Positions 1 through 64,000 of a stretch of 64,000 nucleotides of DNA are shown here, piece by piece. This stretch comes from Perkinsus olseni (lineage: Eukaryota > Perkinsozoa > Perkinsida > Perkinsidae), in contig JABANP010000081.1 of NCBI GenBank assembly GCA_013115135.1, forward strand, positions 1 to 64,000, read 5' to 3'. Each line of letters starts with the position of its first letter. The first letter of the stretch is position 1. The position numbers and the translations under genes were made by a program. The notes under the pieces were generated by a model. The model saw nothing but the letters and a program-made list of their open reading frames with translations, searched no databases and was not told the DNA's origin.

Positions 1-1069
1 CGTATGCGGATACTGATTCGAGGGTGAGTCAGATTTTTGCTCAGAGAAAAATCACACAGTGAGTTATACGCCGTGATTCACTGATTTTTACCCAGAGTAC
101 GGAATCAGAATCTTTCGAGCTTGAGTTGAATCTCGACCGTGATTCAAAAATCAGAAGCCGATTTTTTTGCTTGATTTTTTTACTCAGAACCTCTGATTCA
201 AAAATCAGATGGTCAATTCGCGGTATCGCTCGATCACTAAATTGAATCACCCACTTGAGGCGGAATATGGGAGTGGGTTAGCGCTCGCCGAAACGAGCGA
301 TCCAGCGACTTAGACAATTTCGTTGTTCATTGCCCAGAAATGTCGGATGGCGGAAAGCCCTTGGGCCTTCTTCCGCGAATCACGACTCTTAATGCCTCGG
401 GGAATTTGGTGTAGCGGATAACAACTTGGACCGTCATCCACTCCACCCGAGTTCTATTCTTAGAGCGACCATTACCGACCCAAACCAGTGCGGGAAAATT
501 GCATGAATACTCAGCGTGGAGAATCTGAATCAGTTTTTCGGTGCCGGGGTCCGACCCCCGGTACGAATCAAGCGAAATTAACGTGCAAAAATGGGGATAC
601 TCAAGACGTGAGTATGATTCGGAATCACACGCTGAGTAAAAAAATGTGATTCTGAATCTGCGGCGTTCTCGAGTTGAGTAAAAATACTCACGAGTATGAG
701 TTTTGAATCACAATCACGTTGAAAAAAATCTAGGATCATGATTCTTACTCACTGGGTTGAGTAAATACTCTGACTCATTGATTCAGAATCAGAATCAGCG
801 GCTGAGTATGATTCTGAATCAGGGAATCATGATTCTGAATCAAGAATCAGAATCAACGCTTGAGAAAAAAATCAGGAATCAGGAATCATACTCACGAATC
901 CTGAATCTGAATCTGGAATCAGTAATCATACTCACGAATCATGAATCTTACTCATGGATACGGAATCTGAATCAACACTTGCGAATCATGGTGTGAGTTG
1001 AATCAAAATCGGAAATCAGATAGTGAGATGAATCAGTGCCTGTGATTCTCGAATCAGTATCCGCATACG
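1..1069. mobile_element. Terminal-inverted-repeat element filled with GATTC/GAATC words
   Basis: Bases 1-22 are the exact reverse complement of 1048-1069 (outer end CGTATGCGGATACTG), so this looks like one 1.07-kb element lying exactly at the window edge; the repeat could continue to the left. Both arms (about 1-240 and 600-1050) are crowded with TGATTC/GAATCA/ACTCA words in both orientations and could fold back on themselves. The centre (about 240-600) is ordinary sequence without those words. I see no transposase ORF; the short ORFs are by-products of the repeat. It fits a non-autonomous MITE or fold-back element. I did not identify a target-site duplication because the left flank is outside the window. 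Confidence 0.75.
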
Positions 1070-1074
1070 GCCCC

Positions 1075-1330
1075 TAGTGTCCCATTTGTCCCTCTGTGCG
1101 TCTGCGTGCTAGTGTACGCAGGCACAAGGCGAAGAACTAGGATCCTTCTAACACCTTATGTTGTATAATACAACTTGTATTGAGCACCCTCCCGTCCTAG
1201 CAAGTGTTAGTGCTCTGAGTGCCGGCCTCAGGCTTCTTAGAGGTAACTTGTGCCTGCCGAACCTCGATTGCCATTTACCGCATCGCCCTCGACCTCGCAT
1301 AGTTTGCCTTCGCTTCACCCGGGGCAGCGG
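1075..1330. repeat. Diverged dispersed repeat, copy 1
   Basis: The segments CTCCCGTCCTAGCAAG and CTTAGAGGTAACTTGTGCC, followed by GCCGAACC, recur in the same order and roughly the same spacing at about 3350-3480 inside the phosphatase gene (CTCCCACCCTAGCAAG, CTTAGAGAGTTAGCTTGTGCC, GCCGAACC). This suggests two old copies of one dispersed element. No coding content is visible. Copy boundaries are approximate. Confidence 0.4.
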
Positions 1331-1484
1331 GATGCCGCACCTCGCCCCAGTGAAGGTGCGGGAAGGCTCACAGTGAAGGTCTCTGTAACTCGCACGGTGC
1401 GAGTCGCACCTGTCCGTGTGTCTTGTCTGCCTGTCTTGTCTGGCTCCTGATTTTCATTGATTTTCTACATGTAAGCAGACAGTC

Positions 1485-1537
1485 TGTGCGTCACCACGCT
1501 CCTTTAGGAAAATCCTTAAGGAGCGTGGTGACGCACA
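1485..1537. repeat. 20-bp perfect hairpin
   Basis: Bases 1485-1504 pair perfectly with 1518-1537 around a 13-nt spacer that itself can add four more pairs (AGGA with TCCT). It lies in noncoding DNA upstream of the acid phosphatase. It belongs to a recurring class of hairpins in this window. Confidence 0.85.
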
Positions 1538-1743
1538 TTCCTAATAGGAATTATTCCAGCCTAGCGAAGTCATTACACTACTTCCCCTCATTCGTTCTTT
1601 TGCCGTTGGCACCGGAAAGCTCTAGGCCTGGAGAGCACCGGCCCGGTGCAATCGAGGTCTAGAGCTTGCTGTAAACAACATCACTTCCGTGAGGCGTTCG
1701 CTTGAGAGGCTTCTCTTCCTGCTCTAGACCTCATCTACTCTCA

Positions 1744-4222
1744 ATGAGAATACTCGCACCGAGCTTGTTTGGAGCACTGACGGCCCTGGGCGCAGCGCAG
1801 GCCCCGCCCCTCCCCGAAGATGAGGCTACATACTATTGTAATTCTGCAATGATGTGGGACGCTCCTCCGCCACGACAGGGCGACTCCGGAGCCCAACTGG
1901 TAAGGCTGCCGCTTGTGGTCCATCTCTTCGCATGTTACTTTTCCTTCTTCTCAGACACGGGTTGTTGTATTTGGGCGTCATGGCAGTCGAGCGCCCGTGT
2001 TTACCTTGCCCTGCTGGCCAGGAGATGAGACCAGGTAGCCGTCGGTTCAGTGCCCAGCCTATGCATGGGGCCGACTTCCCTTTGCTGACTTGTTCAGTTA
2101 CACTTGTAAGACGGAGAGCTCCTTTGGCTTCGTCAACAGTCGTTTCGGAGGTCAGTCGCCCAGCTTCAAACGCATTCGCGACAAAAGAGGCGTGTTGGCA
2201 GGGGCCAGCTGTTTAGAGGGTTAGTTCGTCTCGCTACAGACTTTTTTGGGGCAATCGTTCATTCTCAGGTCAACTTACCGAGCCGGGAGTTCAGATGCTT
2301 CTGGATAGTGGAATACGCCTCCGACTCCCCCTATCAGATCCCAGAGGAGCCCGAGGTGATGTTCCGCTCGACTGATGTCCCGCGAGTATACGAGAGCGCT
2401 GGGGCTCTCGCTTGGGGGATGTTCCCGGAGCTTTCGAATGGTGAGATATATCAGAATTCGGATGAAAAGAAGAACTACGTCGAGGGGACCACCTGTCGTA
2501 GTTCATCCGTATTTCTCTTAGATGATCCATTCGACGTGATGAGCATCATCGTCGCTGATAAAAGGAGCGATACTATGATACCCAGCGCCACGGTGAGTGT
2601 CGATTATAAAAGCATAGTATCCACTTTGACCGAGCTCAACATCTGGAGCTTGTACTCATTCGTCTTCAAAGGACGAAAGTTGCGGGTGGCTATTACTTGT
2701 TACTTCTCAGGTGTGCCCTGGTCTAGACGATGCTCTTGATGAATTCTACGAATCCTCAGAAGCTGAGGAGCGTGCAGAGTTGAGGTTCAGCGTCCGCGAA
2801 TCTATTGGTGAAATTACGGGTTATACTCCACTATTTCGTACCAATGACACAAAACAAATGTGGAAGCTTTATACTTTTCCCGGTGTAAGGCGTTTACCAT
2901 TCCTAGTGTGATCGGTACATACTGATTGCGTTAATCTTCAGGAATGTTGGGTGTCTCACGTATGCCCAACCGTTCCTAGCTCGCCGAAGACTGTGCCCCC
3001 AGAATTTGACGAGCCTCTCTTCAAGATCATCGAGAGGGAAGCTGTGTAGGACATTCGCAGTGCGACTGTCGCACGCTTCAGGCTCAGAATCTGAGCACGG
3101 GAGAATCTGATTCTCCCGTTGTGCCATCATCAGGTACTGGGTGAATGGCCGTTATAGTACTACTAGGAAGCTGCAGAGACTTGCGTACGGACCATTCATT
3201 GAAGTAAGCGGCTTACTGTAAGCCGCAGATCGTCCTTGTTTGGCGAGTTGATCACTTTAGTGGATAAACGTGTAGTTTATCCAGGTTGAACCGGCGCGGA
3301 GAGACGCCATGTTTTGTTGTGAGCACAACGCGACACCCAGTGTCCCGGTTGTCCCTCCCACCCTAGCAAGCTAGACTCGATTAGGGTCTAGTCATTAGAC
3401 GGTTGTCGCGCTGTCGACGCTCTTATCTTCCCAGCCGAGGTCTTAGAGAGTTAGCTTGTGCCGAACCGCGGTAAGCTAAGCGCTAAGCGCGCAAGCCTCG
3501 CCATTTGAGCCCGTGGCATGAAATGATTGCCTGGGGCGCCATAGGGATGACCCGTCTAATGCTGGGCCATCCGTCCGGACTCTCGTCGGAAAGATTTTCC
3601 TTTTAGTTGATCGGGAGACATTAGCTTACGAGGGGGGACTCCCCTCTCCTGGCTTCAGGCCTCTCAAAGGAGGTTATGTGACTATCGGTCGGGAACCCGC
3701 GAGTGCTGAGTTGATACCCGGGCTCTCGGGCCGGGTTTTCGACCAGTTAGTCCTTACCCAACACTCCCGATCGGCTGAACTTGAGCCGCTGAAGTATTAA
3801 TCGAACGACTCCGAAAGCGGCTCTTGAATCAAGAGTTGAATCAAGACACTATCAGATAGTGTATGATGCACATCTCAGGATTTACTCGAAGATTTGAGGG
3901 AACCCAGGAGACGTTTATCGGTGTACCTCGGTCACGATTTGGGTCCGCCCAACTCTGTCATGGACACACTCCAGCTGACATGTAGGAGGATGTGATGCAT
4001 CAGTGTGACATCGTTGCCCGTCTACTATCAGGGATGGATTCTGGTAACAGATGTGCTTCATCCTGGCCTCCATTCGGCGCTTTGCTGATAATGGAGATTT
4101 ATACAGACAACCAGGTCCGTTTCGTCTATAACGGCAGAGTGGCATCCGTCGAGGGAATCGGAGAATGCCGTGGCAAGTGAGTTGTGTTTTCGTAACATGT
4201 CCTAACTGAGCAGGGGAAAAGC
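1744..4222 (+). CDS. Secreted histidine acid phosphatase (multi-exon, one possible frame break)
   Basis: Histidine-acid-phosphatase family, which hydrolyses phosphomonoesters through a phospho-histidine. The start at 1744 opens an N-terminal secretion signal (MRILAPSLFGALTALGAAQA). Exon 2 (1955-2034) carries the catalytic RHGSRAP motif; exon 4 (2269-2592) carries GQLTEPG and RSTDVPRVYESA; exon 5 (2711-2884) CPGLDDALDEFYES; exon 6 (2942-3045) and exon 7 (3134-3203) the segment RLAYGPFIE. The last exons (about 3876-4222) carry the GHD catalytic motif (YLGHD) and the WPPFGALLIMEIY segment. Splice phases agree except in exon 4: the conserved frames before and after about 2343 differ by one base. 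Either there is a one-base insertion at 2343 or a 37-49 nt GT-AG intron ends there. The 3204-3875 intron is unusually long and holds a repeat copy. Function is likely secreted or vacuolar phosphate scavenging (inference). The final exon-intron boundaries near 3955-4004 and 4178-4214 are uncertain. Confidence 0.75.
3097..3119. repeat. 11-bp hairpin with 1-nt loop
   Basis: ACGGGAGAATC at 3097-3107 is followed, after a single T, by its exact reverse complement at 3109-3119. It lies inside an intron of the acid phosphatase gene. Confidence 0.85.
3340..3520. repeat. Diverged dispersed repeat, copy 2 (in an intron)
   Basis: Second copy of the repeat seen at 1075-1330, sharing CCTAGCAAG, CTTAGAG, CTTGTGCC and GCCGAACC in order. 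It sits in the long 3204-3875 intron of the acid phosphatase gene and may explain that intron's length. Confidence 0.4.
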
Positions 4223-6993
4223 TGAGGAGATCCTCTTCGTTCAATGATGTCGTCCCGTATCCTCATCTCTACTTATCAGGGCCCTCTGCAGCTACGAAGC
4301 GATCGTCCATCATTTAACGCACATCGTGCCGAGCGAGAGCGAGTGCAGGGGCTCCAGGGTTACGCATGAATGAAAAATGGTCAGCACACCCCTGTCTCCG
4401 CTCTCCTTATCTCTCAATCCCTTCGTCCTATCTCTGTCAATCCCTTCGTTTTATCTCTGTGAGAAGTTCTCACTGAGAACTATGTTTTGAAGATTCGGCT
4501 TCTGGAGTCCAGAACCTGGACTATGGTCAATGAGTATCAGTTACATGAGGCTCTAGTCTTGAGGATTGATGTGCACTAACTGCCGAGTTCTGCTTTATTT
4601 ATGCGGTTGACATTGATTCTGATCTAATAAAGTGGTGACATTAATTCCGCTTTAACTCAGTTTTGCAACCCGAACACTTGTCTACACGTTGTTAATATGG
4701 CGACACCAGAGGAGCAGGCCGATCTCCCTCGCGCCGGTCAAGACCTTGTCACCAACCGCCGTAGCCTGAGGCGGTTGGTGAGGTAGCCTGAGCCTGAGAC
4801 CCTCTCACACCCGTGAGGGTCTCACGGTGGAACCCTCAACAACGTCTTCGATGATAAAAATGATAGTACCATCATGATACGGAAGCAACTTTTGGCCGAC
4901 CTAGCAGCGAAAGAAGGGATCTCTTGAGTCAAGCGTCTTGACCAAGATCGGTGGAGTTTGAAGCTGGTATCGCAGCGTTATATTCAGTATTCAGTTAGAT
5001 AAAGTATTGGGATTATATTAAAACTGTGTATCTAATAACTGAATATATACTAAAATTATGAATAAATATAAAGATACCCAGTGCTGATGTCCTTCGCGGA
5101 GTTCCGCAGCATCCGTTACCAAGCTGCGGCTGCCCGAGTTAGGCGAGCCATCTTCAAATTGAGTCTCGTCAACTCGGACAGTTTTACAGCCAGCCGTTTC
5201 GGAGCCATTCCATAGGATATCCAGTGCGCCGGACTTGCGCACGCCACAAACCCTATCAGAGGACCAGCAACGGCGGGGACGTCGATCACCGGTTGAGACA
5301 CCAGTAGCCGCAGAGATGCGCACCCCGAAACGAGAGGGAAGCCGCTTCTCCATGAAACAGTCTTCGGTCTCATCACATAGACCACACGCGGTGGGGATGA
5401 TCTCCGGGAGATCATCTCCCGGAGATCGTGATACGATCATCGTATTGGCGCAGTCGGAAGTCAAGGTCTCCGTCATGACCAAGTTTCTGTATACACTCAC
5501 TTCCGTCCATACTGTCCATAAGAGGGCAACGGCGTCAGCGAGGGTGCTTGGACAGGATTGCAATTCGGTGTGACCCAGTGACTGTGTCAGGGCAGACCTT
5601 CACAGAAGGGCAGCCAAGTGGGTAGAGGAAAAAGAAGAATTCAATTCTAGAGTAGGTCGCAAGCACCGTGCTTGAATCATAGTTGACGCCATGAGCGGTA
5701 CATACTTGAGTAGCTCAAGTATGTATGGCGTGCTTGAAGAGCGAACTACAAGTAGTCAGACGATAACGATTATGAGGGCAAGTACGGAGGGCATGATCCC
5801 TACACTTCCCCCTCTTAGTCTGAAGTTCAGACTCTGAACCACGCTGAGAGAAATAAAGGTCACCACAGACTACATACTCGACGATTGACGAATACTGCAA
5901 TAAGAACGACCACAATTTCCGGATAATCGTGGCGTACAATCATGGCGAATGAACCAAGCATGCCGACAAGGAGGTGTCGACAGCAAGGGACGAAGAACAC
6001 ATCCTTAGACTAAAGACCTTAGTGAGTAGCATGGGGAAAAAGCGCATAATGCATTCACTGATCAATCAACAACGACTAAGTGCCACTTAGTAAGTGGCAT
6101 GCGAAATTAGCGGCATAGTTCCATACGGCATCGTTCAGCCTTTCAAGTTGCAGTGGGGCTCCTCGCGTCGCGAGGCTCGCGACCAGGAATACCGTGACAG
6201 AGCAGTCAGCGAAGACAAGGTAGTTGATCATCGATGTGCTACGTACGCTTGCACCGTTGGCCGGGCGGGCACTCCAGAAAGTCCAGTAACCTAGACCAAT
6301 GTGACTCGTATAACGAAGTCGAACCAAAGAGCGATCGGGCTCAGGTCGGTGCCAGTCACAGCACGGGCGTCCCTCGATCAACCATGTCCTCATTGAGGAC
6401 TCCTCAAGCTCGGTATTGAAGCAATCTCTAAGACACACTCTTACTCAGGCTAAGCGAGACCGAACGCCCACAGCTCAAATAGATGTGGTGTTTGGCCAGT
6501 TTTAACGGCAAAATAGCCTTTTAAAGAGGTCGAAAAGGAAGTGCATACCCTGTGTGCTGGTCTCGCGGTCTGAGCAGCCTCTGTATGCCATACAGACTCT
6601 GTATTACAGAGACTGGTCGGACATCGAAATGGAATGAAGAGGCCAACAAGGGTTGTTCAACAAGCCTTTAGGCGACGGATAGTTCACGGGGAACACTACC
6701 AGCATCATTACAACTTGTAATTTACAAGTATCGGAGTACCTTCATTGTAGCACTTAATGCAGCGAGTTTATTCTTCTGCGCATAGTTCTCCATCAAAGAG
6801 AGATCTAAAGATCAACGATCTCCATCACCATATACGCAAAGAGAATCTCTTAGAGAGATGGCGAGCAGTGGCTCACCGTCGTTTCCGACATCACGGGGGC
6901 TCAGGCGGTCGTAAGCTTCATTGAGAGGCCTAGCATCCCGAGGGTAAATGGCCACTCAACTCGACACGTTCTTGCGAGATGTAAAAGCTATTA
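4223..6993. other. Intergenic region without a supportable gene
   Basis: The longest ORFs here (181 aa minus at 5018-5563, 120 aa minus at 6076-6438) overlap ORFs on the other strand, have no signal peptide or family motif I recognise, and contain hairpin DNA. I do not call them. Features seen are perfect or near-perfect hairpins: 4750-4760/4770-4780, 4795-4804/4815-4824, 5399-5412/5414-5427, 5701-5710/5714-5723 and 6081-6089/6091-6099. Confidence 0.6.
5399..5427. repeat. 14-bp hairpin with 1-nt loop
   Basis: Bases 5399-5412 and 5414-5427 are exact reverse complements around a single C (core TCTCCGGGAGAT). This is a nearly perfect 29-nt palindrome in noncoding DNA. Confidence 0.9.
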
Positions 6994-9900
6994 TTAATTC
7001 AGTCTACCGAGACAATTTGGCGCGCCGCATTTACATGCGAGCTTCTCCGACTCAACGGCAAACTGGTAGTCGTAGGTGATCTCTTCCCCAGCCCTGATAT
7101 CATTCTTAGCAACTATCATGATGTGCTTCTTGTGAGAAGCTCTAACGACCCCTCTGAAGGAAGCATCGTCTTCACTGGCCAACGGCACGGGGTCCTCCAC
7201 AACCTGCAACCACCCTGCATGCTCCGTCCCAGCACTCGTTCCGAACGTGGACTCACCCGGCAAACGCAATTAGGGTTACACGAGTGGTTGATGAACCGGG
7301 CTGTGTTCCCTCTCAGGGTCGCATCCACTACGTAGTGCTCGTCTAATCGGAACATATAGCAGCACTGGCCCATCAACATTTCCTCCTCATAGTAGCGCTC
7401 TCGACAGTCTGCGACCGAGTGCCTGAACACCCAACTCATCCCAAGATCATCTAGGACAGCATCAGCTCAAAGATTCTTCAAGCCCAGTGCAGTTGTTGCA
7501 CTCGGCATTTTCGCACGAACGATCGCCGATAACTTATCAGGCGATGGCTCTATCAAACCCGAAACGATCACGTCAAAAGTCACCGGCAAGCATAGACCGA
7601 CCCGACGGTTTTGCTCACCTGACGATCTCTCCCGCGTACTCCACCACCATATCGCCCTTCGCAAATCGAACTTTCGCAAACAGGCCATAATTGTGGATTC
7701 TGGATCGTTTCACTTCGAGCACTTCACTGTCGTCCGTCTGCGCTCTTATGCGGTACAGCGCCGTCAGAGTCGGCGACGACGAGGGTCCTTCCGGCCAATG
7801 CGTTCTAGCGCGTGCTGACTTCATGGCCTGGTTGTACTCTCCTGTAGTTTGGTTGTTGCCCGTCGAGCTCTCCACAGGGCAGTTGGATGGATCGAGGAGG
7901 AACTTGTAGTGGGCGCTCCGCTGTCCCACCAGAAGAGGGGATATCCCACGCTCTTGCGTCCGGACGACGCCAAGCTCTCGCATGTCGGGCTGAGCAGGCT
8001 GCTCCCAGCCGGATTTGAACTTGCCGCTCTCGACCGGCCCGCAGGAGTCGTTGCCTGGTCCGAGTAGGCCTGTTAAGAGCTGCGCCCGCGCTCCCGGATG
8101 ATCCATCCATAAAGAGGCCTGAACAGTATAATACCATATTTCGCGAACATCCCACGCCGATGAGGCATCTCAGCACTTACCTCCTGCATTATCTTCCGTC
8201 TTGCAAATGCTCTCCGGGCCTCACGTAGATGGGCTACGACGACCGGCGACATCAATCCGAAGAACCACTGGGCCGTAAAGTCTCTGAAGGCTTGCTGGCG
8301 TCTTTCCAAGGAGAGCTGCTCAACCAGCTGTCGCCAAGCGGCATCCACCGAATCCGCGACGGCTACTACTCCTGAGGAGTAACCATGAGATGGCAGGGGT
8401 CGAAGAGGGCTCACCGCCAGTCGCTATCCGCACGGTCACGACTCGATCGCCATTGTCGTCATAATCGATCGTACACACGTAAGCGGACCGTCTCCGAGTC
8501 GGCTCCACCGACCAGAATAGCCTGCGCTCAATGAAGCAATGACAAGGCGGGGACGAGGCAGCCCAACTTACCGGATAGCCACGAAACCGTTGGGCTGCTC
8601 GAGTTGGTCCCGACTGTCGATGGTGCCGAGTCGGACGATACTAAGGCCTCCTGAGCGTACCTGCGCCAACTCCGCCCTGCCATGTGCAATCGGGCAACCC
8701 CTTCATCAACAACTAGACTCCCACCGCTGAGTTCTCGCATATCGGTAAGCCGTCGTCCGTGCGAAACCTGGGGACTTGAAAGGGATGGAGCAAGCCGATG
8801 GTTGCCAGAATGCAGGCAGAGGGCGTCAGAGCTGGCAGCACTTTCTGTAAGTGCGGCGGGGGTCTGCAAAGAGACGCCTGGCCGTCGTTCTATCGAATTC
8901 GTGCGAGCTCACCCCAAGGCGATCGCCGCGCACTCATCACTGAACAACTTCTCCTGATCCGGTGGGAGAACGGGGATCAGCGTCACTGCACATCTGTGGA
9001 GTTGTGACACCAACTCGCTTGCGTGTGGGGCCTTCTGGTTGCTACGACCGGAAGCAGGGGCGCGGCAGGCCACGATAGCACCGCAGTAGACGACCCCTGA
9101 GGGCGGGTGTAGGACCGCTCGGACGACAACCGGGCGAAAGCTCACGTAAGGGCCAAGTCCATTGCTGGGCCCCCCTCGGCTGTGAGGAGGCAAGGGAGGT
9201 GGTAGTGATGACGACCACACAAACAGGATACGTACGCCCCTGCGCCTCGACATAGCGGGCAGGTGTGCTTAGCGCTCCCCGCCAGACTCGTCGGGTAGTC
9301 GACCACATCCACGCGACAGGAAACGTACCTGGAACGTTAGCTGACCACCGGCGAGCGGCCGAGGGTCGGCGCAGAATGTCCGCTGTCCGGCGGGGCCTCA
9401 GGAAAATCTATGCTAAGGCGTAGGTCGCCGTCACCTGCTGAGCCTAGCATATTGCGGCAGTGCGTGCGCTGAAGTAGCGCCGGACTCCGGCTCCCTTCGA
9501 GGCTGCTCTACCGGCGAGGCTGTCAGGTCCGTTGGTATCAACTGACAGACACGTAAAGGCACGTGAGGCGATGCCTGCTTACCCCCTGGGAAGGTGACGG
9601 TGAGGCCCTTGACGGTGAACTGCGCACAGAGGGCATGCACCCAGCGACCGTCCAACCACGGGATGAGCCGGCCCATTGACAGGGTGTCAGAGGGGGTTCC
9701 GCAGAGAGAGCATCGCCGCTCGCTGAGAAGGACAGCCCAATGACCTCGATAGCAAAGACGAGCCCTTCTCACTCCCAGACGGGTATCGAGACACTGTTCT
9801 TGGGTATCACCATCCCAGTGACCGGATAGCGGGCTGGGCTCTGAGACCGAGGTTGGGAACATCCATCGTTATGACGAAGACCACTACGAATGCTCCAATG

Positions 9901-12900
9901 TATCCCTTCCCCAGGGCCGTGAGCGTCTTGTGTATGATCCTTAGCAGCAGCAGGCCAGGGTCCACTCCCTGGTGCAGCCACCAAGATCTCTGGCAGAGGG
10001 CCTAGGGTGGGCGGACCTTCCCAATGGTAACCGCGTTGCTGCCTACCCGTGGTTCCTCAGCCACATCAGGTCGCACTAAATTAGGGCTCGAGTCCATAGG
10101 CGAACCGTCAGCGCTGCCAGATGATCCTGCTCCGTCGGGAGAGAGATCCTGGGTGTCGATCCACTGTAGAATGTCCCTTGCAGCCAAAAGCCGCTGGGCT
10201 ATCAGAGCGTCTTGAGGGGTCGACACAGTCGGTGACGCCTAGCAAACCACCACTTGGGGCTGCCGAGGGTTCCAAAAGCAACGCGACCCTGAGGGCCCCC
10301 CACCTGGCCTGGAACCTTCACGCCCCTCCTTGGCAGAAATATGTCCTGCCCCATAGTTCGTACTAGCCAATCTTCCGAGTCGGCACCGATGATGGGCGGT
10401 GTGCTTCCAGTCGCCGTACTCCCCACGGATGCCCCTACATGATACAGCAGAGCTTGGAAGACTCCGGAGGAATCTCACCAGCCAACGCCATCGTCTGCTG
10501 CAGGGCGGGCTCCAAGTGCTTCGGCAGCTTCTTCAACAGGCCACTGTTGTGTCGACCCGCCAAGGCGTCCAGCATTCGGGATCGCTCCGCGCATGCGGCG
10601 TGCCGGTTGCGCATGCTTGCCAGCTCTGACGCTAAGCTCCTCTGAAGAGACGATCACTCGCGGAGGCAATAGCTCGGGCTGAGCGGAGGAGACGGAGCAG
10701 GTCATAGGTCGCCCGCGAGGCGAACCCAGACAAGGCATGCGTGACCGCTGAGCAACCACGCCCTGGAGCTTACAGCCATCTCAGTATCCGAGGCTGCAGT
10801 CGTCGGGGACTGGTCAGCGGAGCTGTGCTGCCCACCGAGCCGCTCCTTTGGTGTATGGGCTAGACATTGGCAACAGATGTAGTCCGGTATCGATATCGCG
10901 GAGAGGTCGCGGAACTCCGGAATGCACTTGCTATGCCACTTGCCACCACACAGGACACACGATCTGGGGAAGGAGCGGTATACATCAACCACGGCGATTG
11001 ATCTGAGTTAGCGCAGAATCTGCCGCTCCTGGCTTTGCGAGAAAATGCGGAAGACAAGCCCGAGTAGCCCATCCTACATTTTGGAGCTGCAGGTTTTCTT
11101 GGGGGCGGTGCCGTCGATTATAGTGTTGTTGCACGCTAGACAACGACGAGAGGCGTTGAAGGCCACCTTGTACTGCTCAGCAGCACACTGGTCGCACATG
11201 ATGAATTTGTCGTCCCATAGCTGCAGGGCGGAAGATGTCCTTCGGAACAGTCACCGCAGTAGCCCACCCAATCGCCCAGCTTATCTCGCTTCCCATCGGG
11301 CGACGACGCCGCTGTCTTCTTCAACCATCTGTCTCTGCATTTACTATGCCAGATGATACCACACTTCACACACATCATTCTGAAATGACGCACTCAGCCC
11401 CGCCGAGCCACTGCCCCGGCGACGTACCTTGGGGCGGTGAGCTCAGAAGGGTCATTGCTGAGGGACTTGCTGCAGACTTGAGCGCAATATGGACAGCGGT
11501 TGCAGCCAGGGCAATGATAGCCCTTCTTGTCCGGCAAACCTGCTCGAGGACGGCGGAGGCTCCCAACGAGCCTTCCGAGAAGGTTGCGTACTGATGAGGC
11601 CGGCACAGTAGTAATGAACAGCGTCAGAACAACAGGAGCATTCTATCATACTGCAGGCGTCTCCGAAGGACCCACAAATAGCACAGCACTCGAATAGGAG
11701 CCATCGACCGTGAACTAGTAGTGAATCCTGGGAAAGATGGTATGGCCGCAGATGCATGGCTGGACGGACGTGCTACTTGGGGCGAGAGAACAGATCCTTT
11801 GCCGTGAGCCACTTGGCGGGGACGAGTGAAGACCGTTATATCTGCAGCAGCACTAGAACGGACCGGAGTAGGAGTATCTTTCACCCGTGCATGGGACAAG
11901 GAAGTTAGGTGCAACAAGAGCTCCGCAGGGATACGCCAGAGGTGATGGTGGAACCGAGGAGGACAACTGAACAACCGTGATGAGTTCCTGCCGAGTTGAG
12001 AGCACTCAGAGCCTACCAGCGGTATCAGTGCCACCAGGTCGAGTATCCTAGGATCTGTGATGATTAAGGATATCGGAGATATACTAGGCGATGATGCCAG
12101 CAACCTCGACACGGCTGAGGACGCCTTCCTAGGGGCCTTCTTCAGCCGCTGCTTATACCTCACATAGACGGAGATGAGCGAACCGACACAGGAAGAGACC
12201 TACGGGGAGGGGCCGTCAGTCTTGGGTTTAACAGAAATCCTTGTCGACCTCCGCGTCCGGGCGGATCTGTCAGATCCTTCAATCGATGCAACGTCAGCGG
12301 GAATTGCCGGCGAAAATGGCTGAAACAAGATGAGAATTTTGTTGGCCTGGAATCCGGCCAATTGCCTTCTCGCAGTGACCCGTCGAAGGCCTATGCAGTA
12401 GCTGCGCCGTTCAACGCTAAACCGAGAGCAAACCAGAGTTACCGATTCATTGACGATCTTCGCCACTCCTGCCGCCCCCGCAACCTTGAGGAGGTACCGC
12501 TCCAGCACCAGTCGACCGTTCTTCTCGAATTGTTCCGCAATCTTGTAAGTCTGCGTATTGGGCATGTTGAATAGCTTGGCGTTTGCAATAATTTGATCAA
12601 AGTCGTCCACGAAGTCTTTAACCGACGGATACCTGAAAAAATGCTACCGCGAAAAGCTGGAGACGATCATCGAACGACCATCCGGAATATTCCTGTCATT
12701 TTCTTCATGCTTAGGAATTCCCGGTCCCATTTTGGTTCTCCTCTCTCGCGTCTCTCCAGCATTGACATCGAGAACCGATACCCCACCACCCGTCGAGGGC
12801 CCGGGGAGAGAGGGTAATCGCAAGATAGACAGTGGCGAGAGGGAAATGGAAGAGAGCGCAGAATAAACCTGGAAACGACAAAGGGCGTCCGTGCTCACAT

Positions 12901-15900
12901 ATGGGCCTCCGCCTTTTGTCGCATTTTCCGCAGATTCATAGGTTTCTTCACCACCCTCAAGTACAAGGGAGCGAACGCTGCATTCACAGGTTCGCTGAAC
13001 AGGTGGGATTTATCCAGTGCCTGAACGAAACAGTCAGGGAAAACAGCGTCGTCCCGTCTGCGGCCCACCTTGAGCAAGTCCAAGGCTCGTATGTACTTCG
13101 ACTTCGACGTCGTGTCTCGGCAGATCGGACAGAAGTATCTGGATGGACCTGGGGGGAGGTAACCCTTCCAATCGGCTCACTTGACGTCCTTGTCGGTGAG
13201 CTCCGTGAACTGCTCCTTGCAGGTGAAGTTATCGCACTTGGCATGGACCCAGAACTCGCAGCCGTCACACTGCACCATGTCATCGCACCATACCGTGGAC
13301 CAGGCACGCAGGCACACCGGGGCAATACCTGCCAACCCGCCACCCTCAGCAGCGAGAATGTGAAGAACAGACTTGCTCGTTCGCATCGAAGCCGCCCCAG
13401 CAGGCCTTGCATGTGTCGAATGTGATGCTCCAAAGGTTGGTACCGTTGGAGGTCGGCTCCTGGGCTGTGGGCTCCCAATAGGTTCGTCGACCGCAGCTGT
13501 TACCTTAGAAAGGGGCATCGGTCGATGGGTGACAGTAAGTGCGCCATTTACAGTCTGCCTTCATTAGCTCATTTGCAGGAGGGGCTAAACGCAGGTCTGT
13601 GGAAGTGTAAGTGCCAAGGAAACGAGCCTAGCGCAACCGAGATATACGTATTCGACCATAGAGGGCATTGGCGAGCGATTTCGTCATGGGACTTCCCCAG
13701 CCTTCCTCCAGCCGGAGAGATCAGAGCGACTGCTTGACAAACTTGTTGCAGTCATCAGAGACGCTAAGCACGGAATCCTCATGATGACGTCCCGAAAATT
13801 GAGGGAACTCCATCGGGCGCCCTCGAATGACGAAGGTCGAAGAATGGGTTTAGATACCATGAGGGTCGAGGCGACGCGCTCACACTACTCACACTGTCGA
13901 CAATCCTCACACCTCCACGTAGTCCCCGGCAGAAGACTCGGTGCTACTATAGGGAAGCAGCAGGTGCCATGAGCACTCATGTTGCAACCATGGCAGACTA
14001 CTGCCAGCTGACGAGAACCATTGACCGATCTCAAGGGCTGCGATTAACCACCTCTAGACAGCCGAACAACTTGACCAACGGCAGCTTGTCCCAGTTAGTC
14101 GGGTAGGTCCCCAGTGGTTCGCAACAGTACCTACCAATCCCCATGGCCCGCATATCAATGAGTGTAGCCTCTCTTACTGGCACAGCCTACAGTCCGGACA
14201 GAGGAAAGTCCCGAGACTGTCCACGCTGTGACGACTGGTACGATAGCTCAGCACGAGGCCTTTCGAGTTTGGGCCTGGGGATAGTAGGGCCGTCAACCGC
14301 TGTGACTCAGTCGTACTCTTCTCGTGACTTTTCCCCTTTGCTAAGCCTAGTCTATCCACTAGTATTATGGTATTGGTTACAGTGCGAGAAGCTCTAGAAA
14401 CAACCCGGTTGAGTCGTCTGATGTAACACGCGTTGGCAGGACATGATACGCACTGGTCATGAACGTGTGTTCTTGGATGTCAGCTAATATAATCCTTCGA
14501 AGGGACTTCATGCCGCCAACCATTGAGATGCACCGTGATGGTACGCCATTAGGTGTTAGCGGAGAGTCACGTTCATACTGCTGATTCTATCTTTCTCCGA
14601 TAACGAGTTGCCCTGAGGCCACGCTAGATCGTTGATGATGCGAACACAGCAGATGGGGAAGATTAGACTTCGTGCTTTCCATCAGTGAGTTCCAATTCCT
14701 GGTGGACACCACTAGCGCCATTACTTGGAGAAGGCGTGCAGCTCCTGGCAACCCTTCGGCAGGAGCTCCGGAACTGCTGTTGCTACCCCCTGCATGTATC
14801 TGATACCAACGATCCACCAACTCACACAGTCTTCGCCTCCGTCGCTCACGTGTCCAGGTTCCTGAACTGCAGCACTTCGTCCATCCCGTCCGGCGGCAGC
14901 AGTTTCTCATGCGCTAGAAGGCAATCACCGTGGAAAACGTTGCGGCAATTGCAGCACTGCAGCGGCTGAACCGAGTCCTCATCCTCGCTGCCCGGCTGCT
15001 GCTCTTCGGACTCCTTCTTCACTTGATCGCCACCCGTAACCTCCAACTTCACCGTCGGCTGGCAGCCATCGACCGAGTCGGGCGCATCTCGCATGACCGT
15101 GTCATTAGCCTCGGAGCCCAGAGCGTTGTGGAACCTCTGCAAGGCTCGCTGGCGGTCGTCAACTTCTTCCGGCGTCGGACAGGAATGGGGCGACTGAACG
15201 GGACGGGAGGGCTGCGTCCGAATTCAGCTACTGTCGATGATTCCATTCCCCGAGAGTCCACTTGCACTTCGCTCTCTGGGACGCGCATGAGTGAACTCAA
15301 CCCACCACACTCACCTCCTTTATCTCGGTGTGGGAGCAGACCGGACTCCCACCCCGGCCCCGCTCCGATCCCCGTCCGGGAGACTCTCTAGCCCAGCGGA
15401 TGCTTCCCTTTGGCACTTGAAACCCACAAATACTGCAGGCGTACCAGCTTCTCTCCTTGTCTGCCGGTGCAGGAGGAGAGGTCGATTTCCGCTGATGCAA
15501 CTCATCGGGGCGTTCCCAAACCTTCAAGTCTGATAGTATCTGGACAGCGACGAGCTGCCATGGCATCGGGCCAACCCAGAGTTATGATGGCAGGTGAAGC
15601 TCGCTCGTCGAGGAACCGCACAGTGAAGGTTTCCCCCGTCTGGATTACGAAGATCTGCAGATCCTCTGGGTCCACCCACAGCCTATCAGTAGCACTCCTC
15701 GAGAATTGAACATCGCCATGGGCGAGGGAGATGGCCAGGGACTCGGCTAGCTCCTTGGCATCCCTCAACGACGGCAGCTTCTGTGGACGCAGAGCCTCGA
15801 GCTCAGCAGCACTGGCATCGACCAGTTGGATATAGTACCTGAACCATCGATCGCAGAGTCCCGTTAGGGAATGACAAAGGCCGTCATCACTTGCGGTACA

Positions 15901-15975
15901 TGACTGCTCTCTTCTCACCCATCTTCCACGAATGACACGCTTCGACCTAAGATGCGCTATCCTCACCTCCGCCAT
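6994..15975 (-). CDS. KMT2/MLL-trithorax-like histone H3K4 methyltransferase (multi-exon)
   Basis: Large chromatin regulator predicted to methylate histone H3 lysine 4. Reading 5' to 3': the likely start ATG is at 15975. Zinc-binding CSICGF at about 15440 and CCNCRNVFHGDC at about 14930 follow. PHD pieces VCHGCNMSAHGTCC...WRCEDCRQC lie at 13990-13890 and MVQCDGCEFWVHAKCD at about 13270. A bromodomain spans about 13080-12450 (VVKKPMNLRKM, then DFDQIIANAKLFN). More PHD fingers follow at 11750-10700 (CAICGSFGD, YHCPGCNRCPYC, CVLCGGKWHSKC). An extended PHD lies at about 9750-9180 (WVHALCAQF, GRHYHLPCLL), then FYRN/FYRC at about 8670-8100 (GGLSIVRLGTI, LFWSVEPTRR). SET spans 7740-6994 (YGLFAKV, FINHSCNPNC, EEITYDYQF) with post-SET CKCGAPNC. 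This order matches metazoan MLL1. SET-region introns are canonical (for example a 53-nt one after CVCR). Many N-terminal exon borders are unresolved, so treat the span as one locus rather than an exact CDS. Confidence 0.85.
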
Positions 15976-16426
15976 TTGACTGTGAAGTATTTGACCACTC
16001 CTATCCGGAAGGAGGAGCCTTCCGCGTTACTCCCCTGGCTTGCATCATTCATAACCACACCACACCCCACTGCATTGAATTGATCCGTCACCCGTAGGCG
16101 CCGAAGGTAGGAGGCTGGCATGGGTAAACCACCGACGCTACCGAGCGTCTCGTACTACCACTCCTTCCCCAAAAGCAGCGCTTCTCGACTCGAAAGCGGA
16201 TAAAACCCTCGCTCTCGTACCAGTAGAACTACCACTAATGCTACTTCAGTATTATGACCAAAACGAGTAGTGCAGTAGGAAGCCGCCTTGCTGCTTCGTC
16301 CCCACCCCACCCTGCTAAGTTCCCCTAGTCCATATCCCACGATGATCCACCTCGACCTTTTCTTACTACGGCAACACGACGACGATCTGGTAATAGCGAG
16401 AACAGAGTAACCAACACAGAGAGATA

Positions 16427-17089
16427 CTATGCCATTCAGAAGTCTATTTGGCGGATAAAGCCGCCTATATGGGGGCAGAGGATTTCACGTTGGCGGGTCG
16501 TTGAGACAGCAAATTGGGGGTAGGGTCGAGACGGGGGTATACAATTGGCGGATAAGGAAGTCATCTTAGCGGCAGGCCTCGAATGAGGAATTCAATTCCG
16601 CGAGTAAGGCTTACGATTTCATAGTAAAGGAAGTCAATTTCGCTGATAAGGACATCAATTTCGGGGGGTCAACTTGAGCCATTCCGAAATCTTCCCGCTG
16701 CTATTCTCAGATTGACACAACTGCGCGACAGTGCATGACAGTATCTCACGGAATCCTGTTGGATTTGGGGGCCGGCGACGGCTTCCCGATGATCCATGAG
16801 AGCAAAGAGAGCAAACTTTGCTCTCATTCATGATCATCATCATATTTGCTCAGCTAAGACGACTACTGGATGGATAGAAGCTTAATTGTACAATGGATAG
16901 TACAGATTGATTCCTGTCATACTGAGATACTGTCATGCACTGTCGCGCACTTGTGACTTTCTTCCGCCAATTGTATACCCCCGTCTCGACCCTACCCCCA
17001 ATTCGCTGTCTCAACGACCCGCCAACGTGAAATCCTCTGCCCCCATATAGGCGGCTTTATCCGCCAAATAGGCTTCTGAATGGTATAGA
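16427..17089. mobile_element. Fold-back element with nested inverted repeats
   Basis: Outer arms 16427-16546 and about 16967-17089 are reverse complements over about 118 bp with about three mismatches. Inner arms 16711-16748 and about 16920-16956 form a second inverted repeat (core GATACTGTCATGCACTGTC). The spacer at about 16750-16920 contains GAGAGCAAA/TTTGCTCTC. Between the left arms (16546-16670) a degenerate repeat of about 30 nt (CAATTNCGCNGATAAGGAAGT-like) is visible. There is no transposase ORF. The outer arm is the unit that is amplified in the tandem array that follows. Confidence 0.8.
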
Positions 17090-18150
17090 TATCCTCTACC
17101 CCCATATAGGCGGCTTTATCCGCCAAATAGGCTTCTGAATGGTATAGATATCCTCTACCCCCATATAGGCGGCTTTATCCGCCAAATAGGCTTCTGAATG
17201 GTATAGATATCCTCTACCCCCATATAGGCGGCTTTATCCGCCAAATAGGCTTCTGAATGGTATAGATATCCTCTACCCCCATATAGGCGGCTTTATCCGC
17301 CAAATAGGCTTCTGAATGGTATAGATATCCTCTACCCCCATATAGGCGGCTTTATCCGCCAAATAGGCTTCTGAATGGTATAGATATCCTCTACCCCCAT
17401 ATAGGCGGCTTTATCCGCCAAATAGGCTTCTGAATGGTATAGATATCCTCTACCCCCATATAGGCGGCTTTATCCGCCAAATAGGCTTCTGAATGGTATA
17501 GATATCCTCTACCCCCATATAGGCGGCTTTATCCGCCAAATAGGCTTCTGAATGGTATAGATATCCTCTACCCCCATATAGGCGGCTTTATCCGCCAAAT
17601 AGGCTTCTGAATGGTATAGATATCCTCTACCCCCATATAGGCGGCTTTATCCGCCAAATAGGCTTCTGAATGGTATAGATATCCTCTACCCCCATATAGG
17701 CGGCTTTATCCGCCAAATAGGCTTCTGAATGGTATAGATATCCTCTACCCCCATATAGGCGGCTTTATCCGCCAAATAGGCTTCTGAATGGTATAGATAT
17801 CCTCTACCCCCATATAGGCGGCTTTGTCCGCCAAATAGGCTTCTGAATGGTATAGATATCCTCTACCCCCATATAGGCGGCTTTATCCGCCAAATAGGCT
17901 TCTGAATGGTATAGATATCCTCTACCCCCATATAGGCGGCTTTATCCGCCAAATAGGCTCTGAATGGTATAGATATCCTCTACCCCCATATAGGCGGCTT
18001 TATCCGCCAAATAGGCTTCTGAATGGTATAGATATCCTCTACCCCCATATAGGCGGCTTTATCCGCCAAATAGGCTTCTGAATGGTATAGATATCCTCTA
18101 CCCCCATATAGGCGGCTTTATCCGCCAAATAGGCTTCTGAATGGTATAGT
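17035..18150. repeat. 59-bp tandem array, about 19 near-identical copies
   Basis: The unit contains CCCCCATATAGGCGGCTTTA, then TCCGCCAAATAGGC and CTGAATGGTATAGATATCC. The first GGCGGC is at 17050 and the last at 18111, spaced 59 bp, giving 19 copies. I see one substitution (TTTGTCC near 17825) and one single-base deletion near 17959, so the array is young or homogenised. Each unit holds a small GGCGG/CCGCC stem. The unit is the terminal part of the right arm of the neighbouring fold-back element, which has a single inverted copy at 16430. This is not a CRISPR array: there are no unique spacers. Confidence 0.95.
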
Positions 18151-18873
18151 GAAAGCAACAGTCGTCGAGACTGAGCCGTCTTACTCATCACATTTGGCCT
18201 ACGCAACTCCCGAGCTGCTGATCAGGCAGCCGAATACCCTTCTGTCTGGTTCGTGGGTGTGTTAGCTAAGCTAACTTAGCTTCGCTCTTCGTACACAATA
18301 GTTGGTTTTGGGAGATCTAGTCAATAACGAACGCTTTGGTATTGATACGAGCGTCATTTGGAGAGACTATCATCAGAGGTGGGAAGACAGCAAGTTCTAC
18401 TCCACTTCAGCGACACACTTGTCCATGTAGCGCTCCTGGCCGCACGCATGCGCGTGGGTCTGCTATCAGCGGCGCCGGATAGACTAGGTCCACGCCCCGA
18501 GGAAGGAGTCAGTTGCTGTCGTCGGCATCACCGACGTTCCCGAGATCCCCGACTGGCGAACGTGGCATGGGTAAGATTGATGCCGGAAGCAATGAACAAA
18601 ACTAATGGGCTACTCTCGGGGAGTGACGTGACGTGGCTCACGTCACGAATAGACAGAACGGAGCGCTCGCTAAGTCGCGCAAGCGACAGTTGCCCCTAGC
18701 CGTCTTTTATACCCGTTCCGTATTCGCGGAAAGCTCGTGTTACCCAGCGGATGCGCGCGATTCACAAAGACTCTTTGTCAAAGAGCATCTCCGACCAGCA
18801 CTCCGTAGATATGATGTCATTGGAATCATCGATAAGGTTTCTTCGTGCTTCAGTTGGGCTACCCAGTGAGCTC

Positions 18874-20337
18874 ATGTTCATGCAATCAACATTATTATTA
18901 TCATTGGCGGTCCTTCTCCTCTCTGTGCATCTCTGCAACAGCGATGCGCCCACCCATACCCTGGTTAGAATCTCCCATCGAGGCAATCCGGTCGATATCC
19001 GTCATGTCCCACTCATGATGGCACAGGTAGCAGCCTTTGGTGAGCGGTCACGCCCTTCAAGTCAAGGCGATCACGAGACCGAGCAATGCTTGACGGAGGA
19101 TGGCGCGGTTGAGGACCTGACCCTGGCGGGAGTGCAGATCGTGCACTCTGATGAATGCTCGGCAAGTTACAAGCAAATTTCGGAGTACCTGAAGAAAGCT
19201 GAGGGAGAGTTGGGAATTGATTTTGATTGCGAGCCCGATTATTCCCTCACCTTTACGCCGATATGCGGTCCTACTACGACACGCCGTCCTCGGCCTCCGC
19301 CTACGACTACGACTACGACTACGACTCCTGCCCCGACGCCCCTCCCTTGTACTGGTGGTAATCCTTTGCTGGGTACCAACGACCCCGTGTCTTCCTGCCA
19401 GAGCAATCTCGAACGCATCAGGATAGGGGAGGCGTGGCGATTGATTGAATCATCCAAGCGCAAGCTGGAGAGAGTCGTTCTAGCGATCCTGGATACCGGA
19501 GTAAACATGAAGCATCCGGATCTGGTCGATCAATTCTGGAGGGACTCAACTACTGGTTCTATTGGGTTCAACTTCGTGGACAACAACACTGATGTTACTG
19601 ACAAGCATGGTCACGGTACTTTCTGCGCTGGGATAGCCGGCGCTGAGACCAATAACAGTATTGGTGTTGCGGGAGTGGCCAATGTGCAGCTGATGATACT
19701 GAAATGGGGAGACGGCGCTGGTGCTCGCATCAGCAACGCTCTGAGGGCCCTTGACTACGCACTCAGGATGGGGGCAACAGTATCGTCCCACTCTTACCGT
19801 TTTGATAACGGAAGTCGGGTCTTCGAGGCAGCAATCGCTAAAGCCGATGCTGTTGGGCACATCGTGGTTACTGGTGCTGGTAACGAAGCCAAAGACTTAG
19901 ACCAGAATCCTGTGTATCCCTGTTCGGTCGCACGAAACGTCCCCTCTATGCTATGTGTGGCGGGTAGTACTTCAACGTCCAAGCCCACCATCACCTCCTG
20001 GTCGAACGTCGGCGCGGCTACTCAGATTGCTGCCCCGGGCGTCGACATTTACTCGACGGACCGCTCAGGCTCCTACAGCTCAGCCTCGGGCACGTCAGCG
20101 TCCACCCCACAGGTTGCCGCCGTTGCAGCTATGATGGCTTCGCTGGGTCTACAAGGGCAAGACATTACCGATGCTATAACGAGGTCCCGCACTGCTGGCC
20201 TGAGCAACAAGTTCAACGTGCCTGACGTGGGAGAGCTGGATGCGCTGAACGCGGTCAAGATCGCCCTTGGGCGGCCCACCAGCCCCCCGACAACAACCTC
20301 AACTCCCGCAGAGACTTCAGGTGTTGTCTCGGTGTGA
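18874..20337 (+). CDS. Secreted subtilisin-like serine protease, copy 1
   Basis: S8 family endopeptidase, apparently single-exon, 487 aa from the ATG at 18874. That start gives a classic signal peptide (MFMQSTLLLSLAVLLLSVHL); an in-frame ATG at 18751 would bury it. A pro-region (about residues 27-150) is followed by a threonine/proline-rich linker encoded by ACT/ACG repeats near 19275-19345. The catalytic domain has Asp207 in ILDTGVNMKHPDL, His247 in HGHGTFCAGIAG, oxyanion Asn337 in GAGNE and Ser408 in GTSASTPQVAAVAA. All key residues are intact. It resembles the extracellular subtilisins described from Perkinsus; secretion and a role in external proteolysis are inferred. A tandem paralogue lies 2 kb downstream, and the 3' flanks of both copies are also homologous (shared TTTGATTAAGGTGGTTCTCG), so the duplication includes flanking DNA. 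Confidence 0.92.
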   Translation: MFMQSTLLLSLAVLLLSVHLCNSDAPTHTLVRISHRGNPVDIRHVPLMMAQVAAFGERSRPSSQGDHETEQCLTEDGAVEDLTLAGVQIVHSDECSASYKQISEYLKKAEGELGIDFDCEPDYSLTFTPICGPTTTRRPRPPPTTTTTTTTPAPTPLPCTGGNPLLGTNDPVSSCQSNLERIRIGEAWRLIESSKRKLERVVLAILDTGVNMKHPDLVDQFWRDSTTGSIGFNFVDNNTDVTDKHGHGTFCAGIAGAETNNSIGVAGVANVQLMILKWGDGAGARISNALRALDYALRMGATVSSHSYRFDNGSRVFEAAIAKADAVGHIVVTGAGNEAKDLDQNPVYPCSVARNVPSMLCVAGSTSTSKPTITSWSNVGAATQIAAPGVDIYSTDRSGSYSSASGTSASTPQVAAVAAMMASLGLQGQDITDAITRSRTAGLSNKFNVPDVGELDALNAVKIALGRPTSPPTTTSTPAETSGVVSV

Positions 20338-22326
20338 CGCAACTGACAGGTCGAGCTACATCTCCGCGCGTTGGCTCGCCAACGATGGAATATTGTCATC
20401 ACCAAACTTATGGTCAACTATTCTCCAACCTTTTTAGTAAAGATTTGATTAAGGTGGTTCTCGATTCTCCCCTATTCAAATGAGCCCCTCCTTGAAAGCT
20501 CAGTGCGAATGCGTTCAGTCCCAGAGAGCTAGCCCGTGACCCTCCGTCGGGGCACTTAGCGATACTACAGGCCTACTACCAACTCCCTTCCTGCGAGAGG
20601 GACTTCGTCTATGCGACTCATCGAGGCGAAAAATGAGATTCGAATGTCGTGCGGATCAACAGCTCAGTATGGTGAGAGCTTCAACGATTCAACTTCCGTT
20701 AAACTGCTACCCAGCAGACGCTACACTACCGGGGTAGCCACCGCCCTAGATTGCTTGTCACTCTTCGACCCATGGTACATCATCATTGCCTCGGTTACCT
20801 TGAGGTGGAGAATTTTGTCGCTCCTACGCGGAAGGCGAAGCCTAAGGCTTCGGCAAAAGGCTTTTGCGTAAAGCTTGTTTCTTCGCTTAGGTCCGCTGTC
20901 ATTTTACCTTGCCAAGCCGCTGGGAACTGATTCGCTACCCGCCGCTGAACAAGTGATGCTAGAAACGAAGGTTGTAACTGAATACATACTTCAACCATTA
21001 GTATTAAAATTTGTAGACCATTAACAGTACTAGTCATTATCACCATGAGTGTCATGGGCGTCAGCGCCCCATAATCCGTATAGTTCAAGTGACAGCCGGT
21101 TCACCGAAAGATCACAGAGAACTTATACAGTGTCACACTGGCACAGTGCTATATTTGGTAGTAGACCAGCATCGCTAGCGTTATCAATAATCTCAGCAGA
21201 GCTTATGCGCTGGCGAAACCACAGGACTTATATCCCAATCGAGCACAGGTGTTGGACTGAGAGCGCTAGTCACAAGAAATCACCCAAGACGAACCACTGC
21301 GTACATGATAACATAGAATGGCAACCATATCAACATCCAATTGCTGTAGAACTGACGCGCTGATGAAGCAACAATAAACATGACTCAAGTCTCAAGGAAA
21401 CCCGCTTTCCGTTGGGAGCGCTAGTCGAACAAAAGACTTCTTGGAAGATCTTCCACTCATCAGACAGGCATATATTCGCCGCCAAGTAATTACGGAGCTT
21501 CACGCCAACAAGTAATATATCCTGACCATCTCAAGCAGCAGCACTTGGCGCAGAAGAGCTTAACCTAAGCTCTTCTGCGCCAAGTACTTAGGAGTTGACC
21601 GGATTCTCCACCATGTAATTCAGATAACACGATACCCAGATAGAGGAGAAGTCCAGCTCAATCAATTGTCCGAAGTCAAACGCATCGTCCGCAGCTGACT
21701 GATGGATCACGTAAGCGTATCAGTAGACAATACAGTCTGTCCCACCAAGGATTTCCGCATCGGAAAATTTGCGCTAGAACGTTGCACAGGGCGAGTATAC
21801 AAATGAAACTTGGTGTTTCGGAGTAGTCACGATATTCCACATCTAATGGTGCCTCCTAGACCCCCCAACTTAACCGTCTAAGCTCACTACTGCCCTGCCA
21901 GTCCACAAACCCACTTTTCAAAACTCCGGTGGTTGGGAGTGTGACACTCCGAGTGTCAGCCTGAGACTCCCAACCATCCTCCTCTCCCGCTGATTGGTGA
22001 CGTGCCAGCACCTGCCCGACTCTGGTTGCACGCGTGCGCATAGCTCAGCTATCAGCAGCGACTAGCTTATTCGCTGAGTTCTCGTACACGCACAAGAGTC
22101 TGTGCCCCAGAACCGACGGACGGCAAGGGGCGCTGGATAGGCGAGGAAGGGGTCAGCTGTTCCTAGCAGTCTCTTATGCCCGTCCCACCTACACCAATAT
22201 TGCCCGATGGATCTGTGTGATCCACGCGACCATTTTAGACCTCCACTCCGTAGACATTTTGGCATCGGAATCACCGATGATGCGCGAAGCTCCGTCGTGC
22301 TTCAGTTGAGTCTCCCAACCAAAGTC
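20338..22326. other. Intergenic region between the tandem subtilases
   Basis: The first 550 bases are homologous to the DNA following copy 2 (about 23800-24360). A 20-bp perfect hairpin with a 3-nt loop lies at 21543-21585. ORFs here are short and unrecognised. The last part resembles the upstream flank of copy 1 only weakly. Confidence 0.6.
21543..21585. repeat. 20-bp perfect hairpin with 3-nt loop
   Basis: ACTTGGCGCAGAAGAGCTTA at 21543-21562 is followed after ACC by its exact reverse complement at 21566-21585. It is noncoding, between the two protease genes. Confidence 0.95.
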
Positions 22327-23779
22327 ATGTTCATGCGCTCCACATTATCCTCGTTGTCGGTCATCCTCCTCTCTATGGATCTCTGCAAAGGCGATGCGCC
22401 CACCCATACCCTGGTTAGAGTCTCCCACCGAGGGGCTCCGGTCGACATTCGTCACGTTCCGCTCATGATGGCACAGGCAGCAACCGCCGGTAAGCGCTCA
22501 CGCCCACTGAGTCGAGGTGATCAGGAGTGCGAGCAATGCTTGGCGCAGGACGGCACGGTTGAGCACCTGCCTCTGGTAGGCGTGCAGATCGTGCACTCTG
22601 ATGAATGCTCGGTGAGCCACGTCCAATTTTTGGAGTATTTGCAGAAAGCTGCGGTGGAGGTGGGCATTGATTTTGATTGCGAGCCTGATAATCCTCTCAC
22701 CTCTACGCCGGTATGGCGCCCTATCACGAAACGACGTCCGACTACCCCTCCGACTACGGCCACGACTAGGACGCCACGATATTGTACTGGTGGTAATCCT
22801 GTACTCGGCACCAACGACCCCAGTGTCTTCCTGCCAGAGCAATCTCGAACGCATTAGGATAGGGGAGGCGTGGCGATTGATTGAATCATCCAAGCGCAAG
22901 CTGAAGAAGGTCGTTTTGGCGATCCTGGATACCGGAGTGAACATGAAGCATCCGGATCTGGTTAATCAGTTCTGGAGGGACCCAACTACGGGTTCTATTG
23001 GCTTCAACTTCGCGGACAACAACACTGATGTTACCGACAAAGATGGTCACGGTACTTGGTGCGCTGGGATAGCCGGCGCTGAGACTAATAATAGTATTGG
23101 TGTTGCTGGAGTGGCCAACGTACAGCTGATGATACTGAAATGGGGAGACGGTGCTGGTGATCGCCTCAGCAACGCTCTGAAGGCTCTCGACTACGCACTC
23201 AGGATGGGGGCAACAGTGTCGTCTCACTCCTACCGTTCTGAAACAGGAAGTCGGATCTTCGAGGCAGCGATGGCTAAAGCCGCCACTACAGGGCACATCG
23301 CGGTTGTTGGTGCTGGCAACGAAGCCAAAAACTTAGATAAGAATCCTGTGTATCCTTGCTCAATTGCAAGAACCATTCCGTCCATGCTATGTGTGGCGGC
23401 CAGTCCTTCAAGCACAACTTCAAAGGCCGCCATCACCTCTTGGTCGAACGTCGGCGCTGCTACTCAGATTGCTGCTCCGGGCGTCGACATTTACTCAACG
23501 GACCGCTCAGGCTCCTACGGCTGGAGCTATGGCACGTCCGCGTCCACCCCACAAGTTGCCGCTGTTGCAGCTCTGATGGCTGCACTGGGTCTACAAGGGC
23601 AAGACATTACCGATGCTATAACGAGGTCCCGCACTGCTGGCCTGAGCAACAAGTTCAATGTGCCTGATGTGGGAGAGCTGGATGCGCTGAACGCGGTCAA
23701 GATCGCCCTTGGGCAGCCCACCAGCCCCCCGAGAGCCTCCACGACTCCCGCAGCAAGTCCAGGTGATGTCACGGCGTGA
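22327..23779 (+). CDS. Secreted subtilisin-like serine protease, copy 2 (frame break or micro-intron at 22822)
   Basis: Tandem paralogue of the 18874-20337 protease. It starts at 22327 with a signal peptide (MFMRSTLSSLSVILLS) and has the same pro-region and a shorter threonine-rich linker. The catalytic Asp (ILDTGVNMKHPDL), His (DGHGTWCAGIAG), Asn (GAGNE) and Ser (GTSASTPQVAA) are all present. Compared with copy 1 there is one extra A after GACCCC near 22822, which splits the ORF: the first frame ends at 22857 and the second carries the whole catalytic domain to 23779. The extra A also creates an AG. Together with a GT 31 nt upstream (in GGTGGTAATCC) it would form a phase-matched 31-nt intron restoring the frame and joining CTGG to VSSCQSNLERI. 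About 320 downstream codons are open and conserved, so the domain has not decayed. Functional gene, recent pseudogene and assembly error are all possible. Confidence 0.8.
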
Positions 23780-24664
23780 CGTAAGTCACAGGGCAACCTA
23801 CATCTCATTGCGTTGGCTTGACAGCGATATTGTAATTCACTGGACTTATTTTAACAATTTTCCGCCTTCTCAGCAAAGATTTGATTAAGGTGGTTCTCGA
23901 TACCCCACTGTTCAAATGAGCCTCTCCTTGAAAGCCTAATGCCGATGCGTTCAGTCCGAAGGTGCTAGACCGATGAGCCACCGTCAGGGCACTAAGCGAT
24001 ACTACAGGCCTACTACGAGCTCCCTTCCTGCGAGAGGGATTTCGTCCATGTAACTCGTTGGGGCGCTGCCACACCACCAGATCCGATAGTATCTGCACAT
24101 GGAAATACTTCTCGATATCATGCAGATCGACACCTCAGCACAGCGAGAGCTCCAACGACTCAACATTCGATACCCTCAGTCAGGCTAGCCACCGCGCTAG
24201 ACTGATTGCCACTGTTCGACCTAAGCTACACCATCATTACCTCTGTTACCTGAGGGCGGAGGCTTTCGCCAATCCTGTGAGGAAGGCACAAACTCTTTCG
24301 TATTTTATTATCGCTCGACTCCGTTATCACCTTACTGTACCAAACCGCTGCGAACTGATGCGTTATCCGCCACTCAAGCCATGAGAGCCTGCTAAGTCAA
24401 TCACAAGACTCTTGTGATTGACTCCACTCTTGTGACAAGAGATCTCCCTTCTCCAGCACGCCAACCTTCTGCAGTCCCACCGCGGCAACGCATTGCCGTC
24501 CTGAGCTGCCCTGCTCCAACTCGCACAGAGACCAATCGCACCACTTTCTCACTATAGTAACCCAACCCGCCCAAGGTGATAAAAAATTGAAATAACAATC
24601 ACAGAGAGCCACTGAATAGACGAGCAGCCGTTGCCAACAAATCTTATGACCGCTGTTTCAATCA
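23780..24664. other. Intergenic region after subtilase copy 2
   Basis: Homologous at its 5' part to the DNA after copy 1. It contains a 60-nt stretch near 24046-24098 similar to an exon and intron end of the KMT2-like gene, and a 13-bp hairpin at 24395-24423. No gene is called. Confidence 0.6.
24395..24423. repeat. 13-bp hairpin with 3-nt loop
   Basis: AGTCAATCACAAG at 24395-24407, spacer ACT, then the exact reverse complement at 24411-24423. Confidence 0.9.
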
Positions 24665-26012
24665 TCAAATTTTACTCATGGCCTTCTTGTACTGCCTGTC
24701 GGCCTGTCTGATGCCGAGATCCAGCAAGATCTCCTCCGACCCACCAGGGATGGCCAATGCACGAACGTCGCGATACAGACGCTCCACTACTTCACCAAGG
24801 CCGCTTCTTGTGTAGGCATTGCCGCCGAAAATCTGCGCCGCCTCTCGAGCGCAATACTCGAAGACCTGCAATAACACTCACACAAACTACAAGCGAGTGC
24901 TCCCCTTACCTTGGTGCTGTGGGCCTTCATAAGCGCTATGGTGCCTCCCAGCGCGTCCATGCTCTGCTCCCACGGCATCGTGGCCATTTGATGAGTAACA
25001 CTTTCCAGCCAGTGACTCGTGCCCTCCACTTGCCTCGACATTTCCGCCAGCTTCCAACGGATTACCGGATGCTCGATAAGAGCCTTGCCAAAGGTCTTCC
25101 TTTTCTGGGCATACTTGAATGACAACTCGTAGAGGATCCTCGAGAACCGCACGGCTTGGATAATAAGACCCCAACGCTCGTGGTTGAAATTGTACATGAT
25201 GACCTTGAACCCTTCATTCTCCTTACCTATCAGATTCTCCACCGGCACTTTCACATCATCGAGCTCGACGAAGGTGGTCCCGCTTGAAAGGACACCTTGA
25301 CAATCCAGCCTTGTAGTCTTGAGACCAGGCATCCCCCTCTCGACCAGGAGCATCGATATGCCCTTCATTCCCGGACCCCCAGTTCGGACGGCGACCGAGA
25401 AGTAGTCGGAGAAGATACCGTTTGTGATCCACTTCTTCTGACCGTTGACAATGTAGTGCTTGCCATCAGGAGTGAGCTTGGCCGTAGTCCTGATGCTGGC
25501 AACATCACTACCAGCGTGGGGCTCAGTAATACACAGACAAATGTTCTTTTCCCCTCTCACGCAGGGAGGGGCCACCCGAGCCTTCATCTCAGGAGTGCCG
25601 AAGTTCAGCACGGTAGGCAGGCCGATATTAAGACCACCCATCATACCCCACATCACGCCACCAGAGCCACATCTGCTGAGCTCATCGATGAAAATTAGTT
25701 CGTGGAAGTAGTCGAAGCCTTGGGGCTTAGGAGCAATGGCAGGATCAGCGTAGTCGTAGCCTTTAGGGCCGACCATGCTGGGCAAGAGTCCAGCCCGATA
25801 GCACTTAGCGTAGATCTCCATGGGAATCGCCTTCTGCTTCTCCCACTCAGTCACGTTGGGCAGGACCTCCTCCCTCGACGAACTTCCCGGCACCTTGTCC
25901 TCCAGTCGATGTGTGACTGAGTGTAGTAAGGGCTGCTGTAGCCCTTGGTGTACCAACTAGGCTCCGCGTAGGGGACGGGAGACCCGAAGCTCTCCTTAGC
26001 AACAACGGGCAT
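24665..26012 (-). CDS. Acyl-CoA dehydrogenase family protein (frame breaks near the N-terminus)
   Basis: FAD-dependent acyl-CoA dehydrogenase, oxidising a fatty or branched-chain acyl-CoA in beta-oxidation or amino-acid catabolism; substrate not determinable. The start ATG at 26012 gives MPVVAKESFGS...WYTKGYSSPYYTQSH, a typical N-terminus. The main ORF carries family signatures: CITEPHAGSDVASIRTTA, GQKKWITNG, and the C-terminal GGNAYTRSGLGEVVERLYRD and AIPGGSEEILLDLGIRQ. A canonical intron (about 24851-24910) separates the last exon, which ends at 24665. The conserved helix (DWRTRCRE, then FVE, then EEVLPN) is readable only by skipping one G after GAA and another after GAG near 25870-25890. 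Alternatively a 44-nt GT-AG intron of correct phase would remove it, costing 14 conserved residues. The rest of the protein is intact. Confidence 0.85.
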
Positions 26013-26246
26013 GAATGGCTAGATTACTGACACTCACTCTACTTTTAAGGTCTCGGGCCCTACTGAGAGCAACAGTAGAGAAATCTCAAGATTCTCCGGA
26101 AAAAAACTACCCTTATACATTTTTGATTAACCTCCGGTTTCAGACAAGGAGTTCGAGTGAGGGTTTCCTAGCAGGCTAAGCGCCTGTCCCCAAGACTTAC
26201 ATTGATTGCTACCGCGACGGTTGTCGTTGAGACACTCCACATTCGT

Positions 26247-26286
26247 GGATCTTGCGCAAGAGTCGCGTTGCGAAAGCGCAAGATCC
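26247..26286. repeat. 11-bp hairpin
   Basis: GGATCTTGCGC at 26247-26257 pairs exactly with 26276-26286. It lies in the 26.0-26.3 kb interval between the acyl-CoA dehydrogenase and LRR genes, which run divergently. Confidence 0.85.
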
Positions 26287-26332
26287 TTCAAGTGACCCGA
26301 GTTGAATCTCTTATCCTAATCAAAATCCCTTT

Positions 26333-29229
26333 ATGGTGACGATGCCAACTAACGCATGCGAGCTGAGCCTTTACGAGGCGTTCCGCTGGCTACTGAGGGA
26401 TAGGACGGGTGTGGAGATTGCAGAAGGAGCGGTGGGTAGGGCTCAACGCGAGCACGTTATCAAAGACTGGCCAGCACGACTGGGGTTGCAGTAACCCTTC
26501 TGCGGGGATCTTCTATTCTGACTGGGATGATCGTTCTCTGCAGTACGACAAAAAGTACGTTTATTGCGTAACGCACCCGTGAACAGTGTTGGCGCAGTCG
26601 ACCCATATTAGAAATCTCAACGAAAGAGGGCTTCTTTGCAGTCCAATACAACCGCGGTACACACCGTATGTCACGTATGCACACCGAGTCGCAGTAATAA
26701 CACAGATAGCGGAGGGCATATGTGCTCCCCATTTTCCTAAAGTGGCAACCCCTCGCTTTCATATGAAGTGGAACTCCTCCTTAGCATAGTCGAAAGAGGC
26801 CGGTGAACGTTCTAGGTACACTCCCGGAAAGAACTCGAGAGAGATATCAACAAGTCGATGAGACTCGACGAGGATCGGGAGTGCACGAGAGAGAACGAAG
26901 CAATGGAACGTAGCAGCTGTCGCTCGATCGCTAAGAGCAACAGGCTGCCTGCTACAGGGGTCGCCGTCATGGAGCCAGGCGCGATGGACTGGTCCAGCAA
27001 ATCACTGGACTTCCTCAAAGTCGTCGCCGCAGTGGGCAGCTGTCTCCATCCAAACGTCAGAGCGGAATCCTTCGTCCTGCGGGAGTTCTTCACAGACCTC
27101 AGCCTCAACAACAGGAACATTACATTGCTCGATGGTAGCCTCAGTATCCACCGCTGGTCCGCAGCGGGTTCGAGACACTGGAGCACTGCTCTACGACCTT
27201 CTAAGAGGGAGCCTGCTGTGTCAGATCGTACAACCAAATTCACGGCCCTGATACAGCTGTCTCTCGACTCGAACCACATCAAGTGTATCTCCGTGCTGCC
27301 ACCCAACCTGAGGATACTCAACGTCTGCGGGAACCAGATCAATTCTGTGGAAGGCCCCGAGCTGTCGACTTTGCTGCATCTTGGATTGGCGTATAATGAA
27401 GTGGAAGATGCCGGCGCCATAGCCGAGAGATTTCCCAGCCTTTTGAGCCTCGATTTGAGGTGAGCTCGATCGAGAGAGCCCTGAGTGGATGCTGTCGCTG
27501 CACAGGCCTCTGACAGGTCGCCTGTCGGAGTCGATTGCCCGGAGAAAATTCGCCCTTCGTGCTCTCGAACGATGGCAGAATGGAAACTCTCTCCGAGTTT
27601 TTCTCTGAGCTGAATTCCAATAGATAGCCTAACGACTGATCGCTTTGGAATCGCCTCGATTCGGAAGTCTTTCAAGGGATTGCCTCCGGTCAGCTTCCTC
27701 CGCAAGGCATGTACCATTGTAGTTGACTATGTCTTATGCTTGCAAGGTCGCTTCACCCGCTTCGTAAATAATTGCCTTTTCAGTTACAACAGGATATGCG
27801 GCTTGTCAAAGAGACAGTGGAGGCGTTCAAGAATTTGGTCGAGGTTCGTCGCCTCTTGCTCTGTGGCAACCCACTCTCCTTGACACCAGCCTACAGGCCC
27901 TCCATCGTCAGAGATCTACGTAGGCCACAAATTCGGCTCTCCTGCGAATCAGCCGTCAGTGTGTTAGCAAACCTCCAAGATCTGGACAACAGTTCCGTCT
28001 CGGAAGCCGAACGCGAAGTCGCGGCGGCCTTTCCAATCCTGCGGGAAGCGAAAGGCCTAGGTGCATGGGGGTGTCGCTTCCCTCTAGGCTCATCTCAATG
28101 GCTATGATAGGCAGCCTACATCGACAGTTTAGTCGAGCCTCTGATTGATGACTGCGACTGTGCTTCATCCCAGACTGAGTTTCCCAGTCTTCTCTGCAGC
28201 CTCGACGTTCCTCTTGCCAGTATTCGCACTGCAAGTCTACCCGAAGCTATTCGAAGGCGTTCCTCACACTGTGGCGGATGAGGGCGGCGGATACTTCGTT
28301 ACTATTCGTGACATGCAAGGTCAGCACTCGCCCATTTGTACCATTGCTATCCCAACCTATCGGTGGACCGCAGGCACTCAGATAAGAAGCCCCACGTTCG
28401 TCCGAGATGCACCGCCTCCTGTCGGAAGTGGAGCTGATACTCAGGGAGATGACGATGATGAGAGGCCCGAGGTACGCCTGAGCGGCCGAGCCTCGCAACC
28501 TCGGCCGACAACCGTTGGTGCTCTCAAACAGCTCGTTAGCTGCCTCAGGAGATGCCACCCACTTGGCCCGTAGCCATGGAGGGCGCAGAGGATCAAGCGA
28601 CGTCTGAAGTCAGTATTGATATAATGCCCGAAGCTTTCGATGAGTTATCCCTCTGGAACTGGTGGGCCGGTGTCTCTTTCGGGGAAATCTACTAAGCGCT
28701 TGCCACTGACAAGTTGTCAGGCTGATGGTAGAGGGGCTTCACGTGGAGCTGCACCGCGCCACTGAGGAAGACCCTTCCGATGAAGGCGAAGCGACGCAAG
28801 ATGCTCCGATTCTCGTAGGCCGAATAGATTTGACCGAGTCAGGCTTGTTTATTCCACCTCGAGTAAGTGTCTCTGCGCTATACTGAGCGGCCGCGTCCCT
28901 CCCATTGGTATCCCAAGGTGGAAGAATGCCTCCCCGAGCTCGTGCAGCCCACAGAAGATAATGCAGGGGAAGCCCCGACTGAGGAGGAACAGACTGGTTC
29001 ACCTGATGGTGATGAGGTGGAGAAACCGGAAGAACCCGACGAAGTGAGCTTTTGTTCGTCTTTAGCTTGAGTTCACTGCGTGCCCTCATCAGATGGCCCG
29101 ACACATTACCGAAGGCCATTGCGCTGTCTCTACCGCTGCCATTCGTGTACCGTTGTTTTCTTCTTCTGAGGCTACGACAGGAAACCCGGTTGCAGCCCCA
29201 TCTCCCAGGCCGGTAGAGTATTCCGTATG
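26333..29229 (+). CDS. Leucine-rich-repeat protein, LRRC43-like (multi-exon, one frame break)
   Basis: LRR-type scaffold protein. A possible first exon begins at the ATG at 26333 (MVTMPTNACELSLYEAF). The next exon starts at 26816 after an AG acceptor. LRR units read LSLNNRNITLLD, LIQLSLDSNHIKCI, NLRILNVCGNQINSV, LLHLGLAYNEVED, LLSLDLSYNRICG and VRRLLLCGNPLSLTP. The exon ending at LDL (about 27460) joins phase-correctly to 27783. The frame then breaks by a missing base near 27797, between YNRICG and LVKETVEAFKNL. Downstream pieces include GGYFVTIRDMQGQ, AFDELSLWNWW, an acidic exon (about 28918-29043) and a last exon ending at 29229. LLHLGLAYN and the FVTI segment recall LRRC43 of ciliated organisms, from memory. 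An antisense 301-aa ORF is a shadow. Exon borders between 28.1 and 28.7 kb are unresolved. Confidence 0.7.
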
Positions 29230-29431
29230 AGTGGAGCATTAGCATTGCTGCCAATCAGGACCCCTCATGTGGACAGATGTGCTTAGTTCTAGAGTTGAAG
29301 GCTTGGACCCCTCAGCATGCGGAGGTCGAAGGAGAGGACATGGCATGATAATAATAGTTGCCGGAGTGTGATTTCGTTCGGCGAAACTGTCTTGCGTTAC
29401 GAGACTTCGAGGGGCGTCGATTCGCGACAGG

Positions 29432-29599
29432 AGCACTTTCTCTTCAATGCTGTGGGGGCTCAAGGACGGAAGCGTCGGCGTAGTGAGACCAAAATACAGC
29501 TCCTTCTCGACTTCGACTTCCGGCATGCGAGTCTACAGTCGCATCCGGTCGGCCGCGGTGAGGGGCACAATATTGCATGCTCCCAGAAATCGATGGTGA
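29432..29599 (+). other. Possible WD-like coding fragment
   Basis: An open 56-codon frame without an ATG near its start reads SSMLWGLKDGSVGVV and GMRVYSRIRS, which resembles one WD40 blade. It follows an AG and could be an exon of an unrecognised gene or a fossil. No neighbouring blades were found. Confidence 0.25.
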
Positions 29600-30317
29600 C
29601 ATTGATTCCGCCACGGCGCGCCGCCAGGGAGATCAATTTTGTAGCGCGTACGCTGAAAGTGATGTCCCTTCTGACAACTCGATGCCTCTTGGCCCAAGAG
29701 TCTTGGAACGAAGTGAACTAAGCTACAAAGTCCAACGTAACGGAGGAGGTGAGTCAAGTCTATCAAATGAGATCAATGATGTCGCTCGTCCAAGACATCA
29801 CAACTATGCGCCAACAGGCGCATCAGAATAGGTCCGATTGTGACGGAATTTGGTGACCAATTTCGCTGATGGTAGTTTCCACTGAAGACTGGTCTGCGAA
29901 AACGCGTGCTCCACGACTACCATTTGACACTGAAGTGATGAGAGTCCAAAGTTTGGCGCGGTTTCGAAGATCACGGAGTTCCTGCTACTACTGCGCTGTG
30001 ACTCGGCACAATGTGGTCACTTGACACAGTCTCCGGCAACTACAGTACACAAAGTCCAGCATTGCTAGGAGATAAATGTTGATCCAGAGCAAGATCTGTG
30101 GTGTGCAGTTGCTACCAAGTTACATTACTGACACAGAGACTACCCTGAGAGTAAGCCGGGAAAAGTTTTCGATTCGCGATTCGCGAGGAAAAGTAATGAG
30201 GTGATACAAAATTCTTCGATCGAAACGGCATAATATGATAACGGTTATCAGATAACCATATCATCAGCTCATTCAAACTCGCGACACCGGGTAGAAAACC
30301 CTCATTGGACGGACAGT

Positions 30318-30644
30318 TCAACTGGAGCAGCAGTCGCAACTGTCGCCGCCGCATGTACCGGTGATAATCCAGCAGTGGCCCCAGAACATCCCGATCACCG
30401 AACGCCAGCAAGCCGTGCAAGTGGCACAATGACCATACGTCGCCAAAATACGACCAACCACTTCAGGTGAATCCATGATAACGGAATCATCATGAGACAG
30501 CTGGTAGCCATCTCTGCGAACCACATCAGGCTGCACGATGAGAGTGTTGGGATCCTTATGACCATTCGCTACAAAATCATGGTCCACAACAGCAATGTTA
30601 AGACAAATGATGGAAAGAATCGTCACAGCGAAGAAGGGCTTCAT
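30318..30644 (-). CDS. Putative small secreted protein, first exon
   Basis: The ATG at 30644 opens a convincing signal peptide (MKPFFAVTILSIICLNIAVV), followed by about 50 ordinary residues (HDFVANGHKDPNTLIVQPD). After about 30430 the same frame becomes cysteine-rich by chance-like reading. Another frame (30429 downwards, LLAFGDRDVLGPLLDYHRYM) looks more protein-like. No canonical intron of correct phase joins them, so the 3' structure is unknown. No family recognised. Confidence 0.35.
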   Translation of the reverse strand: MKPFFAVTILSIICLNIAVVDHDFVANGHKDPNTLIVQPDVVRRDGYQLSHDDSVIMDSPEVVGRILATYGHCATCTACWRSVIGMFWGHCWIITGTCGGDSCDCCSS

Positions 30645-31223
30645 GTCTACACCAATAGAGGGTACTCGAGGGTCGACTGGGTTCTTGTTGTTGATGAAAG
30701 CGAAAGCTTCTCGGTAATTCGGAGAGGCTCCACCCAGCTATACACAAATCGATCGTAGACAGTCTGCCCGATAGACAGGTGAAGCCTTTCTCACCACCAT
30801 TAAGCTTTTTCATTTGTTGCTTGAAGGAGAACCCAGTGTAGTGTCGCGCCCAGATCGAGGCGACCCCTAGTGAGGAACACTGCACTTTGCCGGAATCTCG
30901 AAGCTTGGCCCTCAGATGAGCAACGCTCGAGAGTTTATACGCGCCCTCTCCAAGGGCGAACGCGGGGCACCGCGTCAGTGACGCGTAACGCGTCAGCGAA
31001 CTCGTTCAATACTGGTGCATCAAACGCGTTTTCCTCAAACTGGAACGAAAATTGTTCGGGATAAGGCTGAGGTCAACCTCGAATGTAATACGTATTCGTT
31101 GCCATTGTAGGCGAAGTAGAACCATGTGGAAATCACATTTTTGACAATTGGCCTCATCTCCGTAGCAATGCTGAGCCAGCATAGTCAGCTTACTTTGCGA
31201 GTGATCTTTCCAGTGTTATGACC

Positions 31224-31860
31224 ATGGATCCTCAACGAAGTAGGCCACTGAATATCCACGATCAAATGAAGGGTTTGAAAAAAGATATCAGCAAGTTGAT
31301 GGGACCCAACGAGGAACGGGATTGGTCCTGGATCATTGCCCAGGATCCAAGGAGGAATTTTTGAGATGATTCGCTGAATTGAAATTATGGTTGAGAAACA
31401 TCATGGCCCTCACGCGAGAGAGCATCGAATTCGCTATCGATTTTGTCCTCGATTGCGCCATACTCACCCGACGAAGTTACCCATGGACGGCGTCCACCAC
31501 CGAGAGGCCTCTGACGTTCAGCAGCACCATGCCAGCCCTGCATGCAACGTGAAGCTGGTACTAGGACCAGTCGAATGGATGCATGAAACGAGATGGGGGC
31601 TCTGCGTTCGATCCAGGCCCTCTGCCTCCGCCCAACGATGATGGTGAAGCTCAGAAAGAATACCACGATGAGACATCTCAGGTGGTTCTTTGTGCCCATG
31701 CCTATCCGCCCCGACAGGCAGCTTGGGGATTCATGACCAACATCAAAAGCTGCCACCAGGTTGACCTGTTGACGCGGATCGCAAAGGGAATCGCGAGTGA
31801 GCCCTTCGATGAGTTGTTGCTTTGGGACTGGTCGGCCTCCGTTATGCATGCTGCATAGTT
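31224..31860 (+). pseudogene. Degraded partial relative of the LRRC43-like gene
   Basis: The stretch at 31284-31324 is about 80% identical by eye to 26843-26884 in the LRR gene; both encode KDISK/RDINK followed by an acidic region. The stretch at 31804-31840 resembles 28640-28676 (FDELLLWDW versus FDELSLWNW). In between is a partly open region (ELKLWLRNIMALTRESIEF at about 31373-31430) with an in-frame TGA and frame changes. The short ORF at 31224-31364 begins MDPQRSRPLNIHDQMKG. It is best read as a decayed or rearranged copy. Confidence 0.4.
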
Positions 31861-32299
31861 CGAGGCCCTCACGAGGAAATGCACTGTCACGCTACTGCAG
31901 CGAGTCCGCCCCGCTGAGAGCGGAGCGGCGCGATCAGTTCAGAGCCTCGAAGGACGAGAGGACCTTACCGAGGCCAGAGTCGGTCGTTCAACCTCGTGCG
32001 GCTCTGCCTGGGCTATACAGATGCATTTGATGCCCCCTCCTTTACATCGGTTTTTCAAGATAGAAGAGAGCCAGCCCGATCTGGTGCAAGGCACTGAGGA
32101 TGATCTAAATCTGTTTTCAAATTTTCAGATCAGTTTTCTGGCACTTGAGGAATAAATCAAATAAGCCACCTTGCTTTTCTAAAATTTCAAGCGTTTTTTA
32201 GCATTTTCCCTATTTTTCACAAGTTTGGGAAATGGGAAGAAAATTTTGACTGGGAAAATTGTCAACGGAAAAATTGTTGCCGTTTTGGAACGCCCTGCC

Positions 32300-32742
32300 T
32301 CAATGACTTGCGATCGAGGTGGCAGGACTTCATAAATCCTGACTTCAGAACCATCGTCGCTCACCGCGAGCCTCTGACCTGTCGATGGGCAGAGGGCGCT
32401 GTATGTGGCTGAGAGAAGATCGCCACTAAAGTCGTAGACCTTGGGTAGAGTCGGGGCTGTCCGCCGAAGACCCACGATGCTAACCCGACGCCACATTTGC
32501 CCTCTCCTTCGTCGAGACGGGGCTATGAGCTCAGATAGTCTGTTACCCGAAGCCGCAGAAAGTCGTTCAGACACCAACGGCAAGTGGAGCCTTTCCCTGC
32601 TCGAGCTTCCACGCCCCGATGTGGCCCGGACGACAGTACAGCACTCTCCTATGGAGACGTCCCAGGTTGAAATCTCCCCATTGGCATATCGCACCGCCAC
32701 CAGATCCGAACAGGACTTCGCTGAGCACCAGGCCATTGAAGC
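32300..32742 (-). pseudogene. Truncated duplicate of the aladin-like WD40 gene
   Basis: About 440 bp closely match 42750-43196 inside the WD40 gene, same orientation, with long identical runs (for example around CTCACCGCGAGCCTCTGACC). The encoded peptides are also shared (YDFSGDLLSATYSALCPSTG). The middle has indels that shift and then restore frame (a basic run RRRRGQMWRR replaces the parental sequence), and both ends stop abruptly in unrelated DNA. There is no start, no other blades and no splice context, so it is a non-functional fragment. Confidence 0.85.
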
Positions 32743-32969
32743 ATTATTATAGTCCTCTGAGAGGACTCCTCTCCCTACTCCATTCCGTCGAATGGTTTAC
32801 GGACCGTAAAAAAATGGTTGCTTTACAAAATCTTGATACTCAAAATTATAACTTCATAACTATAACTGCACTTCACAGAAACGAAGCCCAGAAAGCTGAA
32901 GGGGCAATGACCCTCGATCAGTGATGGTGTCAGGAATGAGCTTTCCTGAGAACTCTTTTCTGGCTCTTT

Positions 32970-33767
32970 TTAAGCTTTTGGATCATTGTGGGTGCAGCAC
33001 GAGCTGCGAGGGGAAAGTGGCGTTCCCTCATTCGTCAGGGCCACAACGTCCCCCTCGAGAGGTACATAAATAGTGTTCGGGGCGGCGAAAATGGCTCGGC
33101 TGAGGGTCCGGGTGAAGTCCCCAATGTTGCAAGCCCTCTCTAGTAGGCTAACAAAATTGCGTGTGGTCCTACTCGGAGTCAAATCATATTGTATGGTTCG
33201 CGAGGAGAGGTCTCGAGCTAGATTGAGAGTAGCGCGAAAACTTCTAAAACCGAAGCACTGAAAATCGGTAACCACCTGCCCATCAGAGTAAACATTAGAG
33301 GCTATCTCGTACTGGGCATTTGTGCGACTAACGTATTGAAATACACCTGGGGTTGCCTCATATGTGACCCTGGTGAAGTCGATCTCTCGACCCTCAAAAG
33401 TAGCAGAAAGGACTCGAAAGCTCTTGAAGGTCAGAGTGCTCAAATCCCCGGGTGAGATATTAGCTTGAGGGAGGCGAGAGCGAATGCCGATGTGCCAAAG
33501 ATTAACCCCTTCGAATAGACCCGCTTCGAACAGACCTTCATCGTCGAAGGTGTAGGTACCAGGGCCTCCGGAGAGAGGGAAAGACAAACCGACGAAGGGC
33601 TCCTTGCCAGGGACCTCAAAAGTCAATACAACATTGCTGTCCTTGTCGATATCGAAGGTCATTTTCCACCGTACAGCATCGTGGGTAAATGTGCCAATGA
33701 TCTCGTCAGCCGTGGCGGCTATCAACAAGTGAGCAGCCATCAGCCAAGTCGAGAGGAGGTTCAGCAT
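32970..33767 (-). CDS. Secreted protein of unknown function
   Basis: Single open frame of 265 aa from the ATG at 33767, chosen because it opens a signal peptide (MLNLLSTWLMAAHLLIAATA). The mature part alternates short hydrophobic and polar stretches (beta-rich look): GTFTHDAVRWKMTFDID, GTYTFDDEGLFEAGLFEG, FTRVTYEATPGVFQY. No cysteine-rich module, transmembrane segment or catalytic motif is recognised. Only a few cysteines are present, most near the C-terminus (SSCCTHND). It is probably a lineage-specific secreted protein; intronless, like the subtilases. Confidence 0.7.
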   Translation of the reverse strand: MLNLLSTWLMAAHLLIAATADEIIGTFTHDAVRWKMTFDIDKDSNVVLTFEVPGKEPFVGLSFPLSGGPGTYTFDDEGLFEAGLFEGVNLWHIGIRSRLPQANISPGDLSTLTFKSFRVLSATFEGREIDFTRVTYEATPGVFQYVSRTNAQYEIASNVYSDGQVVTDFQCFGFRSFRATLNLARDLSSRTIQYDLTPSRTTRNFVSLLERACNIGDFTRTLSRAIFAAPNTIYVPLEGDVVALTNEGTPLSPRSSCCTHNDPKA

Positions 33768-35069
33768 TGAGAATGGACTTGCAACTAGAGAGAGATATTT
33801 GGGTGGTGCCAACCACTATAATTCTGTTAGGCTAGCTCGCTGTAGATCAAAAGAAAGGAGAACTGCTTGTCCTCCCCGGGCTTGAGACTAATTTTATTCG
33901 GTATTGACTAGGAAACCCATATTAACTGATAATGCCACCACCTAGGAATGGCATAGCACACAGTGGGAGTTACTCACAAGTGAATTAATCATTCCGGAGT
34001 CGGTCCGCAGCTTATGCACACGTGGGCTAAGCTCAACTCGCTATGTCCAAGCATGACGGCGGAGCTTTCGCGGCGGATGACTCGTCACAATTCTCAGAAG
34101 AAGTGGCTTCAATACAGCAAAAGAGCTCTCCCTGCGTAGTATAGCGCAGCATCGACTCGTTGGACCAAAGCTGCGGCCTGGGAGAAAGGAGGTCTGTTTT
34201 ACCGGGCCATCAGAATTCAGGTCGTTGGATTGGCCGAGCTCAAGAGTAGGTGACGCTCTCGCGTGCGAGGAACAGCAACCGATAGGGAGGCTCAAAAACT
34301 ACAGCGGTGTTCACAATCCGTCGTGGGACCGCTGGCATGCCGGAAATCCCCCATTGACGAACGCAATGTGAGCTGGGTGCAATCAGAATGCCACAAACAG
34401 AGAAGCAGAGCGTTCTAGGCCCTGGCGAGGATACGCGACACCACGGGACACTGTCCCGGGGACAGAATGCTGTTCTAGCTAGTTGGCAGCAACACCTTCC
34501 GGGATGCGTGAATTTCAGGCAACAGCGGCTGTACTCGTACGCAACGGTTAATACCACCTAGGTTTCTCCCAGACTTCTCGAAGAGGTCCGGGAATAACGC
34601 AACTCCCATTGGAAGTCTCCCAATGACGATACTGCATGGGTAGACAATGTTCGTCCCAGCGAAGTTCGCTGAGCGAACACATCTGTCGTGCTGTTGAACA
34701 TACGTTCACTCTAGATCCGCAACGAGATCAGTTTTCTCCGAGCTCCTCTGGAGTCCGGTTTACCTTCCGTTGAACCCGTCTCAAAGTTTGAGGCTCAAAC
34801 CCCACTGTACCGAGTTGTAGTGCAGATGGGTTCTGGCCTGCATAGCCTGGCAATTAGGTTAAAGCCAAGTGGAGCGTAGCCTGACAGCCGAGTAGTACTG
34901 AGCCGTGTGACAGCTGTTACCTAGCGTATAGTCGTCACTATAGTTCAGGCGGATACTTCTATGGTTCGCCTAAAATCATCAAAAGTTCCCGACTTGAGTT
35001 CTACAGAGGTCAGAGGAACCTGGCTACAATAGAGTTTTGCAGTTCTTGATAAGTCGCTTTCGTATTACC

Positions 35070-35201
35070 ATGTGTTTCGCTGTCGGAGTCATTTATCTCT
35101 TTATCATGGTTCAGGGTGTAGTCGGAGAATCGAGTAAGGCGAATCAGACTTACCACCCTGCAGAGATCGAGAAGGCCTTTCATGAGTTCATCAGCAAGTG
35201 A
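35070..35201 (+). CDS. Possible small secreted peptide or first exon
   Basis: The ATG at 35070 starts a 43-aa frame whose first 19 residues form a good signal peptide (MCFAVGVIYLFIMVQGVVG), followed by ESSKANQTYHPAEIEKAF and a stop at 35199-35201. The end AGCAAGTGAG could be a splice donor, so this may be only exon 1. No family recognised. Confidence 0.35.
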   Translation: MCFAVGVIYLFIMVQGVVGESSKANQTYHPAEIEKAFHEFISK

Positions 35202-35945
35202 GATGAGACAATCAGCAGCCTCCAGTCAAGCTTCACCTGCACACCCCCGTTTGTAGGTACGGAAAGAGGTATACCACGAGTGAACAATATCACGTAGCGA
35301 AGGATGCTTTCGCAGAAAACCTGAGGACGATAGAATCCTTAAGACCTCCTGGTGAGCGATGCTAGCCGCGGCCTTGGTATTACTGCTGTGCCATGTAGGT
35401 GAGGTTGGCCTTAATGAATATGCTGAATTGGCATTGCCGATGTACCACGTGAGCTCTTCTGCAAAGCGAGGAAGTGCGTTACCGTCCCGAAACTCCGACG
35501 TCTCGCTAACTCAACATGTGAGGCCAGTTCACTGATTCACCAGCAGAGTTCGGTGTGTCTCACAGTTGTGACACGTGTCACAGCAACTCGTCCTTCGTCG
35601 GTAGACTGGGAGGCTTCCAGAGCTTCGGTTGAAAAATAGGAAAAATAGCGGAAAATAGAGCGTTTTCTAAAACATTCTTAATCGGAAGCTTCTTCATGAA
35701 TGTCCCGGCAGGTTTCGCCAGCGATGTTGTTCAGGAAAGCGCCCGAGAACCAGCGGAGGCTTCGTATTATACATCGGTACTCTCTCGATATCGGCAACAG
35801 CACTTTTGAAATCAAAAGCTTCGATTGAATTCAACTCGAACCTCAATACCCGGCTGGGGTGGCCATCAGTAGATAAAAGAGATAAAGGCAATAAGCGGCT
35901 ACGCAGATGATAGAAGCCGCTGTAAGATGCCAGGTGCCAGGAAAT

Positions 35946-36377
35946 TTACTGCCGCTGATAAAAGTATCGATGTAGTCCACCTCCAAGCTGTGTTGAGCTA
36001 GCGCACATCATGCCATGTGGGATCGGGATGGGGCCATCATGATGATCATATACTTCGATCAATACCCATATACCAATAACCTGTCGAAACAGCAGGGTTA
36101 CGCCCAGGAAGGGGGTCACAGGAGGCTCATGGAGACTTGTACCTGCCGGATGATAATACCACCAGTAACTGGTGACCAGTTGTGACCGGCCTTGAGCCGC
36201 TATTTCTCTGACATTCTCGATGCCATCGAGCGGGACGACCGCATCTGCAGGGGCGTCTCCGAGATCAATTGCTCGGAAATTCTCGGAGGAGTATTCCCAC
36301 AGAGTCAGGAGTTCTGCCGGACTTTCGAATCGACCCCGACAAGGGTAAACCGAATAGAGCAGAGATCGTCTCTCCAT
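35946..36377 (-). CDS. Unassigned open reading frame
   Basis: 143-codon frame with balanced composition (LLTLWEYSSENFRAIDLGDA, VTSYWWYYHPAGTSLHEPP). An overlapping upstream frame (36305-36502) could supply a 5' exon. No motif, signal peptide or homologue recognised. It might be a real exon because no comparable ORF opposes most of it. Confidence 0.3.
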   Translation of the reverse strand: MERRSLLYSVYPCRGRFESPAELLTLWEYSSENFRAIDLGDAPADAVVPLDGIENVREIAAQGRSQLVTSYWWYYHPAGTSLHEPPVTPFLGVTLLFRQVIGIWVLIEVYDHHDGPIPIPHGMMCASSTQLGGGLHRYFYQRQ

Positions 36378-36777
36378 AGTTCAGCAATGCGGCCGAATAT
36401 GATGAGTGCGCCCGGTAACTCTTCAGTGATCATGCTGGTTGATGTCAGCCCATGAGCACCAGGAAGAACTCTCTGCCTAGTTTCCCGAGCAAGACCACTC
36501 AAACGAAGACCGAGAGTCAGAATGCAGGTCCCCGTACGTCGAAGCGGGCGTGGTATTATGGCAAGACGAGACGCGCCTCGTAGCTTTCGCAGCTGAGCTG
36601 GGAGGGCCTGTTAGACCCAGTACCGCGCGGGTATTTCCTTCGCGGTTATCGAGATGCGAAACGTGCTAAGTTGTCTTCACCAGGCGGAGCTTCCCTTACT
36701 CACTAACGGAACTGTCCCAAGCCGAGGCATCCGTACGAACACAAGACCACGGGAGCCTTGCATGCCCAACTTCTTTC

Positions 36778-39700
36778 TCAGACTCTAAGAAGATGTGCCT
36801 TCTCGATAAATTCATCGCGAGACTCTGATACTTCGGCCAGATGTCTTAACAACAGCTGCTTGATGACCTTGTCGGTAACCGCCGATAGTCCTGAGGCACG
36901 AGCCTCCGCCGACGCCACGACTTCCTCCGGGAATCCTGATAGGGAGTGCAGTAACACAGGCAGGTAGAGTTTTCACGCACCGGCCAGTCTCGCTACGTTC
37001 ATGCCGTAGCTCTGCGTCGTAGGGCCTGGCCGGATGGAGTAGAGGAAGGTTATCTTCCCAGTCTGTTCATCAACTGCTGCAGCTACATGAGCATTGGAGA
37101 CAACGCCGTTCGGAAAGGTCGACTGAAAAAACGTCCATAAGAAGGACCGGATGCCGTTCTTACCGCGAGCGTGGCCAGCTCATGGAAATGCGTAGCAAAG
37201 AGCACAAAGGATCTCGACTCAGCCGCGATATACCTGATGGGACTTCATGCTCGGCAGAGCACTGCCACATCGACCGACTTAGTGATATGCCAGGCCAGGC
37301 CGAAGCCGTCCTCGGTACTCGTGCCTCTGCCAAGCTCATCTATGATAACCAGGCTATGCTCATCAGCACTCTGAATCTGGAATGAGATCTACTTGCTCTG
37401 CGGGTGCGAGTCTCGAGGATACTATTGATGCAGCGTCGAGCATCTCCGCCATGAAAGTCGAAACCCCGCGGATCTGGTAGTCCGATGCTCCCACTCGACA
37501 CATTATCGATCGGAAGATCCCCAGCCGGGCCTGAAGGAAAGCTGTTTACACATAAGGTCTCAGTCGGTTACCCAGCCTACCCTCTCAGCTGGTACGAAGG
37601 ATCCGATCTGATTCAGGAACACACAGAGAGCAGCCGTGCGGATGTAGGTGCTCTTGCCACCCATGTTGGGACCGGTGATAACCATCACTCTTCCGTTGCG
37701 ACCGTCCGGCCTGTCTGTACCTTCCCTTTGCATTTTTACGTCATTCGGTACGAATCTAGCAACGTGATGAGCAGGCAATCGTTAGTGTCAGTGGCTTCAA
37801 AATAAGGCTCTCTCACTCTCCCATGGCTTCGTCCATTCTTATATCGCCGTTAATTCTGGCCTCCTCTACAAGCACATGCCTCGCGCCATCGACGTCTATG
37901 CACGCTGGGGGAGATGCTTCGTCGATCTCAGCTCGAACCATGCGATGAGTAAGGGCACAGCAAGCAAAGGAGCACTGATCGGATGAGACTTTCAGAGATC
38001 CGAGACCAAGCTCCACGTTGCTTACTAGAACGTCAAGAGATGCCAGTATGTCAGCCAGTCGAGCGACCGCCGGGTGGTATGTCGCGGCGACCTCGACCGT
38101 GCGCTTCTGGATATCACTCGCCGCCTCGTTATACCTGAGAACGAGGAAGGATCAACAACTCGATCCGTTGCGAGATCATCTACACGGTTTGCAACGAAGT
38201 CAGCAGTTCGCATTTGAAAGGCTTTACAGGTTTTCATTAGAAAGCCTAAGCGTAGGCTTGGACGTACCGGCTTTGGGCATCCATAAAGCGACCCACAGCT
38301 AGCTCCAGTGGCCCACATGTGAACAGGAACTCCGCCTTGTTGATCTGGACTTTTTTGTATCTATACAGAGTACTTAATTTCACTCTTCGAGAGCTACCGT
38401 ACGCTCTCGTCTTCTCCACAGCAGACTGTTGTTTCTTGGGGACTCTCAAACACCAGTAGTGAGGAGCCGCCGCCTGAAAAAATCGGAGCAAGAATCCACT
38501 GCGACAGAGAAGGCCGATGGTACCTCAGACAGCTTGGCTTCAGTCTTTATCTTCCGCGAGACTTCCTGTCTAATGGACTCCATTTCTTCTTTCGCAGCGT
38601 CTCTGTGCTGTGCAAGCTCCTCGAGCTGTGGGGTTATCCCGCCTAAGACGAACAGATCCAAGCAACCGGCATGCAAACCAACTAGCCCAATCGAAACTCC
38701 ACCCTGCGACCTCAAAACGACCGGAATCTTACTGCGGATTCTGAACTCTCTGTCCCTTGCGATGGCTTCAAAGTCGATGCATTTCTCCATGAGGTCCATG
38801 AAGCGATCACAGCTGTGGACACAACCATTCATGGGCTTAACGAATTGCTAAGGACGAAGGAACCGGGCCTTCGCTTGCAAATGGGTGATTCCTCGATTCC
38901 TACTTCCTCAACTGCCTGCTGAGCTTCAGGACTGGGCGCGGGAGTATTCTGGATCTCAGCGGCGATGTCCTGAGTACTGGCAAGGCACTCATACCTAGAC
39001 AAACGGTGATGATAGATCGGATGGTCGGGGAGAACCCACAGTCGAACAAGCTCTTCTAGGGATATCCTATCGTGCCCTCGCCCTTGTTTGGAGGACACTT
39101 GGACCATCTTCATGCGGAGTCGGTCGAGGTCTGGTATCGTTTTGAGGTGGCGTCGGAGGAGGGCATTCCTCAAGGCATCACAATGCAGTAAATACCCGAC
39201 CTAGCAGTGGAGAGACTCATCATCTCAACTGCAGCCGCCGAAGCAATCGAGAAATGCGACTCACAATGTCATGCCGCTTGCGGATCTCCTTAACGTCAAC
39301 CAGGGGGTTTCTCGCCCACTGCGCGATTCTGCGCTGCCCCCCTTTGCTCCTGATGGAGGCACCTGTATTAAGGACGACACCCTCGCCGCGAAGTTCCCAT
39401 TCTCGAAACGGGCATGCAACCAACCTAGTAGGCCGACGAGAGACTTTCCAGACTGTCCAACTCCAGTCGTTGTGGTCGGGAGTACATGTAGTGCTGTTAG
39501 GGCTGCCTAAGAAATCCGAGGACCGTTCATGGACTATAACATATACCAGCGAGCTGAGATATCGCTCATCGGAGCCCAGGGCTCCGAGCCCTTTAGCGGA
39601 TCGCGGTTTGGCGAGGGCAGAGGTACCTGGTCGAGCCTCAAGAAGGCGTCACACTTGAGCTGACTCAGGGAGCATCTCCTGTAGAAAGAGGACTCGCAGC

Positions 39701-40310
39701 CCAGCTTGAGTGCTGAAGCCAAGGTCATCATAGCCAGCGAAGCGAGGTCCTGACTATCAACCTAAAATTAGACCACTGGGCTGCGAAGGAGAGATGAGAG
39801 CTCGCCGTGGTCTCTCTGCCTGGTCGGAACTGCTTAGGCAGTTGCATTACCGGCAGTTTCCGCGCCTCGTCCTCCGAAAGCAAGCTCTCGACCGAGAAAT
39901 CCTTCACCAGCTTTGTTCCGCAGACCTTCACGTTCGGCACGCAGCGTTCAAGGAGCTCGAGGACCTAAGAAGAGAAGAGTAACAACAGAGCCACAAATAC
40001 GGATGTACAGTTTTCATGAGCGAGAGAACTTCTTCCGGAGAAGCCGAGCTGGGAGTCACGATATGTCAGAGCTCACCTTTTCTGTCACAGTTGCGCTGTC
40101 ATTATCGTAGGCACTCACAAATACGCGCTCGTCAGGGCCAGCCTGAAATGATCGAGCAATACGCTTACTACTTGTAACCGTATAACCTTGCAATGGAGCT
40201 TCCCCCCAGCGAGCTTCATTCCAAATCTGTGTAGTGAGATACGTCTCGCTTCCCCAGTCGAGCGGACGAAACAATTTCCTTAGCGCCTCGACACGCTCCT
40301 CCCGTCCTCA
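36778..40310 (-). CDS. MSH2: DNA mismatch repair protein MSH2 (MutS family, multi-exon)
   Basis: Mismatch-recognition ATPase, expected to act as a MutS-alpha/beta subunit in the nucleus. Exons assemble in phase with GT-AG introns. The connector region has [15 protein letters not shown]. The core/lever has [31 protein letters not shown] and [18 protein letters not shown]. The clamp has [11 protein letters not shown]. The ATPase domain has Walker [14 protein letters not shown] (about 37650), [15 protein letters not shown], Walker [13 protein letters not shown] (about 37330) and [12 protein letters not shown]. The C-terminal helix ends at the TGA at 36778-36780. Diagnostic introns include one after RLDQ, a 64-nt one after SLVGLL, and one after FRIR. 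The N-terminal mismatch-binding domain I is not clearly visible; the readable protein begins with [10 protein letters not shown] near 40310. The true start may lie farther upstream, or the domain is shortened. Confidence 0.9.
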
Positions 40311-42315
40311 TCTCATTTCTTCAGAAAATCCGACGCCGAAAGTAACGTACTCAGGGATGAGCAGTCCCTGATGAGCTTGAGAGGACTATAGTTACCGAGT
40401 CAATGCGTTTTTGTGTGCTTCATTCGGGATTTTTGTACTGACGTCGTAATGAATGGATACTTCCGGCTGCAAGCAGAATTCGCCGACGCGGAGTTACAAT
40501 GAGGCTTTGGGGACACCAATTTTGGATTGGCGATGGAGATGAGCGACCCACTACTCAGATATGGGCCTCTGACCTATTCGGGACGATTCTGCACCCTAAA
40601 AAAGCAACTCTCGTCGCAACATTGCTTAGAATTGGAGAACTGATTACTTCCAACCGCAGCGACTGTGACAAATAGGAAACTGGAAGACTGCATGAGGCTA
40701 GATTGACGGAATTTTATGCCGAAGCAGGATATGATATATTCGATATATGCAGCAGCGCTGCGGCAGGAGGAATGCTGCTTCATCACTGAGGTAGGTCTCG
40801 CCGGGGAACCCATTTCAGAAGTTAAATTCGAGCAATTCCATCATCATCACTAATGCCTGAGGCATCCGTAACGTCGGGCGTACGCTCCTTCTCGAGGTCC
40901 GGCTCAGATACGGCAAGGAGTTCTGGCCCAGGCTCCGCAATCCGGACTGTCTCAGGCTGACTAGCTCTGTAGACGAACTGCGCCCGACAACGGTCAATTC
41001 TTGAAGAATCGGTACAGCTAAGTAGGTCGAGAGATTCGTGGCCGACACCCAGATTATTCCACATTAGAATCTCTCCTCTCATGCGGTCGTTTTCCAAATG
41101 CCGCCGCGGGTTAACAGCATTCAAGCAGGTGCATGTAGCTTCCGCCACGGACTTGCTAAGGTCCTCAGCCTGAGGGTGTCCAAACTTTGGACACCCTCAG
41201 GCTGACGTCTTCGGACTCCAAAGACGTCAGACATGGTCTGACGCGGGGGACGTTGGGACGTGGCACGTCTTGAAGACGTGTAGAAGAGGATCTTAGAAGT
41301 AGATGGTAGTTCCCGATAGCAGAAGCGGTCAGAAGCAGAAGCGCCGTCTTCTGACCCCTTGTATCGCATCACAGCGCAAGTAGAGAGCATTTTCGCCCAG
41401 GTCCCGAACCAGAGCCCATGCCTCCGTCGGTGTAGCAGATAGCTTACACGCGGCTGCTTGAGCGTAAGAAATAAATAAATCAGCTCAACCTTGCCGCAGA
41501 CGGGCTCGGTGTCGCTGAGCCGTGCCCCAAGGGGGAACGCCAAAGTGTGGGGAGATGAACCCGATAGACCAACAGGCAGCACAGGGGGCGATGGGCGCCC
41601 GGGCTCTGCCCATATTCGCTACTCGAAAGACAACTGGCAGGCGTCAACTCGACACTGTCGACTATGCGGAACTCCCACTAGTCAACTTTTTCCGACCTGA
41701 CCCTTAAGGAGCCACTGAGTCTAGGAAGGCGCTGATCCACTCTACTACAAGGTGACCAAGCTAACTGTGATACCTGGATGACCGCCGCTTCCAGAAGAGC
41801 CAAGTTCCTCCCGCCGGCGCTGGCAGGCTCCACGAATACTGTGGAGGAAAGGGTCTGAGATATATACGTACAATCTGAGGAATGTTAGGACGCCAACTCA
41901 CTAGAGTGAGACTGTCGAAAGTCGCGAGCCCTATGGACGTTCCCTCAGTGCCATCCTTAACGACGGCACATAGCGACTTGCAAGGAGCTCTCATAGCTCC
42001 ATCCTGCTCCACACTACGGCGGTCGGTAGAGGGCATGTCCTCCAATGAACAGCAGTTCCCCCTACGAATTGAACCAATGTCGCGACTTTCAGTGTCACTG
42101 GTTTAACCCTCAGAGGCTCTGAGTCAGAGCGAGTGATACCCCAAAGGAGGGGAATACCCTCAGGGGAGCCAATTCAGCGGTCTACGTGCTGCTCGGATAC
42201 AGTCAGGCCCATCCAGCAGCCGCACTTTTAGCTCCCAGTGATTGAAAGAACACAGACTCCAGGAAAGGCAATGAAACTATAACTATATCAGACACACGTT
42301 TTACTTAAGAGAAGA
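40311..42315. other. Region between MSH2 and the WD40 gene, with a palindrome cluster
   Basis: The ORFs here (40822-41148 and 41121-41582 on the minus strand, among others) have no recognised family. A dense cluster of palindromes occupies 41166-41290. The missing MSH2 N-terminus could be hidden in 40.3-41.1 kb. Confidence 0.5.
41166..41204. repeat. 19-bp palindrome with 1-nt centre
   Basis: CAGCCTGAGGGTGTCCAAA at 41166-41184 is followed after one C by its exact reverse complement at 41186-41204. It is immediately followed by more palindromes (GACGTCTT/AAGACGTC, GTCAGAC/GTCTGAC, CACGTCTT/AAGACGTG) up to about 41290. Confidence 0.95.
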
Positions 42316-44192
42316 TTAGCCTCCGAGTGAGGGAGCTCGCAGGCTGTAGAAGCTCGAGCTCGAAGCAAGCCGCTGATCTGGTAGGCTCCACAGTGGCGAT
42401 GGCTCGTAGCCCGCATCGTAATCCTCCCCGCCAGGGACCTCAGGCCCCAATGGTGCGTTCGATGGCACTGATCGGGTTACGTCTGCGGACAGCGACCGAG
42501 ATGGCTTGAGCATGCGAGTCACTGCCGGGAAAGCCATTGGAACCACCTGTAGTAATTTCGTACTCTCCTGACCGGCCTCTTCAACCCATACAATAATCAA
42601 TCTCGTAGTAACACTGCAAGCAGCCGCCGAGAGATCACTGGACAGATCGCTCTCCCGTACAGGGGCGAAATCGAGAGCCGCCACTCTCAGGCCCTGCCTG
42701 GGCGCTGGGACAGTACCGAGTAGGTCCACATTGGAGGCCCCCTGCCCCTCAATGACTTGCGATAGAGGCGGAAGAACTTCATAAACCCTGACTTCAGAAC
42801 CACCGTCGCTCACCGCGAGCCTCTGACCTGTCGATGGGCAGAGGGCGCTGTATGTGGCTGACAGAAGGTCGCCACTAAAGTCGTAGACTTTGGGTAGTGT
42901 CGGAGTCTGTCCGCCAAAGACCCAGGATGCTGAGCCGACACCCCATTTGCCCTCGCCCTCATCGAGACGAGGCCATAAAAGCTCCGCCAGTCTATAACCC
43001 GAAGACACGTAGAGTCTTTCAGAATCCAGCGGCCAGTGGAGCCTCCCCGTGCTCGAGGTCACACGCCCCGATGTGGCCCGGACGACAGTACAGCACTCTC
43101 CTGTAGAGACGTCCCACGTTCGAATCTCCCCATTGGCATACCGCACCGCCAACAAATCCGAGCAGGACTTCGCTGAGCACCAGGCCACAGAAGTGACCTC
43201 AGCAGTCCTCAGGCGCCTCAGAACAAGTGGGGTCGCTGCTGACGTTCCCACTGTAGCCGACTCCCAAACCAGCACTACGTTCGAGTACGCCACTGCTAGC
43301 AGAGAGCCATCCCTCGGTGAGTACTCTATGACAGAGGGTGCGAGAGGTAGACTGCGATTTGCTGTAATCTGCCAATCTTCATGGACGCCGGAGAGGGAGG
43401 TCACGATGAAACCGGATACAGTACCGAGAGCTATTGTAAGGGGACAAGGCGACGGAGCGAAGGCCACACAGCTTCCTGAGAGGGGAGCTATTGACTTTGC
43501 CTTAGGGAATGAATGATGAGCGAATAGTAGCGTGCGATTCGCCCTTACCCGTGAGTCGAGGAGTCTTCCTCGGCAAGGCCAAGCTGAAGACTTTGTGCTG
43601 ACTCCTGTCGATCAGCGTAACTTCTCCTTTCGGGGAGACCACAACACTGTAGGGTGCAGACGGATGCGAACAGCAATGCCATTGAGGGCTCATGGCTTCC
43701 GGTGATATCTGCAGCACACTTTGCGATACCATAAAAGCACCAAATCTTACCCAGGGGAGCTCTCAAAAACCACGAAGTAACGGCGTAGTCGGCAGAGAGC
43801 TGATCCAGTGTGCTCCAGGGGGCCAGCACGTCATTGGCAAGGAACTGCAGGGGTCCCATAAGCGGCGCCAAGAGATTTTTCTCAACTACCTCTCCAACAG
43901 TTCCCCATTGTCGCAGTCTCTCCAACAGTCCAACGGCCCTTCCCTCAGCGGCGGTGTTAGTCGCAGCGAGCGTGGATGCGCTCAATGAGGGAAGTGCTCC
44001 ACCGTGCTCGTCCTCAGTGAGCGATGCTAGCCAAGCCTCAGCACTACAGCTACTTGCCTGACACTCACAGGAGAATGAGCGAGCACGCAGAGGGCCGAGG
44101 GAACAGTACCCCCACGGACTCCAAGTCGTGACGTATTCTTCCCTCACTCTCGTAACTGAGCTGGTCCTTCTGGCAACCTCCATTGCAATCAT
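42316..44192 (-). CDS. WD40-repeat protein, aladin (AAAS) nucleoporin-like
   Basis: Beta-propeller protein of three exons. The start is chosen at the ATG at 44192 (MIAMEVARRTSS). Exon 1 runs to WFLRAPL, where a GGTAAGA donor at about 43755 pairs with the AG in CCGGAAG so that the frame continues as AMSPQWHCCSHPSAPYSVVVSPKGEVTLID. The second intron (59 nt) starts GTAAGGGCG and ends GTCAATAG, giving LTAPLSGSCVAFAPSP. Blades include VIEYSPRDGSLLAVAYSNVV, VAWCSAKSCSDLLAVRYANG with EIRTWDVSTGEC, YSALCPSTGQRLAVSDGGS and VAALDFAPVRESDL. The SHPSAPYSVVVS segment and overall order recall aladin of the nuclear pore; the assignment is tentative and other WD40 families are possible. A truncated duplicate lies at 32300-32742. 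Confidence 0.65.
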
Positions 44193-44265
44193 CTGAGTAA
44201 TATGCAAGATACGAACTCTCTTACAGGCTCAATTCTTATCATAGATTAGTGCAAAACGCTTACCA

Positions 44266-44977
44266 CTACGTACCAATTCGAGAATTACTATTCACACGAG
44301 AAAGGTTACTCACTGGGGCAGGAAACATCAAAAGCTGCAAGCGACGACGCGAGAGGCCGAGCTCTAGCCTCCTTAGTACCGTCAGTATTATCCTCTCCAG
44401 CTGATGCCGAGCTAGACCCTCCAGTGCTCTTCCGACGGAACGTATTGGGACTGAGGGTAGGCGGGGTAGAGGAGGCACGCCGTCGCCCATGCTCGTCCCT
44501 TCCCGACCGAATTGGTGACAAAGAGGGCGATGCCAACATGGCTCCGACAGATCCAGAGACTGCAGAGAAGAGCCCAGTCCGAAGAATATCCCTCCTATTG
44601 AGTCACTAAGGCGAAGGGCCACGTACACTCTCAAGACAATTATTAATGGTGACACTGTGTCAGGCCATGCTCCATTCAATGGCTGATCGCCAGTCAAACG
44701 TCTAAAAACGGTGCAGTCAACTGAGAATCTCCTCCCGGCCTTGTCAACTAAGAGGCCGTCCAACTGGGAAGGTCATGTACTGAGCAGCATTGTGATCCAA
44801 GTGGTGAAGGGATATGCTCCCTAGTAAACGCTCTGGCATATCCTCCTCCTCTTGGGACTCTACCTGAGCGAACGGCTGCTGCAGTAAGACCGGCATCGGC
44901 CTCCGTGGGACCATAAACAACCAGCGTAGGATTCTCCCTATCGTTCCATTGGAGGCGCTGACACTATTACTCCCCAA
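44266..44977 (-). other. Possible coding exons of an unassigned gene
   Basis: Two overlapping minus-strand frames (44744-44977, beginning MGSNSVSASNGTIGRILRWL, and 44266-44763, LVDKAGRRFSVDCTVFRRLTG) look protein-like and could be exons of one gene between the WD40 and EDR2 genes. I could not join them confidently and recognise no domain. Confidence 0.3.
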
Positions 44978-44983
44978 TCTACA

Positions 44984-46388
44984 CTAGCCTATACTCGCGA
45001 GAATTCTCGTCCCGAATACTACCAGATATCCCACGTCCAATACCACATCTCTGAAGCGATCTTTCACTTGCGAAAGCGTCGTCCGTGCCACCAAGGACCA
45101 CTTCCGAACGTCATAGTCGATCTCTACGTACCGATAGGGCCTAGTGCCTGAGGGAGCGGTACAACAGAGGTCAGAGACGAGGTACCGACCTTCGAGAATA
45201 GTCGCGCTGCCTGTAATAAGGGCAGGTTTACCATTGTACTTTTCTATGATACTCAGCGCGGGTAAATTGGGGAGACTCGTGAGGTTTTGAACCCTACCGA
45301 TAACCTTGAAGGGAAGACTCCGATCGGATACACCTGAGAGCTTAAACCGATCGGGCCAGTGCGGCGCATTGAGGGACGACCTCTGTCTAGTAGGTTGAGC
45401 CACAAGCGTACTGAAGCCGGAACGTCGGTGTCGTTGGGACGCGAGGACCTGGCAACACTGCATCTGTTAAAATTGCTCAGCAAGCAGGGAACAACGCCCC
45501 CCTATCCAGCGGCTTTGAAGACTAGCCGATTTCCCATCAGAGGTGTACTAATTTTCGTTATTCATTTCGGCTGCGCAGCAACCATCCTCTCACCAGGAAG
45601 CCATCTCCCTCGTGATCACAAAGTAGACGATGAGACTGTAGCCAGGGTCGGGCTTCTGTGCTGCGAATGGGTTAAACGACGGGCCTTCTCCTGGCACTTG
45701 CGCGTTCACTACGAGCAATGCTGGCGCTCGGCACTGGGCCGTGTACCTGCAAGTCGCTTTTCGACGGTACCCGGGATACCGGACTACCATGGTGGGGGTG
45801 TAGGGAAGTTCATATGCCGTGCAACGTCCGACAGGATATCATCTCCCCTTAGTAGATCAGCCCCAATAGGTTCATACAGCGCTGGAAGGCTAGGCTCTTT
45901 GTTTCCGGTTCGGGCGTAGTCCGGACCACACCTCACACTGAAATGACAGGCGTCTCTGGGGGACCATGCTGTTGTGCCGTGGGGAGTATCCGGTAGGTGG
46001 AGCGGCAGGGAGGTGCCCATGCTATGAGATATAGTAGGCAGAGGGTCAGGGAGCTGGTATCCACCGTTGAGAATCGCCCGTCTGCTCCGCGGTGACATAA
46101 GAGACTTCGCTGACGGCACGGGATAGGTGGCGTGCCGAAGTCCCTCGGGATGAGCGTGATATCTTTCGGATCTGCGAAGCTCCCTGGTCGAGGTAAGATG
46201 CCAACGCTGATGACCGAATGGTAGGCTGCAGCACTGCCAAGAGACGATCGTCTATGAGAGCTGGCAGGGGAGGAAACGTCAGCGTCCTCCCACAGACCAC
46301 TATCGGTGGACCTCCGCCGCTTGTCGAATCGGTAGGAGGCAGAAACAGATACCTTCTGACAGAGAGCACAGCATCCACAGGAGGCCAT
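44984..46388 (-). CDS. EDR2/DUF1336-domain protein (multi-exon)
   Basis: Carries the C-terminal domain of plant EDR2-like proteins (DUF1336), a lipid-binding-associated module often paired with START or PH domains. Visible blocks in order: CHFSVRCGPDYARTGN and LYEPIGADLLRGDDIL (about 45960-45830), ALLVVNAQVPGEGPSFNP and YSLIVYFVITREMA (about 45740-45600), PFKVIGRVQNLTSLPNL (about 45310-45260), SIIEKYNGKPALITG (about 45250), YRYVEIDYDVRKWSLVAR (about 45120) and the family's closing hydrophobic stretch ending ILASIG at the stop 44984-44986. The likely start is the ATG at 46388 (MASCGCCALCQK), followed by a GTATCT donor. Exon borders are approximate. The role is inferred: membrane or lipid-linked trafficking. 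Confidence 0.7.
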
Positions 46389-46755
46389 TCAACAAGAGGA
46401 GAACTGAGTGATGTAGCAAGCGCGGTGAGCAGATATTACGCCCGCTTAGGTCCGGCTATTCACGGTAGGCCCCCCGCCTTCTTGCTGCCTGCCAGTGCCC
46501 TGCCGATTGACAGACCACCCTCTCCCCGAGGTGACTTTGCCCCAGTGCTCGTAAGGGTGCTCTAGGGTCAATGACGTCTATTGCAATCATGCGAGCTGTA
46601 TCGGGACTCAGAAAGGGACTTCACAGTACGATTTACCCATAGGGCCGGGTCGTTGGTCGGCGGCCCTGACGCATAATTCCGGGCGCGCGCTTTCTCCCGC
46701 GACAGATTCTTTTCGTCGAACCTCGTTGTCGTGGTCGTCGTTTGTTCTCCTGAAG

Positions 46756-48443
46756 ATGAACAATGCCAGTGCAAGCTCCAGCGGTAAGGAGGAGACGGCT
46801 AAGGTCCTACTGATGGGCCGAGCAGGGGCAGGGAAGACCAGTATGCGGTCTATCATATTCGCCAACTACCTCGGTACGACGGGGCCTCGACTTTGAGATG
46901 TCGCCTTGGGTGAATTGACGGTCGTGGAAATCGTGAACAGAAGGACTGAATTTTTAATTTTCATTGTCATTAGCATAACCAGACGTAGACTGTGGCTCCA
47001 CGATCGCTTTCGGTCATCTTGGTTTTCTCGACGTATCTCATTTTCAGCCCGCGAGACCACTCGTCTTCATCCGACCAATCAGGTGAGGGAAGCAAGCGTA
47101 TCTTTCCGCTTCATGTCGTCCTAGAGTCGACCTCGCTTCAGGTGGAGCATAGCCATTTGAGATTCCTCGGCAATATGACCTTATCGTTGTGGGACTGCGG
47201 AGGGCAGGACGTATTCATGGAAAACTACTTCGAAAGTCAGAAGGATCACATTTTCCGCAATGTAGTACCATCTCAATCGTAGCTCGTGATAAGTCAAGCC
47301 GTCTCTCGACAATACTCAACTTTCGTCTCTTCCTGTGATTCGAAACTGATCGTACCGCTAGTTGTCGTCGCATACAGCGGGACATCATTCAGTCTGTCGT
47401 AGTAGAGGCATGCTGTAGGTGCGCGTGATGATATACGTTGTTGCCCTCGCTGGTAACGACCAAAGGGATGCTGAACAACAGAAGGAGATCACCTACTTCA
47501 AAAACTCGATGGAGTCCTTGCGGTCTTTGTCGAAGAGTGCTCATGTACTACACCGGAGCAGCCTCGCGACGTTTCATGAGTGTTCTTCCCTTGGCGATTG
47601 CAGGTGTACGTTCTCCTCCATAAGTTCGATTTGGTCCCGGAGAACGAGCGAGAGGCTCGATTCAAATAGTAGGCGTCGTTGTAGTTGTAACAGTTCCGCC
47701 ACTGATGTGCAGTTACTCGGAGCTGCTTTCTCCCTATTTCGCTGGGATGACGACTCAGATCTTCCAGACCAGCATTTGGGACGAAACGCTCTACCGGTGA
47801 GTCTGGTGATTAGGGAAAAAGTTGGTATGAATAATGTACAGGGCATGGTCGGAGATCGCGCATTCCTTGATCCCCAATATGGACGAGCTGCAGAGGGAGC
47901 TGGCGAATTTCGCTAGTGCTGTTGAAGCTGACGAGGTGACCGAAATGCGTTGCAGGATGGCGACGCGAATGACCAACTCAGGTGGTGTTGTTCGAGAAGT
48001 CGACCTTCCTGGTCATCGCCAATCACACAACAAAACAGATGGCGGATCCTCACCGCTTCGAGAAGGTATCGAATATCGTTAAGCAGTTCAAGCTGAGCGT
48101 CAAGTGAGTCTGTTGTTGAGTCACTTCATCTTCGGACGCTCTTTCATTGCCTTCAGCAAGCACCACGCGGCCTTCAACTCCTTGGACGTCTCCAACTCCA
48201 ACTTTCGAGCCATCATCGATCGCTTCACCCCTAACACGTTTGTGATGGTGGTGACTTCTGATCCGAACATTCGTGAGCTCCCACTCAGCGTCAGTGGTGG
48301 GTAGTGTGCATCTTTTCTCAGATCCGGCAGCCACAACCTGCAACATTAATGCCGCTCGTAGCCACTTCCTTGCGGTGAGAAAAGGCTGGGTCGAGAGTGT
48401 CGCCGCCGGACCTTTTTTCCCTTCAGCTGGCGGCCGAAGATAA
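46756..48443 (+). CDS. Rag/Gtr1 family GTPase (RagA/B-like)
   Basis: Small GTPase that in other eukaryotes forms Rag heterodimers reporting amino-acid status to TORC1 on the vacuole or lysosome. The start at 46756 gives [20 protein letters not shown], then P-loop [18 protein letters not shown]. Exon 2 (47048-47082) carries the switch region [12 protein letters not shown]. Exon 3 begins [11 protein letters not shown] with the G3 motif [15 protein letters not shown]. Later exons give [16 protein letters not shown] (G4 is HKFD as in RagA), [82 protein letters not shown] and a C-terminal helix ending at the TAA 48441-48443. All joins are canonical and in phase. High similarity to RagA rather than RagC. 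The gene runs convergently with the upstream EDR2 gene's opposite strand. Confidence 0.93.
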
Positions 48444-48610
48444 GGGCATCGGGCTGCATCTCTGACCAAAGGAAAAGAGCTCGTGTAGTATTGCTGGTGA
48501 TGTTATCGTCGGGGTTTATGAGGCCAGAGCCTATTAGAATGTTTCAATTCTGCGACAGAGAGTGTGGAGTTGGACCAATGACAACGGCCTGGGCGTAGTT
48601 TTGGCAGGCT

Positions 48611-50927
48611 ATGCTGTCGGCGGATCGGAGGGCTATATATGCATCTCGCTTCTTGAGCCCACCGGGGTTTATGAAGCGGCTCAAACAGCGAGGGAAACCC
48701 CGGAATACTGGTGAGGGTTGATGGGGAGAGGGAAGGGGAGATGGAGGTTTTAGGGCCATTCGAAAACCCAGTACGACGTTTTGTGCGGCTGCGAGAGAAG
48801 GCTCGAGAGTTCTCGCGGATGCCGCCTCCCCGACGGATACCCCTGGCCAAGGCTCCCAGGTACCGGCCGATGATGCTCAAGGAAGTTGAGGGCGTGCCAC
48901 AAGTAAGTCCAACGACCATGTTGGGGCCCGCCACTGTGGTGAGAGGCTGCTGCCATGGGTAGCAGCTGGTGAGAATAGGTTGTCCTATTTGCATGCACCT
49001 AATTCCGCTGACCGTTCGATACAGTTGAATCAGAAAGTGACTTAGTCTAGGATTTCTTGAACTAGCTATAGTTCTATTGACCTCCCCGGAATCCACGCGC
49101 GATTTCTGGATAGCAAGTGAGGGGATTCACTTAAGCCGTAGGGCTGCCTACGTGAGAGGGTGGTGCCTCCGTAGGTCTCCCCATTAGCCCTCGAGAAGCG
49201 GTTGGAATTTTTACTGTCCGAGGCTGCTGTGAAGCAGCAGCTAGCGGAGCCTCTCAGGTGAGATGAGCGGTTAAAGTAGTTGCAGAGCACTCTGCTGATG
49301 TAGGGTCGGCTACACCCCTTATGTGGTGGAACGGTTGGCCTGGGAGAGGCAGATGAGGGACTTGCGGAAGATTTATCGGGCGCAGTAGGGTCTCCTCGCA
49401 CAGCAGCAGCAGAGGCCAGTTGTGAATCGGTTGTCTTACTTGCACGTCGCGTTTCGCCGGTAGCTGCGACAGGCTCTGCTTGACGCTGTCAGATACCTAC
49501 AAAAACTAGATGAGGTGACTAGAGAGGAGCAACAGAGGGAGATCGCTCTGTACAAGGCAGAGAAGAAAGAACGGTGGGAGAAGCGGCAAGCCCGGATACA
49601 GGCTATCAGTAAGCCCCCTGCATCGAGATGTATCCTCGCGTTCGGTGAATGCTCCTTCACCTTTTTCACGTGCAGCATTAGGCCGGAAGTGGTACCGTCC
49701 GGTTTTCAGGTATGGACCAGAAAAGACGAGCTGTGTTGAAGGATCGGCTGCGGATAGAGGCTCGGGTTAACGAGGCGATTGAGATGACGCGGCACTCCAA
49801 GTTGAAAGTGAAGCGAATGCTCTTCTTGCAAAAACTACAGGACAGAGCGCGGTACATCACGGACCAGAACTTGGATGCACGGTTGCCCGACTCGGACCCG
49901 ACTGATCCTCAAGCGAAGGTCGGAGATATCTAACCGTTTCACATATCTTCGGGGCCGAGATATCTCGACGTTTCACGTATCTTTGCTTTCGAATATCTTA
50001 CCGTTTCGTGGATGTGTCATTCCTATCATCTCTATGTCCAAGTGATAGGCCTTCTCGTATTTTCTCTGCACATTTAGGCGGCTCCCCTCCGAGGTGATCC
50101 TAAGGCGATCAAGGAGAATCCGGAAGCCATCAGCTTGCTTAATAGGGATGTCAACACTGAGCTGCTTCTTCGACAAATCGGCGGCGCGGCGGAGTTCCCG
50201 AGGAATCGCAACCGGCGTATCCACCCGACGGCCAATGTCTTCCGAGAAGCAATGGAGCTTTCCTATGATGTCCTGCCGGAGGATGATGATCTTGAAGCTG
50301 TTGATGATGAAGCGGCTGATGAGGTGATGGTGAGCTGTTATGGATCGAAGTATTTACTGTGTTTGTGTTAGCCTGACGCCCTCGGGTTGACACGAGCCCT
50401 CTCGAATCAACAGCGGGCAGATCTGTACTACGGCAACTTGACGGGCGAGGAGAAGCTTGAGATTATTGAGAACAAGATAAGCATGCTGCAGGAGAAGCAA
50501 AAGAGGGAGGAGGAAGCGAAGGGTAGGCCGAGGCTCTCTCGATGGGTGTCGTCCCAATTCCTGGGAACTAGCCGAGAGGGTTTTCCGTTGGTGGGTATCA
50601 GTACGCGTGAACCTGCCAAATGCTACTCGTGTATGTGAGAGCCGAAGGAAGTTTTGTGAATCGCTTTAGGCTGATGGTTGATCATAGGATGGCATGGGTA
50701 GTTGGATATCTATATGCATAGTAGACTTTTATTGATGTATTCACGACGCCTTATATTATATTAACCTAGTACAGGACCTTGATGTTTATGTTGCCTCTGC
50801 TGTAGGGAGCGCTGATATTCTTACTACGAAGATGCTGGACTTACTCACAGCAGCGAAGGTCGCGTACTTGGAAGCGGCGACAGTGAACGAGATGAAGAAG
50901 GGCATCGATCGAGATGATGAGGAGTGA
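48611..50927 (+). CDS. Putative mitochondrial ribosomal protein, mS26-like (multi-exon)
   Basis: Basic, helical, charge-rich protein. The ATG at 48611 gives an arginine-rich, acid-poor N-terminus (MLSADRRAIYASRFLSPPGF) suitable for mitochondrial targeting. A 43-nt intron joins it in phase to PFENPVRRFVRLREKAREF. Later exons give VERLAWERQMRDLRKIY, LQKLDEVTREEQQREIALYK, HSKLKVKRMLFLQKLQ followed by RYITDQNLDARL, LLNRDVNTELLLRQIGG, RADLYYGNLTGEEKLEIIE and a last exon ending at 50927 (ATVNEMKKGIDRDDEE). RYITDQNLDARL matches the NFITRENLEARV-type motif of mS26 (from memory), as does the coiled-coil composition. The join around 49040-49130 is unresolved. An intron near 49923-50010 contains 2.5 copies of a 34-bp repeat. 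Confidence 0.5.
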
Positions 50928-51101
50928 CATCTCGCCATGTTCCGGTGTGCTTGTTTCGAGCGTTTCATGTTCCCGCGGAGACAAGTTGTGTTGCCTCCGG
51001 GCTCCACGTTCCTGTAGACTCTCTGTCCGGCTTTCGCATGACTACTGCAGTGAGAGTAGATGAGCCGAGTCCTTCGCACCCTCTGCGCCAGGGGTCGTGC
51101 G

Positions 51102-52421
51102 AGATGGCTGTGGTAAGGGGTTCACCCGTCTGAGGCGGCATCATGTTGTGGTACAGGTAACGGTGGAAACGCGCACTGGGAAGATTTTGACCACGGCCGG
51201 CCCGGTATCTTTCGACTGGGCTCAGCCACATCACCTCGGAGTCGATAGCTGCCGAATAAGATTGAGTAGGCGGACAGTAACTAGGCATCGGCAGACCGCG
51301 TGCCCTCCACAGGCGGTCCGTTTCGAGTAGTTGTTCAAGATAAGAGCGATCTTGGTGGAGCCAAGGTGGACCCTGACTTCTCCGACTGGGCCTCTTCCGG
51401 CATGAAAGCCATTGAGATCGACGTAAGAAATCCATCATCCTCTACAAAGTGGAAGTCACAGCAGCCACACGTTCTGGTTGGGTCTAGTCCGAACTCAGCT
51501 GTGTTGTCTGCAGATATGTGAAGCGCCTGATGATTTCTTCGACGGCTTGCATTCCTTTCTGGTCTACGCAGGAGGCCGTCACCGTCTTTCCTGGGACTCC
51601 TGTGGAGCTGCCGAGAGCAACTTCCTCGATCGTTTTTGCGACGCTCTGGACACTGTGTGTCTGCGGATCGCGGATAAGGCCGTTTGCTGCGTGTTCCAAT
51701 GGTGAGCATCACGGTCTGGTAGCTCTTGGCTCAGCAACGCTAGCACTAGAAGCCTTGCAAACTCCGTTCTACCGCCCGTGCTGGGCAACATGAATATCTG
51801 TTCTTCTGTGAAGCTCCATATCTTTAGTGGTTGCGCATTGCATGCATGTTAACCATAGGAGAATCTTTCCTTTCGTAAGGTTCGGTCATTTTCAGGGCTG
51901 ATAGAGTGGCCGAAGCGTTCGGAGCTGATGATTTGACTCCTCTTACCACTTCCGTGCGGTCAATTGGCACTGACGCCAAGGAGGAGGTCGAAACTGCGGC
52001 GAGCACCAGCAGCAGTTCGAGAGCGCAGTGCCGTGACGAGAGCGATCTGGATGAGGCTGTTTCAGTGAGTAGGAAGGAGTCCACGCCAACCCTAGCGGAC
52101 TCCGAAGTGTGGCAAGATTGCGCTACGTTGAACACTGCTGACTCGCACCTCTCGGCCACTGGCGATGTGTCTACTGGTGATGGCAAAGAGAGCGTCTCCG
52201 AGGCTGCTCCCGGTTCCCGTGCTGAAGCGAGAGAGCTTGTGACGCGCGCGATCGGTCTGGGTCTGATGATGACACCGATAATGATGGATGGTGGCAGTGA
52301 GGATGATGTAGAAGCAGTCTTGGTTGACTGCGATGTCTCCAGCGAGTTCTGCGAGGTTGACCCAATAGGAGAGTGTGACAGCGATACTGACTCTGATTGC
52401 GAATCATGGGTTGCTCTGTAA
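51102..52421 (+). CDS. Acidic orphan protein (multi-exon)
   Basis: Probable gene starting at the ATG at 51102 followed at once by a donor (ATGGCTGTG/GTAAGG). The next exon from 51159 reads VTVETRTGKILTTAGPVSFDWAQ. Middle pieces include VDPDFSDWASSGMKAIEIDV and DDFFDGLHSFLVYAGGRHRL with SNFLDRFCDALDTVCLRIAD. The last exon (about 51900-52421) is acidic and serine-rich, ending DSDTDSDCESWVAL. No known domain recognised. Exon joins around 51350-51520 are uncertain. It is transcribed in the same direction as its neighbours. Confidence 0.45.
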
Positions 52422-52855
52422 TGGGGAGGTGGCGGCTGCTGTAGGACCCTTTTTGTGAAGGGCTGGCATGTTATTATAGTAGGCGAGGGCGATTTTAGCC
52501 TTGTTCTTAGACGAACGATTAATTTGTTGCTTTTGCCCGAGATTTAGCGGCAGAACTGTCCCAAGAATTGCTTCGAGTTCAGTGAATGTCAATCATGGTC
52601 TGCTCCGAAGTCATTTCTTCATCGCCCGTTCGCAGTAGAGTTTCCGATTTTTCGATTTTTGATTGGAATGATTTTCCGCGTGGAATGACAGGGGGCAACT
52701 CCATGGAGATCGTCGTGGCCTACGGCTATCGCATGCCTTGTCATCAGTGAGCGGCTGTTGCTCTTCGCGACTGCATTCCGCTCTCGCTTCGTGACACTTC
52801 GCCGGTGCTGTATGAGTTTTCTTAGTGAGTTTGAGCGGTGTTCGCATCACTACTA

Positions 52856-55800
52856 TGCCCCCGCCGCATCCGAACGCCCTGTCGGGGCTTCCCAGAGGTA
52901 TAATGGAGAATCTTAGAGTTTTGGAACTGTCGACTTATATCGCGGGACCAGGAGCTGGTCTTATCTTCACCGAACTCGGCGCTACTACTATCAAGGTAAG
53001 GCAATTCTTCTTTTACCGCGCAGGCAGCACGATTCCGGTCGCTTATCTTGGGATTGGTAGTCTGTTGTCGTGGATATTAGCCAACAACATCCACATGACA
53101 CTCATTGGCATTTGTTGCTTTCGAAAGGTTGAGACACCGTCGACAGACGGGTCGAATGCCGGTGGCGACCCCATGCGGCAGCTTCTGCTGCCTTTTGAGC
53201 CCGGCAGACCCCACAGCAGCATTTTTGAGATGTTCAATCGTGGCAAGGAGAGCATTTGTCTCAATCTGAAGAAGGAGAAGGTGGCCTCGGCTCCGCTCTT
53301 CTGTTGAACTACCCCGCGGCCTCTCAGGATATTCAACTATTCTGGGAGCTCCTCAAGGAGGCTGACGTTTTCATTACTAATGTCCGTATTGACTCGCTGT
53401 GCAGTCTTGGCGTCGACCATCGGACAGTCTGTGCGCAACTACCGTCTTTGATCTACGTCCTGATGACGGCCTGGGGGACGAAGGGACAGGGATATCAAAA
53501 GCCCGGTAACACATGCAGTCGGGATCGGCCACCATCCCTTCGCTTCCGGAGTGTCGATCCCTGTCACGTTGAAATCGCAAGCGGAGCGATGCATTCTCAC
53601 TGCCGGATCGTGAGCTTCAGAAATACCACGGCTTGCACTGGAGGGATTCTATACTCGTCCATGGTGACAAGCGCATCGTTGCTCGGATTTTATGGCAGCA
53701 TTCGACCTTGCCATGTCTCAGGGTATGATATTGGAGCATTCTGGGCAGCTAGTGGGGCTACATGGGTTCTACACGAGGAAGGCGCTTACTCTATTTTCCC
53801 ACTCGGACTGGGTGATTCTACCACGGCGTGCGCTGCTGTCGCGGGCATCGCCACAGCTCTCTACAGGAGAATGAGCACCGGCAAGGGGCAACTGGTAGGT
53901 CAGCATCGAGGCTGTGAGTGCACCGCGGACGTCAGGTGGACTGTTCCCTGCTGCACGTGGGCAGTTGGTGCATGTCCTACGAGTACGGACTAGATAAGCC
54001 GGGGAGGACTGGTCGGAGGGAAGATCAATATCTGCATCTCCCTGACGGAGAGTGGGTGGCGGTTTTGGATGCAGCGGATGTACCGAAGGCTAGGCTGGCT
54101 ATCAAGGGGTGCAAGAGACAAGCGGACGGCGTCGCTGCCCTAGCAAGGAGTGGCGTGCCGTGCTTTCCGATCCGCACGGGCACTGTCAAGTACGGCTAGA
54201 TTTCCTCGGCCGCGCGCCTCAAGTATTTGCGGCAGGTACTTTGAAGAGTTTCCTGAGGACCCGGTCATCAAGCCTTGCCTGGTGAAATCACCTGCTGTGG
54301 ATAAGACCTGCATCCTTTCGGCCATTCCCTTCCACGTCACGGGCATGAAGCCACCTAAAAGCGGAGCACCAGTCTTCAACGCCCATGAGAACTCGGTGCG
54401 GAGGAGAGGTTTCCAAGAAGCGGGGCCTCGCCGTTTCCTGCCATCGGAGATTACTAAGGCCCCAGCGAAGGCTCTGGAGGGGGTGGTCGTTGTGGAGCTG
54501 TCTGTGGGCGACTGCTTGGGCATCCGAGCCGCCGGCGCGATCTTGGCTGACTACGGCGCGACGGTGGTCACCTGCAATATGCTTCCTGATAGTCACTTCG
54601 AGCGAGGGAAGCACTCAGTGACAGTAGCACAAATCCAACAGCTGTTCCGAGAAAAGGGCAAGGTTACCGGCGTCATATGCGAGCAGAGCGACAAGTGGCT
54701 GAGGGATAATGGCCTGGATGCTTACCTCGCTGATGGCGATGACATGATCGTGCTGAGATTCAGAACGGGTGAGTCTGGCCATCTATCGGAGTAACCATAT
54801 CGCTCTGGTCCTCTCCAGGTATGGGTATCGAGAAGGATGGTAGCCCTCAGTATCACACTGATTTCGCGGGCTGGTGGGTCCGATCCGGCATGATTAGCCT
54901 GGTTAAAGGAATTGGTGGTCGCGCGCTGCCTAGACTCCCCTGGCACTACGGGGATCTTCTTATCTCGACCCAAGTGAGGCCGCTACCCGTTGCTGCTGCT
55001 GCGCGCATCACCATGCACAGTTCCTACCTGACTTCTCTCGTTAGGTGTGTGCCGGCTTCCTCTGTGGTTTGCTGCACCGTCGTATGGCAGCCCAGGGTAT
55101 TGCAGTGAGCATGTCATACATCCGCAGCGGCATGTGGAATGGAGGCTCGACGGTAAGCTTAGTAGCAACCGTTGTCTTCCCTGCGAGAACTGCTAGGCTG
55201 AATGACCAAGGCTCTCGATGGTTGCTCGATTGGAGCCGACGTGTGTCTCAGTTGGCCCCAGTAGTGGCAGTTCCCACACTATGCACTCTGGTGCTCAAGA
55301 ACTACGAGATTTGCCGAAGGACTTGGCCTCTGATCACCTGCAACAGCCACCGCACCAAGGATGGGGTCTGGATACAGATGCTCTGTGAGTCGAGCAGAAA
55401 TCCTCTAGTCGCGTCAAAGGAAAGACGAGAAGGCACCGGCCTACTCGGACGAGTCTTCTTAGGTGTGGAGTCGGGCAGAGGTCTGAAGTGCTTCTGGGCC
55501 GCTATGGGACCCTGGTACCGTGCTCGCCTGCTGAACGCAGTCTCCAAAGGCGGCGCTGACTACCTGTAGGTTTCCCAGAGGTTTCGTGGTGTGGGCTGCC
55601 TCTCCCTTGGCCTTCTTCTGGCTGGAAAGCATCATCCATAGGACCGGCTGCTGCTCTCAGATGGGCCAAGTTGTCGCCATTCGATCACTCGTCGATGGTG
55701 GAAAGGTCAGCCCCTCTGCTGGGGTATCTTTTTGACGTTATCGAGTCCTTCATCTCGAACCACACTATAGAGGAGATGGAGCACTTGGATGAAACTTATG

Positions 55801-56052
55801 GGCTTTGGTTCACCAGGTACGACTCCCAAGGGCCGGATGCGCTCGATTTGATCTCCCTTGTCTGTCAGAATCAACAAGCCCGAAGACGCTTGTCGCGTAG
55901 AGCAAGCTCACGACACCGGTATCTGGGGCACTGCCGCGAACGGGAAAAAGTTTGTCACCGCGCCATTCAATCTGTCTGACTGTCCTCCAGTACGATCTGG
56001 AGCACGTCCCCTGGCAGAGCCTGGCGTGCTTACCAAGTTGTCCAAGCTATAG
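52856..56052 (+). CDS. Double-domain class III CoA-transferase (CaiB/BaiF family)
   Basis: Family III CoA-transferases move CoA between carboxylic acids through a glutamyl/aspartyl intermediate. The start at 52856 (MPPPHPNALSGLPRG) leads to domain 1: MENLRVLELSTYIAGPGAGL, IFEMFNRGKESICLNLKK, ADVFITNVRIDSLCSLG, YDIGAFWAASG and GKGQLVDCSLLHVGSW. After KSPAVDKTCILSAIPFHVTG a linker leads to a second domain beginning ALEGVVVVELSVGDCLGIRA. Domain 2 contains DFAGWWVRSGMISL, AGFLCGLLHRRMAAQGI, TCNSHRTKDGVWIQML, and a C-terminus INKPEDACRVEQAHDTGIW to the stop at 56052. Introns are canonical and mostly 45-90 nt (46 nt after KKEK; 54 nt before INKPED); one is about 225 nt. Both N-terminal Rossmann-like halves are present, so this is a fused duplication. 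Substrate not inferable. Confidence 0.85.
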
Positions 56053-56679
56053 TGGTTTAGAACTCTCGTAAGCTACCATCGATCGTCACCACTGCTCTGA
56101 GCCATCACTACGTTGTTGTGGCTACGCGTATCCTCCAACGCCGGCTGAATCCCCGGACGGAGTTCCTGAGTCGTTCACTTATGTTCGCCATCTGTCAGGC
56201 CTCCTTTCCCGTGGTAGCTGAGTGGCAGCCTTTGACCCATCCTGTAACATCATCCATACCACATGCCCATTTGTCTCCAGCGGTTATTTGTTCACTAACC
56301 AACCATTATGAGTACCCCCCCTCCCCATCATGTGTGACTCCACCTCCTCCGTAGTCGCTATTGGAGCCCATCGCTAAGGACGCTCTCTGGACGGGTTCGC
56401 CTGAGATTTGATTTTTAGGACACGGAAGTGTCGCGTTTGGTCTCTCCAGGCCTTGTGTCGTGAACGGTGATGCTCTCTTCTTGTCGGTAGACGACTGAGC
56501 GTAGCGGAGCGTGTGGTGAAGTCTGGAGGAGGAACTGGCAGCTGGTGCCCCGCTGCTACCGGCTTCTGGATTGATATAACAGTCTCGGCGTATGCCTCGA
56601 TAGGTTTACTGGTTATTGAATCAGAAATCGTGTTGTCTCGGCATCATCAGTTTTGCTATTCAGAGCTAGTTTTATCGAT

Positions 56680-57671
56680 GAGCGGCCGCCGGTTAGGAGA
56701 CGGCAGAGCAGCGAAGAAGCAATGCACGATGGACAGGTTCCTCACACGACCAAAACGTCTCGCGGACCAACCCCTGGTAGTATGAGTTTGGGCGAATGAG
56801 TTTATACCAACTTCCTCTCTGCGCTGCGACACTGAAGTATTCTCGTCGCTGGCGGTTGTAGTTTATGAGACGGAGTGCAGTTGCACCCTCGAGGCGGATA
56901 TTGTGTCCATTCTGCAGCCCCGAATGATATCAGTGGATATGGATGGAACTGTGGCCGACATCACCAAACGGCTGGACTATGCCACAAGGCACGCTGGTAC
57001 CGACACAGGCCCCAGGTACGCAGGTCCGAACGCCCTGCTTGGATTACAGGACCCTTGCAGGTTCTATAATATCCTTCTTAATGGTTCCCTGTACAAGATG
57101 GATGAGCCGATCACGATGGCCCGGGAGTTTCTCGAGGAGTAAGGGCCGCGCAGTCATCTGAGAGAGTCAGTCCCGGGGTCAGATACGCAGCCTCGAGGGG
57201 AGACATAGTGTATTTGTCGGGTCGTCGGGCGGGGACGGAAGGCCAATCGAACGCGTGGCTTCGGCAACATGGTTTTCCTAGCGGCCGGATAATTCACCGA
57301 AGGAGTGGTACTAGCTCGAGTGGGATGAGCACGCGATAGTTATCACGGTCAGGGCAAAACTCGCATTACTTCAAGCAGAATACATTGCTGAGCCTGAAGA
57401 GGTCTCACGACGTTGAAGCCCATTTTGGGGATCGGCCGAGTGATGACGGCGGGGCAGCGGCGGGAGCCGACGTCCGATTCATCCAAGTACGAAGCGAAGC
57501 TTTCTGGTTGCTCATGACCGTTGGGCTCGTCAGGTCAGCGCTTCTCACTGGCCGACATTTGAGGACATCTTCGGGCAGCGCACTGAGCCTTCATCGTCTA
57601 CTCCGTCTCAAACTGACAATACCAACTCCAATGAAGCTGAGGAGGCAGCAGTGGAGCCTATCCGGGCATAG
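56680..57671 (+). CDS. HAD-superfamily hydrolase with N-terminal PIP-box
   Basis: Exon 1 (ATG 56680) encodes MSGRRLGDGRAAKKQCTMDR and on to RFLTRPKR. It contains QCTMDRFL, a match to the PCNA-binding consensus Q-x-x-M-x-x-F-L flanked by basic residues. A donor at GGTAGTATG joins in phase to an exon from 56923: PRMISVDMDGTVADITKR, with the HAD nucleophile motif DMDGT. The next exons give YASRGDIVYLSGRRAGTEGQ (motif II) and HDVEAHFGDRPSDDGGAAAG (acidic motif with GDxxxD). A last exon ends at the TAG 57669-57671 (an acidic, serine/threonine-rich tail). HAD enzymes are phosphohydrolases. A PIP-box suggests recruitment to replication or repair sites, for example as a DNA 3'-phosphatase; this is inference. 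The exon-1 assignment rests on phase agreement only. Confidence 0.7.
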
Positions 57672-57898
57672 TTCCCGGTCAGCCCAACGTCTATTCAACT
57701 TAGCCATCCGTCGAGTCCTCTAGGGCGTGTACGATGTGACCGTTTAAGGATAGTGATGGATCGGAGTTCAGTCGTACCGAAGCGAACCGTTGGTGGCAAT
57801 GGGCTTCTCTCAGGCTAGGCAGCAGCCCTGCCCATTACCGATCTCTCGGTGGGATTCGCTTGAACTCTCGAATTCAGCACGCAATTTCCTATTCACTC

Positions 57899-58888
57899 AT
57901 GGAGCCCACTTCCGCAGAGTCCGAGACTCAGCAGCCTCGCGAGAGCGCCGAGGCTCCCGACACTGGATGCCTCACCGGTTGGGAGTGGATCACACCGGAA
58001 GTGGTCACCAAATTCTCCTGCGCTACGGATGAGTTCCTATGCCCGGCCTCCGCCAACACGTACGGGATAGACTTCCTAGGCTTCACGGTACGCGACGTAG
58101 ACTCGGGCGTCAAGTTGCTTGAGATAACGAAGGTAGTATTATCGTGTCCCGTAACTCGATAGCGCTGGGCTTGGGTCTCCTCGCATCAATATACTGAAGG
58201 CTCGGTCCTGGCGGCGTGAGCTGGTGTCCAGATCTCTGGTTCTTTAGGATCCCCCGAATCCGGGTGCAAGCAGCAGCAGTTCCGTTCCCAAGCCTGAGGA
58301 AGATACACAGCAGCGCAGCATCCGCTACCACTTCGGTCCTGAGTTCCTCGATCTCAGGAATATCGGGACCAAGTAGGGCATTCGTCGCGGCCCCATCCTG
58401 TCACTGCCAGCGGTTCAGACTGGAGTTCTCTGTCGGGGAGAAGCCAATACGGAACTTCCGTATGATCGAACGTCACTACTACAAGGACAAGATTCTCAAA
58501 TCCTACGACTTCGCTATGCCCTATTGTATACCCAACACGGTCAACACTTGGGAGGTGGGTCTCTCTGTCGGCACGCTACATAGCTGACCGTCCCGGGCGA
58601 GCGAGTTCCGCGGTCCCGCCATTGTCGCTGGCTACTGGGGGTTTAGAGTCTCGTCTCCGAGTGGTGACTCTAGGTGATTTACGAGCTGCCTGAGCTTACG
58701 GACGAACAGAAGAGGGAGCTGATTGACAATCCCTGGGAGACCAAGAGCGATAGCTTTTACTTTGTGGATGATATCCTCGTCATGCACCACAAGGTGGGTA
58801 GCCAACCGCTACCTAAGATCTTCCCCAGGCAGACTCCCTGGGCTTCTCCCATCAGGCGGACTACAGCTACGCTGACGAGATGGAGTAA
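57899..58888 (+). CDS. UNC119: UNC119 homologue (lipid-binding GDI-like chaperone)
   Basis: UNC119/PDE6-delta family immunoglobulin-like beta-sandwich that extracts N-myristoylated proteins and delivers them to cilia or other membranes. The start at 57899 ([19 protein letters not shown]) is followed by [19 protein letters not shown] and [19 protein letters not shown]. Exon 2 has [16 protein letters not shown]. Exon 3 has [34 protein letters not shown] and [10 protein letters not shown]. Exon 4 has [17 protein letters not shown] and [16 protein letters not shown]. Exon 5 ends in DYSYADEME at the TAA 58886-58888. Five exons, all GT-AG with agreeing phases. FYFVDD and the NFRMIERHY block are diagnostic for UNC119 rather than PDE6D. 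Its presence fits a flagellated life stage. Confidence 0.93.
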
Positions 58889-59408
58889 TCTTCGCTCCAC
58901 CAGCATGTTGAAGCTTGCGTGGCTCATGTATATATGACTTCTCTAGAGGGAGCCACCGCAGTCTAGCGGTCGGAGGGAGTCTTGCGTTGGGTTATCGACA
59001 GCGCAATGGGTGATGTTAATGGCTGTATACCCTAGCTCGGGTCCGAGCTGTGATAGCTATTCTCGGAAGCTAAGTTGGACTCACGAGTTTGGAGCGAATT
59101 GGTCATAGGGACAGCGGAATTGTGTAGATCCCGAAGCTTCGGTGGCCAGGCCGGCCCTCCGGGTTCCCGTTCGCTCGCATGAGGGGTTTCCCTTATCTTC
59201 GTATCCCCCAGGTGGCCGTATAGCCTCGGGGACTGCGTCTCCGAGCTCTTGCCTGCCGCCTCGGTCACACTGTGTTGAACCACAGCGGGACCGGCAAGAT
59301 TCGGTCTATTCTCTCTCGGGCCCTCGCAAGTGTAAGTTAGCATCGCTCTGTCTTAGCGTTGGTTATTCCGACTTTGTAACACCTTATTTCCCTGACTGAC
59401 CTTCGCTC
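58889..59408. other. Intergenic spacer
   Basis: 520 bases between UNC119 and the nucleoside transporter. Only short ORFs; nothing recognisable. Confidence 0.6.
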
Positions 59409-61266
59409 ATGACTGCGTCCAATGAACCCGTGGTGAATACCGTGTCCGCTGGCGAGGCCGGCGCGGCCGAGAAGAACAAATTCGTGACAGTCACCAAGGG
59501 CGCCTACACCCGGATGGTCATCATCGGTATCGGCTATTTGTTCCCCATCTCTGGTGAGCCATCGAATCCTGTTTTCCCTGGTACAGGACGGCTTCTTCTC
59601 TTTCAGCTATCTGGGCCGCCTTCGACTACTGGAAGACTCTCTTTCCCGATAAGAACATCGAATTCGTGGTCACCTGTCTGTACCAGTTCGGCTCCGTGAT
59701 GACGGTTCTGATTCTCTCCCTGGGCAAGTCCATGAAGTTCCACCGCCGGATCCTTGGCGGCTTCAGCGGACAGTTCTGCTGCTTGTTCGTCATCTTCCTC
59801 TTCCGTTGGTTGGGCCTCCCCGTTAACGTGGTCTACGGCATCCTGCTCGGCCTGGTGTAAGTACCCTAGTCGCTTCGGGAAGTGGTTGTTGGAGTAGTGG
59901 ACTGGTGAGGGCGGTCGTTACAGGTTCTTGATGTCCGTCGTTACCGGTTTCTTGGACTCGGCTCTTCTAGCTCTCAACTCTCAATACTCGCCCAAGATGC
60001 AGGAGGCTCTCCAGATCGGCATCGGTACGTCCCTCTGTGTGCAGGTTCGCCATGTCGATCACTACTGGTTTCCTTGATTCCGCTTTATTCGCACTCAACT
60101 CGCAATATTCGCCTAAGATGCAAGAAGCGCTTCAGATCGGCATTGGTACGCCTTTACTGTGGCGCGGAGTGGGCCGTCACTCAGGAGTTTTCTTGACTCG
60201 GATCAGAGTGTTTGAGTTCTCTTGTCTCTTGCAGGCTTCTCCACCTTCGTATCCGTCGTCTACAGAGATATCACCAAGCTCATCTCGACGTCCCAGGCTA
60301 ACTCAACGTCCATCTACTTCTTGGCGGCCCTCGCAACAGTAAGCACAGCTGGGCAGCGACCGCGTTACGTTCCTCAATCCCGCTCCTCTGCAGGTGATCG
60401 TGTGCATCTCGGCTTACGTGTCCCTCATGAGGATGCCTATCTCGGCCCACATCCACGAGGAGGATGCCAGCTCCCGTCAGCAGCCTCTATTAGGTAGGCT
60501 CGTCGCGGTGCTGTCAATTTGCAAAGACGTATCCTTGGTTGATTCTCAGAGAAGAAAGAAGAAGAGGAAGTTAACATTTGGAAGGTTCTCCGCAGAGTGT
60601 GGTTCAACGAGCTCGTGATCTTCCTTAACTTCCTCTTGACTACCGCTTGCTACCCTGCTGTAAGTTGCCGGTTTTTATCGTCAGACGCCCTCGACTACTT
60701 TCGTTCATGATCAGATCCTTACGGCTATCCCTTGTTACACTTTAACGGTCCTGGCCCCTGCTCACTGGTACCAGACTATTCTGTTGTCCGTCTTCACAGT
60801 CTTCGACGTCATCGCTCGATTCTGTGTCCGTCATCGCGGCCCTCTCTATTACGGGAACATCTGGATCACTGCGGCTGTTCGTAAGTGTGCTGCTGTCCTT
60901 TGTCAGCCTGACGGTAGATGTGGTTCTTCTCAGGTATGTGTATCTTCCCCTGGTCGTATTGTGCGCTACGGGCACTTTCCGCAACGACTGGTTCTCCATG
61001 TTCATTGTCGCTCTCTTCGGCTTCGGTAACGGCTTCGCTGGCAGTCTCTCTTTGATCACTATCAACGAGATTCCCGGTCTTTCCGGCCCCGAGCTCAAGG
61101 CGACCGGTCGTTTCTCTGCTGTGGCGGTGAACTCTGGTGAGATGAGGGCTCCTCGAGCAGCTCACGGCGGGGATATGCTCTCGTCTCATTGTTCTTCTCC
61201 TCCTCAGGTCTCTGTGTCGGTGGTTTCGTAGCCATGGGTCTTGGCGTCTGGCTCGGATTGGCATAA
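59409..61266 (+). CDS. Equilibrative nucleoside transporter family protein with alternative exon pair
   Basis: Multi-pass membrane carrier of the SLC29/ENT family, predicted to import nucleosides or nucleobases; purine salvage is the usual role in parasitic protists. The start at 59409 (MTASNEPVVNTVSAGEAG) precedes the first membrane segment VIIGIGYLFPIS. Exon 2 (59607-59856) holds two or three helices. Then come two alternative copies of exon 3 (59924-60024 or 60045-60145), exon 4 (60235-60338), exon 5 (60394-60493), exon 6 (60550-60659; charged cytoplasmic loop EKKEEEEVN), exon 7 (60715-60880) and exon 8, which starts after GACGGTAG (37-nt intron) and continues VVLLRYVYLPLVVLCATG and FSMFIVALFGFGNG. 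The last exon ends at the TAA 61264-61266. ENT signatures include RFCVRHRGP-like and FGFGNGFAGSLS segments. All introns are GT-AG. Confidence 0.9.
59924..60024 (+). other. Transporter exon 3, alternative a
   Basis: 101-nt exon between an acceptor TTACAG and donor GTACGT, phase 2 in and phase 1 out. It encodes FLMSVVTGFLDSALLALNS and on to EALQIGI, a membrane helix of the transporter. It must replace exon 3b rather than accompany it, because 101 is not a multiple of three and joining both shifts the frame. Confidence 0.85.
60045..60145 (+). other. Transporter exon 3, alternative b
   Basis: Second 101-nt copy with acceptor GTGCAG and donor GTACGC. It encodes FAMSITTGFLDSALFALNS and on to EALQIGI, differing from 3a at a handful of residues in the helix while many differences are synonymous. 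Only 20 nt separate it from exon 3a. Confidence 0.85.
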
Positions 61267-61537
61267 ACAGTGGGCTGAGAGCCGACGCCCTACGACGTCG
61301 GCAGCTGGTTGGTGACGTTGAATGCAGCTGCTGGTCTGAGTGTCTCGAAATGATACATTTGTATTGTACTTTACTGCTACTACGATAATTGCTCGAAAGA
61401 AAGGTTTTTTCCTGAAGTGGGAGTGTGCTTGGCCAACTGATGTTGAGTTAGTTCTGAGTTGAGAGTCGAATACCATGTTGAACGCGTGAGAAGCTATTTA
61501 TACTGAAAAACTCAACGCAAGGCTCGTGTGAAAAGTT

Positions 61538-62580
61538 CTAGTGCAATCTCGTCAAGGGTGAGACACGGGTTTTCCATCGCGTCCTTAACTTCAGCTCAGT
61601 TTCGATCACAATCTTGGCACACTGTAGGCGGTAGGTGTCGGCTTTGTCCAGTGGCCGAAGTCCCTTCATGGCCTTGTCGTTAGCCTCCAAGCACACCTGG
61701 GCCATTTTATCATTCACTATTCCTCTAGAGGAAAGGTAACCTTTCAAGTCTTCTGGTATAATCTTGTCGTCGTCCACATCCACAGCGAAAGCGGCATCAA
61801 AGACTTCGATCGTTATGTAATGGTCGTGAGGGTTGTTGAGCTCAACGAAGCCATGGGTTAACAAAAGCATCTCATTGGTGTACATGCCGTAGTTATTGAA
61901 GATCTCCTCACCCTTTTTCACCGGCCTCTCGGCCAGCATCTGGAAACCTTCTTCAACTTCCCGGACTCTCGTATGCCATGCAGTTGAGGAGTGGTTGAAC
62001 TGATCCGCGAGAGGGATTACGCAGAGCCCGCAGACGTCCGATTCGAACGCTCGTGACATCATAACCTCTACGGCCCACCGCACTGCCGCCTTAGAAGATC
62101 CGGGGCAGAGCTCAGCCACGCTGTCCACGACCTCTAAGGAGAGCTGGTGCATCTCCCACACCGTGGTGCCTTCCAGACAGGCAAGCTCACCGGCTGACCA
62201 CTCGAGAGGGTGATCGAACTCGGCAGGCAAACTCTGCAAGTAGTCGTGGAAGGGCGAATCGGGGTCAGCCTTGTACTTCACCAAGGAGGCGGCCAGCATA
62301 ACCTGTGGTTCGTACAGACCGTGAACCCCAGAGGGCGTTATGCAGGAAGTGTGCGGAACATAGAGGAGCCGCTCGCCCTGACGAATATCAGCCGTTGCCG
62401 TGCAGCCGATCATACCGTTGGTGGCATGGAACCAGGAGACGGCTGGGTGTAGCTGTATGCCTGATTCACAAAGATGCCGGAGAGTACGTTGATCGCCTGA
62501 TTACCGTGTTGACTGGCCCATTGCTCGGCTAATGGCCCGCGAGCTGCCCTCCGTTGCTCGTCATCTGGAGTGAGATCCAT
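61538..62580 (-). CDS. SET-domain methyltransferase, SETD3/Rubisco-LSMT type
   Basis: Protein methyltransferase of the class with a split SET domain and a C-terminal substrate-binding (Rubis-subs-bind) domain; in other eukaryotes it modifies actin, ribosomal or plastid proteins. The start ATG at 62580 gives MDLTPDDEQRRAARGPLAEQ. A 44-nt intron (GTAATCAGG to GAATCAG) joins in phase to IQLHPAVSWFHATNG, then MIGCTATADIRQGERLLYVP. SET motifs: IPLADQFNHSS (about 62000) and KKGEEIFNNYGMYTNEMLL (about 61900). The C-terminal helical domain ends at 61538. Both SAM-binding motifs (NHS and the Tyr of NNYG) are present, so activity is plausible. Substrate unknown. Confidence 0.85.
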
Positions 62581-62868
62581 CAACTACCTTAGTGACCCCT
62601 TGTTCCGTACTAAGGCAACTCAACATCTCGCGGACGTAAGGAATACGTGCATTTTACAAACGCTAATCACTGGCATCTTCACTAGTGGGGCTCTTCTCTC
62701 CATCAACGTCATCGTCACTGCGCACGGCACAGCCTTCAAAAGCTGTGAACACCGCTGCATTATAGCTCTCCATCCCGGGGTAAACTGACGCTCTCCTCGC
62801 CCGGGACCTTTTCGTCGGTTCCGTATCATCCTCACTTGTCGCCTCGCGAGAGCGCTTTGCCCCTTGTT

Positions 62869-63720
62869 TTACCGCTTCGCTCTCATCGGCGCTATGCACC
62901 TCCTCGGGAGACGACCACCGGGAGTACCCTGAGCTTCAGGTTCATCATTCGCTGTTGGGTGCTCTTCACCAGAAGAAGGGGTCAGGTCGACGACGTAGAG
63001 GTCGGGGCCGACCGTCGTGACGCTGTGGTGATTCTCCTTAAAGCAGTGCATAGCCTTGGCGTTCGCTATGGGGTCCCGAGATGGCTGCATCCAGATGAAT
63101 TTCCGTGCATTATTTTGCTTCATCAAATTGCGGATTGCGGCCAGGAGAAGATCGACGTCGGCTTCCCTGTAGATGAGGTCAGCGCCGAGAACCACATCAC
63201 AGTCGCCCAACTCGGCCGAGTCTTCCCCAGGCCAGGCGAGTGGCTTGGCCTGCAAGTCACACGTCCACGTCAGAACCGAATTAGCGCCGATGTTCCGCTT
63301 GGTCACATCGTTGAGAACCTCCGGCAGATCAGTAAGAGTCACTTTACTGGCGTCAGCGGCTGCACATGCAAGACCACCAAGGCCACATCCGGAACCGAGC
63401 TCGATCACCCGCTTGCCAGGAGACATCCAGGAGACCACCGCTGCCACTTTCGTCGATCAAACGGGAGGCGAGCTCAGCTGAGGATGGCCATACCGTTACC
63501 CCCGTGTTGAGGGGATCTGCCTCTTCTTGGTCGAGCCCTTCTGAAGGGTTCGTTGCGGACAGCGAAGGGGCCCTGACAACAAGGAATGCGAAGAGGCCCC
63601 AAAATACACGGCGTGGTACCTCTGATGGAGCATGATAATACTGTTGCCGTGCTGGAATTGGTACGGTTCTATGAACCTCGCTCGGAATTCCGAGGAGCTA
63701 GCAGAGTCGGTGTTAGATGC
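62869..63720 (-). CDS. METTL21/EEF-type seven-beta-strand protein methyltransferase (one frame break)
   Basis: SAM-dependent class I methyltransferase of the lysine-methylating METTL21 group. N-terminal coding is readable from about 63720 (EFRARFIEPYQFQHGNSIIM), with a 47-nt GT-AG intron after MLHQR. It continues with GVTVWPSSAELASRLIDE, the family's VWPSA-like motif. The frame then shifts by one base: an extra A after GACGAA near 63450. Motif I VIELGSGCGLGGLACAAA, motif II VTLTDLPEVL and the post-motif CDVVLGADLIYRE follow in an open frame to 62869. The tail (HPTANDEPEAQGTPGGR) is poorly conserved. No in-phase intron can absorb the shift. The exact start is unknown. Confidence 0.75.
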
Positions 63721-63870
63721 AATTCTGAATTATACTACACCTACCGAGAGGAGCATGGCCGAGCGTCAGGGGGGCCACTTATAGAACTCGACGAGAACAG
63801 AAGATCAGAAACATCGTTTTGGGTGACCGGGGCAGTGAATGATACGAAGAAGTAGAATACGTTGGAGGAA

Positions 63871-64000
63871 TCAAGCATTGGCAGCGTCCACCATGTCCAC
63901 ATCATCAGTTTTCTCACCGGCTGGAGCCTCAGGCAGCCGGCCCGCGTCAGCCTCAGTCTGAGCCTGGGAAGGCAGCGACTCGGCGGAGCCAGCGGTGGCC
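63871..64000 (-). CDS. C-terminal fragment of an unidentified protein (runs off the window)
   Basis: An open frame enters at the window edge and ends at the TGA 63871-63873. The 43 visible residues are low-complexity and acidic (GSAESLPSQAQTEADAGRLP, then EKTDDVDMVDAANA). Such tails occur on several nuclear and proteasomal proteins; no family can be named from this alone. Confidence 0.55.
   Translation of the reverse strand, partial: ATAGSAESLPSQAQTEADAGRLPEAPAGEKTDDVDMVDAANA

What the first reader, a model, noticed from the sequence alone, without database searches (positions are those of the whole stretch)
59924..60145. Mutually exclusive duplicate exons in a nucleoside transporter, enforced by a 20-nt intron
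Seen in sequence: two 101-nt exons (59924-60024 and 60045-60145), both flanked by GT/AG signals, same phases, encoding near-identical transmembrane segments (LMSVVTGFLDSALLALNS versus AMSITTGFLDSALFALNS). The DNA between them is only 20 nt, shorter than every other intron I resolved here (about 36 nt and up), so splicing 3a to 3b should be sterically impossible. Including both would also shift the frame. Known: tandem exon duplication plus a too-short intervening intron is a classic route to mutually exclusive splicing in animals. A single-celled parasite using it to make two transporter isoforms differing in one helix would be unusual.
Basis: partly seen in the sequence, partly recalled or inferred. 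Interest (0 to 1): 0.9.

Follow-up and report, generated by a model that had tools for sequence, protein, structure and literature searches.

The report
Either-or exon pair in parasite transporter
A nucleoside-transporter gene of a single-celled shellfish parasite carries two old, carefully preserved versions of one exon, set so close together and in such a frame that a messenger RNA should be able to use only one at a time, a trick known mainly from animals.

Summary
Confirmed at the stated coordinates. The window is Perkinsus olseni (99% protein identity); the gene (59409-61266, +) is an equilibrative nucleoside transporter. Exons 3a (59924-60024) and 3b (60045-60145) are 101 nt each, in the same phase, with GT/AG ends, 20 nt apart. 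They match at 76/101 bases but 31/35 residues; 17 of 25 differences are at third codon positions (dS 1.5-1.7, dN 0.11; 0 of 20,000 neutral simulations as conservative). So both copies have long been selected as coding exons. Including both, retaining the gap or skipping both gives an early stop. Surveyed P. marinus introns are at least 39 nt. New evidence: the annotated P. marinus protein runs past the 3a donor, and its 14-residue tail can, in the shifted frame, encode the start of 3b (FAMSITT) where expected. Of random open tails, 0 of 60,000 fit FAMSITT; 11 of 40,000 fit any equally long stretch near the start of 3b. The pair is therefore probably shared by two species (gap about 23 nt in P. 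marinus). The one other contig matched in the genome has a single copy. No RNA was available; all four annotated Perkinsus proteins covering this exon use 3a. Best reading: mutually exclusive exons. Mechanism known; setting new.

The parts
59409..59553 (+). exon 1 (coding part) of the equilibrative nucleoside transporter gene
   Evidence: gene model agreeing with P0001
59607..59856 (+). exon 2
59857..59923 (+). intron 2-3a, 67 nt; its acceptor scores -2.2 against 11.6-15.8 for the six constitutive introns that trained the matrix (3b acceptor 4.7, exon 4 acceptor 10.1)
59924..60024 (+). exon 3a, 101 nt, VFLMSVVTGFLDSALLALNSQYSPKMQEALQIGIG; the copy in all 4 annotated Perkinsus proteins that cover it
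60025..60044 (+). 20-nt gap: donor of 3a and acceptor of 3b; its only A residues are at positions 3 and 19
60045..60145 (+). exon 3b, 101 nt, VFAMSITTGFLDSALFALNSQYSPKMQEALQIGIG
60146..60234 (+). intron 3b-4, 89 nt
60235..60338 (+). exon 4
60394..60493 (+). exon 5
60550..60659 (+). exon 6
60715..60880 (+). exon 7
60934..61136 (+). exon 8; reading frame broken in this assembly, intact in database protein P0001
61208..61266 (+). exon 9 and stop

Best explanation
The Perkinsus olseni transporter gene makes two isoforms by mutually exclusive use of tandem duplicate exons 3a and 3b, which swap one transmembrane helix (by my alignment the equivalent of TM4 of PfENT1 and hENT1) at four positions. Shown: two homologous exons of equal length and phase, both under strong purifying selection as protein, with GT/AG splice ends. 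Shown by translation: including both, keeping the gap or skipping both breaks the frame. Inferred: 3a cannot be spliced to 3b, because the 20-nt gap is too short to hold a donor, a branch site and an acceptor. The branch site for 3b must then lie inside exon 3a or further upstream, or in 3a's own donor, so committing to one exon blocks the other. Products with neither or both exons would be lost through early stops. Inferred from an annotated protein: the arrangement is also present in P. marinus. Which cells or stages use 3b, and what it changes in transport, is unknown. The likeliest change is in substrate or inhibitor handling through the L/F swap one turn from the presumed substrate-contacting position. 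The confidence given is for the either-or use of the two exons; for the steric step I would say about 0.65.
For: Exact geometry. 76/101 nt but 31/35 aa identity; codon-position differences 6/2/17; dN/dS about 0.07; 0 of 20,000 neutral simulations as conservative. Both copies keep the 8 residues of the segment that are invariant in 48 aligned sequences, while 3b is unusual at 134 (A in 1 of 46 non-Perkinsus rows), 138 (T in 0 of 46) and 147 (F in 4 of 46). Open reading: both copies with the 20 nt removed, 234 residues; gap retained, 182; both skipped, 153; either exon alone, open through exon 7. P. marinus P0005 reads on after 3a; its tail is compatible in the +1 frame with FAMSITT, starting at codon 7 (counted from 0), and not with 3a's FLMSVVT; 0 of 60,000 random open tails fit FAMSITT, and 11 of 40,000 fit any stretch of 7 or more residues beginning within the first nine of 3b. 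P. marinus introns in a survey of 104 genes run 39-1622 nt (PMC3101222, passages). A donor-to-branch distance below 50 nt is the published steric criterion in human MXE clusters (PMC5740500, passages).
Against: No RNA evidence for 3b. 0 of 4 annotated Perkinsus proteins covering the segment use 3b; a search with a 101-residue 3b piece, which reaches only proteins of about 56-176 residues, had 9 candidates and none at E<=0.001. Ciliates splice introns as short as 15 nt (PMC12862383), so 20 nt is not unspliceable in every eukaryote. The P. marinus acceptor would need the GAG codon for the glutamate before 3b, which the protein cannot tell from GAA. The P. marinus model ends right after FAMSITT; a plain stop codon there would put a residue other than the expected glycine next, unless the model's end crosses a predicted splice junction. 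The 3a acceptor scores poorly against this gene's other acceptors. No paired RNA structure was found (z -0.22; 0 inverted repeats).
Confidence: 0.83

Rival explanations
1. Exon 3b is a silent relic: the gene uses 3a only, and 3b is a decaying copy.
For: All 4 annotated Perkinsus proteins that cover the segment carry 3a; no 3b protein was found by the one 3b-specific search, which covers proteins of about 56-176 residues only.
Against: About 17 synonymous against 8 nonsynonymous differences, no stop, intact splice ends, dN/dS about 0.07, 0 of 20,000 neutral simulations as conservative; probable conservation of the 3b-specific residues in P. marinus.
Confidence: 0.07
2. The two exons are alternative, but exclusion is not steric: the 20-nt intron can be spliced (as in ciliates), and double-inclusion transcripts are made and then removed because of the frameshift, or a regulator chooses between the copies. 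(This shares the either-or claim with the best explanation, so the two odds overlap.)
For: Very short introns are spliced in Paramecium bursaria (minimum 15, median 24 nt; PMC12862383); in human MXE clusters frame incompatibility (60%) is far commoner than steric interference (9%) (PMC5740500); double inclusion stops early.
Against: Surveyed P. marinus introns are 39 nt or more (PMC3101222), and those of this gene 53-89 nt. The gap has no A where a branch point would be expected; its A residues lie at positions 3 and 19 only.
Confidence: 0.2
3. Assembly artefact: the two copies are haplotypes or a misjoin.
For: Draft assembly of 968 contigs; the same gene has a frame break in exon 8.
Against: The copies differ at 25 of 101 bases with near-saturated synonymous sites, far beyond allelic difference. 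The wider flanks do not repeat. An independent P. marinus gene model shows the same order.
Confidence: 0.02

Closest known systems
Mutually exclusive exons from tandem exon duplication with steric interference (animals; human landscape PMC5740500)
   Same: Adjacent homologous exons of equal phase; donor and branch site or acceptor of neighbours too close; double inclusion breaks the frame
   Different: Here in a perkinsozoan protist; the gap is 20 nt (about 23 in P. marinus, inferred), so the branch site of the second exon must overlap the first exon, its donor or sequence further upstream; not shown at RNA level
Mutually exclusive splicing guided by competing RNA structures (Dscam-type, a recalled label; PMC6071210, seen in the search listings only)
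   Same: One of several duplicate exons chosen
   Different: No paired elements or unusual folding found here; only two copies
Equilibrative nucleoside transporters (SLC29; PfENT1, hENT1)
   Same: PF01733; D..R pair at 301/305 with the spacing of PfENT1 D287/R291; exon 3 encodes the helix that I align with TM4
   Different: A perkinsid/dinoflagellate subfamily with an invariant D143 where I place PfENT1 Q135; no PDB match by sequence at E<=1
Other P. olseni PF01733 genes
   Same: Same Pfam family in the same genome
   Different: 24 matched rows on six other contigs, mostly long single open frames, several clustered: variety by gene copy, not by splicing; the window gene, matched exon by exon, is not among these rows

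Membership tests
Mutually exclusive tandem duplicate exons | Adjacent homologous exons in one gene | tested here: met
   76/101 nt, 31/35 aa, similarity confined to the exons and a few bases beside them
Mutually exclusive tandem duplicate exons | Equal phase and interchangeable splice ends | tested here: met
   Both 101 nt; either one joins exon 2 to exon 4 in frame
Mutually exclusive tandem duplicate exons | Both copies under coding constraint | tested here: met
   dN/dS about 0.07; simulation 0 of 20,000
Mutually exclusive tandem duplicate exons | Exactly one copy in each mature transcript | not testable with these tools
   No RNA reads held; only annotated proteins, 4 of 4 with 3a
Steric-interference subtype | Donor-to-branch-site distance too small for splicing between the copies | tested here: inconclusive
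   Whole gap is 20 nt against a 39-nt minimum in the published P. marinus survey, but the splicing limit of this organism was not measured
RNA-structure-guided subtype | Docking and selector pairings | tested here: not met
   0 inverted repeats of 8 nt or more, fold z -0.22; a single sequence, so covariation could not be tested
Equilibrative nucleoside transporter (PF01733) | Match to the Pfam model | tested here: inconclusive
   P0001 carries a precomputed PF01733.25, but the 326-aa part from the window scored 28.8 bits, just under the 29.8 cut-off, the 81-aa rest gave no family, and the gene is not among the 24 rows of the genome search with the model
Equilibrative nucleoside transporter (PF01733) | Substrate-contacting Asp and Arg four residues apart | tested here: met
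   D301 and R305 nearly invariant (90% or more) in 48 sequences, compared by eye with PfENT1 D287/R291 (PMC10050424, PMC10729961)
Equilibrative nucleoside transporter (PF01733) | Transports nucleosides | not tested
   no transport data

The most novel reading that the evidence does not exclude
A conserved splicing switch older than the P. marinus-P. olseni split, in which two exons are packed so tightly that the branch site of the second lies within the first or in its donor. The spliceosome's choice is then all-or-none without any dedicated regulator, and it toggles a nucleoside transporter between two versions of its substrate-contacting helix, perhaps between host and free-living stages.
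Probability: 0.4. Interest if true: 0.8.

Novelty: new member of a known kind. Interest (0 to 1): 0.62.

Why it matters
Mutually exclusive tandem exons are well documented in animals. None for Perkinsus showed in the listings of the searches here, nor in the first 15-25 papers listed by the protist and alveolate searches. If RNA confirms it, this is a compact natural minimal case (two exons, 20-23 nt apart, no RNA structure evident) for asking how close two exons can sit before exclusion becomes automatic. It also shows a protist varying one helix of a nucleoside transporter without copying the gene, in a genome that otherwise varies this family by gene duplication. By my alignment, the equivalent helix in the malaria transporter carries the substrate-contacting Gln135 and the inhibitor-contacting Phe139 (PMC10050424, passages).

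Tried and rejected
RNA-structure guidance: no inverted repeats, ordinary folding energy. Rfam: no hits in the window at gathering thresholds. Solved structures by sequence or by profile: none at E<=1, so the mapping to TM4 of PfENT1 and hENT1 rests on my own by-eye alignment of the invariant D143 with Gln135, and on recall for hENT1 beyond the residues quoted in PMC10729961 (passages). A helical wheel puts residue 147 at 40 degrees from D143, and 134, 137 and 138 on the far side; it shows no clear conserved face (mean vector 0.11) and is weak evidence. Isoforms in dinoflagellates: the Effrenium pair P0009/P0027 and the Durusdinium pair P0008/P0031 are identical over this segment and differ elsewhere. 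Survey for further tandem exons: 22 sequences, 247,210 bases (window, L009 and 20 sampled stretches), ungapped, 24 codons, spacing 60-1200; low-complexity rows (entropy under 3.0) and overlapping ones were dropped inside the script, uncounted. Of the 87 rows printed, one is the transporter pair (3, 0, 14 changes by codon position), 79 lie in the 59-bp array at 17-18 kb, 5 lie in a 187-bp DNA repeat in L025 (one of them 3, 0, 5 on one strand; its fellows 0, 0, 0; 0, 0, 1; 1, 5, 1; 3, 1, 2), and L018 and L023 give one weak match each with changes over all three positions (7, 4, 10 and 6, 6, 8). The sample beyond the window is about 0.3% of the genome, so rarity is not established. A branch-site motif scan (YTNAY) was uninformative: 3 of the 8 introns have no motif. 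The splice-site scores use a matrix trained on six of the introns they are compared with. The first null test for the P. marinus tail drew from the whole window, the gene itself included, and 2 of 3,000 tails reached 7 or more residues. One search excluded the gene but also narrowed the target to FAMSITT (0 of 60,000). One search put the wider target back with the gene excluded: 11 of 40,000.

Full report
WHAT IS THERE. The window belongs to Perkinsus olseni: the conceptual protein (exons 1-7) matches a P. olseni database protein (P0001) at 99% over the whole query, P. chesapeaki (P0002) at 88%, and two P. marinus proteins that look like the two halves of one gene (P0005, P0074) at 94% and 88%. 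The databases call P0001, P0002 and P0003 'Epsin-1', which does not fit; P0001 carries PF01733, the nucleoside transporter family. My own scan of the 326-residue part gave 28.8 bits against a cut-off of 29.8, and the 81-residue rest gave nothing; the genome search with the Pfam model did not pick this gene up exon by exon. By Pfam it is thus a divergent member. The nearest relatives are dinoflagellate and unnamed metagenome proteins, 44-54% identical for most rows, some named equilibrative nucleoside transporter by their source. The gene runs 59409-61266 on the plus strand with nine coding positions, the third of which exists twice. Exon 8 has a frame break in this assembly that P0001 does not have; it may be a sequencing error or a real allele. 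I left it untouched, and it has no bearing on exon 3.

THE TWO COPIES. 3a and 3b are each 101 nt, begin and end in the same phase, and have GT donors and AG acceptors; 20 nt lie between them. They match at 76 of 101 bases. By codon position the differences are 6, 2 and 17. Nei-Gojobori counting gives dN 0.11 and dS 1.5-1.7. When the same base changes were dealt out at random over 3a, 12,775 of 20,000 trials hit a stop, the 7,225 open ones averaged 14 residue changes, and none had 4 or fewer, the observed number. Such a pattern needs long selection for protein on both copies. It also speaks against recent duplication, gene conversion, allelic misassembly and decay as main explanations. Similarity fades within a few bases of the exon ends.

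FRAME LOGIC. With 3a or 3b alone the message is open through exon 7. With both exons and the gap removed it stops after 234 residues, with the gap retained after 182, with both skipped after 153. So only one-of-two transcripts are productive, whatever the spliceosome does.

WHY THE GAP MATTERS. The gap holds the 3a donor and the 3b acceptor and little else; its A residues are at positions 3 and 19. P. marinus introns in a published survey of 104 genes, 68 of them compared with full-length cDNAs, run from 39 to 1622 nt, the majority under 100 (PMC3101222, passages read); those of this gene are 53-89 nt. A donor closer than 50 nt to the branch point is the criterion used for potential steric interference in human mutually exclusive exons, where it applies to 57 clusters (9%), against 60% with exon lengths that break the frame (PMC5740500, passages read). 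Here the branch site for 3b must fall in exon 3a or further upstream, or in 3a's own donor, so use of 3b and use of 3a should exclude each other physically. That is inference: in the ciliate Paramecium bursaria introns have a minimum of 15 and a median of 24 nt (PMC12862383, passages read).

A SECOND SPECIES. The P. marinus protein P0005 follows the other proteins up to the last codon of 3a, then continues with TSCRTVEIRNVDYN and ends, while a later part of the gene is annotated as a separate protein, P0074. The P. olseni sequence read on in the same way gives TSLCVQVRHVDHYWFP, because it runs through the gap and into 3b in the wrong frame. Asking which +1-frame peptides the P. marinus tail could encode, FAMSITT, the first seven whole residues of 3b, fits at codon 7 (counted from 0), and the 3a equivalent FLMSVVT fits nowhere. 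Of 60,000 random open 14-codon stretches from the window and 20 sampled stretches (the transporter gene excluded), none was compatible with FAMSITT. With a looser target, any stretch of 7 or more residues beginning within the first nine of 3b, 11 of 40,000 were; a first run with the gene not excluded gave 2 of 3,000. The implied gap is 23 nt if the glutamate codon is GAG. Three of the four residues that tell 3b from 3a lie in this stretch. The weak points: the protein ends exactly there, and the DNA itself could not be read with these tools. In the three species 3a is identical at protein level over all 35 residues (P0001, P0002, P0005).

ORIGIN. The only other contig matched by the genome search, C154, has this exon once, with the same ends, phase and length; the search scores only the best candidates, so further paralogues are not excluded. 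3a is nearer to 3b (31/35 aa) than either is to the paralogue's exon (28/35 and 25/35). The duplication therefore probably happened in this gene after the paralogues parted and before P. marinus and P. olseni did; loss from the paralogue is not excluded. The genome also holds other PF01733 genes (24 rows on six contigs), mostly long single open frames, 21 of the rows on C24, C36 and C90.

WHAT THE SWAP COULD DO. The segment holds eight residues invariant in the 48 aligned sequences (T139, L142, D143, S144, S151, Q162, G164, G166), all kept in both copies. The copies differ at 134 (L/A), 137 (V/I), 138 (V/T) and 147 (L/F). Among the 46 non-Perkinsus rows, A at 134 occurs once, I at 137 eight times, T at 138 never, and F at 147 four times, so 3b looks like the specialised version. 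In PfENT1, Gln135 on TM4 bonds to inosine; Phe139, four residues on, contacts the inhibitor GSK4 and a nanobody that blocks the transport pathway (PMC10050424, passages). If D143 is the counterpart of Gln135, then the L/F site 147 is the counterpart of Phe139. This alignment is mine; the structure server was busy at all twelve attempts, so it was not tested.

WHAT IS MISSING. No transcript was seen. All four annotated Perkinsus proteins covering the exon use 3a (P0001, P0002, P0003, P0005), and a search with a 3b piece, limited to proteins of about 56-176 residues, found none at E<=0.001. The protein set is clustered at 90%, so a 3b isoform could be hidden behind a 3a representative. No RNA-structure signal was found. 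Against a six-intron matrix from this gene, the 3a acceptor scores -2.2 and the 3b acceptor 4.7 (constitutive 11.6-15.8, exon 4 10.1), the donors 6.0 and 7.0 (constitutive 7.4-9.6, exon 2 5.2): both copies have weak sites, which could mean regulation or merely a biased matrix. In 247 kb of sequence no second such pair appeared, which is too little to call it unique.

LITERATURE. Searches for Perkinsus with mutually exclusive exons (11 papers, all listed), with alternative splicing and introns (15 of 34 listed), and with alternatively spliced isoforms (11, all listed), and broader ones for protists and alveolates (25 of 44, 15 of 961 and 15 of 1,187 listed), listed no report of such an exon pair. 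The library covers open-licence papers only, and for most of them I saw titles and abstract beginnings. Mutually exclusive events have been called from RNA-seq in Acanthamoeba (PMC12404691, passages) and were among the event types tested in Paramecium bursaria (PMC12862383, passages); in the passages I saw, neither deals with homologous tandem exons. The Kassiopeia database of such exomes held twelve flies, Arabidopsis, worm and human at publication (PMC3923563, passages). Alternative splicing of pcna and cyclin in P. marinus is in the title of a paper cited in PMC3101222 (reference seen; the paper itself not read).

VERDICT. The mechanism is a known kind in an unexpected lineage; RNA is the missing step.

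Noticed in passing
17032-18149: Tandem array of a 59-bp unit, about 19 copies at 99% match.
   Followed up: no
18751-20337 and 22207-23779: Neighbouring open frames that look like subtilisin-like serine proteases (recognised by eye, not scanned); the second copy is split between two overlapping frames.
   Followed up: no
32179-32736 and 42316-43467: Two minus-strand open frames sharing similar stretches (SAKSCSDL.AVRYANGEI, TLPKVYDFSGDLLSATYSALCPSTGQRLAVSD), apparently partial duplicates (by eye).
   Followed up: no
60934-61136: Frame break in exon 8 of the transporter in this assembly, while database protein P0001 of the same species is open there.
   Followed up: partly
G000 contigs C24, C36, C90: Clusters of other PF01733 nucleoside-transporter genes, mostly long single open frames (21 of the 24 rows).
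   Followed up: no
database entries P0001, P0002, P0003: Public Perkinsus nucleoside transporter proteins carry the name Epsin-1, which does not fit their family.
   Followed up: partly
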